The notes under the pieces are model-generated. The model had not been told where the DNA came from, did not search any database, and worked only from the letters and a program-made list of their open reading frames with translations. A stretch of 64,000 bases of DNA from Campylobacteraceae bacterium (GTDB lineage Bacteria; Campylobacterota; Campylobacteria; Campylobacterales; Campylobacteraceae), in assembly GCA_012519705.1 (NCBI GenBank), contig JAAYPR010000001.1, forward strand, positions 1-64,000, given 5' to 3'. Made by a program: the position numbers and the translations under genes. Below are positions 1-64,000 of this stretch, piece by piece (position 1 is the stretch's first letter; each line of letters starts with the position of its first letter).

Positions 1-24
1 AATTTATATAACAATTAGTAACAC

Positions 25-279
25 TTAAGCTTTATTTAAAGCATTTTCGTTTGCCGACTCAACCATATCTATAGTGATAACTAAGTCAATAAGCCACCAA
101 ATAGACCATGCAAAAAGCAAAACTTTACCTAGTAAAAACCCAGCAGTTAGCTTACCAACCCAAAAAAGTGCGATTTGAGCGGCACCAAGTTTCATATCTC
201 CAACATAAAACCTATGAAGTCCACCACCTACAATAGCCCCAAAAAACAGTAACGCATACGCAACATAGATATTTTTCAT
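25..279 (-). CDS. Small TM2-domain-like membrane protein
   Basis: 84 aa, hydrophobic, GGGLHRFYVGD motif typical of TM2 domain proteins. Confidence 0.7.
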   Translation of the reverse strand: MKNIYVAYALLFFGAIVGGGLHRFYVGDMKLGAAQIALFWVGKLTAGFLLGKVLLFAWSIWWLIDLVITIDMVESANENALNKA

Positions 280-728
280 CTCTTCTCCTTTGTTTTATAG
301 TCATAAATCATCTCAACTATCATAATAAAAACTGCTAAATTTATCATCACATCAGCGAAGTTAAACACAGCAAACTCAAACCACTTATGCCAAAAGACAT
401 AATCCACCACCCCACCGTGCAGAAATCTATCAAGCAAATTTGAACACCCTCCGCCAAAAAGCAGAGCAAAAGGGATGAAGTGCCTATTTAAAAGCTCTTT
501 TTCATATAAAAGATAAGCAAAAAGCCCACCTAAGATTAAAATTTGAAGCATTTTTAAGTGTTTTCCCAAAAATGTAAGCATCGAAAAAGCAACTCCGTCA
601 TTATATGTTAAGATGAGTGAGAAAAACTCCCCATCCCACCTAAAGCCGTTTAAAAAAACCTGTTTTATAGCCTGATCTATCAGAAAAACAGCTATAAAAA
701 TCACCCAAAACCAGACTTTTTTATGCAT
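276..728 (-). CDS. lspA: Lipoprotein signal peptidase (signal peptidase II)
   Basis: Motifs [40 protein letters not shown]. Confidence 0.95.
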
Positions 729-2061
729 TTAAAGCTTTACTAAAGAACTCTTCTACTTCATCCATTCTTTGATTGACTAAGTTTAGGTTTTTTCCCTCAA
801 GTAGAAGTCTTATAAGTTTTTCAGTTCCAGAGTATCTAAAAAGAGTTCTAATGCCTTCTTTGTTTAGGCTTGATTCTAACTCTTTTAAGCCTTCGATGCT
901 TGATAAATCTTTTTTCTCTTTTATCTTTAAATTTCTTAAAATTTGTGGATAAGGTTTGAACTTTTTACTTAGTTCACTTGCACTTTTTCCTTCGCTTAAC
1001 ATACAAGCACTAAATTGTAGAGCACTAGTTATACCATCTCCTGTTTTTGCATAGTCGCTAAAGATGATGTGCCCACTTTGCTCTCCGCCAAAATTTGAGC
1101 CTTTTTCTCTCATCATTTCAAGCACGTATTTATCCCCAACGTTACTTCTTAGAAGTGAAATACCGCTTTCTTTTAGCATCTCATCAAGCCCTTGGTTGCT
1201 CATAACAGTTGCTACAACTTTATCAGATGAGAGCATTTTTTTCTTTTTTAGATAGGTTGCTAGGATTCCTAGAAGGGCGTCTCCATCTATAACTTTTCCA
1301 TTTTCATCAACAACTACAACTCTATCAGCGTCCCCATCAAACCCAAACCCAACATCAGCTCTAAGTTTTTTAACCTCTTCAGCTAAATTTTGTGGATACA
1401 GAGCTCCGCAGTTTTCGTTAATGTTTTGTCCATTTGGTTTATCGTTTATCACAAAAACTTCAGCTCCAAGCTCCATAAAAACAGTTGGTGCTACTTTGTA
1501 GCTTGCTCCGTTTGCCACGTCTAAAACAACTCTTAATTTTCTTAGGTTTTCACCTTTTGGAAATGAGTTTTTTATATGAACTATGTATCTTCCGATAACA
1601 TCATCAACTCTTTTTGCCGCACCTATCTCCATACAAGTTTTTCTAGCGGCATTTATAAGGTCGTCATTATGCAAAATTTCTTCTATTTTTTTCTCTTCTT
1701 CAGCTTCTAATTTAAAGCCTTGGTTGTCAAAAAATTTGATTCCATTATCGTAGTAGGTATTATGTGAAGCACTTATCATGATGCCCGCATCACATCTCAT
1801 ATCTTCTGTTAAAAACGCAATCGCAGGAGTTGGCATAGGTCCTATTTGACGAACATTGTAGCCGATTGATGTTAGCCCAGCAACGATAGCTGTTTCTATC
1901 ATATAGCCACTTCTTCTAGTATCTTTTCCAACTAAAATTAAATTTGTTTGTGAGTTTTTTCTAAAGTAAATTCCTGCCGCCATTGCGATTCTCATAGCAA
2001 GTTCGGCTGTTAGTTCGCTGCCAGCCTTGCCTCTAACTCCATCTGTTCCAAAATATTTCAT
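721..2061 (-). CDS. glmM: Phosphoglucosamine mutase
   Basis: [14 protein letters not shown] start, phosphoserine loop [29 protein letters not shown]. Confidence 0.97.
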
Positions 2062-2175
2062 AAAATTAGCCCTTTTAAAATTTATAAATTTCGCTATATT
2101 TTACCAAAATAAAACTACAAATTATCTTACTTATTAATCAAGCCTTAAATTAAGCTTGTATTAAAGATTTTTTTG

Positions 2176-2181
2176 TATAAT
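2176..2181 (+). promoter_or_regulatory. Putative sigma70 -10 element (TGTATAAT) for rpsT-prfA
   Basis: TATAAT preceded by a T-rich stretch, upstream of rpsT. Confidence 0.55.
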
Positions 2182-2217
2182 TCATCTCTTAATCATATTA
2201 AATTTAAAGGTGAAAAA

Positions 2218-2490
2218 ATGGCAAACCATAAATCTGCTGCTAAAAGAGCAAGACAGAGTGTTGTAAGAACACAGAGAAACAGATTTTACAGAACTAGAAT
2301 TAAAAACATCACTAGAGCAGTTAGAGAAGCTGTAGAGAGTGGTGAAAAAGAAGTAGCACTAGATGCACTAAAAATAGCAAACAAAAGCTTCCATAGCTAT
2401 GTAAGCAAAGGCGTGCTTAAAAAAGAGACTGCTTCAAGAAAAGTTAGCCGCTTAGCAAAACTTGTAAACTCAATGGACAAAGCTGAATAA
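2218..2490 (+). CDS. rpsT: 30S ribosomal protein S20
   Basis: [14 protein letters not shown]...; start set at ATG 2218 rather than the ORF-track start at 2173. Confidence 0.96.
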
Positions 2491-2493
2491 TTT

Positions 2494-3561
2494 ATGCTAG
2501 CTGATAAACTTAAACCATTTGTAGATAGGTATAATGAAATTTCTCATCTACTTACTACCGAAGAAGTTATCAGCGATGTAGCACAGATGACTGAACTTGC
2601 TAAAGAGCAAAGCTCTTTAGAAGATATCTACAGAGCATCTACCCAGTATCTAAGCACTCTTGAGCAAATTGAAGAAAACAAAGCTCTACTTGAAGACCCA
2701 GAGCTTGGAGAACTTGCTAAAGAAGAGCTAAAAGAGCTAGAAGCAAACAAAGCAGCTCTTCAAGATGAAATCAAAGTCTTACTTATCCCAAAAGATCCAA
2801 ATGATGATAAAAACGTGTTTTTAGAACTTCGTGCCGGAACGGGCGGAGATGAAGCCGCCCTTTTTGCTGGAGATCTTTTTAACGCTTACATAAGATACGC
2901 TGAACTTAGAGGCTATAAAACCGAGATAGTTTCTACTAGCGAGGGAGCTGCTGGGGGGTTTAAAGAGGTAATTTTACTTATAAAAGGAAAAGGTGCTTAC
3001 TCAAGGCTTAAATTTGAAGGCGGAACTCACAGAGTTCAAAGAGTTCCTGCAACTGAGAGCCAAGGAAGAGTTCACACTTCAGCTATCACAGTTGCTATCA
3101 TGCCAGAAGTGGAAGATAGCGAGATAGAGATAAAAGATAGTGAAATCAAAATAGATGTTATGAGAAGTTCAGGTCACGGCGGACAGTCTGTAAACACTAC
3201 CGACTCAGCTGTTCGTATAACTCACTTACCAACTGGAATCGTTGTAACCAACCAAGACGGTAAATCTCAGCACAAAAACAAAGACGCCGCGATGAAAGTT
3301 CTAAAAGCAAGACTTTTTGAGATGCAAGAAAATGAGCGTTTGGAAAAAGAAAGAGCTGAGAGAAAAGACCAAGTTGGAACTGGGGATAGAAGTGGAAGAA
3401 TTAGAACTTACAACTACCCGCAAAATAGAATTTCAGACCACCGTATAAATTTGACTCTTTACAGACTTGATGCGATTATGGAAGCTGGGCTTTTTGATGA
3501 GATTATAGACCCGCTTATCGCTCACTACCAAGCTGAAGCTGTTGGATCTGACGAAGAATAA
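2494..3561 (+). CDS. prfA: Peptide chain release factor 1
   Basis: GGQ motif ([24 protein letters not shown]); RF1 family length and architecture. Confidence 0.96.
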
Positions 3562-3586
3562 AATAGTAAAATTTAGAATTATTGGA

Positions 3587-3592
3587 TATAAT
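3587..3592 (+). promoter_or_regulatory. Putative -10 element (GGATATAAT) for the usp gene
   Basis: TATAAT 24 bp upstream of the ATG at 3616. Confidence 0.5.
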
Positions 3593-3615
3593 TTACCTTT
3601 CCAAAGGAGCTAATT

Positions 3616-4434
3616 ATGAAAAAAGTTGTCATTTGTATAGATGAAACCCCACTAAATAGAGCAGTTTGTGACTATGGCTTTTTAATAGCAAAAAATTTAA
3701 ACTTAGATGTGACTTTTCTTTATGTTGTAAAAACAGCAGTTCTTTCGCCAAATTTCTTAGGTTTGGCAACAGGAGGGCTTGTTGTAACCCATGAAGATGT
3801 TTTACTTGATGATGTAAAACCATCAAAAGATGAGATTGAAAAAGGCGAGGAGCTACTTCAAAAAGCAAAAGAGTTAGCAGACGAGCAAGGCATTAATGCA
3901 ACCACTCAGCTACAAAGTGGAGACTTGATAGAAATTCTTATAAACTATGAAAACGCTCACACTATCGTTGTTGGCGTTGACGAAGAAAACAATGTAATAA
4001 AAGACAATATCATAGCACTAAGCAGAGAGTGTGAGTCAAAACTTTTCTTTATAAATAAGGAGTTTTCAGAGGTTAAATCTTTGCTTGTTGCATTTGACGG
4101 GGAGCAAAACTCCGTAAGAACTCTAAATTTCTTAAAAGATAGTAAAGTTTTTGGAAAAGAGCTAGAGTATCACGTAATAAATGTAAACAAAGATATAGAA
4201 AAATCTCAAACTATTTTAGAACAAGCAAAAGAGATAATGAAAAATGAAAACGCTAAATTTGTAACCCTTAGCGGAAATGTTTCTGAAGAAATAATCGCAT
4301 ATAGAAGGGCAAATGAGCTTAGTCTTTATGTGATGGGAAGCTTTAGCAAGAGTATTTTTTCAACTCTGTTTTTTGGAAGCACTTCTCAAACTGTGGTTGA
4401 GCAGGCGTGGGTACCTGTTTATATAGCGAAATAA
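3616..4434 (+). CDS. Universal stress protein (UspA family, tandem domains)
   Basis: Usp-like fold signature, C-terminal GSFSKSIFSTLFFGSTSQTVVEQAWVPVYI. Confidence 0.85.
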   Translation: MKKVVICIDETPLNRAVCDYGFLIAKNLNLDVTFLYVVKTAVLSPNFLGLATGGLVVTHEDVLLDDVKPSKDEIEKGEELLQKAKELADEQGINATTQLQSGDLIEILINYENAHTIVVGVDEENNVIKDNIIALSRECESKLFFINKEFSEVKSLLVAFDGEQNSVRTLNFLKDSKVFGKELEYHVINVNKDIEKSQTILEQAKEIMKNENAKFVTLSGNVSEEIIAYRRANELSLYVMGSFSKSIFSTLFFGSTSQTVVEQAWVPVYIAK

Positions 4435-4449
4435 TTTATAGTATTAAAT

Positions 4450-4680
4450 TTGACAAACTCACTTCAAATTTACAAAAAACTTCTAGGGGAGAAAAAGGTA
4501 GAAATCATAGAATTTCTAGCCACCTCTCCCGATAAATACGGCTTTATAAATCTAACTATAGATGAAATTTGCAAAGCCACAAACTCAAGCAAACCAACTG
4601 TCATAGACACTTTAGCACTTCTTAGGAAAAAAGGAGTGATGAAGCGTATAAAAAACGGAGTTTATAAACTAACCTTGTAA
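4450..4680 (+). CDS. Small winged-helix protein, resembles RepL-type replication/maintenance proteins
   Basis: 76 aa; LTIDEICKATNSSKPTVIDTLALLRKKGVMKRIKNGVYKL is a clear wHTH; TTG start is an inference. Confidence 0.55.
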   Translation: MTNSLQIYKKLLGEKKVEIIEFLATSPDKYGFINLTIDEICKATNSSKPTVIDTLALLRKKGVMKRIKNGVYKLTL

Positions 4681-5223
4681 AAACAGATGTGTTATAAGGA
4701 TTTTCACCCCTATACCTATAAGAACCAAACCACCTAAAATAAGGGCTTTATCTTTTAGCTTCTCGCCCATCTTTTTACCTAAATAACAAGCCACCACACA
4801 AAGTAAAAAGCAAACTATGAAAATAACAAAAATTGCTTTTAAAACACTAAAACCACCAAAAGCAAAAGTAACGCCAACAGCCATAGCATCGATACTTGTG
4901 GCTATCGCTCCAAGAACTAGCTCTTTTAAACCTAAGTTTGAAACACACTCATCATCTTCTAAGTTTTTAGCATCTTTTATCATCTTTATGCCCAAAAATG
5001 AGAGTATAAAAAACGCTATAAAATGATCAATGCTTGCTATATATGAGTAGAAACTGGCACCTAAAAAATAGCCAAAAACAGGCATCAACCCTTGAAAAAA
5101 AGCAAAAATAAAAGAAATTTTGATTATATTTGAAAGTTTTAAATTTAAACATTTTGCACCATTTGCTATACAAAGTGCCACACTATCCATAGAAAGTCCA
5201 AAAGCTAGTAAAAAAAGCTCCAT
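4669..5223 (-). CDS. mntP: Manganese efflux pump MntP
   Basis: Two DUF204-like halves, SMDSVALCIANG and TSIDAMAVGVTFAFGG. Confidence 0.92.
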   Translation of the reverse strand: MELFLLAFGLSMDSVALCIANGAKCLNLKLSNIIKISFIFAFFQGLMPVFGYFLGASFYSYIASIDHFIAFFILSFLGIKMIKDAKNLEDDECVSNLGLKELVLGAIATSIDAMAVGVTFAFGGFSVLKAIFVIFIVCFLLCVVACYLGKKMGEKLKDKALILGGLVLIGIGVKILITHLFLQG

Positions 5224-5271
5224 TTTTATCCTTTATTTCGAGTAAAAGGGGTTAATTATACCTAAATTTGC

Positions 5272-5277
5272 TATAAT
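5272..5277 (+). promoter_or_regulatory. Putative -10 element (GCTATAAT)
   Basis: TATAAT upstream of the EamA-family gene start at 5301. Confidence 0.5.
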
Positions 5278-5300
5278 GACAGCTTTTTAAAAGGCTAAAT

Positions 5301-6194
5301 ATGTCAAAAACACTACTTGCAAAAATCTCTCTTATTTTGATAGCCATTGGCTGGGGTGGGACGTTTCTGCCTATCCAAATGACGCTAGAGTATATAAATG
5401 TACCAAGTTTTTTGTTTTTTAGGTTTTTGTTTGCTGGGGTTTTGATGTGGCTTGTAAGCCTTAAATTTGGGCTTAAATTTGATAAAAACTCTATTAAATT
5501 TGGACTAATTTTAGGCGTTTTTATGTTTTTAGACTTTATATTTCAAATTTCTGCTCTTAATTTTACATTTAGTTCAACTGTGGCTTTTATCATCGGGCTA
5601 AACGTTGTGATAGTTCCATTTTTAATATTTTTTATATTTAAATTTGAACTAAAATTTAAAGTTATAGTTAGTGCGGTGCTCGCTACAGCGGGGCTTTTTC
5701 TACTAAGCGGGACGAAAGGATTAAGCCTTGGGTTTGGCGAGGCTTTGGCTTTAATATCGGCTTTTGCTTACGCACTTCACGTTGTTTACACAGGCAGATT
5801 TATAACCAAATCAAACATTTACGCACTTTTAATAACTCAGTTTTTTACAGTTAGTTTTTTAACGCTTTTTTATGCCATATTTTTTGCAAGTCCGAGCGAG
5901 AGCTCTCAGAACATTCTTGGCGGATTTGAAATTTGGCTAGATGTTAGATTTATCTATATACTTCTTTTTACCGTTCTTTTTGCAACGATAATTGCTTTTT
6001 TCGTGCAAACAAAGGCTCAAATTTACTTAACACCATCACAAACATCTTTAATACTAACGTTAGAGCCTGTTAGTGCTGGGTTTATAGGGTATTTTATAGG
6101 AAAAGAGTTTTTGAGTTTAGCTCAAATTTTAGGAGCTGTTTTGATACTAAGTGCTATTTTGATAAGTGAATTAAAAGTAGAAAATAAGCCCTAA
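5301..6194 (+). CDS. EamA/DMT-family drug/metabolite exporter
   Basis: About 10 TM segments, two EamA repeats. Confidence 0.88.
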   Translation: MSKTLLAKISLILIAIGWGGTFLPIQMTLEYINVPSFLFFRFLFAGVLMWLVSLKFGLKFDKNSIKFGLILGVFMFLDFIFQISALNFTFSSTVAFIIGLNVVIVPFLIFFIFKFELKFKVIVSAVLATAGLFLLSGTKGLSLGFGEALALISAFAYALHVVYTGRFITKSNIYALLITQFFTVSFLTLFYAIFFASPSESSQNILGGFEIWLDVRFIYILLFTVLFATIIAFFVQTKAQIYLTPSQTSLILTLEPVSAGFIGYFIGKEFLSLAQILGAVLILSAILISELKVENKP

Positions 6195-6207
6195 ATTTAG
6201 GGCTTAT
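6184..6207. terminator. Bidirectional palindromic terminator
   Basis: Perfect 24-bp palindrome ATAAGCCCTAAATTTAGGGCTTAT between convergent genes; contains the upstream stop codon. Confidence 0.75.
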
Positions 6208-6212
6208 AGTGG

Positions 6213-6557
6213 CTATTTAACAGCCTTAACGCTTTTAGCGTCTATTTCAACGTCTCTTGCTGAGTCTCTGTCAACTTCGCCGTAAATTTCAAGATAAGTG
6301 CTTTCATCAGCTATTAAGCCGTTCCATTTGTCATCATCTATCTCTACTTCTATTTCATTGCCTTTTTTGTCTGTTACGATATACTCATCATCGTCAAGTT
6401 GTTTTTTGATATAGCCTCTAAAGGTTACCATCTGGTCATCTCTAGCACTATTTTTAATCTCAGCTATGCTCATCACATCATTTGACTTTGAACTCACAAA
6501 TCCACCAGCAAAAAGACTACTTGCCAAAACTATACTAGCTAATGCTACTTTTTTCAT
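6213..6557 (-). CDS. YgiW/YdeI-family (BOF) periplasmic stress protein
   Basis: Signal peptide; VTFRGYIKKQLDDDEYIVTDKKGNEIEVEIDDDKWNG typical of the OB-fold BOF family. Confidence 0.88.
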   Translation of the reverse strand: MKKVALASIVLASSLFAGGFVSSKSNDVMSIAEIKNSARDDQMVTFRGYIKKQLDDDEYIVTDKKGNEIEVEIDDDKWNGLIADESTYLEIYGEVDRDSARDVEIDAKSVKAVK

Positions 6558-6704
6558 ATATTCTCCTTTTTTTAAAAATGTTGCAAATCTTACACTTTAA
6601 AAAATAACTATTTATGAATGTAAAGTAAAATTAAAACTTAGTTAAAATAGATTGTTAAGGATAGATTAAAATTAATTGGTTAAAATCGAAGTTTTTAAAA
6701 GAGA

Positions 6705-6779
6705 TGGTGACCCCTACGAGACTCGAACTCGTGTTACCGCCGTGAAAGGGCGATGTCCTAACCGCTAGACGAAGGGGCC
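6705..6779 (-). tRNA. tRNA-Glu (anticodon TTC)
   Basis: Cloverleaf on minus strand: GGCCCCTTCGTCTAGCGGTTAGGAC...CCCTTTCACGG...GTTCGAGTCTCGTAGGGGTCACCA, encoded CCA. Confidence 0.96.
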
Positions 6780-6828
6780 ACCGAAAAATATAAGTGAAAA
6801 AGAATTATAGTTTAAAAAAGCTTAAAGG

Positions 6829-7305
6829 TTGCTTAAAGTGAAAATAAAAAGAAAAATTTTACCTATTTTAGTTGGAATTCTGTTTTTTGGATGCTCAACT
6901 AAAGAAATCGAACCGCCAAAAGCAGTTCATTTTACTATGTTAAGTCCCTCTCTTAAGATAAGTGATGCTGGATTTGTTCGTTTTAAACCTAACTGGACTG
7001 AACTTCAAATTTACAGTAGTGGTGTTAGTTTGTTAGAGGTTAGTATAAAAGATAGAATTTGTTACAATGGTGCTTGCAAAGATGAGCTAGAGTTTAACAA
7101 AGAGTTTTTTAAAAGAGCTCAGTATAGGGGCTTTTTTAGTGATATTTTAAAGAAAAAGCCGATTTTTAACGCCCAAAGCCTAGTTAAAACGCCTTGCGGG
7201 TTTGATCAGAATCTAACTAACATAACATATCAAGTTTGTAACAATGTTATGAGATATAATGACAGCAAAGAAAAAATAAAGATAATTATAAAGGAACTAA
7301 ATTGA
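6829..7305 (+). CDS. Putative lipoprotein
   Basis: Lipobox LFFGCS after a basic/hydrophobic leader; GTG at 6838 is an alternative start. Confidence 0.7.
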
Positions 7306-8141
7306 AAAGAATAGGAGCACACGTTAGTGCAAGTGGAGGTGTGCAAAATGCACCGTTAAATGCTAAAGAAATCGGAGCAGATGCTTTTGCTCTGTTTGTT
7401 AAAAACCAACGCCAGTGGAGTGCAAAGCCACTTGAGCAAACAAACATAGATGAATTTAACGAAAACTTAAAACTAGCAAATATCAAAAAAGAGCATATTT
7501 TACCACACAATGGATATCTTATAAATTTAGGACATCCCGAAGCGGAAAATAGAGAAAAAAGCATAAACTCATTTATAGATGAGATAGAAAGAGCAAATTT
7601 GCTAGGGCTTAAAATGATAAATTTCCACCCTGGTTCACACTTAAGAAAAATCAGCGAAGAAGAGTGTCTCTCTTTAATAAGCGAAAGTATAAACTACATC
7701 ATCGCTAACACAACTAACATTAAGTTAGTTATAGAAAACACAGCTGGGCAAGGCTCAAATTTAGGTTATAAGCTAGAGCATTTAAGTTACTTAATCGCTA
7801 ACACAACTAACAAAGATAGAATTGGGGTTTGCATAGATACATGCCATCTTTTTGCTGGCGGATACGACATAAGAACAAAAGAAGCGTATGAAAAAACAAT
7901 GAGCGAGTTTGATAGGCTTATAGGTTATGAGTATCTAAGTGGGATGCACTTAAACGACTCAAAAAACGAGCTTGGAGTTAGAAAAGATAGGCATGATAGT
8001 TTGGGTGAGGGAACTATCGGGCTTGAAGCGTTTAGAAATATAATGCAGGATAAAAATATAGATGAAATTCCGCTTATCCTAGAAACTATAAATCCTGAAA
8101 TTTGGGCGGAAGAAATCCAAATTTTAAGACAAATGTGTTAG
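7302..8141 (+). CDS. nfo: Endonuclease IV
   Basis: [60 protein letters not shown] start overlapping the previous stop. Confidence 0.95.
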
Positions 8142-8164
8142 AATTTATCAAAAAAAGGATAAAT

Positions 8165-9856
8165 TTGAAATATTTGTTAGATTTTATAGAAAATGATGCT
8201 AAAGAGACCAAAATTTTCACTCTTTTAGAAATTTCAGAAGATGAGGCTTTAATACTCCAGTTTTTAACTAAAAACTACCTTGAAGGTGTAGCTATAAATA
8301 GCGTTTACGGGATTTTAACAGCTCTGTTTGGCTCTGAGGAATATGAGTATTTAAATCAGCTTGAGAGCATTAAAAACCTGCAAGATTACGGTTATATCAC
8401 TAAAAATATAAACATTTTTAAAGAGGAGAAAAAAAGCTCACTTCTTTCACTTCTTCACTCAGAAATTGAGCTAAGCGAGCATTTTTTAGCCATTTTAGAA
8501 GAGGGAAGTGTAAGGGATAAATTCCCCCAAATCACCGAGTATAAGGACTATCTAGAGTATCTACAAGACCAGTTTTTGCTAATAGAACTTTATCAAAAAA
8601 GAGTCCATAGTAAAATGGATAATAAAATAGCCGATTTAAAAAATATCATTGAACAAAGAGTAAAAATTAGTAAGATTGAAATTTTAGTTGAGAAACTTTT
8701 CATAAAACATGCTCTTAATGAAAAGGAAAAAATCATTTTTCTAGCTCTTTTAAAAGAGGAGTACTCAGGCGAGTATGAGAGCAGAAGAGATATAAACTCA
8801 CTAATTGCTATGATAAGCGTTGATGAAATGGATAAGATAAAAAATAGAGCCTTGCTAGAGGAGGGTTCAAATTTAATAAGTAGTGGGCTAATTGACTATG
8901 ACGAAGTTTTTGGCACGCTTGGTGGGATAAGTAAGAGTTTTTTTATATGTGAAGATGTGCTTTATGAGATAATTCACCCACAAAAAGTAACTAAAAAAAG
9001 TAAAAAAATGGCACTTGAAAGCATAGTAAGAGAGAGTGAAATTTTTGAACTAATTGAGCCAAAAACCGATATAACAGACGTTGTTTTAAACCCTAAAATA
9101 AAAGAGATTTTGGAAGCCATTTTAAAGCAACTTGACAAAGATGTCATCGCTAAACTAAACAGCTGGGGAATAAAGAAGAAAAAAAGCATTGATGCTAAGC
9201 TTCTATTTTACGGACCTCCAGGAACTGGTAAAACTCTAAGTGCTCACAGTCTTGCAAAAAGCCTTAAAAAAGAGGTTTTAAGCTTTGACTGCTCAAAAAT
9301 CCTCTCAAAATGGGTTGGAGAGAGTGAGCAAAATGTAAGGAAAATTTTTGATACTTATAGGCAAATTTCATTAGAGACTAAAATAGAGCCTGTTTTACTT
9401 CTAAATGAGGCGGATCAATTTCTATCAAGTAGGATGGAGATAACAACTGGTGGAAGTGAGAAGATGCACAACCAGATGCAAAACATTTTCCTAGAACAGC
9501 TTGAGAAATTTGATGGGGTCTTGATAGCTACAACGAACTTTTTAGAAAGCCTTGATAAAGCGTTTTCAAGGCGGTTTGACTTTAAAATAGAGTTTAAAAG
9601 ACCAGATTATAAAGAAAGAGTCATTTTATGGCAAAAAGTCATCCCTGAAAATGCAAATTTTGAAGAGAGTTTTAGCACAGAAAAGCTTGCTGAGTATGAT
9701 TTAAGCGGTGCTCAAATAGCAGTTGTGTTTAAAAATACAGCCTTAAAAGTCGCAGTTAGAGAAGATGATATCTTTAAAATAAGTGACTTTATAGAAGAGA
9801 TTAAAAAAGAGCAAATAGCAGCCTTTGATGAGAGTAAAAAGGTCGGGCTTTTATAA
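8165..9856 (+). CDS. AAA-family ATPase
   Basis: Walker A GPPGTGKT, Walker B-like VLLLNEAD, SRRFDFKIEF; TTG start at 8165 with AAAAAGGA RBS preferred to the ORF-track start 8102. Confidence 0.88.
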   Translation: MKYLLDFIENDAKETKIFTLLEISEDEALILQFLTKNYLEGVAINSVYGILTALFGSEEYEYLNQLESIKNLQDYGYITKNINIFKEEKKSSLLSLLHSEIELSEHFLAILEEGSVRDKFPQITEYKDYLEYLQDQFLLIELYQKRVHSKMDNKIADLKNIIEQRVKISKIEILVEKLFIKHALNEKEKIIFLALLKEEYSGEYESRRDINSLIAMISVDEMDKIKNRALLEEGSNLISSGLIDYDEVFGTLGGISKSFFICEDVLYEIIHPQKVTKKSKKMALESIVRESEIFELIEPKTDITDVVLNPKIKEILEAILKQLDKDVIAKLNSWGIKKKKSIDAKLLFYGPPGTGKTLSAHSLAKSLKKEVLSFDCSKILSKWVGESEQNVRKIFDTYRQISLETKIEPVLLLNEADQFLSSRMEITTGGSEKMHNQMQNIFLEQLEKFDGVLIATTNFLESLDKAFSRRFDFKIEFKRPDYKERVILWQKVIPENANFEESFSTEKLAEYDLSGAQIAVVFKNTALKVAVREDDIFKISDFIEEIKKEQIAAFDESKKVGLL

Positions 9857-9868
9857 ATTTAACAGAAT

Positions 9869-9951
9869 GGATTGCCACGGCGATTTCATCGCCTCGCAAT
9901 GACGGCAGTGTGTGAATTGCCATGTTTGCTACCGTGAATTAGTAATGACTA
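9869..9951. repeat. REP-like GC-rich palindromic repeat: one intact unit and one degenerate unit
   Basis: GGATTGCCACGGCGATTTCATCGCCTCGCAATGACGG with nested inverted repeat ATTGC..GGCGAT-TTC-ATCGCC..GCAAT (9871-9900), then related GAATTGCCA...AATGAC. Confidence 0.7.
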
Positions 9952-9984
9952 AATGATAATATTAAATTTAAAAAAGGAGAAAAT

Positions 9985-10581
9985 ATGGAAAATTTGATGA
10001 AAAATAGATTTTCATGTAGAAATTTTAGTGATGAAAAGATAGATGATGAGGTTATAAATGAAATTTTAGCTCTCACTATGCTAAGTCCTAGCTCACTTGG
10101 GCTTGAGCCTTGGAAATTTGTAGTTGTTTCTAAAAAAGATGATTTAAAAAATCTTGGGGAAATTTGTTTTAATCAAAGTCAAGTTTCAAACTGCTCTCAC
10201 GCTGTTGTCGTGATGGCAAGGACTGATTTACAAAGTAAAGACGAGTTTTTAAAAGAGGTGATTTATAATAAAAATCAAGCAGATACCGCAGATGCGTTTT
10301 TTGAGAGGGTTGCTACTAGAACAGACGCTATGAATAAAAAAGAGCTTTTTCAATACGCTAGTTTACAGTGTTATTTAGCGGTTGCAAACTTAGTAAACAT
10401 AGCTTATGAAAAAGATGTAAAAAGCTGTATAATAGGCGGTTTTGACTCAGAAAAACTAGATAAATTTGTAGGCTTGGGCGATGATATAAAACCTTGTTTA
10501 GTAATCGCTCTTGGAAAAAGTGATGAAGCAGCACCAGAAAAAATTAGAATGAGTTTTGATAAAACTGTTATGTGGAAATAG
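9985..10581 (+). CDS. Nitroreductase-family NAD(P)H-dependent oxidoreductase
   Basis: RFSCRNFSDEKI, MLSPSSLGLEPWKFVVV motifs. Confidence 0.9.
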   Translation: MENLMKNRFSCRNFSDEKIDDEVINEILALTMLSPSSLGLEPWKFVVVSKKDDLKNLGEICFNQSQVSNCSHAVVVMARTDLQSKDEFLKEVIYNKNQADTADAFFERVATRTDAMNKKELFQYASLQCYLAVANLVNIAYEKDVKSCIIGGFDSEKLDKFVGLGDDIKPCLVIALGKSDEAAPEKIRMSFDKTVMWK

Positions 10582-10597
10582 GGGCTAAATTTAGCCC
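10582..10597. terminator. Palindromic terminator-like hairpin
   Basis: GGGCTAAATTTAGCCC immediately after the stop codon. Confidence 0.55.
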
Positions 10598-10630
10598 TTA
10601 AATTTAAAAATTTAACAACAGGAATAAAAT

Positions 10631-11227
10631 ATGCAAAAATGTATAGAAAACTTAGAGAAAAACGGTTTTAGCGTAGTTGTCGTAGAAAATGCTAAAGAAG
10701 CACTTGAGTATGCAAAAACTAGGATAGTAGATGGTCTTAGTATAGGATTAGGCGGTTCTACAACAGTCGCTCAAATCGGACTTTTGGAGTATTTGGCAAG
10801 TTTAAAAAATATAACTTTATATAACCAGTATGAAAAAGGTATAGATAAAGATGAGAACATAAAACGCCGTAGAATGGGACTTATAAGCGACCTTTACATC
10901 ACTGGATCAAACGCCATAACAGAAGATGGAGAGCTTGTAAATGTGGATGGTAGCGGAAATAGAGTTGCCGCTCAAATTTTTGGTCCAAAGAGTGTGCTTT
11001 TATTTGTAGGACAAAATAAGATAGTTAAAGATTTTGAAGCTGCTAAAAAAAGACTTTGGGACATCGCCATTCCAAAAAATGCAGAGCGTAGCAACAAGGT
11101 CGCTACAACTCATAAAAAAGAGAGACATTTTACACCTGAAAACATCTCAAATAAATTTAGTTATATAAATCACGATGACGAGGGAAGAACTACGATAGTT
11201 CTTATAAAAGAAGATTTAGGGTTTTAA
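10631..11227 (+). CDS. LUD-domain (lactate utilisation, YkgG-like) protein
   Basis: GLGGSTTVAQIGLLEYL, SDLYITGSNAITEDGELVNVDGSGNRVAAQIFGPKSVLLFVGQNKIV. Confidence 0.88.
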   Translation: MQKCIENLEKNGFSVVVVENAKEALEYAKTRIVDGLSIGLGGSTTVAQIGLLEYLASLKNITLYNQYEKGIDKDENIKRRRMGLISDLYITGSNAITEDGELVNVDGSGNRVAAQIFGPKSVLLFVGQNKIVKDFEAAKKRLWDIAIPKNAERSNKVATTHKKERHFTPENISNKFSYINHDDEGRTTIVLIKEDLGF

Positions 11228-11262
11228 AAAAAGGGGTGGGTAAAACCACCTTTTCTTTTTTA
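11227..11262 (+). terminator. Rho-independent terminator
   Basis: AAAAGGGGTGGGTAAAACCACCTTTTCTTTTTT stem with T tract. Confidence 0.65.
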
Positions 11263-11273
11263 GACTGAAAGTT

Positions 11274-12602
11274 TTACTCTTTTATCCCAACGCCTTCTTG
11301 ATACTCCATAACTTTTAATTTTTTGGTTGATTTGATTTTAGCATCGTCTCTAAAAGCGGCTCTTACTTTATCCATCCCAGTGTAGAACTCTTTCATTAAA
11401 ACCACAGAGAGATAACTTCCAAACTCAGTTGGTTTAATCTTGCCGTTTTCTTCATAGATGGCTTTTACAAGTTTTAGAAGTAGTAGTTCAACTCTCAAAT
11501 CTTTTTTAATATTTGCACTATTTTCTCTGTTAAACCCAGCTATGTCAAGCTCGCCATCAAAAAGTTTTGTTAGGAAAACATACTGAAGCGTCTCTTTTCT
11601 TCCAAAGTCACAAGTGCCTATAACAGGGCTTTTGCCAGCTTTTATTTTTTCTTCATACTCTTTTAGATTAAAAGCATTTATCATAAGCCTACCATCTAAA
11701 AAGCTAAATGCACCACTTCCAATGCCTACATAGTCAGAGTTTGAGCAGACATACTCATCAACTAAAGTTGTTGAGCTGTTTTTTGAAAACGCCCAAGCGT
11801 TGTTTTGAGTGCAGTCCTTAAACTCTTCTGTTATGATTTTATAAAACTCAAGCTCTCTATCTTCATCGCTAACGCCCAAAGACTTCGCAATCGCATCTCT
11901 TGTAAGCGGGGACTTCATAAGTGGGTAGAAAGTGATTTGTTGAGGTTTTAACTCTTGTGCTATTCTTATATCTGTTAAAAGTTGTTCTTTTGTTTGAAAA
12001 GGGAAGTTAAAAATCAAATCTATACTGATATTTGGTAAGATTTTTATAGCGTTTGAGAGTTTTTCTATCAGCTCTTGTTGTGAGCCAAATTTGTTATATC
12101 TACCAACTTTTTTTAGAATTTCATCATCAAAGCTTTGAACTCCGATACTTAGCCTGTCAATATACCCTTTAAACATCTCTAAGCTTTCGTTACTTATGTG
12201 CTCTGGGTCGCTTTCGCATGAAATTTCTTTTATACTAAATAGCTCTTTTGCTAGTTTTAGAGTCTCTAAAAGTTCAGGCTCATCTATAAGAGTTGTTCCC
12301 CCGCCAACATACATGTTAGAAAAATCATACCCAGCCTCTTTTATCTGTCTCATTTCCTGCCTTAAATTTGCAAAATACTCCTTGCAAAGCTTTTCGTCAT
12401 ATTTGTATTTATGAAATGAGCAGTATGGACAAAAGACGTGACAAAACGGGATATGAGCATAGAGCATATAGGTTTTGTTTGGGTTTGGTATTTTTTTGAT
12501 TTCTGTGTCTATGATGTCGATATTTAAGCTGTTTGATAAAGTTTTTTGCATTTTGGTTTCAGCGTAAGCAACAGCCTTTTTTTGGGCGAAGTTAAGTAAC
12601 AT
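11274..12602 (-). CDS. Radical SAM coproporphyrinogen III oxidase-like protein (HemN/HutW family)
   Basis: AHIPFCHVFCPYCSFHKY CX3CX2C motif, YVGGGTT, SIGVQSFDDEILKKVGR. Confidence 0.85.
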   Translation of the reverse strand: MLLNFAQKKAVAYAETKMQKTLSNSLNIDIIDTEIKKIPNPNKTYMLYAHIPFCHVFCPYCSFHKYKYDEKLCKEYFANLRQEMRQIKEAGYDFSNMYVGGGTTLIDEPELLETLKLAKELFSIKEISCESDPEHISNESLEMFKGYIDRLSIGVQSFDDEILKKVGRYNKFGSQQELIEKLSNAIKILPNISIDLIFNFPFQTKEQLLTDIRIAQELKPQQITFYPLMKSPLTRDAIAKSLGVSDEDRELEFYKIITEEFKDCTQNNAWAFSKNSSTTLVDEYVCSNSDYVGIGSGAFSFLDGRLMINAFNLKEYEEKIKAGKSPVIGTCDFGRKETLQYVFLTKLFDGELDIAGFNRENSANIKKDLRVELLLLKLVKAIYEENGKIKPTEFGSYLSVVLMKEFYTGMDKVRAAFRDDAKIKSTKKLKVMEYQEGVGIKE

Positions 12603-12684
12603 TTTCTTAAAATCCTCTTATATATAAAAATTAATGATAAAACGTGAGTTTATCATAAAAAAGATTAAGTAAGGATTAAAAACG

Positions 12685-12707
12685 AGTAGAGAAAAAATTT
12701 CTCTACT
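12685..12707 (-). terminator. Terminator of the hydroxyacid dehydrogenase gene
   Basis: AGTAGAGAAA-AAA-TTTCTCTACT perfect stem just past the stop codon. Confidence 0.65.
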
Positions 12708-12714
12708 TTAAAAT

Positions 12715-13641
12715 TTAATTTAAAAACTCTTCTATATTTTTAGCTATCATTTCTACTAGAGTTTTTCTTGCTTCTATGCTTCCCCAAGCGATATGTGGAG
12801 TGATGATTAAATTTTGTCTATTTTTGACGTTTAAAAGTGGGTGATTTTCTATCATCGGCTCATTTTCTAGCACATCTAAAACAGCCTTTAAGCTCTTCTC
12901 ATCTACTGCTTTTGCTAGGGCTTTTTCATTTACTATTCCGCCCCGCCCAAAGTTCATTAAAATCGCACCATTTTTCATCCTGTTTAGTTCGTTTTCGCCG
13001 ATTAAGTCTTTAGTATTTTCATTAAGTGGGGCGTGGATTGAGATGATATCACACTCTTTTAAAAGTGTGTCTAAGCTGACCTTTTTAAACTCATCTGAGC
13101 TATTTCTTCCACTTGTTGAGTAGTAGCTTACTTCACAGCCAAAATTTTCAGCAATAGTTGCAACTTTTTTGCCTATCGTTCCAAGTCCGATGATGCCAAA
13201 TTTCTTACCAGCTATCTCCATTATAGGTTTGTCTAAATTTGTAAAAATATCACTTTTTACCCATTCGCCACTACTAACATACTCACTATAGTAACTCATG
13301 TTGTTAGTTAGCATAAATAGCCCTGCAAACGTTTGCTGAACAACGCTGTTAGTTGAATATCCTGCTACGTTTTTAACTGGGATACCACGCTTTTTAGCAG
13401 CTTCAAGATCGATGTTGTTAACCCCAGTTGCACTAACACAAATGAGCTTTAAGTTAGTGTTAGCCATAACTTCTTCTGTTATCAAAACTTTGTTAGTTAT
13501 AACGATATCAGCATCTTTTAGTCTCTCTATAGTTTTATCAGCCGAAGTCGTTTCATAGCTAACAAACTCGCCGTATTTTTTAAAAATATCTAAATTCGCA
13601 TCACTTCCTAAAGTAAGAGCATCTAAACATACTATTTTCAA
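12715..13641 (-). CDS. D-2-hydroxyacid dehydrogenase
   Basis: GKKFGIIGLGTIGKKVA Rossmann motif, NFGRGGIVNEKAL, HIAWGS. Confidence 0.9.
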   Translation of the reverse strand: MKIVCLDALTLGSDANLDIFKKYGEFVSYETTSADKTIERLKDADIVITNKVLITEEVMANTNLKLICVSATGVNNIDLEAAKKRGIPVKNVAGYSTNSVVQQTFAGLFMLTNNMSYYSEYVSSGEWVKSDIFTNLDKPIMEIAGKKFGIIGLGTIGKKVATIAENFGCEVSYYSTSGRNSSDEFKKVSLDTLLKECDIISIHAPLNENTKDLIGENELNRMKNGAILMNFGRGGIVNEKALAKAVDEKSLKAVLDVLENEPMIENHPLLNVKNRQNLIITPHIAWGSIEARKTLVEMIAKNIEEFLN

Positions 13642-13653
13642 ATTTACTCCTTT

Positions 13654-14832
13654 TTATTTTATCTGATGAGCTACAAACTTAGCAAAATTTCCTAAAATTT
13701 CACCACCTCTTCTAAAGCCTAACGCACACCCTTCATATGCAAAAAACACTCCTGCTTGATAAGAGTTGCCATTTTTGTCTTTGTTAAACTCATAATATTC
13801 TTGATAAATAGAGTTTTGATGAGCGTAGTCGCCATCTTCCTGAGCTAAAACCTTTCCACTCTCATCTATGATGGAAACATTTGCCCCCTCTCTTCCTAAA
13901 AACGGCTTTTTAACCATCTTTTTATTCTTTAGTGGCTCAAATGAGCTTTCTAGTAAAAGCGGGTGATTTGGATACAGATCCCAAAGAATTTTTAAAATTC
14001 CCTTACTTTGGAAAAGTAGAGTGTAAGCAGGGTTTAAAATTATCGCTTTTTGGTTTTTGATAATGTTTTTTAGGATTAGGGCAAGTTCGCCTTCATCTAT
14101 GGCGATTTGCTCCCAAGGGATGAGTTTAAACCAAAACTCATAATTCTCATCATTGTAAAAAATCCCTTCTTCATCATCAAAGCTAACTTCATCTACAAAA
14201 GCAAACTCTGTCTCAAACCCAGCGTCTTTTGCAGCATGCTCTAAAGTTCTAGTTGTGACTTCATCCTCCACGCTTCCAGCTATTGAACTAAATAAAATCT
14301 TCCAACCGTTATAATACTCATCAAATTTATCAGTATCTTCGTTTAGTGTTACAAGGCGTTTGAAGTTCTCAACCAAAGCTTCATATAGGTTGTTAAACTG
14401 AGCTTCTTCATCTAAACCATTTTGTTTTAGTAAAGCCCACTGGATGATAGCCGTCTCAAACAGAGCTGTTGGAGTATCAGCGTTAAACTCGATTAGTTTT
14501 ATAGGCTTGCCATCAACTCCGCCTGCTAAGTCAAAACGCCCATACAGATGCCAGTGAACATCGTTTTCCCAGCTATCTTTAACGAGTTCTATTAAGTTAA
14601 AAGGGATGCCGATTTCATGGAAAAGGTTGTTGTCTATAACGTACTGTGCAGCTTCTACAAACATATCATAGAGCTCATTTACTGCTTCATAGTAAGCTTC
14701 CGCTTCATCTTCTGAAATTTCTAAAATTTCATCAGCTAAATAATGGCTCTTATCATCATCTGTATGCCACTTAAAGCCTATATTTTCTAAATACTCATCG
14801 CTTAATGGTGTGACTTTTTGTAAATTTGGCAT
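13654..14832 (-). CDS. Glutathionylspermidine synthase-family ATP-grasp ligase (YgiC/YjfC-like)
   Basis: YGRFDLAGGVDGKPIKLIEFNADTPTALFETAI, KKPFLGREGANVSI, YAHQNSIYQEYYEF. Confidence 0.9.
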   Translation of the reverse strand: MPNLQKVTPLSDEYLENIGFKWHTDDDKSHYLADEILEISEDEAEAYYEAVNELYDMFVEAAQYVIDNNLFHEIGIPFNLIELVKDSWENDVHWHLYGRFDLAGGVDGKPIKLIEFNADTPTALFETAIIQWALLKQNGLDEEAQFNNLYEALVENFKRLVTLNEDTDKFDEYYNGWKILFSSIAGSVEDEVTTRTLEHAAKDAGFETEFAFVDEVSFDDEEGIFYNDENYEFWFKLIPWEQIAIDEGELALILKNIIKNQKAIILNPAYTLLFQSKGILKILWDLYPNHPLLLESSFEPLKNKKMVKKPFLGREGANVSIIDESGKVLAQEDGDYAHQNSIYQEYYEFNKDKNGNSYQAGVFFAYEGCALGFRRGGEILGNFAKFVAHQIK

Positions 14833-14833
14833 C

Positions 14834-15397
14834 TTAGCTTCCTACGCTTTTATTAGTTGTAGAGCCAGAGTTAAAAAATCCACTTTTTCCTGTTGATTTT
14901 TTAGGGGTTTGAGTAGTTTGTTTTTTAAAGCTATCAACGCTTCTTGAGTAAGTTGATGGGCTTTTATATGCAGTTTGTCTTTTATTTTGATAGGCTTGGT
15001 TGTCAAAAAGTTTTCCGCCTATCCAGCTTCCTATCATCGCTCCAGCAGCACTTGCTAGGATAACTTCTCCAAGGCTCATCCCGCCACTTCCCATCTGGGC
15101 GTTTTGGTTTGTTAAATTTGAAGTTCCAGCATCTATTTTAGCTGCTTCTTCAGCTACCAAAGCATCCATCTCTTCTTTTGTTAGAACTCTCTCTGTTCCA
15201 TCAAGCTGTTTTAAAACCACTCTTGTTTCGCTACTAGGATGTTCTTCAAGGATTTTATATCCACCACCAGCAACTTCTTCTATGATGACAAAAGCCCCTT
15301 GGGCAACTTCTTGTTGTTGTTCACCACTACACCCAGCAAGGCTTCCTGCTAGTATTATGCTAAAGCCACTGAGTATTCCTAAATTTATCTTTCTCAT
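14834..15397 (-). CDS. UPF0323-family lipoprotein
   Basis: Lipobox LAGCSG; GGMSLGEVILASAAGAMIGSWIGGKLFDN; YKSPSTYSRS tail. Confidence 0.88.
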   Translation of the reverse strand: MRKINLGILSGFSIILAGSLAGCSGEQQQEVAQGAFVIIEEVAGGGYKILEEHPSSETRVVLKQLDGTERVLTKEEMDALVAEEAAKIDAGTSNLTNQNAQMGSGGMSLGEVILASAAGAMIGSWIGGKLFDNQAYQNKRQTAYKSPSTYSRSVDSFKKQTTQTPKKSTGKSGFFNSGSTTNKSVGS

Positions 15398-16071
15398 TCG
15401 TTCTCCTCGTTTAAGCTTTCTATATCAATATTTCTGTTTACATAGAGCATTCCTGCTTTTATCTTTATATCATGATGTTCGTAAGCATTCTCTGCTATGA
15501 GTTTTTTTATTTCACGCCTCTCTTTTTTCTTTAAATCTAAGCTATCTAAAAACTCTTTTAAATCTAACCAAACAATTTCATCATCATCTTTTGTTTCTTC
15601 TTTGCTAGTTTTTACATCAATTGCTTCTGACTCAACTTTATCAGTTTCTGTTTCTTCTATTAAAGGGCGTTCAAGTAGGCTTAAGAAATATTTTAGCTTT
15701 TTATCCCTTTCAACATACATCGCTTTTATCTCATCTTTACTAGAGATTAAAATTTCTTCTTTTTGTTTGTAGAGATCTTCTTTTTCTCTAAAAAGTTTAT
15801 CTTTGTCTTGTTCTAGGGCTGAGTTCTTTAGTTTGAGATACTCTATTTCGCTTTTTAGATATTCTACGAGTTCGTTAGTGTTAGTGTTAGTTTGCCTTCT
15901 TTTTTGTGGTTCTTTTTCTTCTTCTAGAAACACATATCTAACACCATTTTCTTCAGCACTTTTCATGGTGTTACGCCTGATTCTATTATAGATAGCCTCT
16001 TTTGAAATTCCTAGCTTTGAAGCAGCGTCTGCTACTGTTAACTTTTCCATGATAACTAACCCCATTTCCAA
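15394..16071 (-). CDS. DUF3972-like protein with N-terminal HTH and coiled coil
   Basis: LTVADAASKLGISKEAIYNRIRRN HTH, Lys/Glu-rich coiled coil; internal ATG (MEKLTVADA) is the more likely start. Confidence 0.75.
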   Translation of the reverse strand: MEMGLVIMEKLTVADAASKLGISKEAIYNRIRRNTMKSAEENGVRYVFLEEEKEPQKRRQTNTNTNELVEYLKSEIEYLKLKNSALEQDKDKLFREKEDLYKQKEEILISSKDEIKAMYVERDKKLKYFLSLLERPLIEETETDKVESEAIDVKTSKEETKDDDEIVWLDLKEFLDSLDLKKKERREIKKLIAENAYEHHDIKIKAGMLYVNRNIDIESLNEENE

Positions 16072-16137
16072 ATTTGTTAGTATTATCTCAAATTTAGGCT
16101 AAAAATATCATAAAATAGGGGATAAAATAGTAGAAAA

Positions 16138-16165
16138 ACACTAACTAACCGAAGTTAGTTAGTGT
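16138..16165 (-). terminator. Terminator hairpin downstream of rpsU
   Basis: Perfect 12-bp arms ACACTAACTAAC-CGAA-GTTAGTTAGTGT. Confidence 0.65.
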
Positions 16166-16173
16166 GGGTATGG

Positions 16174-16386
16174 TTAGAGTCTTGACTCATATCTTCTTAG
16201 CATATAAAGTCTTTTTAGCATTTTCTTTCTAGCTGAAATTTTTTGTTTTTTACGAATTTCAGTATTAGGTTCAAAATACTTTCTAGCTCTTGATTCAGTA
16301 ACGATTAGGTTTCTGTCAGTTTGCTTTTTAAACTTTCTGTAAGCTTCATCAAAAGACTCATTTGGATGTACCTTAATTCCTGGCAC
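16174..16386 (-). CDS. rpsU: 30S ribosomal protein S21
   Basis: (V/M)[24 protein letters not shown] start with AAGGTGGTGAGG RBS. Confidence 0.95.
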
Positions 16387-16421
16387 GATCCTCACCACCT
16401 TTCTTTTTGAAATAAGCTTTG

Positions 16422-16427
16422 ATTATA
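16422..16427 (-). promoter_or_regulatory. Putative -10 element for rpsU
   Basis: TATAAT on minus strand in TTTTTGTAGTATAATCAAAG. Confidence 0.5.
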
Positions 16428-16471
16428 CTACAAAAAGATAAAATTTTAACTTAAAATAAACTTATTTTAAC

Positions 16472-16477
16472 TATAAT
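16472..16477 (+). promoter_or_regulatory. Putative -10 element for the TetR gene
   Basis: TATAAT preceded directly by inverted repeat TTAAAATAA-AC-TTATTTTAA (16451-16470). Confidence 0.5.
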
Positions 16478-16512
16478 GTAAGAAAAACTATAAAAACAGA
16501 GAGGGGGAGAGC

Positions 16513-17145
16513 GTGAAGCCAAATTTAGAAAACAGAAGAGCAAGAGCACGCTATGAGAAAATTTTAGAAGATGGGTTTAACCTTTTTTTAAAAAATGGTT
16601 ATAAAAATACCAGCTTAAATGATCTAGTAGCCCAAAGCGGAGGTTCTCTTTCAACTATATATAAATATTTTGAAAATAAAGAGGGACTTTTTAAAGCTAT
16701 AGCTTTAGATGGGATTGAGAATTTCAAAAAAGATTTAGAGAAAAAGATAAATATAAATGAAAACTTAAGTTTAGAGGAGTTTCTGTTTAAATTTAGTGAA
16801 ATTTATCTAAGTGTCGTTCTTAGTCCAAAAGCTATTTCTTTTCATAGGCTCATTTTAAGTGAGGGGTTTAATCAAGAAAATAGAAGCATTGGAGAAATGT
16901 TTTCAAAAGAGAGTAGTAGTTTTTTACTCACTTATCTTTTAGAGTTTTTAAAAAAAGAGCCAAGAATGGCTAAATTTAACGATGATGAACTTGAGTTTTT
17001 TACTATTACTTTTATAAGAACGATAAGAGAGCCATATTTTACCAATATGTTAGTATTTAGTAAGAGCTTAAAGATAAGCCAAGAAGAGAAAACCAATCAT
17101 ATAAATAAAACTATAAAAATGCTTTTAAATGGATTTTTAAGTTAA
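16513..17145 (+). CDS. TetR-family regulator, CmeR-like
   Basis: TetR HTH GFNLFLKNGYKNTSLNDLVAQSGGSLSTIYKYFENKEGLF; adjacent to an RND efflux operon. Confidence 0.88.
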   Translation: MKPNLENRRARARYEKILEDGFNLFLKNGYKNTSLNDLVAQSGGSLSTIYKYFENKEGLFKAIALDGIENFKKDLEKKININENLSLEEFLFKFSEIYLSVVLSPKAISFHRLILSEGFNQENRSIGEMFSKESSSFLLTYLLEFLKKEPRMAKFNDDELEFFTITFIRTIREPYFTNMLVFSKSLKISQEEKTNHINKTIKMLLNGFLS

Positions 17146-17232
17146 GATTATCTCTAATTTATTAATATATTTACCAAATGTTAAAATAACTCTGAACACT
17201 CTGTATATAGCACTTTAAAGGGATTAAAGCAT

Positions 17233-17261
17233 TTGACAAATTTATTTTTAAAAGATATAAT
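17233..17261 (+). promoter_or_regulatory. Consensus sigma70 promoter of the RND efflux operon
   Basis: TTGACA (17233-17238), 17-bp spacer, TATAAT (17256-17261). Confidence 0.85.
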
Positions 17262-17275
17262 TTCAAGTTATCTTA

Positions 17276-17291
17276 TGTAATATCCATTACA
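17276..17291. promoter_or_regulatory. CmeR-type operator
   Basis: 16-bp inverted repeat TGTAAT-ATCC-ATTACA just downstream of the -10; matches the CmeR box layout. Confidence 0.7.
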
Positions 17292-17338
17292 CAGATATTA
17301 AATAGGCAAAAAAAGTTAATAAAAAAAGGAAACAAGAG

Positions 17339-18463
17339 ATGAGTAAATTTAAACATGCTTTGATATTTGCATCGTGTTTAATTTTGATGACAGGATGTGA
17401 GCTCAGCAAAAAAGATGGGCAAGCAGGTGGTGGTCCTATGGGTGGACCTAGTGGTCCAGTTCCAGTCGGGGTCTTTACTGCTAAAGCAGCAGATGAGCCA
17501 ATAACTCTAAAATACCCTGCAAAAGTAGTTAGCAACCAAGATGTTAACGTTATAGCTAAAGTTCCTGGGATTTTAATGGAGCAGTATTTTAAAGCTGGAG
17601 ATATGGTAAAAGAGGGCGATGAGCTATTTTTAATAGAGCCTGATAAATATGAGGCAGCTTATGAGATAGCAGTTGCAAACGTAGAGCTTGCAAAAGCAAA
17701 TTACGAAAAAGCAAGGCTTGATTATAACAGAGCTACAAGACTGAAAAGATCAAACTCAATTAGTGCACAGGAATTTGACGCAGCAACTGCAAACTATAGA
17801 GCTACAAACGCAGCTATCGCAAGTGCTGAGGCGAATTTAAAAAATATATCAGTTGACCTAAACTATACAAAAGTAGTAGCACCATTTGATGGAGTGCTTG
17901 GTGATCCGTATCAAGACGTTGGCTCTTATGTGGGACCACAAAATCCAAATTTAGTAAGAATTACAAAGCTAGACCCACTATATGCTGAGTTTTCTATAGC
18001 TGATGTGGATGCACTAAATATCAGTCAAAAAAGAGCAAACAACGAGTGGGAACAAAAAGATGCTGTTGCTACTCTAAAAGTAGGAAACAAAGAGTATAAA
18101 GGAACTACAACTTTTATAGATAAAGTTATAGATAGTAAAACAGGCTCCGTTGATGCAAAAGCTAAATTTAGTAATCAAAATGGAGATTTATTACCGCACT
18201 CTTTTGGGATTATTGAAATGAGTGGATTTTATCAAAAAAATGGATTTAAAATTCCTCAAATTGCTATCCAACAAGATCTATCAAATGCTTTCGTATATGT
18301 AGTAGCAGAAGGTAAAGCTACTAAAAGTCCGATTAAAATAACTTTCCAAACAAGTGAGTATGCGATTGTATCTGAAGGCTTAAATGATGGTGATCAAATT
18401 ATAATAGATAATTTCATGAAAATAGGTCCAGGTGTTCCAGTAACAGCAGTAGAGGGTAAATAA
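17339..18463 (+). CDS. cmeA: RND efflux periplasmic adaptor (CmeA/AcrA-like)
   Basis: Lipobox MTGCE; membrane fusion protein motifs VNVIAKVPGILMEQYFKAGDMVKEGDELF, VVAPFDGVLG. Confidence 0.85.
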   Translation: MSKFKHALIFASCLILMTGCELSKKDGQAGGGPMGGPSGPVPVGVFTAKAADEPITLKYPAKVVSNQDVNVIAKVPGILMEQYFKAGDMVKEGDELFLIEPDKYEAAYEIAVANVELAKANYEKARLDYNRATRLKRSNSISAQEFDAATANYRATNAAIASAEANLKNISVDLNYTKVVAPFDGVLGDPYQDVGSYVGPQNPNLVRITKLDPLYAEFSIADVDALNISQKRANNEWEQKDAVATLKVGNKEYKGTTTFIDKVIDSKTGSVDAKAKFSNQNGDLLPHSFGIIEMSGFYQKNGFKIPQIAIQQDLSNAFVYVVAEGKATKSPIKITFQTSEYAIVSEGLNDGDQIIIDNFMKIGPGVPVTAVEGK

Positions 18464-21400
18464 TGTTTTCTAAATTTTTTATACACAGACCAGTTTTTGC
18501 TTCTGTTTTGTCTATCGTTATCGTCATAGCTGGCTTTATCTCTATGATGGTGTTGCCAGTTGAGGAGTATCCACAACTTACACCACCAAGAATTATGGTT
18601 ATGGCAAACTATAACGGAGCAGATGCAGAGACGATTGCCGCAACCGTTGCAGCACCTTTGGAAGATGCTATTAACGGTGTTGAAGATATGATTTATATGC
18701 AGTCAACCTCAAGCTCATCAGGAGAGATGACATTAAGTGTTTATTTTGAGGTTGGAACTGACCCGCAAGAGGCTTTAGTTAACGTAAACAACAGAGTTAG
18801 AATAGCTGAAGCGATGCTTCCAGAAGAGGTTAAAAGAATAGGTGTTAACGCTTTTGAAGCATCACCTAACGTTTTACAAGCTCTAAATTTCTTCGACCCA
18901 ACCGACTCGATGGATGTTATCGAGATGAACAACTATATAAATATAAACGTAGTTGAAGAGTTAAAAAGAGTCCCGGGAGTTGGTAACGTTGTTTTGATTG
19001 GAAATAAAGACTACTCTATGAGGGTTTGGGTAAAACCTGAAAAACTTCAGCAGTTTAATATAACTATCCCTGAAGTTATCTCTATGATAAGAGAGCAAAA
19101 CTCACAGTACGCAGCTGGAAAAATAGGCGAGCAACCAGTTGCTACTGAAAACCCTTATGTTTACATTTTAAAACCAGAAGGACGTCTAAGCTCAGTTGAA
19201 GAGTTTGAAAATATCATTTTAAGAAGCGATGATAGAGGAGCAACTCTAAAGTTAAAAGATATTGCTGAGGTTTCTTTAGGGGCTGAAAGGTATGTATTTA
19301 ACAGCTACTATGAAACTCATCCTTCAGCTTCTGTTATTGTCTTTACTCAAAGTGATGCAAACGCTTTAGAAGTTGCAAGCGGGGTAAATGCAAAGCTTGA
19401 AGAGCTTAGCGTAAATTTCCCAGGAGAGTTAACTTACGACATCCCTTATGACTCAACAACTTTCGTTCAAGTAACTATAAAAGAGGTTATAAAAACTTTC
19501 GTAGAAGCGATGACTTTAGTTTTAATCGTTATGTATATGTTCCTTGGAAATATGAGAGCGACTGTTATACCGATGCTTGCAGTTCCAGTGTCTATCATCG
19601 GAGCTTTTGCAGGTATGCTTATAATGGGCTTTTCTATAAATATGATTACGCTTTTTGCGATGATTTTAGCCATCGGTATCGTTGTGGATGATGCTATTAT
19701 TGTTATAGAAAACGTTGAGAGAATTTTAGAAGAAGAGCCGCATTTAACAGTAGTAGAAGCTACTGAAAAGGCTATGGATCAAGTTTTTGCACCGGTTGTT
19801 TCTATTGTTTTGGTTTTAAGTGCGGTGTTTATCCCAGTTGCTTTTATGGAAGGGTTTGTTGGGATTATCCAAAAGCAGTTTGCTCTAACTATGGTTGTAG
19901 CGGTTGCACTCTCAGGTCTTTGTGCTTTAACTCTAACCCCAGCTCTTTGTGCGGTAATGCTTAAAAAAGAGAGAAGCGAGCCTTACTGGTTCGTTAGAAA
20001 ATTTAATGAGTTTTTTGATCTCAGCACAAATGTTTACTCAGCTGGAGTTGCAAAAACTTTAAGACATGTAATTCCATCTTTAATAGTAGTTGGAATTATG
20101 ATTTTTGCAACAGCGAGTTTATTTAAAATAGTCCCAACAGGACTTGTTCCAAACGAAGATAAAGGTGGTTTAATCTCCATAAACCAGCTTCCTTCTGCTG
20201 CTTCTATTGACAGAACAACAGCTCACGGAATGGAAGTTATGGGTATAGCTTTACAAGATGAGAGTATAAGAACAACAGGGCTTATGGCAGGGTATGACTT
20301 ACTATCAGGAAGCTTAAGAGAAAACGCTTCTGTTATGTTTATAGACTTAAATCACTGGGACAGTAGAAAAGATCCAAGTCAGTCATCATTTGCTATAGCT
20401 GCTAAGCTAAACCAAATGTATGCTGGAAATAGAGACGGGATGACTTTCGTTATGAACCCACCCCCGATTAGTGGGCTTTCTGTAACGGGTGGATTTGAGC
20501 TATATGCACAAACTACAACTGGAAAAACTTATCTAGAAATGCAAGAAGATATGAACAAGGTTGTAGCAGAGGCTAACCAAAGACCAGAACTTATGATGGT
20601 AAGAACCACTCTTGATACTCATTTCCCGCAGTATGACATCATAATGAATAAAGAAAAGATTAAGATGTATGGCGTAAATATGGCTGAACTTTTCTCAACC
20701 ATAAACGCTACTATTGGAAGTTACTATGTAAACGACTTTAACTTACTAGGTAAGACTTTTAAAGTAAATATCAGAGCAAATGCTGAGTATAGAGACTCTG
20801 AAGAGGTGTTTAGAAGAATTTTTGTAAGAAGCAACACAACAGGCGAGATGATTCCAATAAGCTCACTTGTAACACTAAAAAGAAGTCTTGGACCTGACAA
20901 CGTGGATAGATTTAACGCTTTCCCAGCAGCTAAAGTTATGGGAGAGCCAGCTCCAGGATATACTTCAGGGGACGCTATTAAGGCTATTTCAGAAGTATTT
21001 GACTCCATGTTTGAAGCAGGTGAGTATGTGATAGGCTGGGCAGGAACAGCATATCAAGAAGTAAATGCTGCTGGAACAGGAACTATAGCGTTTATCTTTG
21101 GACTTATTTTTGTTTATCTAATCTTGGCGGCTCAGTATGAGAGATGGCTAATGCCGTTAGCTGTTTTAACAGCCGTTCCATTCTCGGTATTTGGAGCACT
21201 GCTTGCTACATGGGCAAGAGGGCTTAACAATGACGTTTATTTCCAAATCGGACTTTTGCTTCTAATAGGTCTTGGAGCGAAAAACGCGATTTTAATCGTT
21301 GAGTTTGCTATGGAAGCACATGAGAGAGATGGTAAAAGCTTGTTTGATGCAAGTGTTCAGGCTGCGAAGCAGAGATTTAGACCTATCGTTATGACATCTC

Positions 21401-21681
21401 TTGCGTTTACTCTTGGGGTTTTACCGATGGTGTTTAGTACTGGAGCAGGGTCTGCGTCAAGACACTCATTAGGAACAGGAGTTGTAGGTGGTATGATAGC
21501 TGCCTCAACGATAGCAATCTTTTTCATACCGATGTTTTACTATATAATAGAGAGCTTTAACGGCTTTTTAGATAAAATTTTTGGTAAGAAAAAAGTTAGC
21601 GTAGCTAGTGGCAAGACTAAGAGTAGTGAAAGCTTTGAGATAGTTGAAGATGATAGCAGAAAGGGAAGCTATGTTAAATAA
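18463..21681 (+). CDS. cmeB: RND multidrug efflux inner-membrane transporter (CmeB/AcrB-like)
   Basis: 1072 aa, HAE1 family motifs, GIVVDDAIIVIENVER, GLGAKNAILIVEFA. Confidence 0.9.
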   Translation: MFSKFFIHRPVFASVLSIVIVIAGFISMMVLPVEEYPQLTPPRIMVMANYNGADAETIAATVAAPLEDAINGVEDMIYMQSTSSSSGEMTLSVYFEVGTDPQEALVNVNNRVRIAEAMLPEEVKRIGVNAFEASPNVLQALNFFDPTDSMDVIEMNNYININVVEELKRVPGVGNVVLIGNKDYSMRVWVKPEKLQQFNITIPEVISMIREQNSQYAAGKIGEQPVATENPYVYILKPEGRLSSVEEFENIILRSDDRGATLKLKDIAEVSLGAERYVFNSYYETHPSASVIVFTQSDANALEVASGVNAKLEELSVNFPGELTYDIPYDSTTFVQVTIKEVIKTFVEAMTLVLIVMYMFLGNMRATVIPMLAVPVSIIGAFAGMLIMGFSINMITLFAMILAIGIVVDDAIIVIENVERILEEEPHLTVVEATEKAMDQVFAPVVSIVLVLSAVFIPVAFMEGFVGIIQKQFALTMVVAVALSGLCALTLTPALCAVMLKKERSEPYWFVRKFNEFFDLSTNVYSAGVAKTLRHVIPSLIVVGIMIFATASLFKIVPTGLVPNEDKGGLISINQLPSAASIDRTTAHGMEVMGIALQDESIRTTGLMAGYDLLSGSLRENASVMFIDLNHWDSRKDPSQSSFAIAAKLNQMYAGNRDGMTFVMNPPPISGLSVTGGFELYAQTTTGKTYLEMQEDMNKVVAEANQRPELMMVRTTLDTHFPQYDIIMNKEKIKMYGVNMAELFSTINATIGSYYVNDFNLLGKTFKVNIRANAEYRDSEEVFRRIFVRSNTTGEMIPISSLVTLKRSLGPDNVDRFNAFPAAKVMGEPAPGYTSGDAIKAISEVFDSMFEAGEYVIGWAGTAYQEVNAAGTGTIAFIFGLIFVYLILAAQYERWLMPLAVLTAVPFSVFGALLATWARGLNNDVYFQIGLLLLIGLGAKNAILIVEFAMEAHERDGKSLFDASVQAAKQRFRPIVMTSLAFTLGVLPMVFSTGAGSASRHSLGTGVVGGMIAASTIAIFFIPMFYYIIESFNGFLDKIFGKKKVSVASGKTKSSESFEIVEDDSRKGSYVK

Positions 21682-23143
21682 AACTCTGTTTAATAGAAAA
21701 ATTTTAAGTGCCGTGGCTCTTGCTTTAGTTGTGACGGGTTGTTCATTTAAGCCCGTTACCCCACTAAAAGATACAAGCTATAAGGCAAGTTACGCTACAA
21801 CAAATATAAATGATATGTGGTGGAAAGATTTTAAAGATGGCACTTTAAACGAGCTAGTTGATAGTGCTCTTACGCATAACTCAGACCTTGCTCTTGCTTT
21901 AAACAATATCGAGATAGCAAGAGTTAGTTTAGGACTAAGCAAGCTTGACTACTTGCCAAATATCGGCTACCAAGCCAGTGCAACAAGAGGAAATAACATT
22001 CCAATGGCACCAAACTCACACTCACAAGGTGTGTATGATGTAGGGGCTGTTTTAAACTATGAGCTTGACTTATGGGGCAGGGTTAGAAACTCAGTCGATG
22101 CTAAAAAATCAACCTATATGGCGACAAAATACGACTATGATAGTGCAAGACTAACAATTGCAAGCTCAGTAGTGACTACATACTTTAGACTACTTTTCTT
22201 AAAAGAGCAAGAAGCTATTTTAAAAGATACAGTTGCAAGTTACGTAGATACTTTGAAATTTAGACAAAACCAAATCAACGCTGGAAGTATAAGCTCTATC
22301 GTATTTTACCAAGCACAAGCTCAAGTTGATAGTGCAAAAGCTCAGCTAACAACCGTTCAAAACGAAATTTCAAGTACAAACACAGCACTTGCAATTTTAA
22401 CAGGTAAAAACTACAATGAAATTTTATATAAAGATATAAAAACAACTAGAGTTTCTCAGCCAGATATGCCAGAAGTACCAAATGGAGTTCCATCAGACCT
22501 GCTTCTTCATAGAGCCGACGTGGCTGCAAGTTTGGAAAGACTAAAAGCATCAAATTTCTTAGTTGGGGCTGCTAGAGCGAACTATTTCCCAACTTTTTCA
22601 CTAACTGGAGTGCTTGGTTATACAAGTGCAGAGTTTGATAGGATTTTTGTAAGTAGGGCAAATGACTGGCATGTAGGTGGCTCGTTAGTTGGACCACTAC
22701 TTGACTTTGGTAGAACTTCAAAAAGAGTTGAGATAGCAAATTTAGAGCAAAATGCAAGCTTTATAAACTATGATAAAACTCTCAAAAATGCCTTTGGCGA
22801 GGTAAGAGACGCTTTAGTTAGCAGAGAAAACGCTATCAAAAACCAAGCAAGTATGGAAAACCTACTTAAATCTCAAAAGAGAGTTTATGACCTTGCAAAT
22901 GAGAGATACAAAACTGGCTATAGCGACAACCTAGAACTACTTGATGCTCAAAGGGGTTATCTTGCTGCACAGCTTAGCTATGCTAGTTCAAATTTAAACG
23001 TTGCAAACAGCGTTGTGGGAGTTTATAAAGCACTTGGTGGCGGGTTTAACCTTGAAGATAACGCCACAAAAGAGGTGTTAGAGAGCAACACTACTATAAA
23101 CCCAACAACTTCTACAAACCCTTTTAAAGACCTTGATTGGTAA
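21671..23143 (+). CDS. cmeC: RND efflux outer-membrane channel (CmeC/NodT family)
   Basis: Lipobox VTGCSF; outer membrane factor repeats; start at ATG 21671 overlapping the cmeB end. Confidence 0.87.
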   Translation: MLNKTLFNRKILSAVALALVVTGCSFKPVTPLKDTSYKASYATTNINDMWWKDFKDGTLNELVDSALTHNSDLALALNNIEIARVSLGLSKLDYLPNIGYQASATRGNNIPMAPNSHSQGVYDVGAVLNYELDLWGRVRNSVDAKKSTYMATKYDYDSARLTIASSVVTTYFRLLFLKEQEAILKDTVASYVDTLKFRQNQINAGSISSIVFYQAQAQVDSAKAQLTTVQNEISSTNTALAILTGKNYNEILYKDIKTTRVSQPDMPEVPNGVPSDLLLHRADVAASLERLKASNFLVGAARANYFPTFSLTGVLGYTSAEFDRIFVSRANDWHVGGSLVGPLLDFGRTSKRVEIANLEQNASFINYDKTLKNAFGEVRDALVSRENAIKNQASMENLLKSQKRVYDLANERYKTGYSDNLELLDAQRGYLAAQLSYASSNLNVANSVVGVYKALGGGFNLEDNATKEVLESNTTINPTTSTNPFKDLDW

Positions 23144-23146
23144 GCT

Positions 23147-23172
23147 AAAACTCCCTAAATTTAGGGAGTTTT
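23147..23172. terminator. Palindromic terminator after the RND operon
   Basis: Perfect 26-bp palindrome AAAACTCCCTAAATTTAGGGAGTTTT followed by T-rich sequence. Confidence 0.8.
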
Positions 23173-23196
23173 TTGTTTTTAAACCTTTAAAACTAT

Positions 23197-24888
23197 TTAA
23201 TCCCTGTTCATCTCTCTAAGCAGGGCATAGTCATTTTTTCTAAAAAGTTCTAAGATAGTATCTACGTCACTTTGCTCCATGCCTGAAAGCAGAAGTGCTT
23301 CAGAGCCTATTCTAAGGCTACTTTCTGTGCTTTCTGACACAACTAAATTTGCACCTTGTAAAATCATCTTGTCCATAGTTTTTATATCCATTGACTTGGC
23401 TAAAATCACTATATTTGGGTAGTAGCTTTTTATATGCGTTATTGCTCTTAGAGCTTTTGCAGAGCTACTTATAGCGATGATGACGACCTGAGCTTGTTCG
23501 ATTTTGATAGCTTGAAGCATCTTTTCATCTGAAATATCGCCGTAAAAAACGGGCTCTCCAAGTTTTTTTGCATCTTTTACGATGGTCGGATTCGTATCAA
23601 AAGCGATGTATTCTATACCGCACTTTTTAAGCATAGAAGCTATAATTTTACCCGTATCAGCAAAGCCAGCTATAACCACCTTTGTTGTATCAATAGATGG
23701 TTTTATGAAGCTTATAGGGCTTGAGCGTGAAAGTTTGCTTGAGAGTTTTAAAGCGAAATTGTATAGAAGTGGGGTTATAAGCATACTTATTGATATTAAC
23801 CCCACGCCGAATGTAAACTCTAAGTCAGTGACGACATTTGCACTTTTAGCTGCTCCTAAAAGCACAAAACCAAACTCCCCACTTTGACTAAGTAGCAAGG
23901 ACATTTTAAGAGCAGGTCTAACGGCTATTTTAAAAAGCAGTGCCAAACAAAATAGTATCACTATCTTTAAAACAGCGATTATCACTATATTTAAGGTAAA
24001 AATTTCAGGGTCCACCATCAAAGCTTTAAAGTCTATGCTCATCCCAACCGCTACAAAAAATATGCTCATCAAAAGTCCACGAAACGGCTCGATGCTTGCT
24101 TGAATTTGAAAGCTATATTTTGAACTTGAGAGTAAAACTCCCGTGATAAACGCTCCAAGAGCCATAGAAAGTCCGATTTCATTTGTTATAACAGCTGAAA
24201 GCACAACGCAAAGGATGGAGAGAAACAAAAACGCATCTCTATTGTTTTGCTTAGCTGCTTTTTCAAAAGCAAGCGGGGCTAAGTATCTACCAAAAATATA
24301 TAAAAACCCTAGCATACCTATGGTTATAAGAATTTGCTGATAGATAGGAAAATGACTTGGCAAATGTCCATCATCTGAAAGTAGCGGAACTACGGCAAGA
24401 AGCGGAACGATGGCTAAGTCTTGTAAGAGTAGCACGGCAAAGCTAGCTTTTCCATGAGTACTAGCAACTTCGCCTTTTTCCTGCAAAAGTTGCATAACAA
24501 GGGCTGTTGAAGAAAGAGAAAATGTAAAACCTAAAAGATACGCCACAGCCGGTCTTTCCATAAAAAAGGTTAGATAAAACCCAATCACAAGCCCAGTTAC
24601 TAAAACTTGCAAAGTGCCTAGTCCAAAAACTTCTTTTTTCATAGACCAAAGCTTTTTTGGATGCATATCAAGACCGATGATAAATAGAAGTAAAACCACT
24701 CCAAACTCGGTAAACTGCCTAACTTTAGCAACTTCACTTGTTAAAAAAGGTCCCGGAGTATAAGGACCTATGATAATCCCAGCGATTAAAAGTCCAAGGA
24801 TAGAACCAAGCCCAACTGAACGTGAAAGCGTAATAGTAATCGAAGCCACAGCGGCTAACAGCAGAGTGGCAAATAAAAAATAATCCAT
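23197..24888 (-). CDS. Kef-type cation:proton antiporter with TrkA-N domain
   Basis: CPA2 antiporter TM domain plus TKVVIAGFADTGKIIASML NAD-binding domain. Confidence 0.9.
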   Translation of the reverse strand: MDYFLFATLLLAAVASITITLSRSVGLGSILGLLIAGIIIGPYTPGPFLTSEVAKVRQFTEFGVVLLLFIIGLDMHPKKLWSMKKEVFGLGTLQVLVTGLVIGFYLTFFMERPAVAYLLGFTFSLSSTALVMQLLQEKGEVASTHGKASFAVLLLQDLAIVPLLAVVPLLSDDGHLPSHFPIYQQILITIGMLGFLYIFGRYLAPLAFEKAAKQNNRDAFLFLSILCVVLSAVITNEIGLSMALGAFITGVLLSSSKYSFQIQASIEPFRGLLMSIFFVAVGMSIDFKALMVDPEIFTLNIVIIAVLKIVILFCLALLFKIAVRPALKMSLLLSQSGEFGFVLLGAAKSANVVTDLEFTFGVGLISISMLITPLLYNFALKLSSKLSRSSPISFIKPSIDTTKVVIAGFADTGKIIASMLKKCGIEYIAFDTNPTIVKDAKKLGEPVFYGDISDEKMLQAIKIEQAQVVIIAISSSAKALRAITHIKSYYPNIVILAKSMDIKTMDKMILQGANLVVSESTESSLRIGSEALLLSGMEQSDVDTILELFRKNDYALLREMNRD

Positions 24889-25089
24889 AGTTCTCTTTTT
24901 ATTTTTTTGGAATTATAACAAAAAAATAAAATCATTTTACTGAATATAAAGAAATTTTTTATCTAAATTTTAGCGATGTAGAAATTTATAAATAGCTTGG
25001 TTTTTGTGGTTTTATGTTGTTTTAGAATATTATTTTTAAACCTAAATTTCTTATTGTAAATTATAAATAAAAAATAGAATTTTCTTTGA

Positions 25090-25095
25090 TATAAT
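25090..25095 (+). promoter_or_regulatory. Putative -10 element for the methyltransferase-ABC operon
   Basis: TTTGATATAAT; followed by inverted repeat AATACT-N11-AGTATT. Confidence 0.5.
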
Positions 25096-25135
25096 ACTTT
25101 TTTAAAATTAGTATTACTGAGAAAAGGGTCAAAAG

Positions 25136-25879
25136 GTGCTAGCGAACAAATCATCAAATTTATGGAATTTAAAAGAGCAAAACTACCCACGCTTTAGTTA
25201 TGAAAAGTGCGAGTTTCAAAGAAAAGTTATCGAAATTTCAAACTCTTGGGGCGTAGAGTATGCGGGTAAGGAAATCATCGAAATCGGCTGTGGAACTGGG
25301 AACTATACCTTTCTTTTAGCTGGTCTTGGAGCCAAGGTTTACGCACTTGATTTCTCGCAAAAAATGCTAGATGTGTTAGAAAATGACGCTAAGAAATTTG
25401 AGTTATCGCAAAAGATAGTTCCACTTTGTGAGGATTTTTTGAAATTTAAAAGTGACAAGGTTTATGACATCGCCTTTGCTGCTATGACGCCGGCACTTTT
25501 TAGTGATGATGCTTTTTTGAAATTTACAAATTTAGCTAAAGTTAGAGTTTGGCTAGGTTGGGCTGGGAAAAGGGAGTCTGGTTTAATGAGCGAAATTTTT
25601 AACTCTCACGGACACGCTGTTCACGCTCACAACACTTCAAAAGATTTAAAAGCTTGGCTAGAGAAAAATAAAATCCCATATAAAAACCAAGTTTTAGAAG
25701 ATGTTTGGGAGCATAAATTTAGCACTGAAGAGGCGGTAAACGACCAAGCATGGCATCTAAAAATGCACAAAATTACACCAAATTTAGAAAAAATAGAGAG
25801 CATCGTTAGAAAATTTGCTGATAAAAACGGCGAAGTTTATGAAAAAACAGAAGTTACTTTGGAGGTGATAAAATGGTAA
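25136..25879 (+). CDS. Class I SAM-dependent methyltransferase
   Basis: IIEIGCGTGNYTFLLAGLGAKVYALDFSQKML motif I; GTG start. Confidence 0.88.
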   Translation: MLANKSSNLWNLKEQNYPRFSYEKCEFQRKVIEISNSWGVEYAGKEIIEIGCGTGNYTFLLAGLGAKVYALDFSQKMLDVLENDAKKFELSQKIVPLCEDFLKFKSDKVYDIAFAAMTPALFSDDAFLKFTNLAKVRVWLGWAGKRESGLMSEIFNSHGHAVHAHNTSKDLKAWLEKNKIPYKNQVLEDVWEHKFSTEEAVNDQAWHLKMHKITPNLEKIESIVRKFADKNGEVYEKTEVTLEVIKW

Positions 25880-26841
25880 GAGTTTTAGCTTTTTTAGTTT
25901 TTATATATAGTTCCGTGTTTGGCGTTAGCGACATACTAGGCAGAGATGTCAAAGTTAGTGGCACGGAAAAACTTGTCTTTATCGGACCTGGTGCACTTAG
26001 GCTTGGAGTTTATTTGGGGCTTGAAGATAGGATAGTGGGCGTTGAAGCATGGGAGAAGAAAAACGACTTTAACGCCCCTTACAGCAGTGTCATCAAGGCA
26101 AAAAACCTTCACGAAAAGCCAGTTATAGGCGAGGGAGGTCCAGGGAAAATGCCTTCAATGGAAGCTTTGATAGAAAGTGGAGCAGAGCTCATCATCGCTT
26201 CTTTTATGAGTAAAGATCAGATGGATTTGATAGAGACAAAAACTAAAATCCCAGTCCTTGGGCTAAGCTATGGTGCTGGATATGGTGGAAATTTAGAAAA
26301 AATGGACTCACTTAAAAAGTCTTTGCTTCTTTTAGGCGAAGTTACAGGAGTGGAAGCAAGGGCTAAAGAGTTGGTTTCTTTTATGGACGCTGAAGAGAAA
26401 AAGCTAAAGTCTCTAACTTTAGAGCCAAAAACTATCTATGTTGGCGGAGTTAGTTTTAAAGGTTCGTGGGGGATAGGTAGCACGGAAGCCGACTATCTGC
26501 CGTTTTACTTGCTTGGGGTAGAAAATGCTTTGGGGGAGAAAAAAAGCGGGCACTTGTTTGTGGATATCGAGAGAATTTTAGAAGTTGATCCTGATGTTAT
26601 CTTTATCGACTACGGTGGAGAGCGTATCGTAAAAGATGAGATTAAAACAAAAAGTGAGTTTTTCAACAGCCTAAAAGCGTTTAAAAACGACCAAATTCAC
26701 TGGGTTTTACCGTTTAACTTTTACAACACTAACGTTGAAAACTGCTTTATAGTCGCGTGGAATGCTGCACAGGCTTTAGGAGTAGAGGTTGACTTAGAAG
26801 CTAAAAAAGCTGAAATTTATAAAATGTTTTTAGGCGAGTGA
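25873..26841 (+). CDS. ABC transporter periplasmic substrate-binding protein (FepB/BtuF-like class)
   Basis: Signal peptide; ILGRDVKVSGTEKLVFIGPGALRLGVYLGLEDRIVGVE; precedes permease and ATPase. Confidence 0.88.
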   Translation: MVRVLAFLVFIYSSVFGVSDILGRDVKVSGTEKLVFIGPGALRLGVYLGLEDRIVGVEAWEKKNDFNAPYSSVIKAKNLHEKPVIGEGGPGKMPSMEALIESGAELIIASFMSKDQMDLIETKTKIPVLGLSYGAGYGGNLEKMDSLKKSLLLLGEVTGVEARAKELVSFMDAEEKKLKSLTLEPKTIYVGGVSFKGSWGIGSTEADYLPFYLLGVENALGEKKSGHLFVDIERILEVDPDVIFIDYGGERIVKDEIKTKSEFFNSLKAFKNDQIHWVLPFNFYNTNVENCFIVAWNAAQALGVEVDLEAKKAEIYKMFLGE

Positions 26842-27866
26842 TGAGTTACGAAGAGTTTCGTAAAAGTAGAGCTAAAAAGATAACTATTTGGGCGGTGGCT
26901 TCTTTAGTTTTGCTTCTTGTAAGTGTGGTTTTAGCTCTTTCTAGCGGAAATGGGAAACTAAATTTAGTGATGATTTCACATCTTTTTAGTGACTCAAAAG
27001 AGAGTATGATTTTATACTCTATCCGCATTCCTAGAACCTTAGCCGCTCTTTTAGGAGGAGCTCTGCTTGGAGTTTCAGGTTGCGTGATGCAAGGAGTGCT
27101 TAGAAACCCACTTGCATCGCCTTATACTGTGGGAGTTGCTCAAGCAGCAGCTTTTGGGGCTAGTTTTGCTATCATCATACTTGGAGCGTTGGAGGGTGGT
27201 TCATTTGGGAGCTTGGGCGTTGTGGGTTCAGCCTTTATCTCAAGTGCTATTTGTATGGGGGCGATACTTTTTATCGGAACTAAGCTTAGCGGAAGCGAGC
27301 CGTCATCTCTTATCTTAGCGGGCGTTGCTTTGGGAGCGTTATTTAGTGCGATGACTATGATGCTTCAGTTTTTTGCGAGCGACTTAAACGCTGCTGCGGC
27401 TCTATTTTGGACGTTTGGCGACTTAGGCAAGGCGACATATCAAAATTTAAGTATTCTTTTTATCTCTTTTGCTATCTCATTTGTTGTTTTGTGGCGAGGG
27501 CACTGGAAGATGGACGCTCTAAGTTTCGGCGATGAGGGGGCTAGGGCAAAAGGTGTTGATGTGGGGAAATTTAGAGTTATTATGCTTATAGTTTCAACTT
27601 TTGGCTCTGCTGTGGTGGTTTCGTTTTTTGGGATTATCGGTTTTGTTGGGCTTGTAGCACCACATTTGGTTCGGCTTAGTATAGGGCAGAGTTATGGTGT
27701 GCTTGTGCCGTTTTCTGCTATTTTTGGGGCGGTGCTTTTGGTACTTGCTGATACGGTTTCTAAATTTATCATCCCGCCTGTGATTATCCCGATAGGAATA
27801 GTGACTTCGTTTATGGGAGTGCCGATTTTCATCTACCTTTTAGCAAGGAAGAAAAATGGTTCTTAA
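26838..27866 (+). CDS. FecCD/BtuC-family ABC permease
   Basis: RIPRTLAALLGGALLGVSGCVMQGVLRNPLASPYTVGV; FFGIIGFVGLVAPHLVR; ATG at 26841 is the likely start. Confidence 0.93.
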   Translation: MMSYEEFRKSRAKKITIWAVASLVLLLVSVVLALSSGNGKLNLVMISHLFSDSKESMILYSIRIPRTLAALLGGALLGVSGCVMQGVLRNPLASPYTVGVAQAAAFGASFAIIILGALEGGSFGSLGVVGSAFISSAICMGAILFIGTKLSGSEPSSLILAGVALGALFSAMTMMLQFFASDLNAAAALFWTFGDLGKATYQNLSILFISFAISFVVLWRGHWKMDALSFGDEGARAKGVDVGKFRVIMLIVSTFGSAVVVSFFGIIGFVGLVAPHLVRLSIGQSYGVLVPFSAIFGAVLLVLADTVSKFIIPPVIIPIGIVTSFMGVPIFIYLLARKKNGS

Positions 27867-28620
27867 AATTTCAAATTTAACCACCAAAATCGGCAAAAGA
27901 GAGCTTTTAAAAGATATAAATTTAAGTTTTGAGAGTGGAGAGTTAAACGCTTTAGTTGGTCCAAACGGGGCTGGAAAAAGCACGATTTTAAGAAGCATTT
28001 CAAATTTAGCCACCGAAATTTCTGGAAGCGTTGAGCTAGACGGCGAAAATTTACTAAGGTTAAGTAGAGCAGAGATGGCTAAAAAATTAGCTTTTATGAC
28101 TCAGTTTTATCAAAATATAAATTTGACCGTAAGCGATGTTTTTAGCCTTAGTAGAAGGGTTTTAAGCGATGGAAGCTTAACTAAAATCGACCATGAAAAA
28201 ATCGCTGAAATGGCAGAGCTTTTAAACTTAAACTCATGGCTTGATATAAGCTTGGCAAATTTAAGTGGTGGGGAGAGACAAAAAGTTTTGATAGCAGCCG
28301 CACTTCTTGGAGAGCCTAAAATTTTGCTTTTAGATGAGCCTATTTCACACCTTGACCCTAAAAACCAGCACGAAATGCTTGAGCTTATAAGACGCGTTAC
28401 AAAAGAGCAAAATATCATAACCATCATAGTTTTGCACGACATTCACCACGCACTTCACTATGCTGATAAAGTCGTTATGCTAAAAAATGGTGAAATTTTA
28501 GGAGCAAAACCAAGCCGTGAGATAAGTAGAGATGACTTGCACGCTCTTTTTGATATGGAGCTTTCTATTCATGAGATAAGCGGGCATAAATTTGTTTATT
28601 TTGGGCATAAGCATTTATAA
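27856..28620 (+). CDS. ABC transporter ATP-binding protein (FepC/BtuD class)
   Basis: Walker A GPNGAGKST, signature LSGGERQKVLIA, Walker B ILLLDEP. Confidence 0.94.
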   Translation: MVLKISNLTTKIGKRELLKDINLSFESGELNALVGPNGAGKSTILRSISNLATEISGSVELDGENLLRLSRAEMAKKLAFMTQFYQNINLTVSDVFSLSRRVLSDGSLTKIDHEKIAEMAELLNLNSWLDISLANLSGGERQKVLIAAALLGEPKILLLDEPISHLDPKNQHEMLELIRRVTKEQNIITIIVLHDIHHALHYADKVVMLKNGEILGAKPSREISRDDLHALFDMELSIHEISGHKFVYFGHKHL

Positions 28621-28680
28621 TTTTTTGACTATTTTTTATAAAATTGAAATATTTTACTACTTTTGTTTATATTTTTTAAA

Positions 28681-28803
28681 GGAGAAAGGGGGCTTGAATT
28701 ACGAAGTCGCTCCCCTTTCCCCCTTGAACCCCTAATCCCCCGACGACGTTCAAGGTTGCTGTGCTACGCACAGGTTTAACTGCTTTTGCTGCACAAAAGT
28801 TTT
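28681..28803. repeat. GC-rich intergenic element with several hairpins
   Basis: AAAGGGG...CCCCTTT (28685-28718), CTGTGC-TAC-GCACAG (28759-28773), CTTTTG-CTGCA-CAAAAG (28783-28799); unlike flanking AT-rich DNA. Confidence 0.5.
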
Positions 28804-28858
28804 TAGGTATGTATACATAAAAAGTTGTAAAGTTTAACCCGAAATTACTCAAATTTAG

Positions 28859-28864
28859 TATAAT
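28859..28864 (+). promoter_or_regulatory. Putative -10 element for the Sel1-repeat gene
   Basis: TTTAGTATAATTC upstream of ATG 28896. Confidence 0.5.
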
Positions 28865-28895
28865 TCTCACATTAAATTTAACCAAAGGAAATCTT

Positions 28896-29378
28896 ATGAA
28901 AAGAGCTATATCAGGGCTTTTAGCCACGTTTTTATTAAGCAGTTTAAATGCAGTTGATTTAAATATAGATGAGTTAAGGGCTGAATGTTTGGGTTCAAAC
29001 CCTGTGTCGTGTAATGAACTTGGACTTTTATACGCTGAAGGTAGAGGCATGGAGCAAAACTACACAAAAGCTTTTGAGTTGTTCGAGATAGCTTGTAAAG
29101 GTAAATGTGCTATGGGGTGTGGAAATTTAGGTATTTTATATCTAAATGCTTGGGGAGTTGAGCAGGATGACAAAAAAGCTAGCGAGTATCTTCTAAAAGC
29201 CTGTAATGGTGGCGACGTGGTAGGGTGCTATCATCTTGGGTTTTTATACAAAGAGGGTGCTGGGGTAGAAAAAGACCTAAACAAATCTAAAAAGTATTTC
29301 CAAAAAGCTTGCAATGAAGGCATGAACGAAGCGTGTAAACAGATAGGAATTGAGAGGGGATGTTGCGGGGGAATGTAG
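28896..29378 (+). CDS. Exported Sel1-like repeat / Hcp-like cysteine-rich protein
   Basis: Signal peptide; SLRs with paired Cys (ACKGKCAMGCGNLGILYLNAWGVEQDDKKA...). Confidence 0.85.
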   Translation: MKRAISGLLATFLLSSLNAVDLNIDELRAECLGSNPVSCNELGLLYAEGRGMEQNYTKAFELFEIACKGKCAMGCGNLGILYLNAWGVEQDDKKASEYLLKACNGGDVVGCYHLGFLYKEGAGVEKDLNKSKKYFQKACNEGMNEACKQIGIERGCCGGM

Positions 29379-29642
29379 GATTTTAAATTTTTAAATGGAT
29401 ATATTTGATAATTAATTTGAGAATTTACAATATGTATAGCTTAAGAATATAATAAAAATTATTATTTGCTATAATAATATATTAAATTTTTCGTTTACAA
29501 GACAACTTAGGGTTAGTTTTGGGTGTATAAGTATAAATTTAATAAATAAAAACTTTTTTAGCTCTTCAGTTGTAGTAGCTGTTTTAAAACATAACTTGCT
29601 CAAAAAAGCATGTTAAAGTAATAAAAAATGCTAAAAATATGG

Positions 29643-29648
29643 TAGAAT
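29643..29648 (+). promoter_or_regulatory. Putative -10 element (TAGAAT) for the ImmA/IrrE gene
   Basis: TAGAAT 37 bp upstream of ATG 29685; imperfect inverted repeat AACTTGCT-CAAAAA-AGCATGTT at 29593-29614. Confidence 0.4.
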
Positions 29649-29684
29649 CTTACACAGCATGAATTTATAAAGGAGGTGAGTGTT

Positions 29685-30173
29685 ATGCCTGACTATGGAA
29701 GAGCTGTTTTCGAGGCTCAAAATTTATTAGCAGAGAGTGGAGCTGGAAAAAACGGAACTGTAAATCTTGCAACAGTGCTTAGACATCTTGATTTAAGAGC
29801 TATATATGGCGATGATATGATAGAAGAAGCTGTGCTTGATCCAACGCAAGAAACTATCTTCGTTAGAAAAGATGACTCGCCTATAACTAGAAAGTATTTT
29901 TCTATAGCTCATGAGATAGGTCATTGGGTGCTGCATACAAGAGATAGGGTAAGACCAAGAATAAATTTTAATAATGGCAACAGTTATTCTAAAGAGGAAA
30001 TAATAGAGGAACAGGAAGCAAATGCTTTCGCAGCAGAGCTTCTTATGCCGTATGATGAGGTTGAGCGATTAGCTATGGCAGGTTATAGTATAGAAGATCT
30101 CATGAGATATTTTAATGTTTCTTATGAATTTGCACGATATAGGTATATCTTTGTTGTGGGGAGCTCGTATTGA
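29685..30173 (+). CDS. ImmA/IrrE-family metallo-endopeptidase
   Basis: HEIGHWVLH zinc motif plus EEQEANAFAAELLMP; AAAGGAGGTGAG RBS before ATG 29685. Confidence 0.92.
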   Translation: MPDYGRAVFEAQNLLAESGAGKNGTVNLATVLRHLDLRAIYGDDMIEEAVLDPTQETIFVRKDDSPITRKYFSIAHEIGHWVLHTRDRVRPRINFNNGNSYSKEEIIEEQEANAFAAELLMPYDEVERLAMAGYSIEDLMRYFNVSYEFARYRYIFVVGSSY

Positions 30174-30790
30174 GTGATGATATGTTGGTAAATGATGCAC
30201 TTGAAGATCTTGATTTGGAAGGCAGAATAGAATCTAAGAGTAAGTTTAATGTATTTAAATGGTTAAAAAAACATCTATCTTTAGATTTATTTTTTACCTT
30301 TTTTTCTAGAGCATTTTTTTCATATTTGCCACTAACTGTTTATTCTGTGATAAATACACCATTTTTTGAGCAGTTTAATGAGGGAGACAAAGATCTTTTC
30401 CAAGGGCTTTTTTTAGCTTTAAGTTATGTTTTTATATCTCAACTGAATAGTACAAATAAAAGACAAGAATCATCTTATGAATTTATGCATGCTTTAAGAG
30501 TATTTTGTGGAGTAATATGTATAGTTTTCTCTACAACTAATGAATTTGAGTATCGTCCGTGGATGTTTCTTTTCTTTCTTATAGTTTCAATGATAACGTT
30601 GTTTTACACTGCAAGAAGGCAAGTTATTGAAAAAAATATTTTAAAAAGCCAATCTTTGTCACATGAAAAAAGAGTAAAAAAAGTTGATTTTCCCGAGCAG
30701 TATACATATAAGTCTAAGTTGCTTGATGAGTATTTTAAATTAATAATGAAAAAAAATACAGATACGCCAAATAATAAAGACGAACAATAA
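30170..30790 (+). CDS. Uncharacterised multi-TM membrane protein coupled to the ImmA/IrrE gene
   Basis: About 4 hydrophobic segments, acidic N-terminus; TTG start overlaps the upstream stop (TTGA). Confidence 0.7.
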   Translation: MSDDMLVNDALEDLDLEGRIESKSKFNVFKWLKKHLSLDLFFTFFSRAFFSYLPLTVYSVINTPFFEQFNEGDKDLFQGLFLALSYVFISQLNSTNKRQESSYEFMHALRVFCGVICIVFSTTNEFEYRPWMFLFFLIVSMITLFYTARRQVIEKNILKSQSLSHEKRVKKVDFPEQYTYKSKLLDEYFKLIMKKNTDTPNNKDEQ

Positions 30791-30819
30791 AATTTCAACT
30801 CAAATTTGAGTTGAAATTT
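30790..30819. terminator. Perfect 30-bp palindrome between convergent genes
   Basis: AAATTTCAACTCAAATTTGAGTTGAAATTT. Confidence 0.65.
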
Positions 30820-30828
30820 GAAGTATAA

Positions 30829-30859
30829 ATGTACCAAATTTATACAAAATTTGGTACAT
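30829..30859. terminator. Second hairpin between convergent genes
   Basis: ATGTACCAAATTT-ATACA-AAATTTGGTACAT, perfect 13-bp arms. Confidence 0.65.
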
Positions 30860-30871
30860 AAAATTAAATAA

Positions 30872-31864
30872 TTAAATCGGTAAAACCCTAATATTTGGGC
30901 TTAAATTCTCTTTTAAAACCGCTTCTATAGCAAAAAGAGTTCCAGTTCCGCTACTTGCACAGCCACTACATGCACCTAAATATCTAATGTAAATATCTAT
31001 TTTCCCATCATCGCTATCTCTGATATCTACTATGTCCATATCGCCACCATCCATTCTTAGCATTGGGCGGATATTTTCATCTACTAGGCTCTCGACTGCT
31101 TTAAATCTGCCTATTGTATTTAACTCTTCAAAGCTCATATCAAGTGTGCCATCGCTCGTTTTTGCATCAGCGATAGCAGAGAGTTTATCGTTTTCCATCT
31201 CAGCTCTAGTTTCCTTTAAGATATCTTCTAAATAGTACTCTCTATCTTCGTGTCCGCCAGGTCTTACACAGCTTTTACAAAACCCACCAGCTTTTGTGTA
31301 CTGGGTGATTTGTTCAACTGTTTTTAAATCATTTAGCTTGATAACTTCTTTTATCGTTCCAAGGCTTACTCTTGCACACTCACAAACGATTATCTCATCT
31401 TCAAAGTGCTCCGGATCTACCCCTTTATAGTGAGCGGCAGCAGCCTTTATAACATCATACGCCATAACTGAGCAGTGCATTTTTTGCGGTGGAACAGCTG
31501 GGGTTTCTGGGTTATCACGCATAGCGTGCTCAACTTCGATGTTTGTGATTTTTACCGCTTGATCAACAGTTTTTCCGATACAAAGTTCAGCCATAGTATC
31601 ACTACTTGCGATTGCTGAGCCACAGCCAAAGCTTTTAAATTTAGCATCTATAATTGTGTCAGTTGCTTCATCTACTAACCAGTAAAGCCTTACCGCATCC
31701 CCACAACTCTCAGCTCCAAAGTCAGCAACTATAAGTTTAGCACCTCTTTCTTTTGCTTCTTCTTCTGTGATTTCACCCATAAATCTTGGGTTGTTCATTC
31801 TATCTTGAACTTTTTGAGAGTAATCTTCCCAAAATGAACCACTTATTAATCCATCTTTTGCCAT
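30872..31864 (-). CDS. nifU: Iron-sulfur cluster scaffold NifU
   Basis: IscU-like N-domain, central CECARVSLGTI...CKSCVRPGG, C-terminal CSGCASSGTGTLFAIEAVL. Confidence 0.95.
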   Translation of the reverse strand: MAKDGLISGSFWEDYSQKVQDRMNNPRFMGEITEEEAKERGAKLIVADFGAESCGDAVRLYWLVDEATDTIIDAKFKSFGCGSAIASSDTMAELCIGKTVDQAVKITNIEVEHAMRDNPETPAVPPQKMHCSVMAYDVIKAAAAHYKGVDPEHFEDEIIVCECARVSLGTIKEVIKLNDLKTVEQITQYTKAGGFCKSCVRPGGHEDREYYLEDILKETRAEMENDKLSAIADAKTSDGTLDMSFEELNTIGRFKAVESLVDENIRPMLRMDGGDMDIVDIRDSDDGKIDIYIRYLGACSGCASSGTGTLFAIEAVLKENLSPNIRVLPI

Positions 31865-31897
31865 TTTTTATATCCTTTTTTTTGTTTTTATTATATT

Positions 31898-33106
<1,209 letters not shown>

Positions 33107-33211
33107 TTATTTTTGTTATTATACTCTAAAATTATAAATAGGATAGTTTTTATCTTATTTGAAATGATACATTATATTTCTTAAATTTAAGCTTTATAAT
33201 TAATAAACAGA

Positions 33212-33787
33212 TTAAAACCTTGCATCAACAGACGCATTTATTAGTGAAAAGAACTCTTTTCTAGTTCTTGAGTCACTTATAAAACTACCTCTTAAAGCCG
33301 ATGTAGTGGTAACAGAGTTGATTTTTTGAACTCCACGCATCTCAACACACATATGTCTTGCCTCAACCACAACTCCAACGCCTTTTGGCTTTATAACTTC
33401 TTGAAGGGCCTGAGCGATTTGCTCGGTTAATTGCTCTTGAATTTGAAGTCTTCTTGCAAAAACATCTACCATTCGTGGAATTTTAGAAAGTCCTACAACC
33501 TTACCATTTGGGATATAGCCAACATGAACTCTACCGATGATTGGCAGTAAATGATGCTCACAAAGGCTGTAAAACTCGATGTTTTTAACTAAAACCATCT
33601 CATTGTTTGAGCTTTCAAACAAGGCGTCATTTAAAACAACTTTTGGGTCTTGAGCATAGCCACTTGTCAAAAACTCAAAAGCTTTATAAACTCTATTGGG
33701 TGTTTTTATTAGCCCCTCTCTTGAACTATCTTCGCCTACAATTTCAAGCATAGTTTTTACACACTCTTCAAATTTCTCTTGTTTCAT
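33212..33787 (-). CDS. folE: GTP cyclohydrolase I
   Basis: [44 protein letters not shown]. Confidence 0.96.
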
Positions 33788-33923
33788 CTTTTTCCTTCAA
33801 TATTTTCGGACTATTTTACACCAAATTCTCTTTATTCATACTAAAATTTTAAAATTTATACTTAAAATAAGGTAAAATCTGATATATTATAGGTTTGTAA
33901 ATTTAAAAACTAAAAGGAAAAAG

Positions 33924-35240
33924 ATGAAAGTTAGTTCAAAACTTATCAATCAAGCAAACGCATCGATAGATGCACAAATCGATGCAAAAAGCATAGAGGC
34001 TAAAGTAGATGAAATAGCCAAAAAAACTGCAAAACAGGTTAGAATAGACGGTTTTAGACCTGGTAAAGTTCCAGTTGCAGTTGTAAAACAAAGATATGCA
34101 AAAGAACTTCTAGATGACGCTAAACAAGATGCTTTAAGAGCTGTTTTAGACAAAGCAATGGATGAACTTAAAAAAGATAAAGAGAGTATTTTAGGTGAGC
34201 CAGTATTTACTAAATTTGAAGAAAAAGATGGTTCAATCGACGCTACAATCGAGGTTTCATTTAGACCAGAAGTTGATGTTGCAGGCTATGAAGAAGCAAT
34301 CGCCGAGTATGCAACTCCAAGAGTTATGAAAAAAGATATCGAAGCAAAAATCGAAGAGTTACTACTTATGATAGCTCCGATTGAAAAAGTAGAAAAAGAA
34401 GCTTTAGAAAATGGTGATTTTGCTAAGTTTGACTTTGAAGGCTTTAAAGATGGCGAGGCGTTTGAAGGCGGAAGTGCAAAAGACTATATGCTAGAAATCG
34501 GCTCAAACAGATTTATCCCAGGTTTTGAAGAGGGAATGGTTGGGATGAAAGTTGGCGAAGAAAAAGATATAAACCTTAAATTCCCAGAAGAGTATGGTGC
34601 TGAGCATTTAGCAGGACAAGAGGTAGTTTTCAAAGTAAAACTAAATGAAATTCACGCTAAAACTCCAACAAAAGAACTAGATGAGGAAGCTCTAAAAAGA
34701 CTACTTCCAGGCGAAGAAGAAGCAACTCAGGCAAAACTAGAAGAGAGAATCAAAGAACAACTTAGAGAAGATAAATTCCAAGTTCTACTAAACGAAGAGT
34801 TAAAACCTAAATTTGTAGAAAACATTTTAGAAAAAATTAACTTTGACCTACCAAAGAGCATAGTTGAACAAGAGATGGATTTACAGTTTAGAAACTCATG
34901 GGCAACTTTCACACCTGAAGATATGGAAAAGTTTAGAACTGACAAAGACGCTCTAACAAACAAAAGAGAAGAGTATAGAGCTGAGGCTGAAAAAAGCGTA
35001 AAACTAACATTTATCATCGATGAGTTAGCAAAAGTTAGAAACGTAGAAGTAAGCGACCAAGAGTTAGTTCAAGCGATTTATTTTGAAGCTTATCAGTACG
35101 GCATCGACCCTAAAAAACACCTTGAAGACTATAAAAATCAAGGAATTTTACCAGCTGTAAAAATGGCTTTAATAGAAGATAAACTTTTCAACGATTTATA
35201 TAGAAAAAAAGATAAAAAAGAAGACGAAAAAGGCGAGTAA
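33924..35240 (+). CDS. tig: Trigger factor
   Basis: [19 protein letters not shown] ribosome-binding motif, FKBP-like domain. Confidence 0.95.
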
Positions 35241-35830
35241 TGTCATACTATATACCTTACGTTGTAGAAAAAACTAGCAGAGGTGAGAGAAGTTATGATA
35301 TCTACTCACGCCTTTTAAAAGATAGGATCATCATGCTAAGTGGCGAGATAAACGACCAAGTGGCAAGTTCTATTGTCTCTCAGCTTCTATTTTTAGAGGC
35401 TGAAGACCCTGAAAAAGATATCTATCTTTATATCAACAGCCCAGGCGGAGTTGTAACAAGTGGGCTAAGTATCTATGACACTATGAACTACATAAGACCA
35501 GATGTTAGCACGATTTGTATCGGGCAAGCTGCTTCTATGGGGGCGTTTTTACTAAGTTCTGGAGCAAAGGGCAAAAGATTTGCTCTTCCAAACTCAAGGA
35601 TTATGATTCACCAGCCACTTGGCGGAGCTCAAGGTCAAGCAACTGATATAGAAATTCAAGCAAAAGAAATTCTTAGAATCAAGCAAATTTTAAATGAAAT
35701 TTTGGCTATTAATACTGGCAAAGAGATAACTGAGCTTGAAAAAGATACCGATAGAGATAATTTTATGAGTGCTAAAGAAGCGGTTGAGTACGGACTTATA
35801 GATAAAGTTTTAGATAAAAGTGCGAAATAA
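35240..35830 (+). CDS. clpP: ATP-dependent Clp protease proteolytic subunit
   Basis: [50 protein letters not shown]. Confidence 0.97.
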
Positions 35831-35846
35831 CAAGAGGCAAAAGTAG

Positions 35847-36368
35847 ATGATTTTAGATGTTTTAACATATCCTGATAAAAGGCTTTATGAAAAGTCAAAG
35901 AAAGTTGAAGTTTTTGATGAGAGCTTGCATAAATTTCTAGATGATATGTATGAAACTATGGTTGAGTATAAAGGTATCGGACTTGCTGCCATTCAAGTTG
36001 GAAAGCCAATAAGAGCTTTGATAGTAAATTTAGTAAATGAAGAAGGCGTTCAAGACAAGGCTGATTTACTAGAGATAATAAACCCTGAAATTTTAGAAAA
36101 AAGTGGTGAAATTTGTTATCAAGAAGGGTGTCTTTCTGTGCCTGAGTTTTTTGAAGATGTTACTAGACCAAGCGATATAGTGGTTAGGTATCAAGATAGA
36201 GATGGAAATTTCCACGAGATCGCGGCAAGCGAGCTTTTAGCGGTTTGTATCCAGCATGAAATCGACCACCTAAACGGACATCTTTTTATAGAAAAAATTA
36301 GTTATAAAAGTAAAAAAAGATTTAGCAAAGAGTATAAGAAAATTCTAAAAGAACAAAAAGCAGTATGA
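35847..36368 (+). CDS. def: Peptide deformylase
   Basis: GIGLAAIQVG, EGCLSVPE, QHEIDHLNGHLF. Confidence 0.96.
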   Translation: MILDVLTYPDKRLYEKSKKVEVFDESLHKFLDDMYETMVEYKGIGLAAIQVGKPIRALIVNLVNEEGVQDKADLLEIINPEILEKSGEICYQEGCLSVPEFFEDVTRPSDIVVRYQDRDGNFHEIAASELLAVCIQHEIDHLNGHLFIEKISYKSKKRFSKEYKKILKEQKAV

Positions 36369-37882
36369 AATCTTTAAGATGTGCTAGTTTTAGCGATGAA
36401 CTTAGTGTTGTTAAAATAGAGTCATCTTTTCTGCGTGGACTTCCGAGTTTTCATATCATAGGACTTGCAAACACGACGATAAAAGAGAGTGAAAACCGTA
36501 TAAAATCCTCTCTTTTATCTCTAAATATCACGCCCCCGCCACAAAAAATAGTTATAAACCTCTCTCCATCAGATGTCCCAAAAAGAGGAAGCCATTTTGA
36601 CTTAGCGATAGCGATTTTAATAGCTTTACAAAAAGAGAGCTTTGATGAGAGCTTTTTTGTTTTTGGAGAGCTTGGGTTAAGTGGGGAAGTAAAAAGCACA
36701 AACTCACTTTTTTCGGTTCTACTTTTTTTAAGTGAGAGAGTTAAATTTGCCAAAGTTTTAGTTCCTAAATCTATCGCTTTAAAAGCGGCAACTATCCCAA
36801 ATTTCCAAGTTTTTGCTATTTCAAATTTAGAAGAGGGACTAAATTTCTTTAAAGATGAAGAGTTTAGAAAAGCTTGCTTCATAGAGTCATCTCACCCACT
36901 TTTTGACAACACCATTGAGATAAATGGCTCTAAATTTGTACCAAATTTAGACTTTCAGCTAGATTTCAAAGATATAAAAGGGCAAATCAGAGCCAAAAGA
37001 GCTAGTCTAATCGCGGCCTCTGGCATGCACAATATCTTGTTTGAAGGAAGTCCAGGATGTGGAAAAAGTATGTGTGCAAAAAGGCTAGTTTATATCCTAC
37101 CACCGCAAAATGAAAAAGAGATAATGCTAAGCACCGCTTATGAGTCACTAAACAACAAAGATGTTGAGTTTAGTTCCATTCGCCCATTTAGAAGCCCGCA
37201 CCACACATCTACAAGAAGCTCTATTTTTGGGGGTGGCTCTCACACTGCTAGGATTGGTGAAGTTGCTTTGGCAAATGGTGGGGTGCTGTTTTTTGATGAG
37301 TTTCCACATTTTGGTAAAAATATTTTAGAAAGCCTAAGAGAGCCTTTGGAAGATAATAAAATCCTAATCTCAAGAGTAAACTCAAAAGTAGAGTATAAAA
37401 CAAAGTTTTTGTTTGTCGCTGCTCAAAACCCCTGCCCATGCGGAAATCTCTTTAGTAAAAATGTTAGCTGTATCTGCTCAGAAACTGAGATAAAACGCTA
37501 TAAAAGTACTATCTCATCGGCACTTTTAGATAGAATAGATCTCTATGTTGCGATGGATGAGGTTAGCAAGGATGATAAAAGTACCATTTCTAGCAAAGAG
37601 ATGAGCGGACAAGTTTTAGAAGTTTTTAAAACTCAAACTCTAAGAGGGCAGAGCGAGTTAAATGGAAAGCTAAGCGATAAAGAGTTAAACGAGTTTTGCA
37701 TTTTAGATAAAGCTGCCAAAAACACTCTTGATGATGCGATTTTGAAATTTAACCTCTCTCAAAGAGGGATTAATAAAACCCTAAAAGTTGCTAGAACTAT
37801 AGCTGACTTAGACGCTAAAGAGGTGATTTCTAAAACTCATATAATGGAGAGTCTTAGCTTTAGAATTAGGGAAATTTTATAA
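36365..37882 (+). CDS. comM: YifB/ComM-family Mg chelatase-like AAA+ ATPase
   Basis: VKIESSFLRGLPSFHIIGLANTTIKESENRI, GSPGCGKSM, RPFRSPHHTSTR, LFFDEFPHF. Confidence 0.9.
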   Translation: MKSLRCASFSDELSVVKIESSFLRGLPSFHIIGLANTTIKESENRIKSSLLSLNITPPPQKIVINLSPSDVPKRGSHFDLAIAILIALQKESFDESFFVFGELGLSGEVKSTNSLFSVLLFLSERVKFAKVLVPKSIALKAATIPNFQVFAISNLEEGLNFFKDEEFRKACFIESSHPLFDNTIEINGSKFVPNLDFQLDFKDIKGQIRAKRASLIAASGMHNILFEGSPGCGKSMCAKRLVYILPPQNEKEIMLSTAYESLNNKDVEFSSIRPFRSPHHTSTRSSIFGGGSHTARIGEVALANGGVLFFDEFPHFGKNILESLREPLEDNKILISRVNSKVEYKTKFLFVAAQNPCPCGNLFSKNVSCICSETEIKRYKSTISSALLDRIDLYVAMDEVSKDDKSTISSKEMSGQVLEVFKTQTLRGQSELNGKLSDKELNEFCILDKAAKNTLDDAILKFNLSQRGINKTLKVARTIADLDAKEVISKTHIMESLSFRIREIL

Positions 37883-37903
37883 ATTTTTAATGCAAAAGGA
37901 AGC

Positions 37904-39295
37904 GTGATGAAAAAACTATATTTTGATACAGATAAGCTAGACAGAAGATGTATAGACGAACTTGGGATGAGTGAGTGGCTTTTACAAGAAAACGCTGCCG
38001 CAAAAGTAGAGCAAACGATAAGAGAGAAGCTTCCTGTTAGTAGCAAAGTGTTAGTAGTGTGTGGCGGTGGAAACAACGGAGCTGATGGCATCGCGGTAGC
38101 TAGGAGAATTTACCCAGACTATAACGTGAGCATTATGTTAGTTAGCGAAAAACTAAATTTAATGGTAAGAGAGCAACTTGACATCGCCAAAAAAGTTGGA
38201 GTGAGCCTAGTAAAGAATGAAGTAGAAAATATAAGCGGTTATCACTGCTATGTAGATGCAATATTTGGAAGTGGGCTAAATAAAGAGTTAAGCGGGGAAA
38301 TAACCGAGATAATAGACGCTCTAAACCATCAAAAAGGACTAAAAATAGCTGTTGATTTTCCAAGTGGGGTTGAAAAATCAGGAGTTATTAGAAGTAGGGC
38401 TTTTATAGCTGACACTACAGTTTCGATGGGAGCGATGAATGTGGGGTTGTTTTTAGACCAAGCAAAAGATTTTGTTGGACGCATTGAACTAGCAAATTTA
38501 GGCATAACTAACACTAAATTTAGTGAGTTAGAAACGGACTATTTTTTACTTGAAAGTAGCGATATGATGCTTCCATTTAGGTTTATACAAGACTCACATA
38601 AAGGCGACTATGGACATCTTTACGTGATAAGTGGAGATATGAAAGGGGCAAGTGAAATTTGTGGTCTTGCTGCTAACGCTATCGGAGCTGGGTTAGTTAG
38701 TATCGTTAGTGATGAGAGGGTTGGAAGTGCGATTCTTATGCAAAAACGCTCTTTTCACGACGCGAAATTTGTAGTGGCAGGCTGCGGGCTAGGGAGTAGT
38801 TATATAAGTCTTGATAAACTAACTAACAAAACCTGCGTTATAGATGCGGATTTATGCTATGACGCTGGCATTATAAACTTACTTGAAAACAACCCAAACA
38901 TAGTTATCACACCACATCCAAAAGAGTTTGTAAGCTTACTAAGACTTGCTAACATTGCAGATGTTAGTGTTAGTGAGTTGCAAGATAGACGGTTTGAACT
39001 TGCAAAAGAGTGGAGTTTGAAATTTGAAAGCGTTCTTGTGCTAAAAGGAGCTAACACGATAATCGCCCATAAAGGAAAGCTCTACATCTCAAATTTAGGA
39101 ACAAATGTTTTAGCCAAAGGCGGAAGCGGGGACACTCTAGCTGGGTTTATAGGTGGGCTTTTAGCTCAAGGATATAGCACGCTAGATGCAGCGATAACTG
39201 GAGTGTTAGCCCACTCTTTAGCTGGGGTGAAATTTAGTAAAAACTCATATTCGCTAACACCACTTGATATCATAGAATCTGTGAAAAATTTATAA
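37904..39295 (+). CDS. nnr: Bifunctional NAD(P)H-hydrate epimerase/dehydratase
   Basis: VVCGGGNNGADGIAVAR, DFPSGVEKSG; C-terminal VITPHPKEF, AKGGSGDTLAGFIGGLLAQG. Confidence 0.93.
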   Translation: MMKKLYFDTDKLDRRCIDELGMSEWLLQENAAAKVEQTIREKLPVSSKVLVVCGGGNNGADGIAVARRIYPDYNVSIMLVSEKLNLMVREQLDIAKKVGVSLVKNEVENISGYHCYVDAIFGSGLNKELSGEITEIIDALNHQKGLKIAVDFPSGVEKSGVIRSRAFIADTTVSMGAMNVGLFLDQAKDFVGRIELANLGITNTKFSELETDYFLLESSDMMLPFRFIQDSHKGDYGHLYVISGDMKGASEICGLAANAIGAGLVSIVSDERVGSAILMQKRSFHDAKFVVAGCGLGSSYISLDKLTNKTCVIDADLCYDAGIINLLENNPNIVITPHPKEFVSLLRLANIADVSVSELQDRRFELAKEWSLKFESVLVLKGANTIIAHKGKLYISNLGTNVLAKGGSGDTLAGFIGGLLAQGYSTLDAAITGVLAHSLAGVKFSKNSYSLTPLDIIESVKNL

Positions 39296-39351
39296 AAACA
39301 TTACAAATTTTAGGTAAAATTACAAGTTTAAATTTTTAAAAAAGGATAATT

Positions 39352-40074
39352 ATGTTTGAATGGATGGCATCGCCCGAAGCGTGGGTGAGTCTTTTTACAC
39401 TTATTGGGTTAGAGATAGTTTTAGGGATTGATAATATCATCTTTATAGCGATACTTTGCGGAAAGCTTCCTGAGGAGCAAAGAGATAGAGCTCGTATTAT
39501 GGGCCTTGCTTTTGCGATGATAACTAGAATCATGCTATTATTTAGCCTGTTCTGGATTATGAAATTAACAGCACCTCTGTTTAGCGTTTTTGGGATGGAA
39601 ATTTCGGGTAGAGATTTGATTCTCATCATCGGGGGACTTTTCTTAATATGGAAGTCCACAACCGAAATCGGCTCAAATGTTAGAGGTGAAACTCACGAGC
39701 AGTTAGTTAGCGATAAACCTGCTAAATTTGGTGTTATTATCGTTCAAATTGCGATTTTAGATATTGTTTTCTCACTAGATAGCGTTATAACGGCAGTTGG
39801 TATGGCTAACCACCTTGAGATTATGGTTATAGCTGTTGTTGTTGCTGTTGGGGTGATGATGGTTGCAAGTGGTTCGATAAGTAGATTTGTTGATAATAAC
39901 CCAACTATTAAAATCTTAGCTCTTTCGTTCTTGATCATCGTTGGTGTGGCGTTAGTAGCTGACGGGCTTGACTTCCACATACCAAAAGGTTATATTTACT
40001 TCTCTATGGCGTTCTCGCTTGCTGTTGAGATGATAAATATCAGAATAAGAAATAAGAAAAATGCCCAAAAATGA
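39352..40074 (+). CDS. TerC-family integral membrane protein
   Basis: GLEIVLGIDNIIFIAIL, ILDIVFSLDSVITAVGM. Confidence 0.92.
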   Translation: MFEWMASPEAWVSLFTLIGLEIVLGIDNIIFIAILCGKLPEEQRDRARIMGLAFAMITRIMLLFSLFWIMKLTAPLFSVFGMEISGRDLILIIGGLFLIWKSTTEIGSNVRGETHEQLVSDKPAKFGVIIVQIAILDIVFSLDSVITAVGMANHLEIMVIAVVVAVGVMMVASGSISRFVDNNPTIKILALSFLIIVGVALVADGLDFHIPKGYIYFSMAFSLAVEMINIRIRNKKNAQK

Positions 40075-40561
40075 AGTAATTTATAAATTTATAATACTAC
40101 TTCTACTTTTTATCTTAGCCATAACTATAACGCTAACAGCCTTAATGTTTGTTAGCGGGAGTTATGGCTTATACGCTCTTCATATCCACAAATTTAGCGG
40201 AGTTTTGTTTTTGTTTGTTATGGCTTTGCATATCTTAACAAGGCGAGATAAGCTTAAAAAAATAACTACTGAGTTTATCAAAATCATAACTTCTAAAAAT
40301 AGAAGAGTTTATATCGACTCTGATGAGATAGCAAGTAAATACTCAAATTTAACTCTTAGCGAAACACTTCAAACTCTAGATATAAAAAAGAGTGATATCA
40401 AACCTTTGTTTGAGAAATATGACATTAAATTTCAAGCAGATGAGTTAATAAGTGAAATTGCAACTAAAAATAAAAGAAAAGAGATAAGCCTTTTTGCTCT
40501 CTTGTTAGAGGCTAAATTTGAAGCAAATTTAAAAAACAGCACTTCTAAAAATCCTATATAA
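40061..40561 (+). CDS. Hypothetical membrane protein (two N-terminal TM segments)
   Basis: ORF overlapping the end of the terC-like gene; SGSYGLYALHIHKFSGVLFLFVMALHILTRR. Confidence 0.6.
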   Translation: MPKNEVIYKFIILLLLFILAITITLTALMFVSGSYGLYALHIHKFSGVLFLFVMALHILTRRDKLKKITTEFIKIITSKNRRVYIDSDEIASKYSNLTLSETLQTLDIKKSDIKPLFEKYDIKFQADELISEIATKNKRKEISLFALLLEAKFEANLKNSTSKNPI

Positions 40562-40707
40562 CTTCTATTTAAGTAAAATTTAGTAGAATTCATTTTTGGA
40601 AAATCAGAAAATATGTAGCATAATCTGTTTTCTTTGTGACTAAGGCTACCGGAGTTTTTCAAAAATCTCACTTCCTACTCACAAATCATCATCACAAAGG
40701 AAATTTC

Positions 40708-41967
40708 ATGGAATCAACCGAGTATAAATTTAGGTTTAGAGACGCCATTTTAGGGGCTCAGTTTTTGTTTGTAGCATTTGGTGCTTTGGTGCTGATGCCC
40801 ATTTTATGCGGTCTTGATATAAGCGTAGCACTTTTTACAGCAGGGCTTGGAACGCTAATATTCCAGTTTATTTGCCGTGAAAAAGTAGTTCCGATATTTT
40901 TAGCAAGTAGTTTTGCTTTCATCGCTCCGATTGCTTTTGCGGTCGATAAATGGGGACTTCCGACAGCTATGGGAGGCGTGTTTTTTGCGGGAGTTGTGTA
41001 TAGTTTGTTTGGGGTATTTATCAAATTCAAAGGTAGAAGTTTTATAGACAAATACTTACCGCCTATCGTAGTTGGGCCTGTGATTATGACGATAGGCTTG
41101 GTTTTAAGCCCATCAGCTGTTTCTATGGCGATGGCAAGCGGTGACTCACTAGCGGCGTATCAAGCACTAAATCCAAACTTTACTCAAAATAGCTCTATGA
41201 TAGTAGCTGGCATCTCACTTTTAGTAACGTTACTTTCTATAATGTTTGCAAAAGGGATGTTAAAACTCATACCTATTTTATGTGGTGTGGTAGCTGGATA
41301 TATAGCCTCTTATTTTTACGGTATTATAGACTTTACCCCTGTAAAAGAGGCTTCTTGGTTTGCTGTGCCAAACTTTACAGCACCTAAATTTGAACTAGAT
41401 GCGATACTTTATATGATACCAGTTGTCATAGCCCCTATAATCGAGCATATCGGAAACGTTATAGCCATAAGCAACGTTACAGGCTATGACTATACAAAAA
41501 AACCAGGACTTCATAAAACTATCTTTGGAGACGGTGTTGCGACAAGTGTGGCAGCTCTTCTTGCAGGACCACCGTGCACAACTTACGCAGAAGTTACAGG
41601 TGCGGTTAGACTAACAAGAGCTTTTAACCCAGCCATTATGACTTGGGCGGCGATAGTTGCGATAATGTTAGCGTTTATTGGAAAACTTGGAGCATTAATC
41701 GCTACCATTCCAGCGTGTGTTTTAGGCGGCATTATGATTTTACTATTTGGGATAATCGCAAGCGTTGGTATGGAAACCTTGATAAAAAACCAAGTCGATA
41801 TGGATGAACCAAGAAATATGGTGATAATCGCTCTTGTATTAGTTCCAGCACTTGGTGGGATGGTGCTTGACTTTGGGTTTGCGACATTTTCACAAATAGG
41901 ACTTGGAGCGATAATCGGGGTTATTTTAAACCTAGTTTTACCGCACTCTAAAAAAGAGGAAAATTAA
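40708..41967 (+). CDS. uraA: NCS2-family uracil permease
   Basis: GAQFLFVAFGALVLMPILCGLD; IAPIIEHIGNVIAISNVTG; TYAEVTGAVRLT; start at ATG 40708. Confidence 0.9.
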   Translation: MESTEYKFRFRDAILGAQFLFVAFGALVLMPILCGLDISVALFTAGLGTLIFQFICREKVVPIFLASSFAFIAPIAFAVDKWGLPTAMGGVFFAGVVYSLFGVFIKFKGRSFIDKYLPPIVVGPVIMTIGLVLSPSAVSMAMASGDSLAAYQALNPNFTQNSSMIVAGISLLVTLLSIMFAKGMLKLIPILCGVVAGYIASYFYGIIDFTPVKEASWFAVPNFTAPKFELDAILYMIPVVIAPIIEHIGNVIAISNVTGYDYTKKPGLHKTIFGDGVATSVAALLAGPPCTTYAEVTGAVRLTRAFNPAIMTWAAIVAIMLAFIGKLGALIATIPACVLGGIMILLFGIIASVGMETLIKNQVDMDEPRNMVIIALVLVPALGGMVLDFGFATFSQIGLGAIIGVILNLVLPHSKKEEN

Positions 41968-41971
41968 AAGC

Positions 41972-42640
41972 TTGGGTAGAGTCTTTTTCACATCAGACCT
42001 TCACTTTGGACATAGTAATATCATAAAATACTCTCCTTTTTTTAGGAAGTTTAAAAGTGCTGATGAGATGGACGAGGCTCTTGTGAATTTATGGAATGAA
42101 ACTATAAAGCCTGATGATATAGTTTATAATCTAGGCGATGTTTCATTTCATAGGCGTACTAGCGACATCAAAAAAGTTTTAAGAAGGCTTAATGGGCATC
42201 ATATCTTAATCCTTGGAAATCACGACGGGCTTATTAGAGATAGCATGGACTCTTTTTTAAAAGAGAAAAAAGATGATGGAAACAGGCTCTTTGATGAGAT
42301 AGTTTGCTATAAAGAAATTTCTCTTATGGATAGCGGGGAAAAATGCCATAAATTCGTGCTTTTTCACTATCCTATCCTTGAGTGGAGTGGGGCACATGAT
42401 GGAACTATCCATCTCTACGGACATCTTCACGATGAGCTAGCTAGTATAAAAGGTAGGGCTTTGAATGTTGGCTATGATTTGCATGGAAAGTTTTTAACCA
42501 TTGATGAGGTAGTTGAGCATGTTGGGGATATAGAGCCACTTGGCATTAGGAAAAACAAGCTTTTAGATAACGGCGACACTGTGGAAACTAGAAAATATAC
42601 CGTTAAGAATTTGATAAAAGAGATAAATCAAAATAGTTAA
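41972..42640 (+). CDS. Calcineurin-like metallophosphoesterase
   Basis: TSDLHFGHSNIIKY, LGDVSFHRR, LGNHDG, LYGHLHD; TTG start. Confidence 0.88.
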   Translation: MGRVFFTSDLHFGHSNIIKYSPFFRKFKSADEMDEALVNLWNETIKPDDIVYNLGDVSFHRRTSDIKKVLRRLNGHHILILGNHDGLIRDSMDSFLKEKKDDGNRLFDEIVCYKEISLMDSGEKCHKFVLFHYPILEWSGAHDGTIHLYGHLHDELASIKGRALNVGYDLHGKFLTIDEVVEHVGDIEPLGIRKNKLLDNGDTVETRKYTVKNLIKEINQNS

Positions 42641-43419
42641 AAACCATCTTTTATTTCACCTAAATTTCCACCTTTTATGGCGTAGCTAGGCTCTGAGCTC
42701 AATAGCGTGTCGCCTAAAACTTTAGAAGCATTATCTCTTTGGATTATTTTAGTTGGCTCTCTATACTCTTCTCTTTTGTGGTTTGGTCTGCGTGGTTCTT
42801 GTGGCTTTTTTAAATTTAAAAGGTCACTATAAGTTCTAACAGGCTCATGGTAATCTCTTGGTATTCTTCTTGGCTTATAGCGTCTAGCTTCTCTATAATC
42901 CGACTCAAAATTTCCATTATCCCAGCCATAGTTTATTTCAAAGCTTAAACCGTTGTTATTGACTCTAAAATTTTGCCTATAATACTCTCTAGGATACCTT
43001 TCAGGCTCGTAAATATAGTATTTTTTAACTATAACTGATCTTTCTTGCTTGATGGTTTTTAGTTTTGTTTGAGCTATTTCTGTGTTTGGAGTTTCTTGCT
43101 TTTTGGTAATCTTTTCTTCAATTTTTGGCTTAGTTATTGTCTCTTGCTGAGTAGTTTCTTTGGGTTTTGGCTCGCTTTTTGATGGAGTATGTATAACTAT
43201 GAGCTTTTTATCGTTTTCTAAAATTCTAACATCTATTTTATTTCCATTTTTATCTACACAAGTAGCATTTGAGTTGTTTATAGAAATTATTTTAACAGGC
43301 TTTTCCTCTCCGCTGTCGTTTGTAGCTAAAATATAACTTCCCACATTAGGCTCGCCTTTGTAAAACCACTCTGCATTTAAACTGGCTAATAATATACATA
43401 GCAAAATTACTTTTTTCAT
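42637..43419 (-). CDS. Secreted Arg/Tyr/Pro-rich protein of unknown function
   Basis: Signal peptide MKKVILLCILLASLNA; low-complexity basic C-terminal half. Confidence 0.75.
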   Translation of the reverse strand: MKKVILLCILLASLNAEWFYKGEPNVGSYILATNDSGEEKPVKIISINNSNATCVDKNGNKIDVRILENDKKLIVIHTPSKSEPKPKETTQQETITKPKIEEKITKKQETPNTEIAQTKLKTIKQERSVIVKKYYIYEPERYPREYYRQNFRVNNNGLSFEINYGWDNGNFESDYREARRYKPRRIPRDYHEPVRTYSDLLNLKKPQEPRRPNHKREEYREPTKIIQRDNASKVLGDTLLSSEPSYAIKGGNLGEIKDGF

Positions 43420-43436
43420 ATTTTTTCCTTTTAGGA

Positions 43437-43442
43437 ATTATA
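43437..43442 (-). promoter_or_regulatory. Putative -10 element (TATAAT)
   Basis: TGTTATAATTCC on minus strand upstream of the secreted protein gene. Confidence 0.6.
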
Positions 43443-43452
43443 ACAGAGATGG

Positions 43453-43465
43453 GATAATGATTATC
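43453..43465. promoter_or_regulatory. Fur-box core
   Basis: GATAATGATTATC, perfect 6-1-6 inverted repeat, 10 bp upstream of the -10. Confidence 0.65.
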
Positions 43466-43507
43466 TAGAGAATAAGTTTAAAAAGTAAGAGTTTGGGAAT
43501 TGAAAAA

Positions 43508-43592
43508 TGGTGCGGATGAGAGGACTTGAACCTCCACGCCGTGAGGCACCAGATCCTAAGTCTGGCGTGTATGCCAATTTCACCACATCCGC
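43508..43592 (-). tRNA. tRNA-Leu (anticodon TAG)
   Basis: GCGGATGTGGTGAAATTGGCATACACGCCAGACTTAGGATCTGGTGCCTC...GGTTCAAGTCCTCTCATCCGCACCA. Confidence 0.95.
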
Positions 43593-43640
43593 GAATCAAA
43601 AGTGTAAGTTTATCTAAACTAAGCTTAAATAAACCAAAAA

Positions 43641-43717
<77 letters not shown>

Positions 43718-43734
43718 ATAAAAAACAAGTTAAA

Positions 43735-43811
43735 TGGTACGTCCGAAAGGACTTGAACCTTCAACCTACAGATCCGAAGTCTGTTGCTCTATCCAATTGA
43801 GCTACGAACGC
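43735..43811 (-). tRNA. tRNA-Arg (anticodon TCG)
   Basis: GCGTTCGTAGCTCAATTGGATAGAGCAACAGACTTCGGATCTGTAGGTT...GGTTCAAGTCCTTTCGGACGTACCA. Confidence 0.94.
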
Positions 43812-43831
43812 AACAAACATCATTTAAAAAA

Positions 43832-43909
43832 TGGGGTGAGTAATGGGAATTGAACCCACGACCCTCAGGACCACAATCTGATGCTCTAACCAACTGAGCT
43901 ATACTCACC
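43832..43909 (-). tRNA. tRNA-His (anticodon GTG)
   Basis: Encoded extra 5' G (GGTGAGTATAGCTCAG...), anticodon loop TTGTGGT, GGTTCAATTCCCATTACTCACCCCA. Confidence 0.94.
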
Positions 43910-43912
43910 AAA

Positions 43913-43989
<77 letters not shown>

Positions 43990-44073
43990 GAATTCAAAAC
44001 AGAGTTTTGCAATGCAAGTCTGAATGAAAGATGAATTATACAAGAATTTTTTTATAATGTCAAGGAAATTTTG

Positions 44074-44108
44074 AATTTAAGCGAAATTTAATAAACTTCG
44101 CTTAAATT
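44074..44108. terminator. Terminator-like hairpin
   Basis: AATTTAAGCGAA-N11-TTCGCTTAAATT, perfect 12-bp arms downstream of the 44127 gene. Confidence 0.6.
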
Positions 44109-44126
44109 TTTATGTTTTTGAGTTTT

Positions 44127-44549
44127 TTAGTCATCCCAGTCATCGCACAGATCTTCCCATCTGTCACACTGTTTTTCCCAAGTTTTACATTTGCTTTTTA
44201 AGTTTTTATCACGTTTTTTATAGTCGTCATCGTCGTCATCGTCTATGTCATCGCAAATGTCTTCCCATTTGTCACACTGTCTTTCCCACTCTCTACACTG
44301 GCTTTTTGAAGCTCGCTCGCTTTTTTTGCCACTTGATTTCCAGTCATCATCTTTTTTGTAGACTTTGTCTCCTTTGTCTCTTATAATGATTTTTGGCTTG
44401 TTGTCCTCTTCGTTTAAGATATCGATTATTTTAGTAAGTTTATCAATCCTGCTATCATCTATCTCTATTTCGATAATTCTAGCGTTTAGGCTAGAAATCA
44501 TGACTAGTGCTAAAAATCCAAATAAAATTTTTCTCATGTTTACCTCCAA
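44127..44549 (-). CDS. Small exported protein with tandem Cys/Trp/Asp repeats, function unknown
   Basis: Signal peptide KILFGFLALVMISSLNA; CREWERQCDKWEDICDD and CKTWEKQCDRWEDLCDD. Confidence 0.75.
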   Translation of the reverse strand: MEVNMRKILFGFLALVMISSLNARIIEIEIDDSRIDKLTKIIDILNEEDNKPKIIIRDKGDKVYKKDDDWKSSGKKSERASKSQCREWERQCDKWEDICDDIDDDDDDDYKKRDKNLKSKCKTWEKQCDRWEDLCDDWDD

Positions 44550-44600
44550 AAAATTTAGACCATAGTATCAAAATAGAGTAAACTATATTACAAATTTGGT

Positions 44601-45215
44601 TTAGTTGCTGTTTATAGCGTCTAGAATTTCAACTGAGTTAGAGTTATAGTCTTCTGCTAGAGCTTTTTGAAAAACAGGTCCTATTTGTGCGTAGCTTGTA
44701 TTTCCCATACCAAAAAACATTAGCTCTCCTGTTCTTCTCTCACTTTTGCTAATAACATTTGAATAAATTTGTTTACCATTTTTAAATATTTTTAAGTTTA
44801 GAGTATATGCTACGTAAGGTCTTGCATCCACATCAAATCCGTCATAGCTATAAAATCCGTATCCAAAGTTAAAAATCTCAGGCATAACTATCAATGCTCC
44901 TGAGTTTAGGACATTTTTATCCGTAGTAAACTCTAAATTTGTCAAGTAGTATTTAAAAAATGTCGTTGTCTCTTCTTTGACGAAATTTCCAACGTCTATT
45001 TTTAACTCATCTTTTCCTAAAGCCGTGCTTGATTTTATACTTTCTGTGCCAAGCGAGCTTTTATCCATATAAACATAAGTTTTTTGAAGTGGCTGGGCGG
45101 CTGAAATGCTAGTGTTTAGGTTTCTAACCTCCATATTTTTACTATACTCTGCTGTTTTTGAACACCCAGTTAGAAGAAGCATAAAAGCTGAAGCGATAAA
45201 GAGAAATTTTTTCAT
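44601..45215 (-). CDS. Putative lipoprotein
   Basis: MKKFLFIASAFMLLLTGCSK lipobox; this internal ATG is preferred over the ORF-track start. Confidence 0.75.
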   Translation of the reverse strand: MKKFLFIASAFMLLLTGCSKTAEYSKNMEVRNLNTSISAAQPLQKTYVYMDKSSLGTESIKSSTALGKDELKIDVGNFVKEETTTFFKYYLTNLEFTTDKNVLNSGALIVMPEIFNFGYGFYSYDGFDVDARPYVAYTLNLKIFKNGKQIYSNVISKSERRTGELMFFGMGNTSYAQIGPVFQKALAEDYNSNSVEILDAINSN

Positions 45216-45350
45216 AACTATCCTTTTTTTATAAGTTTTTTCAAATTGTAACACATTTCTTAATAAACGAATATAAAAACTCAAATTTATTACATTTAAA
45301 GCAAATTTTAAATAAAATCAGTCATTCTTAACTAAAAAAAGGTTTAAAAA

Positions 45351-45740
45351 ATGTCACATATGTATTTTGAACATCCGTATTTCGGTGCTTTTATTATGCT
45401 TGTTTTGGCGTTTGTGATTTTTGCCGCTATAACTGAAGTTTCATCTTTTATAGGCAGTAAACTAGCAAACAAAAACGATGAGAAACTTAAAAGCACCATT
45501 TACGAGTCAGGTCCAGAAGCTGTTAAACAGCCAAACAGAATTAATGCTCACTTTTATTTAGTGGCGGTTTTGTTCGTGCTTTTTGACGTGGAAATTGTCT
45601 TTATGTTTCCATGGGCTGTAAATTTTAAAGTTTTGGGCTGGTTTGGGTTTGTTGAAATGATACTATTTATCTTGCTTTTAGCAATAGGATTTATCTATGC
45701 GTGGCGTAAAGGAGCGTTAAATTGGCACTCAATGAAATAA
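45351..45740 (+). CDS. nuoA: NADH-quinone oxidoreductase subunit A
   Basis: [39 protein letters not shown]. Confidence 0.96.
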
Positions 45741-46249
45741 AAAACTACGATAAAGTAGACTATAGGAAGAAAAACGGACTTCCAGTTGTTCTAACAACTG
45801 TTGAAAAGCTAGTCCAGTGGGGTAGAAGCAACTCTCTTTGGGCGGCAAACTACGGACTTGCATGCTGTGCTATAGAGATGATGGCAGTTGGGGCTGGAAG
45901 GTTTGACTTTGATAGATTTGGGACTATTTTTAGAGCAAGCGTTAAGCAATCAGAAGTGATGATAATAGCTGGAACTCTAACCAAAAAACACGCTGAGTTT
46001 ACAAGAAGGCTATATGACTCAATGCCTGAGCCAAAGTGGGTTATCAGCATGGGAAGTTGTGCAAATACTGGCGGTATGTTTAACACCTATTCAACAGTTC
46101 AAGGCGTGGATAGGATAATCCCTGTGGATATTTACTTGCCAGGCTGTGCACCAAGACCAGAGACACTTCAATACGCTCTTATGATACTTCAAAAAAAGAT
46201 CCGCAGTGAAACTCCTATGAGAAAACAAGAACCTAAAAGGCTAGTGTGA
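45722..46249 (+). CDS. nuoB: NADH-quinone oxidoreductase subunit B
   Basis: [36 protein letters not shown] start. Confidence 0.96.
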
Positions 46250-47025
46250 TGAGAGAATTTAACATAAAAAATTATAAATTCAACGATGGAAGCGATAGAT
46301 TTGCCATCTCAAAAGAGAGTGAGAAATTTGAAGTAGCGGACTCTATTTTTGAAAGTGATTTAAAAGCATTAGATGGAATAGAAGTTTTAGACTCATATAT
46401 AGAGTATGACCAACTAGTTGTTAACATAAATAAAGATGATAATTTAAAAGCTCTAAAAGCTCTAAAAGAGGCAGGCTACACGATGCTTAGCGAGCTTAGC
46501 GGGGTTGACTTTTTAGACGAAAGAGGCGGAATCGAAGTTTTTTATCAACTACTAAACGTCGAAGGAGCTAGAAGAGCAAGAGTAAAATGCCTAGTAAAAG
46601 ACAAAGAGTTTGTAGAAAGCGTTACACCACTTTATAAAAGTGCAAACTGGGCTGAGAGAGAGATGTATGATATGCTTGGAGTTTGGATAGCAAACCATCC
46701 AAATTTAAAAAGAATTCTTATGCCTGATGACTGGTATGGGCATCCACTACTAAAAAGCTACCCACTTGAAGGTGATGAAAAAGCACAGTGGTATGAGATA
46801 GATAAAATTTTTGGACGTGAGTATAGACAAGAGGCTGAAAACAGAGACCCAGCTTATGTAAATGAAAAAGATACATTTAACTTTACAAAACTTTATCACG
46901 AGACTGAAAAAGGCGGGAAGCTACCAGACGCACCATATCTTCAAGAGTATCAAGAAGAGGGCGGTGTGCCGTTAGTTAAAAAGGCAAAAAGAGCTGAATT
47001 TAAGTTAATAAAGAAGAGAAAATAG
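46246..47025 (+). CDS. nuoC: NADH-quinone oxidoreductase subunit C
   Basis: [42 protein letters not shown]. Confidence 0.95.
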
Positions 47026-47027
47026 CT

Positions 47028-48251
47028 ATGCAAAATTATACAAAACTTAGACCTTATTTTGAAAATATTGAGTTTCAAAAAAAAGACTCAAATATGATAC
47101 TTAACTTCGGTCCTCAGCACCCTGCCGCTCACGGTCAGCTTAGACTTATGCTTGAACTTGATGGAGAGATGGTTAAAAAAGCAAGCCCGGGAGTTGGATA
47201 TATGCATAGAGGCGTTGAAAAAATGGCTGAATATAATATGTATAACAAATTTGTTCCAGTAACTGATAGACTTGACTATACAGCCTCAACTGCAAATAAC
47301 TACGCATTTTGTGGGGCGGTTGAGAAGCTTTGTGGTATCGAAGTTCCTAGGCGTGCACAGATTATTAGAACTATACTTTTAGAGCTTAATAGAATTCAAG
47401 CCCACCTACTTTTCATAGGAACGCAGTCCCTAGACGTTGGGGCGATGACAGTTTTCTTATATGCATTTAGAGAAAGAGAGTTTGTGCTTGATGTGATGGA
47501 GAGATATTGTGGTGCAAGACTAACTCAAAACTCTATAAAAATAGGCGGTGTTTATCTGGATTTACACGATGGCTTTATAGATGAGATGCTAGATCTTTGC
47601 GATAAAATCATAGCTGGGATTAAAGACTATGAAGATCTTTTAGATACAAATAGAATTTGGCTTATGAGGATGCAAGATGTCGGCGTTATCTCAAAAGAGA
47701 TGGCACTAAGCCACGGCTGTACAGGCGTGATGCTTAGAGCAAGCGGAGTTCAGTATGACATAAGAAAGGCAGAGCCTTACTTAATCTACGACGAGCTTGA
47801 GTTTGACGTGCCTTACGCAGTAGAGGGAGACTGCTATGCTAGATATAAATGCTATCTTGAAGAGATGAGACAGAGTGTGAGAATCTTAAGACAGTGTGCA
47901 AAACTCTACCATGAAAGTGAACCAAAAATTCTAGCAGACAGTGAGTACGTAAGCCCTTCAAAAGAGCAGATGATGACTCAAAACTACTCTTTAATGCAGC
48001 ACTTTGTTTTAGTAACACAAGGGTTAAAGCCACCAAAAGGTGAAATTTATTTTCCAACTGAAGTTAACAAAGGCGAGCTTGGATTTTATATCTACTCAAC
48101 TGGCGAAAACATGCCTTATAGGGTGAAAATTAGAACCCCGAGCTTTTGGCACTGTGCGATATATGAAGAGCTTTTAGTTGGTGGATATATAGCTGACGTC
48201 TCAGCCATAATATGTAGTTCAAACATCATCTTAGGCGAGGTGGATAGATGA
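47028..48251 (+). CDS. nuoD: NADH-quinone oxidoreductase subunit D
   Basis: LNFGPQHPAAHGQLRLMLELDGE, GYMHRGVEK, SADVSAIICSSNIILGEVDR end. Confidence 0.97.
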   Translation: MQNYTKLRPYFENIEFQKKDSNMILNFGPQHPAAHGQLRLMLELDGEMVKKASPGVGYMHRGVEKMAEYNMYNKFVPVTDRLDYTASTANNYAFCGAVEKLCGIEVPRRAQIIRTILLELNRIQAHLLFIGTQSLDVGAMTVFLYAFREREFVLDVMERYCGARLTQNSIKIGGVYLDLHDGFIDEMLDLCDKIIAGIKDYEDLLDTNRIWLMRMQDVGVISKEMALSHGCTGVMLRASGVQYDIRKAEPYLIYDELEFDVPYAVEGDCYARYKCYLEEMRQSVRILRQCAKLYHESEPKILADSEYVSPSKEQMMTQNYSLMQHFVLVTQGLKPPKGEIYFPTEVNKGELGFYIYSTGENMPYRVKIRTPSFWHCAIYEELLVGGYIADVSAIICSSNIILGEVDR

Positions 48252-48478
48252 AAAGATATGATTTAAGACATTTAGAAGATAATTTCCTAGTTAGAATGGG
48301 AGAGCTTATAAAAGGTAGCCAGTACGGCGATGTTATGCAGTTTATCTTTGAGATAGGCGATTTTAGCAGTGTGCAAAAAAGTGCTGATTTAGTTGAGGGG
48401 TTAAACTCAACTCTTATGAACTCACTTAAATTTAATAGAGCAGACTGGATGATAGTAGTAAAAAAAGGAAGAATATGA
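48248..48478 (+). CDS. Small protein at the nuoE position, non-canonical
   Basis: 76 aa, no thioredoxin-like [2Fe-2S] Cys motif; between nuoD and nuoG. Confidence 0.75.
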   Translation: MKRYDLRHLEDNFLVRMGELIKGSQYGDVMQFIFEIGDFSSVQKSADLVEGLNSTLMNSLKFNRADWMIVVKKGRI

Positions 48479-49164
48479 AAATACTAAACTTAACACCAAA
48501 TTTATCGTTTCAAGCACCAGAGTTGGTCACTAAATTTAAAAATGCCGAGTTTTTAACTATCAGTCCTTTAAATAGTGAGTTAGAAAACGAAACTCATATA
48601 AAATGCGAAATAGGAAGTATGAGTTACGCACTTGCTCTTATAGTTCAAGGTTTTAGTAAAGACTCTGCTATAGAAGAGCTTGACACTGGGTTTTTAAGCG
48701 GTGAGAGCAATGTCGGCGAGGAAGAAATTGAGGATATTTTAGAGTTTTTAGATGGTGCAAATTTAGTCATAGTAGATGAAGAGATTTTAAACCACAACAA
48801 AGATAGTTTAAATTTAAAGTTTTTGATAAATGCTATCGCTTCAAATTTTAGTCTCGAAATTGTGAGCTTAAACGGCGATAAAGTAACTCTTAAAAACACT
48901 AAATTTAGCGAACTAGAAGAACTTGATAGCTTTGATGGGGCTGTTGTTTTTAAACATACAAAAGATGATAAGTTTGTAGGTGGAAACTACTTTTGTCTAG
49001 TTGCAAAGATAAAAGATGGTGACAAAGTTAGAATTAAAGCTCCAAATTTAGACGTGGTAAGAGAGTTTAAACTAGACAAAGAGATGAGAGGAACAGTTGC
49101 ACTTTTAGGTGTAGATAAAGTTGATAGTTACGCTTATGAAGTTGTAAAAGTTAGCAAGGTTTAA
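48475..49164 (+). CDS. Protein at the nuoF position, non-canonical
   Basis: 229 aa, no NADH/FMN-binding glycine-rich motifs or [4Fe-4S] Cys motif. Confidence 0.75.
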   Translation: MKILNLTPNLSFQAPELVTKFKNAEFLTISPLNSELENETHIKCEIGSMSYALALIVQGFSKDSAIEELDTGFLSGESNVGEEEIEDILEFLDGANLVIVDEEILNHNKDSLNLKFLINAIASNFSLEIVSLNGDKVTLKNTKFSELEELDSFDGAVVFKHTKDDKFVGGNYFCLVAKIKDGDKVRIKAPNLDVVREFKLDKEMRGTVALLGVDKVDSYAYEVVKVSKV

Positions 49165-49166
49165 AT

Positions 49167-51440
49167 ATGGCTGAAATAATCATAGATGGTAAAGCTTGTG
49201 AGTTTAGTGATGGCGAGTACATCCTAAATATCGCTAGAAGAAATGGTATTTATATACCGGCTATTTGTTATCTAAGTGGCTGTTCGCCAACTTTAGCTTG
49301 TAGGCTCTGTATGGTTGAAGCTGATGGCAAGGTGGTTTATAGCTGTAACGCTAAGGCAAAAGATGGGATGGAAGTCATCACAAATAGTGATGAAATTTCT
49401 CAAAATAGAAAAGCTATAATGCAGACTTACTGTATCAACCATCCGCTTGAGTGTGGGGTTTGCGATAAGAGTGGGGAGTGTGAGCTTCAAAACTTCACTC
49501 ATTTTGCAGGCGTTGACGAAGTTCCTTACGCTATAAAAGACACTCACGCTCCTGTGCAAAACTGGGGACTTATAAACTATGAGCCAAGTTTGTGTATAGT
49601 GTGTGAGAGATGTGTTACAGTTTGTAAAGACAAAATCGGCGATAGTGCTTTAAAAACCGTTCCAAGAGGTGGTGAGCAAGTTCCAAAAGAACTAAAAGAC
49701 ACGATGCCAAAAGATGCTCATTTTGTTTGGAATAGATTTCAAAAGAGCTTGATAGGTTTAGCTAGTGGCGAAGATAAGATGAGTTGTATGGAGTGTGGGG
49801 AGTGTGTGGCAGTCTGTCCTGTGGGGGCACTAACGCAAGATCACTTCACCTACTCAGCAAACTCATGGGAGCTAAGAAAAGTTCCTTCGTCAAACCCGCA
49901 TTCAAGCGATTGTGAGCTTGTTTATTATGAGATAAAAGAGAGCGGCATAACCAATAGAACTCCTAAAATTTACAGAGTTACATCAGACTATAGCTTTGGC
50001 GAGTTAAACAAAGCTGCTAGGTTTGGGTTTGATTTCCATAAAGATATGGGAAGCAAGGATGAAGTTAAATTTAAAGAAATCATAGAAGCGTTTGAGAAAA
50101 AGCTCATTAGAAACATTAAATTTAATAGCTTTATAACAAACGAAGAAGCTAAGATTTTATCACTTTTAAAAGAGAAGTATAATCTAAATTTGATAAATGA
50201 CGAAGCCCTTGCTTATCAAAATTTCCTAAAAGAGTATTCTAAATACTCAGGAAAGGGAATTTACACAGCTGATAATGAGACTATTTCAAACTCAAATTTC
50301 ATAATCACAGCTGGAAGCTTTTTAAGACATGATGCTCCAAATGTAGCGTTTAAGGTAAATAATACTATTAAGATGAATAGAGGTGGGGGAGTATATTTTC
50401 ATACTTTAAAAGACACGGTAGTTGAAGGCTTTTCTAAAAACTTGATAAGTGTAACTCATAGTCCAAGCATTGATATAGAAATTTTACTTTTTATTCTAAA
50501 AACTTTTGCTACGGATTTACCGATTTGGCTAATGGAAAAGATCGCCGATATAGAGTTTTATGAGTTGTTTGGCATAAATGAAGAGGAGTTTACAAAGCTT
50601 CATCACGCAAAAGAAAACTTAACTTTGATAATCGGCGAGGATTTTATCGTAAGTAAAAACGCTAAAACTTTAGCAAAACTTTTAGGACTGATTGAAAGAT
50701 ATACTAAATTTAAAGTGATGATAATCCCACCAAGAACCAACTCTTTAGGTGTTGCGATGATTTGCGAGTTAGATGCGGAAGTTAAAACCGGTAAAGTTTT
50801 TGGCTATAACGAAAAAGGGGATTTCACCTTTGACGTTTACAAAGGAGATTTAAACGCACCAGCTCTAAATCAGCAAGAAGGAACTTTCCTAAACTTAGAT
50901 AAAAGAGTTGTTCCTATAAATAGAGCTTTGCCATACCATGGCTATGAATTAAATGATATCGCAAAGGCTTTGGGATTAGAGCTTGAACATACCATTGACT
51001 ATACGCCTAATTTAGGGGATAAATTTAAGAAAACAAAATTTGATGATTTAACAAACTACTATGATAACGCTGGAGTTAGCCATAGAGGGTATAAACTCAA
51101 CGATTTTGAAGTAGAGATGAAAGAGCTAGAAGAGCTTGATATAGAGAACTTAAATCCTAAATTTGATGAGTTTATTTACAAGGCAAATCCACACGGACAG
51201 TTTAGTAAATTTACAAATAGAGCAAGCCTGCTTCAAACTATCTCTTATCTTTACGCTGGAGTTGATTTTATGCAAAAACACAGCTTAAAAGATGGCGACA
51301 CTGTTAAGCTAAAAGGCATAAGTTTAAGTGTTAAACTTGACAAAGAGATAGATGGGGCATATATCGGCTACTATGATGATAAGGTCGATATAGACGCTCT
51401 ATTTGATGGTAGATATTTAGAAGGAGTTAGCTTTGAGTAG
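49167..51440 (+). CDS. nuoG: NADH-quinone oxidoreductase subunit G
   Basis: YIPAICYLSGCSPTLACRLCMVEADGK, HPLECGVCDKSGECELQN, CMECGECVAVCPVGAL. Confidence 0.94.
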   Translation: MAEIIIDGKACEFSDGEYILNIARRNGIYIPAICYLSGCSPTLACRLCMVEADGKVVYSCNAKAKDGMEVITNSDEISQNRKAIMQTYCINHPLECGVCDKSGECELQNFTHFAGVDEVPYAIKDTHAPVQNWGLINYEPSLCIVCERCVTVCKDKIGDSALKTVPRGGEQVPKELKDTMPKDAHFVWNRFQKSLIGLASGEDKMSCMECGECVAVCPVGALTQDHFTYSANSWELRKVPSSNPHSSDCELVYYEIKESGITNRTPKIYRVTSDYSFGELNKAARFGFDFHKDMGSKDEVKFKEIIEAFEKKLIRNIKFNSFITNEEAKILSLLKEKYNLNLINDEALAYQNFLKEYSKYSGKGIYTADNETISNSNFIITAGSFLRHDAPNVAFKVNNTIKMNRGGGVYFHTLKDTVVEGFSKNLISVTHSPSIDIEILLFILKTFATDLPIWLMEKIADIEFYELFGINEEEFTKLHHAKENLTLIIGEDFIVSKNAKTLAKLLGLIERYTKFKVMIIPPRTNSLGVAMICELDAEVKTGKVFGYNEKGDFTFDVYKGDLNAPALNQQEGTFLNLDKRVVPINRALPYHGYELNDIAKALGLELEHTIDYTPNLGDKFKKTKFDDLTNYYDNAGVSHRGYKLNDFEVEMKELEELDIENLNPKFDEFIYKANPHGQFSKFTNRASLLQTISYLYAGVDFMQKHSLKDGDTVKLKGISLSVKLDKEIDGAYIGYYDDKVDIDALFDGRYLEGVSFE

Positions 51441-52428
51441 TACTGCTTTTTTAATGTTTGAAACAGTGATAAAGGCTCTAGTTATTTTAGCAGTTATTGC
51501 TAGTTTAGCTGGGCTTGGAACATATGCTGAGAGAAAAGTTTTAGCTTATATGCAAAGAAGGGTTGGACCATGGATGGTTGGACCAAAGGGCTTAGTTCAA
51601 ATAGTTGCTGATATGATAAAGCTTTTTACAAAAGAGGACACCGTCCCAGCAGGAGCTAACAAAATAACCTTTATGATAGCACCGATTATCTCGGCAACTG
51701 CGGCATTTACAGCTATGGCGACCATACCATTTTTGCCTGAGTTTACAATTTTTGGGCATAAAGTTCATCCGATTTTAAGTGATGTAAGCATCGGGGTACT
51801 GTTTTTACTAGCTGTTGGTTCGACTGGGATATTTGGTCTTATCATAGGCGGTCTTTCAAGCTACAACAAATGGGGACTTTTAGGCTCTATGAGAGCTGTT
51901 TTGCAGCTGATTAGCTTTGAGATAATAAATGGACTTAGTCTGATACCAATTATCATGATGGTTGGCTCGCTTTCTATTATAGATATAGTAAATGCTCAAA
52001 TTGGCGGAGTTGGAAGCTGGTTTGTGTGGAAACAGCCGATTTGCTTTATAGCGTTTTTGGTTGCGACTTTTATCGAGTGTAACAGAACGCCATTTTGTCT
52101 TACAGAAAACGACCCAGAGCTTTTAGCTGGGGTTACGACAGCGTATAGCGGGATGAGATTTGGTATGTTTTTTATAGCTGAATATGCAAATATGATAACT
52201 TACTCAGTTGTTATAGCTTTGATTTTCTTTGGTGGGTTTAATCCGATTTGGTTTATCCCTGGAGGCATCGCTATACTTTTAAAAGCAAGTTTTTTCTTTT
52301 TCTTTTTCCTGTGGACAAGGGCGACTTTCCCACACTTAAGACCAGACCAACTTATGGGACTTTGCTGGAAAGTGCTTATGCCACTATGTTTAGCTATGAT
52401 ATTTATAACAGGCGTTGTGCTTTTATAA
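51433..52428 (+). CDS. nuoH: NADH-quinone oxidoreductase subunit H
   Basis: YAERKVLAYMQRRVGPWMVGPKGLVQ, IECNRTPFCLTENDPELLAG. Confidence 0.96.
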   Translation: MSSTAFLMFETVIKALVILAVIASLAGLGTYAERKVLAYMQRRVGPWMVGPKGLVQIVADMIKLFTKEDTVPAGANKITFMIAPIISATAAFTAMATIPFLPEFTIFGHKVHPILSDVSIGVLFLLAVGSTGIFGLIIGGLSSYNKWGLLGSMRAVLQLISFEIINGLSLIPIIMMVGSLSIIDIVNAQIGGVGSWFVWKQPICFIAFLVATFIECNRTPFCLTENDPELLAGVTTAYSGMRFGMFFIAEYANMITYSVVIALIFFGGFNPIWFIPGGIAILLKASFFFFFFLWTRATFPHLRPDQLMGLCWKVLMPLCLAMIFITGVVLL

Positions 52429-52437
52429 GGGGTTAAG

Positions 52438-53034
52438 ATGAGTTATGTAGAGTTAGATAAAAGAAAAAAAGTTGTAACAAATAGGGATAAATTTGAACGC
52501 TTTCTAAGAAGAACTTTTAGACTAGAGCTTTTTAAAGGGCTTTTTGTAACTTTTAGAGAGATGGTTAAAAAAGATAACTGTCACACTCTTTTGTATCCTC
52601 AGGAAAAGCTTGAGCTAAACAACAGATACAGGGGAGTTCACAAGCTTTTAAGAGTGCTAGAAAGCGGAAATGAAAGATGTATCGGATGTGGGCTTTGTGC
52701 TCAAATTTGCATAAGTAATTGTATCGATATGGAAACTTCTATAGACGAAAAAGGCAGAAAAGAGGTAGGAAACTACTCTATAAACCTTGGAAGATGTGTT
52801 TACTGTGGGATGTGTGCTGATGTCTGTCCAGAACTTGCTATTGTTCACGGTGGGGATTATGAGTTTGCAAGTGAGCAAAGAGCTTATTTTGGATTTAAAG
52901 AAGACCTACTTGAGAAAAGCAGAAGCAACAGCGATGCTGAGTTTGAAGGGTATGGTTCACTTCCTAAAAATGCAGATGAGCTGATTAAATTTACTCCAAC
53001 TGCTTATATAAAAGACGATAAGGAGGAGTTATGA
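52438..53034 (+). CDS. nuoI: NADH-quinone oxidoreductase subunit I
   Basis: Two 4Fe-4S motifs [15 protein letters not shown] and [13 protein letters not shown]. Confidence 0.95.
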
Positions 53035-53555
53035 TAGAGATAATCGGGTTTTATTTTTTCGCCATAATATCTTTGTTTTTGTTTTGTGTTAGTGTTTTTT
53101 CAACAAAGACATTGTATGCGATGAGTGCCTTAGCTGGCGGGATGGTGTTTATATCTGGCTTTTTCTTTTTGCTAGGGGCTGAGTTTTTAGGAGTTATACA
53201 AATTCTCGTCTATGTTGGAGCTGTAGTTGTTCTATACTCATTTTCTATGATGTTTTTTGACGCTCAAGTAGAAGTTAGAGAAGGGGATATAAAATCTCAA
53301 AAAACTATCTATACGCTCTCACTTCTTTCAGCGTTTTTGATACTTTTTATGGTTTTAGCACCTATTACTTCAAGTAAGCTAGTTCCAGACTATCCTATAG
53401 TCAAAGGTGCTGGAAACACAGACTCGCTAGGCATTGTAGTCTTTACAAAATATATAGTTGTTTTTGAACTAGCTGCTTTGATGCTTTTGGCTGGGATGAT
53501 ATGTGCGATTGTATTAGTTCATAAAGATATGAACAAAGAAGGAGACGTTCTATGA
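53031..53555 (+). CDS. nuoJ: NADH-quinone oxidoreductase subunit J
   Basis: [25 protein letters not shown]. Confidence 0.94.
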
Positions 53556-53857
53556 TAGGCTTAAATCACTATCTTGTGGTATCAGTTTTGATGTTTATGC
53601 TAGGTATCATAGGTATTTTAAAAAGAAGAAATTTGATTATGCTTTTTATCTCAACTGAAATTTTATTAAACGCTGCAAACGTTGCTTTGGTGGCGATAGG
53701 TGCTTATAGGGGAGATATGGCAGGACAAGTTTTTGCTCTATTTGTAGTGGCGATTGCCGCAACAGAGCTGGCTGTTGGACTTGCGCTACTTGTGAGATGG
53801 TATAAAAAAACAGGCTCTATCGAGCTTGATAGTTTAATGAATATGAGAGGTGCTTAA
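53552..53857 (+). CDS. nuoK: NADH-quinone oxidoreductase subunit K
   Basis: RRNLIMLFISTEILLNAANVALV, VAIAATELAVGLALLV. Confidence 0.95.
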   Translation: MIGLNHYLVVSVLMFMLGIIGILKRRNLIMLFISTEILLNAANVALVAIGAYRGDMAGQVFALFVVAIAATELAVGLALLVRWYKKTGSIELDSLMNMRGA

Positions 53858-55698
53858 TGACAAGTTTTGTTTTAGGAGCTCTTTTTTTACCGCTTTTATC
53901 GGCACTTTTAGCTGGGCTTTTTGCATTTAGTAAAAAGTCAGTGACTGTTGGGATAGTTTGTAGTCTGCTCATAGTTATTAGCACGATTTGCTCTTTTGTG
54001 CTGTTTGGTGTAGTTAGAAGCGAGGGAAGCATAGTTGTCCACATAAGCGACTTTATTTACGCTGGGTTTTTAAGACTAGATCACTCTTTGATACTTGACC
54101 CTGTAAGTATGACTATGGCTTTGGTTGTGGGGATTGTCTCAAGTGTGGTTCATATCTACTCAATCGGCTATATGGAAAAAGACCCTGGGTTTAACCGCTT
54201 TTTTAGTTATCTAGGGCTTTTTGTTTTCTCAATGCTAGTTTTAGTTATGAGTGATAACTTTGTAGGACTTTTCATAGGCTGGGAAGGCGTAGGGCTTTGC
54301 TCATGGCTTTTAATTGGCTTTTGGTATGATAGAAAAGGGATTAGTTGGTGTGCAAACGAAGCGTTTATAATGAACAGAATCGCCGACTTAGGACTTTTAC
54401 TAGCGATGTTTTTAATCTACAAAAACGTTGGCTCTTTAAGATATATAGATGTTTTTGCAAGTGTTCCAAATTTAAGTAGTAGTGTAATAACTTGGATAGC
54501 ACTACTTCTTTTCATCGGTGCTATGGGTAAATCAGCTCAGTTTCCATTCCATACTTGGCTTGCGGATGCGATGGCAGGACCAACTCCTGTTTCAGCGCTA
54601 ATTCACGCAGCGACTATGGTTACAGCGGGTGTTTATTTAGTTATAAGAGCAAATGCTATATTTATAGAAGCAGCTGGGGTTAGTGAGTTTATAGTTCTTC
54701 TTGGGGCTTTTGTGGCTTTGTTTGCTGCAAGTATGGCGGTAGTTCATGATGATTTGAAGAAGATAATCGCTTACTCAACTCTATCTCAACTTGGATATAT
54801 GTTTGTAGCGGCTGGGCTTGGGGCTTACTGGATAGCTCTGTTTCACTTAGCAACTCATGCGTTTTTTAAATCGCTTCTGTTTTTAGGAGCAGGAAACGTG
54901 ATGCATGCGATGAATGATGAGCTTAATATCAAAAAAATGGGCGGGCTTTATAACTATATGAAACCAACTGCTATTTTGATGGTTATAGGTTCTTTAGCAC
55001 TTTGTGGATACTATCCATTTGCAGGGTTTTTCTCAAAAGATAAAATTCTCGAAGCCGCTTTTAGTTCAGGGGATTATATCATCTGGGCAGTTTTACTAAT
55101 ATCAGCGATGTTAACGGCGTTTTATAGCTTTAGACTTATAATGCTTGTATTTTTTGGTAAGAGTAAATTCAGCCACAAACCTCACGAAGCTAAAACATTT
55201 ATGCTAGTAGCTTTAGTTCCGTTAGCACTTTTGGCTATCGTAGCTGGGTTTTTTGAGAGTGATTTCCATAGATTTATTATAAGAGTGACAGGTGATTTTA
55301 AGATGGGTCTGTCAAGTGGAGTTATTTTAAGGCTTGTTATTATAACGTTAGTTTGTGTTATAGCTTCAACTCTGTTTGCGATATTTGCATATAAAAAAGA
55401 GATTTTTAAACCAAGTATTGAAGAGAGTAAAATCTACAAGCTTCTTAAAAATCAGTACTATATACCACAATTTTATGAGAGAGTTTTTATAAGAGGATAT
55501 GAAAAGATAAGTGAAATTTGCTTTAAAGCTGATAAGAAAGTCATTGATAATAGCGTTGATGCTATTGCAAAAGGGCTTGTTAAGCTTGGTTCTAATGCTG
55601 ATAAAATGCAAAGTGGAAATTTATCTTTAATGCTTAGACTTATGGTTGGAGGCTTTATAGCCTTGCTTGTGTTAGCAGTTATTTTAGGAGGGAAGTGA
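53857..55698 (+). CDS. nuoL: NADH-quinone oxidoreductase subunit L
   Basis: GWEGVGLCSWLLIGFWY, HTWLADAMAGPTPVSALIHAATMVTAGVYL. Confidence 0.96.
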   Translation: MTSFVLGALFLPLLSALLAGLFAFSKKSVTVGIVCSLLIVISTICSFVLFGVVRSEGSIVVHISDFIYAGFLRLDHSLILDPVSMTMALVVGIVSSVVHIYSIGYMEKDPGFNRFFSYLGLFVFSMLVLVMSDNFVGLFIGWEGVGLCSWLLIGFWYDRKGISWCANEAFIMNRIADLGLLLAMFLIYKNVGSLRYIDVFASVPNLSSSVITWIALLLFIGAMGKSAQFPFHTWLADAMAGPTPVSALIHAATMVTAGVYLVIRANAIFIEAAGVSEFIVLLGAFVALFAASMAVVHDDLKKIIAYSTLSQLGYMFVAAGLGAYWIALFHLATHAFFKSLLFLGAGNVMHAMNDELNIKKMGGLYNYMKPTAILMVIGSLALCGYYPFAGFFSKDKILEAAFSSGDYIIWAVLLISAMLTAFYSFRLIMLVFFGKSKFSHKPHEAKTFMLVALVPLALLAIVAGFFESDFHRFIIRVTGDFKMGLSSGVILRLVIITLVCVIASTLFAIFAYKKEIFKPSIEESKIYKLLKNQYYIPQFYERVFIRGYEKISEICFKADKKVIDNSVDAIAKGLVKLGSNADKMQSGNLSLMLRLMVGGFIALLVLAVILGGK

Positions 55699-57221
55699 TG
55701 GAACTAACGATAGTACTATTTTTTCCGCTACTTGCTGGGCTATTTGGCTTTATGGTTGATGAGAAAAATATTAAATTTTACGGTATTGCGGTTAGCTTTA
55801 TAGAGCTTTGTTTGGCTCTATTTGTTTGGGTTAGTTTTAATATGGCAAACACGTCTATCATGATGGAGTTTATGCCGTTTCTGCCAAGACTTGGGATTAA
55901 CTACTTCTTAGGAGTAGATGGGATATCTCTGTTTTTAGTAGTAATTAGTGCATTTATGACATTTATTGCTTTGATTAGCTTAAATGTAACGGATAGATTA
56001 AAACACCTTATCATTTCTATTTTGTTTTTAGAGATGACGATGATGGGTGTGTTTTTAAGCTTAGATGCGATTATGTTTTATATTTTTTGGGAGCTTTCGC
56101 TTCTGCCGATGCTTTATATCATCGGAGTTTGGGGAAGTGGGGATAGAGTTTACGCAGCGGTTAAGTTCTTTATCTACACATTTTTTGGTTCGATGTTAAT
56201 GCTAGTTGGGATAATCACTCTAGCTTATCTAAACTACAAAGCAACAGGAATGATTAGTTTTAATATCCTTAACTGGCAAAAACTCTCCCTTGGGTTTGGT
56301 GCTCAAATTTGGCTATTTTTAGCATTTGGTATCGCTTTTGCTATAAAAACACCGTTGTTTCCATTTCACACTTGGCTTCCGTATGCTCACGGACAAGCTC
56401 CGACAATCGGCTCTGTCTTACTAGCAGCGGTTTTACTAAAAATGGGAACTTATGGTTTTGTGAGATTTTCACTACCAATCTTCCCTGATGCAAGTGTATA
56501 TATGTCAAGCTTTATCTGTGTGATAGCTGTGATAATGGTAGTTTATACATCATTTATAGCTTTTGCTCAAAAAGATATCAAGCAAGTTATCGCATATAGC
56601 TCTATTTCACATATGGGCGTTATAATGCTTGGAATTTTCTCACTTAGCATTGAGGGCTTAAGTGGGGCTGTGTTTTTTATGATAAGTCACGCACTAACAA
56701 GTGGCGGGCTATTTATGATGGTAGGGTATCTGCATGATAGAACTCACACAAAAGAGATGGCTAAATTTGGCGGACTTGCAAAAGTTATGCCACTATTTGC
56801 ATTTATCTTTGCTATTTTAATGTTTGGCGGCATTGGTTTACCGCTAACGAGTGGGTTTGTCGGGGAGTTTTTAAGCCTTTTAGGAGTGTTTAGAGTTTAT
56901 CCGATTTTTGCTCTACTTGGTGGGTTAAGCATTATAATGGGGGCTATTTATAGCTTAAATTTATACAAAAAAACCTTCTTTGGCGAAGTTACAAACAAAG
57001 AAAATGAGAGTTTAAAAGATTTAAACAAAACTGAGCTTTTAGCTATAGTTCCAGTAGCTTTGTTAGTTTTGTATCTAGGAGTGTTTCCAAACACTATCTT
57101 AAAAGAGATAAATGACGGCTCTATAAACACAATATCTGCTATGTATAGCAAAGTTCAAGATGAGAGAAGTGTAGAGTTTTTAAAAGAAGCAAATGAAGCA
57201 AGGAGTCCAAATGTTTGGTAA
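55695..57221 (+). CDS. nuoM: NADH-quinone oxidoreductase subunit M
   Basis: FWELSLLPMLYIIGVWG, HTWLPYAHGQAPTIGSVLLAAVLLKMGTYG. Confidence 0.96.
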   Translation: MMELTIVLFFPLLAGLFGFMVDEKNIKFYGIAVSFIELCLALFVWVSFNMANTSIMMEFMPFLPRLGINYFLGVDGISLFLVVISAFMTFIALISLNVTDRLKHLIISILFLEMTMMGVFLSLDAIMFYIFWELSLLPMLYIIGVWGSGDRVYAAVKFFIYTFFGSMLMLVGIITLAYLNYKATGMISFNILNWQKLSLGFGAQIWLFLAFGIAFAIKTPLFPFHTWLPYAHGQAPTIGSVLLAAVLLKMGTYGFVRFSLPIFPDASVYMSSFICVIAVIMVVYTSFIAFAQKDIKQVIAYSSISHMGVIMLGIFSLSIEGLSGAVFFMISHALTSGGLFMMVGYLHDRTHTKEMAKFGGLAKVMPLFAFIFAILMFGGIGLPLTSGFVGEFLSLLGVFRVYPIFALLGGLSIIMGAIYSLNLYKKTFFGEVTNKENESLKDLNKTELLAIVPVALLVLYLGVFPNTILKEINDGSINTISAMYSKVQDERSVEFLKEANEARSPNVW

Positions 57222-58650
57222 GATTGTTTTTGATATAAATGCACTAAATTTACTCTCTATCGCACCGATGACGCTGTTAGTTTGCTTTGGGCTATTTATT
57301 CTTTGTGTTGGGATGATAAAAGATGATGTTTCAAACAAATTTTATGTCACGATAACTGCTCTTGCTTTAGTTTTAAACTCGGCTTTAGTTGCTGGATATA
57401 GTGGGGCCTTGAGAGGATTTTTTGGGCTTATTTTAATGGATGGGATAACTGTTTTAGCGATGATTCTCATAGCTTTGGTTTCACTTGTTTTTATCCTATT
57501 TTTACTAGATGATGAGCAAAAATATGAGTATTACACTCTGTTTTTATTTATGGTGGCAGGGTATCAGTTTATGGTGGCAAGCGATAACTTGATTTTAATC
57601 ATCGTAGCACTTGAGCTATCAAGCCTGATTTTATATACTTTAATTGCGATGAGAAACACCAAATTTGCAGTTGAAGCAGCTATAAAATACTTTGTTATGG
57701 GTGCACTTGCTACTGGGTTTTTAATCTTTGGAGCTGGGCTTTTGTATCTAGCAAGCGGAAGCGTTGAGATATATAAAATAGCTCTTACTTTAAATGAGAT
57801 AAAAGGCACAAGTTTGCTAAACGCAGCGGCTGTGTTTTTAGTAGTGGCATTTGGGTTTAAAATTTCTCTTGTTCCATTTCATACATGGTTAGCTGATGTT
57901 TATGAGGGCTCAACAGCACCACTTGCTGGGTTTATCTCTATAGTTCCAAAGTTAGCAGTTTTTGTAGCGATGCTAAGACTTTTTAGCATTCTTTTAGGGA
58001 CTGAGTTTTTAGATGCGGCTTTATATATCTTAGTTGTAGTTACTATGACTGTTGCAAACGTTGCGGCTTTGGTTCAAAGAGATGTTAAAAGAATGCTTGC
58101 ATTTAGCTCTATCTCTCACTCAGGCTTTATTTTAGCGGCGATTTTTATAAACTCAACTTCTGGTACGGTAAGTCTGTTTATCTACTGGGTAATGTTTGCT
58201 TTTGCAAATTTAGGTGCTTTTGGAATGCTTTGGGCTTTAGGAGAAAAAAGTAAATGCAAAAGATATGAGTATCCATTTGAGAGATTTAAAGGACTTGCAA
58301 AGTCAAATTTAACCCTTGCGTTAGCGATGGGGCTATTTATGTTTAGTTTGGCTGGCATTCCTCCATTTAGCGTGTTTTGGGGAAAGCTAGGAGTCCTATC
58401 TTCAGCTATAAGCTCTGGATATGTAGTGCTTGCCGTTGTTATGGCTATAAACTCAGCCATAGCAGTTTATTACTACTTAAAAGTCGTGGTTTATATGTTT
58501 TTATATGAGGGCGAAAATGAGCTTGTAGAAGTGAGTTTATCATATAAGTGGATTTTGGGAGTTTGCTTTACACTCTGCTTGCTAGCACCATTTGTGCTTA
58601 AGTTTATCTATGGCAGAGTTTATGATATGGTGATATTTAGCGGTTTTTAA
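57211..58650 (+). CDS. nuoN: NADH-quinone oxidoreductase subunit N
   Basis: [47 protein letters not shown] 57211 preferred start. Confidence 0.95.
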
Positions 58651-59515
58651 GCCTAGTTTCTAGGTGATTTTTTAGCTCACCTAAAGGCAAAGTTAGCTTT
58701 TTATCAAACTGGGATTTGTTAAAAGTTCTTTGCCTTTTAGCTAGTTGGATGGTGTGAGTGGTTATTAAGCTCTCTAGCTCACTAAGCGAAACTTTACCAT
58801 CTAGATACTCTTTGCACTCTTTTAAGCCTATAGAGTTTAGAGATTTTAGGGAGCTGTCGTATTTACTAAAAAGATATCTTGCTTCATCAATCAGTCTATT
58901 TTCTATCATCTTTTTTGTTCTAAGTTTTATCCTAGGGTCTAGAGTTTCTTTTGGTGCGTAAATTTCATAAATTTCAAGGTTTTTTATAGTTGGCTCACTT
59001 GTGTTTTCTTTTAGGAAAATGCTAGGAACTTCATTTGTAGTTTTATAAATGCTATACCATTTATTTAGTCTATAAGTGTCGTTTTGACTAAATTTGGATG
59101 CAAACTCGCTGTCTTTTTTAAGAGCCAACTCATAAATTTCTAAATTTGATAAACTGTGTTCTACGTCATCAATTTTTGGGCTTAAGCCTTTTAGCATCGC
59201 TTTTAGGTAAAACCCACTTCCGCCAGTTATAAGAAGTGGAATATCTAAATTTTGGGCGTAAGATTTAGCTCTTTTATACTCATCTATAAAATCCCCAACG
59301 CTAAAATGAGCATCAGGATAGACTAAATTTATACCAAAATGTTTAACGCTTTTTAGCTCATCAAGCGTGGGTTTTGCACTTGCTGTATCTATCTCTTTAT
59401 AGATGGAAAGTGAGTCTAGGCTTAAAATAACAGCGTTAAATTTGGTAGCTAAATGAATGGCTAAATCACTCTTTCCACTAGCTGTTGGGGCGATGATAGC
59501 AAGTTCTAAAAACAT
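58637..59515 (-). CDS. miaA: tRNA dimethylallyltransferase
   Basis: [13 protein letters not shown]-loop, [30 protein letters not shown]. Confidence 0.95.
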
Positions 59516-59622
59516 AGTGAGTTCCTTAAAAGTTCATTTTAAATCTACATTTTAGCTTAAATCTGCTAAAATAATTATTTAAAAATTTTATGTGGGAAAA
59601 AGTGGAGAAGGAAAAAGATTTA

Positions 59623-60495
59623 ATGGAAAAATTTAAACAAATTATTTTAGATATCAACGAACTTATAGTTTTTAAGCACTCAGTTTTTGCCTTACCTTTT
59701 ATATTTGTAGCGATGATTACCGCTTCACAGCTTGAAAATGGCACTATGTGGTTTGGCTGGAGACTACTATTTTTAGGGGTGGTTTGTGCTGTTAGTGCTA
59801 GAAGTTTTGCTATGGCGTTTAATAGATTTATGGATGAAGATATCGATAGACCAAACCCAAGATGTGCGGATAGACCAAGTGTTGATGGGCGAATTGGGAA
59901 GTTGAATTTAATACTTTTTATAACATTTAACGCTTTAGTTTTTATAGCTACAACTTATTTTATAAACCCTTTAGCTTTTAAACTCTCACTTCCGATACTG
60001 ATAATTTTAGGTGGATACTCTGTTTTTAAAAGATTTTCAGAGCTTGCTCATTTGGTTTTAGGGCTTTGTTTAGGACTAGCGCCCATTGCTGGAGCGATAG
60101 CGATTTTAGGTGAAATCCCACTTTGGTCTGTACTATTATGCTGTGGGGTTATGTTTTGGGTAGCTGGATTTGATATTTTGTATTCACTTCAAGATATAGA
60201 GTATGATAGAAGTGCTGGACTTTTTAGCATACCAGCGTGTTATGGAAGTGATGCAGCGATGTTTATCTCAAGGGTATTTCACGCTATAACTGTGCTTTTT
60301 TGGTTTTTGTTTTGTTTGGCTGGAAATTTAGGCATTTTTGCATATATCGGGGTGTTTTTATCAGGTCTGATTTTGTGGCAAGAGCACCGTATTGTAAACA
60401 AGGACTTTAGCAAGATAGACAAAGCATTTTTTACTCTAAATGGATATTTAGGTTTTATGTTTTTTTGTTTTATATTTATAGATCATCTATTTTAG
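59623..60495 (+). CDS. UbiA-family polyprenyltransferase (UbiA/MqnP-like)
   Basis: AFNRFMDEDIDRPNPRCADRP, DILYSLQDIEYDRSAGLFSIP; ATG 59623 with GGAGAAGGA RBS. Confidence 0.9.
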   Translation: MEKFKQIILDINELIVFKHSVFALPFIFVAMITASQLENGTMWFGWRLLFLGVVCAVSARSFAMAFNRFMDEDIDRPNPRCADRPSVDGRIGKLNLILFITFNALVFIATTYFINPLAFKLSLPILIILGGYSVFKRFSELAHLVLGLCLGLAPIAGAIAILGEIPLWSVLLCCGVMFWVAGFDILYSLQDIEYDRSAGLFSIPACYGSDAAMFISRVFHAITVLFWFLFCLAGNLGIFAYIGVFLSGLILWQEHRIVNKDFSKIDKAFFTLNGYLGFMFFCFIFIDHLF

Positions 60496-60504
60496 GAGAG
60501 ATAA

Positions 60505-60768
60505 ATGGATTTAAACACCATCGTAATTTTAGGGCTTTGTGTTGTACTTTTTATAGTTTTAATTCTGCTTTATATAAAAGATAGTCAGACAAATAAAAAA
60601 TTTGATAGATACGACCATATCGTAACTGACAATATAAACGAACTTTTTATTATTAAAAAAGAGATAAAGGCTCTAAAAGAGAGTGTTGATAGTATCGATA
60701 TCATAAATTTAGCTGATACTATAGATGAAATAATAGATGAAAAACTAAAAAAATATAGAGAAAATTAA
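60505..60768 (+). CDS. Hypothetical small single-TM protein
   Basis: N-terminal TM plus coiled-coil-like C-terminus; 10 bp after the ubiA-like gene. Confidence 0.6.
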   Translation: MDLNTIVILGLCVVLFIVLILLYIKDSQTNKKFDRYDHIVTDNINELFIIKKEIKALKESVDSIDIINLADTIDEIIDEKLKKYREN

Positions 60769-60824
60769 ATATTTATATTAAATTTATTACTCTGTTTTAT
60801 AATAAGACAAAAATAGGATGAATT

Positions 60825-61796
60825 ATGTTAATAGATGGTCATGGTAGAGTTGTAGACTACCTTAGAGTTTCAGTAACTGAAAGATGTAACTTTAGATGTA
60901 AATACTGTATGCCGGATAAGCCTTTTGAGTGGGTTCCGCATGAGAATTTACTAAGCTTTGAAGAGCTTTTTATGTTTATAAAAGTTGCTATTGATGAAGG
61001 TGTTAAAAAGATAAGGATAACCGGCGGTGAGCCGCTTATTAGAAAAGATATTGATAAGTTTATAAAAATGATAAGTGACTACGCTCCTGAGATTGATTTA
61101 GCGATGACGACAAACGGCTACTTTTTAGAGCATTTTGCAAAGCCTTTAAAAGAGGCTGGACTTAAAAGAATAAATATGTCGCTTGATACTTTGGTTCCTG
61201 ATAGAGCGTATAAAATCGCAGGAAGAGATGTCTTAGCTAAGGTTTTGATGGGCTATGAAGCAGCACTTGAAGCTGGACTTAAAGTCAAGCTAAACACAGT
61301 TGCTCTAAAAGGGATAAATGATGATGAGATTTTAAATCTAATAGAGTTTGCAAAAAGCAAAGACTCAACTATCCGTTTTATCGAGTATATGGAAAACACT
61401 CACGCTAAATCTGACCTAAAAGGACTTAAAAAAGAGGAAATTTTAAAGATTGTCTCTAGTAAATACAGAGTCAAAGAACTTGGCAAAGCCCCAAACTCAC
61501 CTTCAACTATGTATGAGATAGATGGTGGCTATCAGTTTGGTATCATCGACCCTCATAAGCATGACTTTTGTGAGACATGTAATAGAATTCGCCTAACCGC
61601 TGAAGGCTATCTAATCCCATGTCTTTATTTTGATGAGGCGATGAGTATAAAAGATGCTGTTAAAAAAGGCGATATCAAAGCAGCAAGCGAGGTTTTAAGA
61701 GAAGTTTTAAGAAATAAACCTGAGAAAAATAGATGGGAAAATTCTATGCTAGAAGAGGATATCTCAACTAGAGCATTTTATCAAACTGGTGGATGA
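60825..61796 (+). CDS. moaA: GTP 3',8-cyclase MoaA
   Basis: [34 protein letters not shown]-terminal [18 protein letters not shown] and terminal GG. Confidence 0.97.
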
Positions 61797-62524
61797 TGGA
61801 GTTAGTTGAGGTTTTTCATAGCATTCAAGGAGAGGGAAAATATGCTGGGAAAAATGCTATTTTCTTCCGCTTTGCAGGGTGCAACTTAAGATGTAAAGGC
61901 TTTGGTGTAGAGGTGGTTTCGCCAAAAACTGGTGAAATGCTAACTGGCTGTGATACGATAAGGGCTGTTTATACAGGCCATTTTGAGAGTGAGAAAATCA
62001 GCTCATCAAAAGAACTTTTTGATAAAATTCCCACTTTTTGTTTTAAGCCTCTCATTGTTATAACTGGAGGAGAGCCGTTAATCCACCATAAAAACCCTAT
62101 TTTTTATGAGTTTGTTAGCGGGCTTTTAGAGCAAGGATTTGAGGTTCATTTTGAAACAAATGGAACGATAGAAGTTGATTTTGATAAATTTAGTGCTTAT
62201 AAAAGCTGTGTTTTTGCCATCTCTGTAAAGCTTTCAAACTCAGGTGAGAGCAGGGAAAAAAGGCTAAATTTCAAAGCTCTAAATTTGATAAAACAAAACG
62301 CAAAAGAGAGTTTTTACAAATTTGTGATAAACTCGGATTTAAAAAACGAAATAGATGAAATTTTAATAAACGCTAAAAGCGAAGTTTACTGTATGCCGAT
62401 GGGGAAAAATCAGGACGAGCTAGCCAAAAACGCAAAAGATGTTTTTAAGTTTTGTATAAAAAACGGCTACAACTACTCAGATAGACTTCATATAAGAGTG
62501 TTTAACACAGAAGAAAAAATATAA
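61793..62524 (+). CDS. queE: 7-carboxy-7-deazaguanine synthase QueE
   Basis: [41 protein letters not shown]; next to queD. Confidence 0.9.
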
Positions 62525-62533
62525 AGAGTTAAG

Positions 62534-63115
62534 ATGATAATAAGAAAAATGTATAAATTTGAAAACGCCCACATTGTTCGCTCTTGCAGTTCAAGGCGGT
62601 GTAAAACTAGCATTCACGGACACTCTTATAGATGTGAAGTGCTTCTTCACTCAAATTTCTTGGATAACGCAGAGATGGTTTATGACTTTGGGCTTATGAA
62701 ACTAGGCATTAAAACTTTGATAGATAGTTTTGACCATGCAACGACTATCTATAGTGGTGATAGTGAAGAGTATAAAAACGATATAAAAAAACACTCTTTA
62801 AGATGGGTGGAAGTGCCTTACAACCCAAGTGCTGAGCAGTTTTGCAGGTTCTTTTTTGTCATGATTGATAGGCTTATAAGTTTGAGCATTATGCAAAATG
62901 GCGAGAGGGAAGTTAAACTTCATAGCATCATCGTTCATGAAACTGACACTGGTTATGCACAGTGCTTTAGAGAGGATGCTTATAATCCAAATATGGGCAC
63001 TATAAACTTAGAAGAGTTTGAATTTAGCGATGAGATTATCAGCGAGTGGGAAGACAAAGAGCTATTCAAAAAACTAATAAATGGCACTAAAATAGAGTTT
63101 CCAAAGGAGTGTTAA
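62534..63115 (+). CDS. queD: 6-carboxytetrahydropterin synthase QueD
   Basis: KFENAHIVRSC, IHGHSYRCEVLL, MVYDFGLMK, DHATTIY, PSAEQFCRFF. Confidence 0.93.
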   Translation: MIIRKMYKFENAHIVRSCSSRRCKTSIHGHSYRCEVLLHSNFLDNAEMVYDFGLMKLGIKTLIDSFDHATTIYSGDSEEYKNDIKKHSLRWVEVPYNPSAEQFCRFFFVMIDRLISLSIMQNGEREVKLHSIIVHETDTGYAQCFREDAYNPNMGTINLEEFEFSDEIISEWEDKELFKKLINGTKIEFPKEC

Positions 63116-63116
63116 G

Positions 63117-63506
63117 ATGAGTGAAACATATAGTATGGCGTTAAATTTGCATCTTGTATTTTATGATATTTTTTTAGCTTTGAGCGTTATTTACCTGCTT
63201 TTTACCCAGCTTGGTGGCGGGGTTAAGATGGTAAAAAGAGTTAGACTTTTACTACCGCTTTACAGCTCTATCTTAGCGGCTATGATATTTATGGGAGTTT
63301 TAGTTCTTTCAATGCTGGATTTTAAAATGACACTTAGTTATTTTGTTATGATAGTTTCGTCTATAGCTATTATTATTTTAATTGCTAAAAACAGCAAAGC
63401 TTTAAAAAAAGCCTACTATACAAAAACTCTAGATAGTTATAAAAAGCTCTCTAGAGTGCATTTAGCTTTGATTTTCTTTTTTGTTTTAATTCCTTGGTTA
63501 GTTTAA
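63117..63506 (+). CDS. Hypothetical four-TM membrane protein
   Basis: 129 aa, four hydrophobic segments, between queD and rsmE. Confidence 0.65.
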   Translation: MSETYSMALNLHLVFYDIFLALSVIYLLFTQLGGGVKMVKRVRLLLPLYSSILAAMIFMGVLVLSMLDFKMTLSYFVMIVSSIAIIILIAKNSKALKKAYYTKTLDSYKKLSRVHLALIFFFVLIPWLV

Positions 63507-63520
63507 GCAGGCGGCTTTAA

Positions 63521-64000
63521 ATGGTTTTTTTATACTCTAAATTTAGTGGCGATGAGTTTATAGAACTAGATGGTGATGAGTTTAGACATCTAAAAGTAAG
63601 GCGGGTAAAGCTAGGCGATAGGGTTGATGTAAGAAATTTAAAAGATGGATATAACTATATCTATGAAATCAAAGAGTTTGATAGAAGAAAAGCTACTTTA
63701 GAGCTTGTTTTCAAGCATAGCGTCATAGTGGAAAATGAAAGCAACCTAACTTTAGCGTGGGCTGTGGTTGAGCCAGCTGTTATAGAAAAAACTCTACCTT
63801 TATTAAACGAACTTGGAGTTAAAAATCTCTATTTTGTCTATACAGAGTTTTCACAGAAAAATTATAAGCTTGACTTTGAGAGAATGGAGAGAATTTTAAT
63901 CAACTCATCCCAGCAGTGTGGTAGAAATAGCATCATAAATTTAGAAATTTTTGGTGGCTTTGATGAGTTTGTGGATAAGTTTTCAAATGTCTCTTTGATA
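63521..64000 (+). CDS. rsmE: 16S rRNA m3U1498 methyltransferase, truncated by the window edge
   Basis: ATG 63521, MVFLYSKFSGDEFIELDGDEFRHLKVRRVKLGDRVDVRNLKDG; open to the end of the window; absent from the ORF track. Confidence 0.85.
   Translation, partial: MVFLYSKFSGDEFIELDGDEFRHLKVRRVKLGDRVDVRNLKDGYNYIYEIKEFDRRKATLELVFKHSVIVENESNLTLAWAVVEPAVIEKTLPLLNELGVKNLYFVYTEFSQKNYKLDFERMERILINSSQQCGRNSIINLEIFGGFDEFVDKFSNVSLI

Follow-up and report, generated by a model that had tools for sequence, protein, structure and literature searches.

A repressor-less M78 peptidase coupled to a membrane protein: one example of a recurrent gene arrangement in Campylobacterota, prophages and phages

Peptidases of the M78 (ImmA/IrrE) family are known to cut XRE repressors on single-stranded DNA or other stress signals (PMC10904395). 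The closest described systems are ImmA/ImmR, PprI(IrrE)/DdrO and CapP/CapH, and close to these stand the COG2856-Xre units predicted to be toxin-antitoxin systems, which resemble the locus described here in having a Zn peptidase in a mobile, patchily distributed two-gene unit at home in phages and plasmids (PMC2701414). The COG2856 units of Makarova 2009 always include Xre, a peptidase with a membrane protein and no Xre is not among them, and three pairs of Xre with a membrane protein were left out of that study because no membrane component was known in type II systems (PMC2701414). Among open-licence PMC papers we found no published account of a peptidase and a membrane protein paired without Xre. 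Our locus lies in a stretch of 64,000 nucleotides from a Campylobacteraceae genome (the window), whose matches are kin to Campylobacter and Helicobacter records. It shares the peptidase family, fold and catalytic motif of ImmA/ImmR, PprI/DdrO and CapP/CapH, and like them it consists of two genes, the partner being a possible substrate; it differs in that a membrane protein replaces the XRE-type HTH repressor and in that an HTH is absent in, before and after the peptidase. What is new here is the kind of partner; the peptidase family itself is known. We consider it quite possible, if short of probable, that the pair is a mobile module of a protease and a membrane effector, toxin-antitoxin-like or exclusion-like, in which the peptidase regulates its partner by acting on the partner's tail.

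The peptidase gene (29685..30173, plus strand) runs from an ATG at 29685, with a GTG at 29676 as a possible alternative start, to a stop at 30171-30173, and has a Shine-Dalgarno-like AAGGAGG on its 5' side (29670..29676, plus strand), read from the sequence. The first-pass annotation had seen an intact zinc-peptidase signature in this frame, and the 162-aa product bears this out: it matches PF06114 (Peptidase_M78) with E 4.7e-21 and 75.3 bits (cut-off 22), and both HEIGH and EANAFAAELLMP are intact, so that the HEXXH zinc motif and the downstream EXXA(N/D)XFAAXLLMP helix that define membership of M78 are present. The catalytic motif is conserved, H76, E77, H80 and E109 being invariant across 12 relatives. 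The AlphaFold2 model is good (pLDDT 90.3) and has the IrrE/CapP fold, with Foldseek probabilities of 1.00 against 3dti, 8sln and 7t5t and E values of 9.8e-6 for IrrE/PprI and 6.2e-4 for CapP. The protein is an intact, HTH-less, single-domain member of the M78 family; at 162 aa, against about 290 aa for CapP and PprI, it is missing their extra C-terminal region.

The membrane-protein gene (30170..30790, plus strand) begins at a TTG at 30170, which overlaps the peptidase stop by the 4 nt TTGA, and ends with a stop at 30788-30790; a Shine-Dalgarno-like GGGGAG, also read from the sequence, lies 5' of the TTG within the end of the peptidase gene (30158..30163, plus strand). Its 206-aa product has an acidic N-terminal tail, four predicted membrane helices at about 38-62, 71-94, 101-122 and 130-150, on which hydropathy and the AlphaFold2 model agree, and a charged C-terminal tail, in keeping with the multi-TM protein with an acidic N-terminus that had been described at this overlap. 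Pfam, PHROGs, NCBIfam and PADLOC hold no family that it matches, and the PDB gave no match by sequence or by fold, the model being weak (mean pLDDT 59), so that a new fold is not implied. With four libraries and the PDB giving no match, we rejected a known family for the protein, and with it a characterised family of unrelated role, which the first-pass annotation had named as evidence against its reading.

Two hairpins close the two-gene unit: the first lies directly 3' of the membrane gene and is terminator-like, with a T run on the minus-strand reading (30790..30819), and the second separates the pair from the convergent nifU-like gene (30829..30859). As had been noticed at first reading, an HTH partner is not visible; we found no HTH gene adjoining the pair, no HTH within it, and no XRE-family HTH repressor in the fused or adjacent place that such a repressor takes in ImmA/ImmR. 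The inverted repeat AACTTGCT-CAAAAA-AGCATGTT (29593..29614), on the other hand, had been put forward as a plausible operator and does not hold up as one. When each side is extended by one base it has 9-bp arms with one mismatch, yet the AT-rich 305-bp stretch in which it lies contains 11 repeats that good where 7.5 are expected, the best score has p about 0.5, and a search of the genome for a second operator-like site with 0-2 mismatches found none. Because such a stretch yields such repeats and there is no second copy, we rejected the operator and did not count the repeat as evidence.

Could the peptidase nevertheless be a conventional repressor cutter? The membrane protein would then be a sensor or anchor that holds or activates the peptidase, and the true substrate would be a repressor encoded elsewhere, as in ImmA-ImmR, PprI-DdrO and CapP-CapH. 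We regard this as rather unlikely, while noting that the characterised M78 peptidases all cut HTH repressors (PMC10904395, PMC2701414), that a separate sensor is plausible for a peptidase without the C-terminal region of CapP and PprI, and that the 1.72-Mb genome encodes four HTH_3 proteins. However, none of the four is near the pair, the operator proposed for such a repressor is insignificant and unrepeated, and the pair crosses genera without a repressor, so that a matching one would be needed in every new host.

That the pair moves is apparent from its distribution. It is present in 1 of the 14 genomes of the genus and absent from the other 13, and in 3 of the 153 genomes of the family, each time at a different site. 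A search of 199 relatives with the membrane protein gave only two further carriers (G112 and G076), a profile search of the 153 family genomes gave no further credible copy of that protein, and a phylum sample of 397 genomes added one carrier, the Helicobacter genome G381, whose locus is that of Helicobacter labacensis. These are the only relatives of the window membrane protein that we found; searched on its own, it had no matches in the genome contigs and none in the viral contigs. In all three of these loci the membrane gene is immediately preceded by the peptidase gene. As neighbours of the pair, G112 has a YeeE/YedE-like transporter and a moaE-like gene, G076 (UBA1713) has an efflux outer-membrane gene and a CorC-like gene, and the window has iron-transport and nifU-like genes. 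An empty site is seen in G005, where about 30 bp separate the end of the iron-transport gene from the nifU-like gene; the window has 2.25 kb at this place, which hold a Sel1-repeat gene and the pair. The first-pass annotation had suggested looking for the pair in variable loci across Campylobacterota, and variable loci are where we see it: the pair is an accessory cassette, patchy and mobile, and as a two-gene unit of this kind it resembles toxin-antitoxin systems. The Sel1-repeat protein (28896-29378) shares with the pair the segment that is absent from G005, the window from 28620 to 30872 is a variable site on the nifU-like side, and the gene by the 3' end of the nifU-like gene varies in the genus (iron-transport, outer-membrane efflux, DUF262-like and others).

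The arrangement itself is far more widespread than the four-helix protein. With HTH-less peptidases scoring at least 100 bits against the M78 profile, a threshold picked after the scores were seen, 29 of 35 are followed within -60 to +15 nt by a gene for a membrane protein of 60-260 aa, compared with 49 of 785 other genes in the same loci (6%) under the same partner test (Fisher p about 1e-26); without the score threshold the count is 36 of 63 (p 3e-23). In these counts helix calls rest on hydropathy and HTH calls on a detector made from seven sequences. Peptidases with partners served as seeds for the second viral search; a scan of the phylum that was not so seeded, being built on the window subfamily of the peptidase and blind to partners, had the same outcome, in that all nine of the next-best peptidases with enough flanking DNA have a small membrane partner, with an overlap of 4-20 nt, a hydrophilic tail of 50-90 aa and two membrane helices. 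The same gene order occurs in viral contigs, E. coli, Gordonia phages and a Parcubacteria MAG (L036). Rare co-occurrence had been named as a result that would tell against the proposal, and the counts give the opposite: the window pair is a real coupled pair without an HTH partner and one example of a recurrent arrangement. An HTH neighbour is found as well for only 1 of the 37 peptidases that have a membrane partner, a further point against a repressor substrate for which the membrane protein would serve as sensor or anchor.

The association also holds when read from the other gene. Starting from membrane partners alone, all 11 intact loci (4 four-helix, 7 two-helix) adjoin a peptidase, and the only copy without one, L192, is a decayed remnant; weak membrane-protein matches in L032, L188, L194, L198 and L199 were set aside as spurious, having internal stops or no peptidase or partner signal. 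Might the two genes lie side by side without any relation, or be the decayed remainder of an ImmA/ImmR unit whose repressor is gone? What speaks for this is L033, where a peptidase 53% identical to that of the window has no membrane partner and lies beside an HTH-peptidase fusion. The pairing, however, is seen again in other genera and orders, much more often than the background would give, with both genes intact, and because of the reverse test and the co-occurrence count we consider chance neighbours, or decay, very improbable. The peptidase can stand alone, as in L033; a search there for a remnant of a membrane gene found none. The L033 locus (452-4949) is an island of Helicobacter sp. 13S00401-1 with three M78 proteins, namely an HTH-peptidase fusion, the lone relative and another fusion overlapping a PIN-like gene, and two DUF4065/Panacea-like ORFs lie between its M78 genes; besides the HTH-peptidase fusion, we take the neighbours of the lone peptidase to be a Panacea-type antitoxin and a PIN toxin.

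How are the different membrane partners related to each other? The two-helix partners form groups that are joined by profile comparison. Homology of the four-helix window partner to them is unsupported (HHalign probability 3% or less). A tree of the peptidases places the window subfamily in a group of five with 97% SH-aLRT support, and partner type clusters on this tree. With two unrelated-looking types of partner clustered on the tree of the peptidase, we conclude that peptidases of a similar kind have been joined to membrane proteins of more than one kind, and since the relatedness of the four-helix protein is not demonstrable, function carried over to it from the two-helix partners is an analogy only. 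Identities are 39, 35 and 28% for the membrane partner, against 60, 48 and 48% for the peptidase; judged from these values the partner evolves faster than the peptidase. Fast evolution is common in effectors or targets.

Many relatives of the pair are cargo of prophages and phages. In E. coli a prophage-region pair is found in 68 of 5,426 complete genomes at 99% identity or more, and in the three genomes that we read it follows the phage DNA-ejection genes next to dinD, so that the E. coli pairs are cargo at the ends of prophage ejection-gene clusters. In a Helicobacter prophage the pair follows a late tail-type gene. In Gordonia phages, where the host replicon is a temperate phage, it lies between tail genes and the integrase; Polly 29/30 and ThankyouJordi 33/34, annotated as 'metalloprotease' and 'membrane protein' or hypothetical, have as in the window an M78 peptidase and then a membrane gene with a 4-nt overlap, the partner being two-helix there and four-helix in the window. 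We found no function for these annotated pairs. Two peptidase copies of equal score occur in one genome (G217:C1:264322 and 449711, L058), suggesting two prophages with the same cargo. Cargo positions of this kind are typical of genes that serve the lysogen, and may suit an anti-phage, exclusion or addiction role. The first-pass annotation had proposed a membrane-linked protease switch for stress, toxin-antitoxin function or phage defence; what fits the variable loci and the prophage-cargo relatives is a membrane-linked protease module with an accessory role, be it defence, exclusion or toxin-antitoxin.

The same settings raise the question of a cassette for lysogenic conversion or superinfection exclusion, in which the membrane protein would block phage DNA entry constantly and the peptidase would act on a phage protein. 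P22 carries sieA in its DNA-ejection gene region, a cargo position like that of the E. coli pairs behind their DNA-ejection genes, and many relatives are prophage or phage cargo. Yet the pair in the window is on the chromosome and its neighbours are not phage genes, searches of PHROGs and Pfam gave no match and no sequence link to a known exclusion protein, and a constitutive block would need no strictly coupled protease. We consider a cassette of this sort improbable.

We return to the preferred reading, a peptidase that regulates its membrane partner. The membrane protein would be the acting part, with either the cell membrane or phage DNA that enters the cell as its target. The HTH-less M78 peptidase, coupled to it on the same message, would be its dedicated regulator, working on the partner's exposed, flexible cytosolic tail and either keeping the partner harmless or freeing its activity on a stress or phage signal. 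The recurrence of the arrangement, the 11 of 11 intact partners beside a peptidase, the conserved motif, the faster evolution of the partner, the mobility and the prophage-cargo relatives were counted in favour of a regulator and an effector. To our knowledge every M78 peptidase of known substrate cuts an HTH repressor, which counts against cleavage of the partner; the lone peptidase of L033 also counts against the reading. What we infer is that the partner is both substrate and effector, which way control runs and what signal sets it off.

Comparison with defence systems leads only to the peptidase. PADLOC 2.0.0 matched the peptidase domain alone (CapP, RmrA) and none of its models matched the membrane partners; the likeness to RosmerTA (RmrA, E 1.5e-11) and PD-Lambda-2 (PD-Lambda-2_B, E 5.8e-4) is confined to the peptidase part of models that are 360-400 aa long. 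Other peptidase-led loci were seen in passing. The window genome has a second HTH-less M78 peptidase (G000:C30 around 7375-7701; L002 54-2641, minus strand) in the order two-helix membrane protein, peptidase, 478-aa protein, an order shared by G028, G236, G250, G254 and G255, where a PF14350 Beta_protein comes last (E 1.3e-31 in L014). Elsewhere (L016, L019, L023, L039, L040, L043) an M78 peptidase is followed directly by a protein of 290-460 aa with a recurring 'SFDLANATEYK'-like start, which to us recalls nucleotide cyclases; the one in L040 had no Pfam match. The M78 peptidase with this protein is a possible further peptidase-led module.

More generally, the pair is possibly an undescribed accessory switch, maybe anti-viral or toxin-antitoxin-like. 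It is a more tentative proposal that it belongs to a widespread and hitherto undescribed kind of two-gene module, immune or toxin-antitoxin, whose M78 peptidase cuts a membrane effector, the window holding a lineage-specific four-helix version; if this is true, these would be the first M78 peptidases with a membrane protein as substrate instead of a repressor. The pair is only about 1.1 kb long and is found in E. coli too. M78 peptidases have so far been understood as repressor cutters, and a large set that is repressor-less and paired with membrane proteins would imply that the family has a second way of acting, and that prophages and variable loci hold a new class of membrane systems under protease control.
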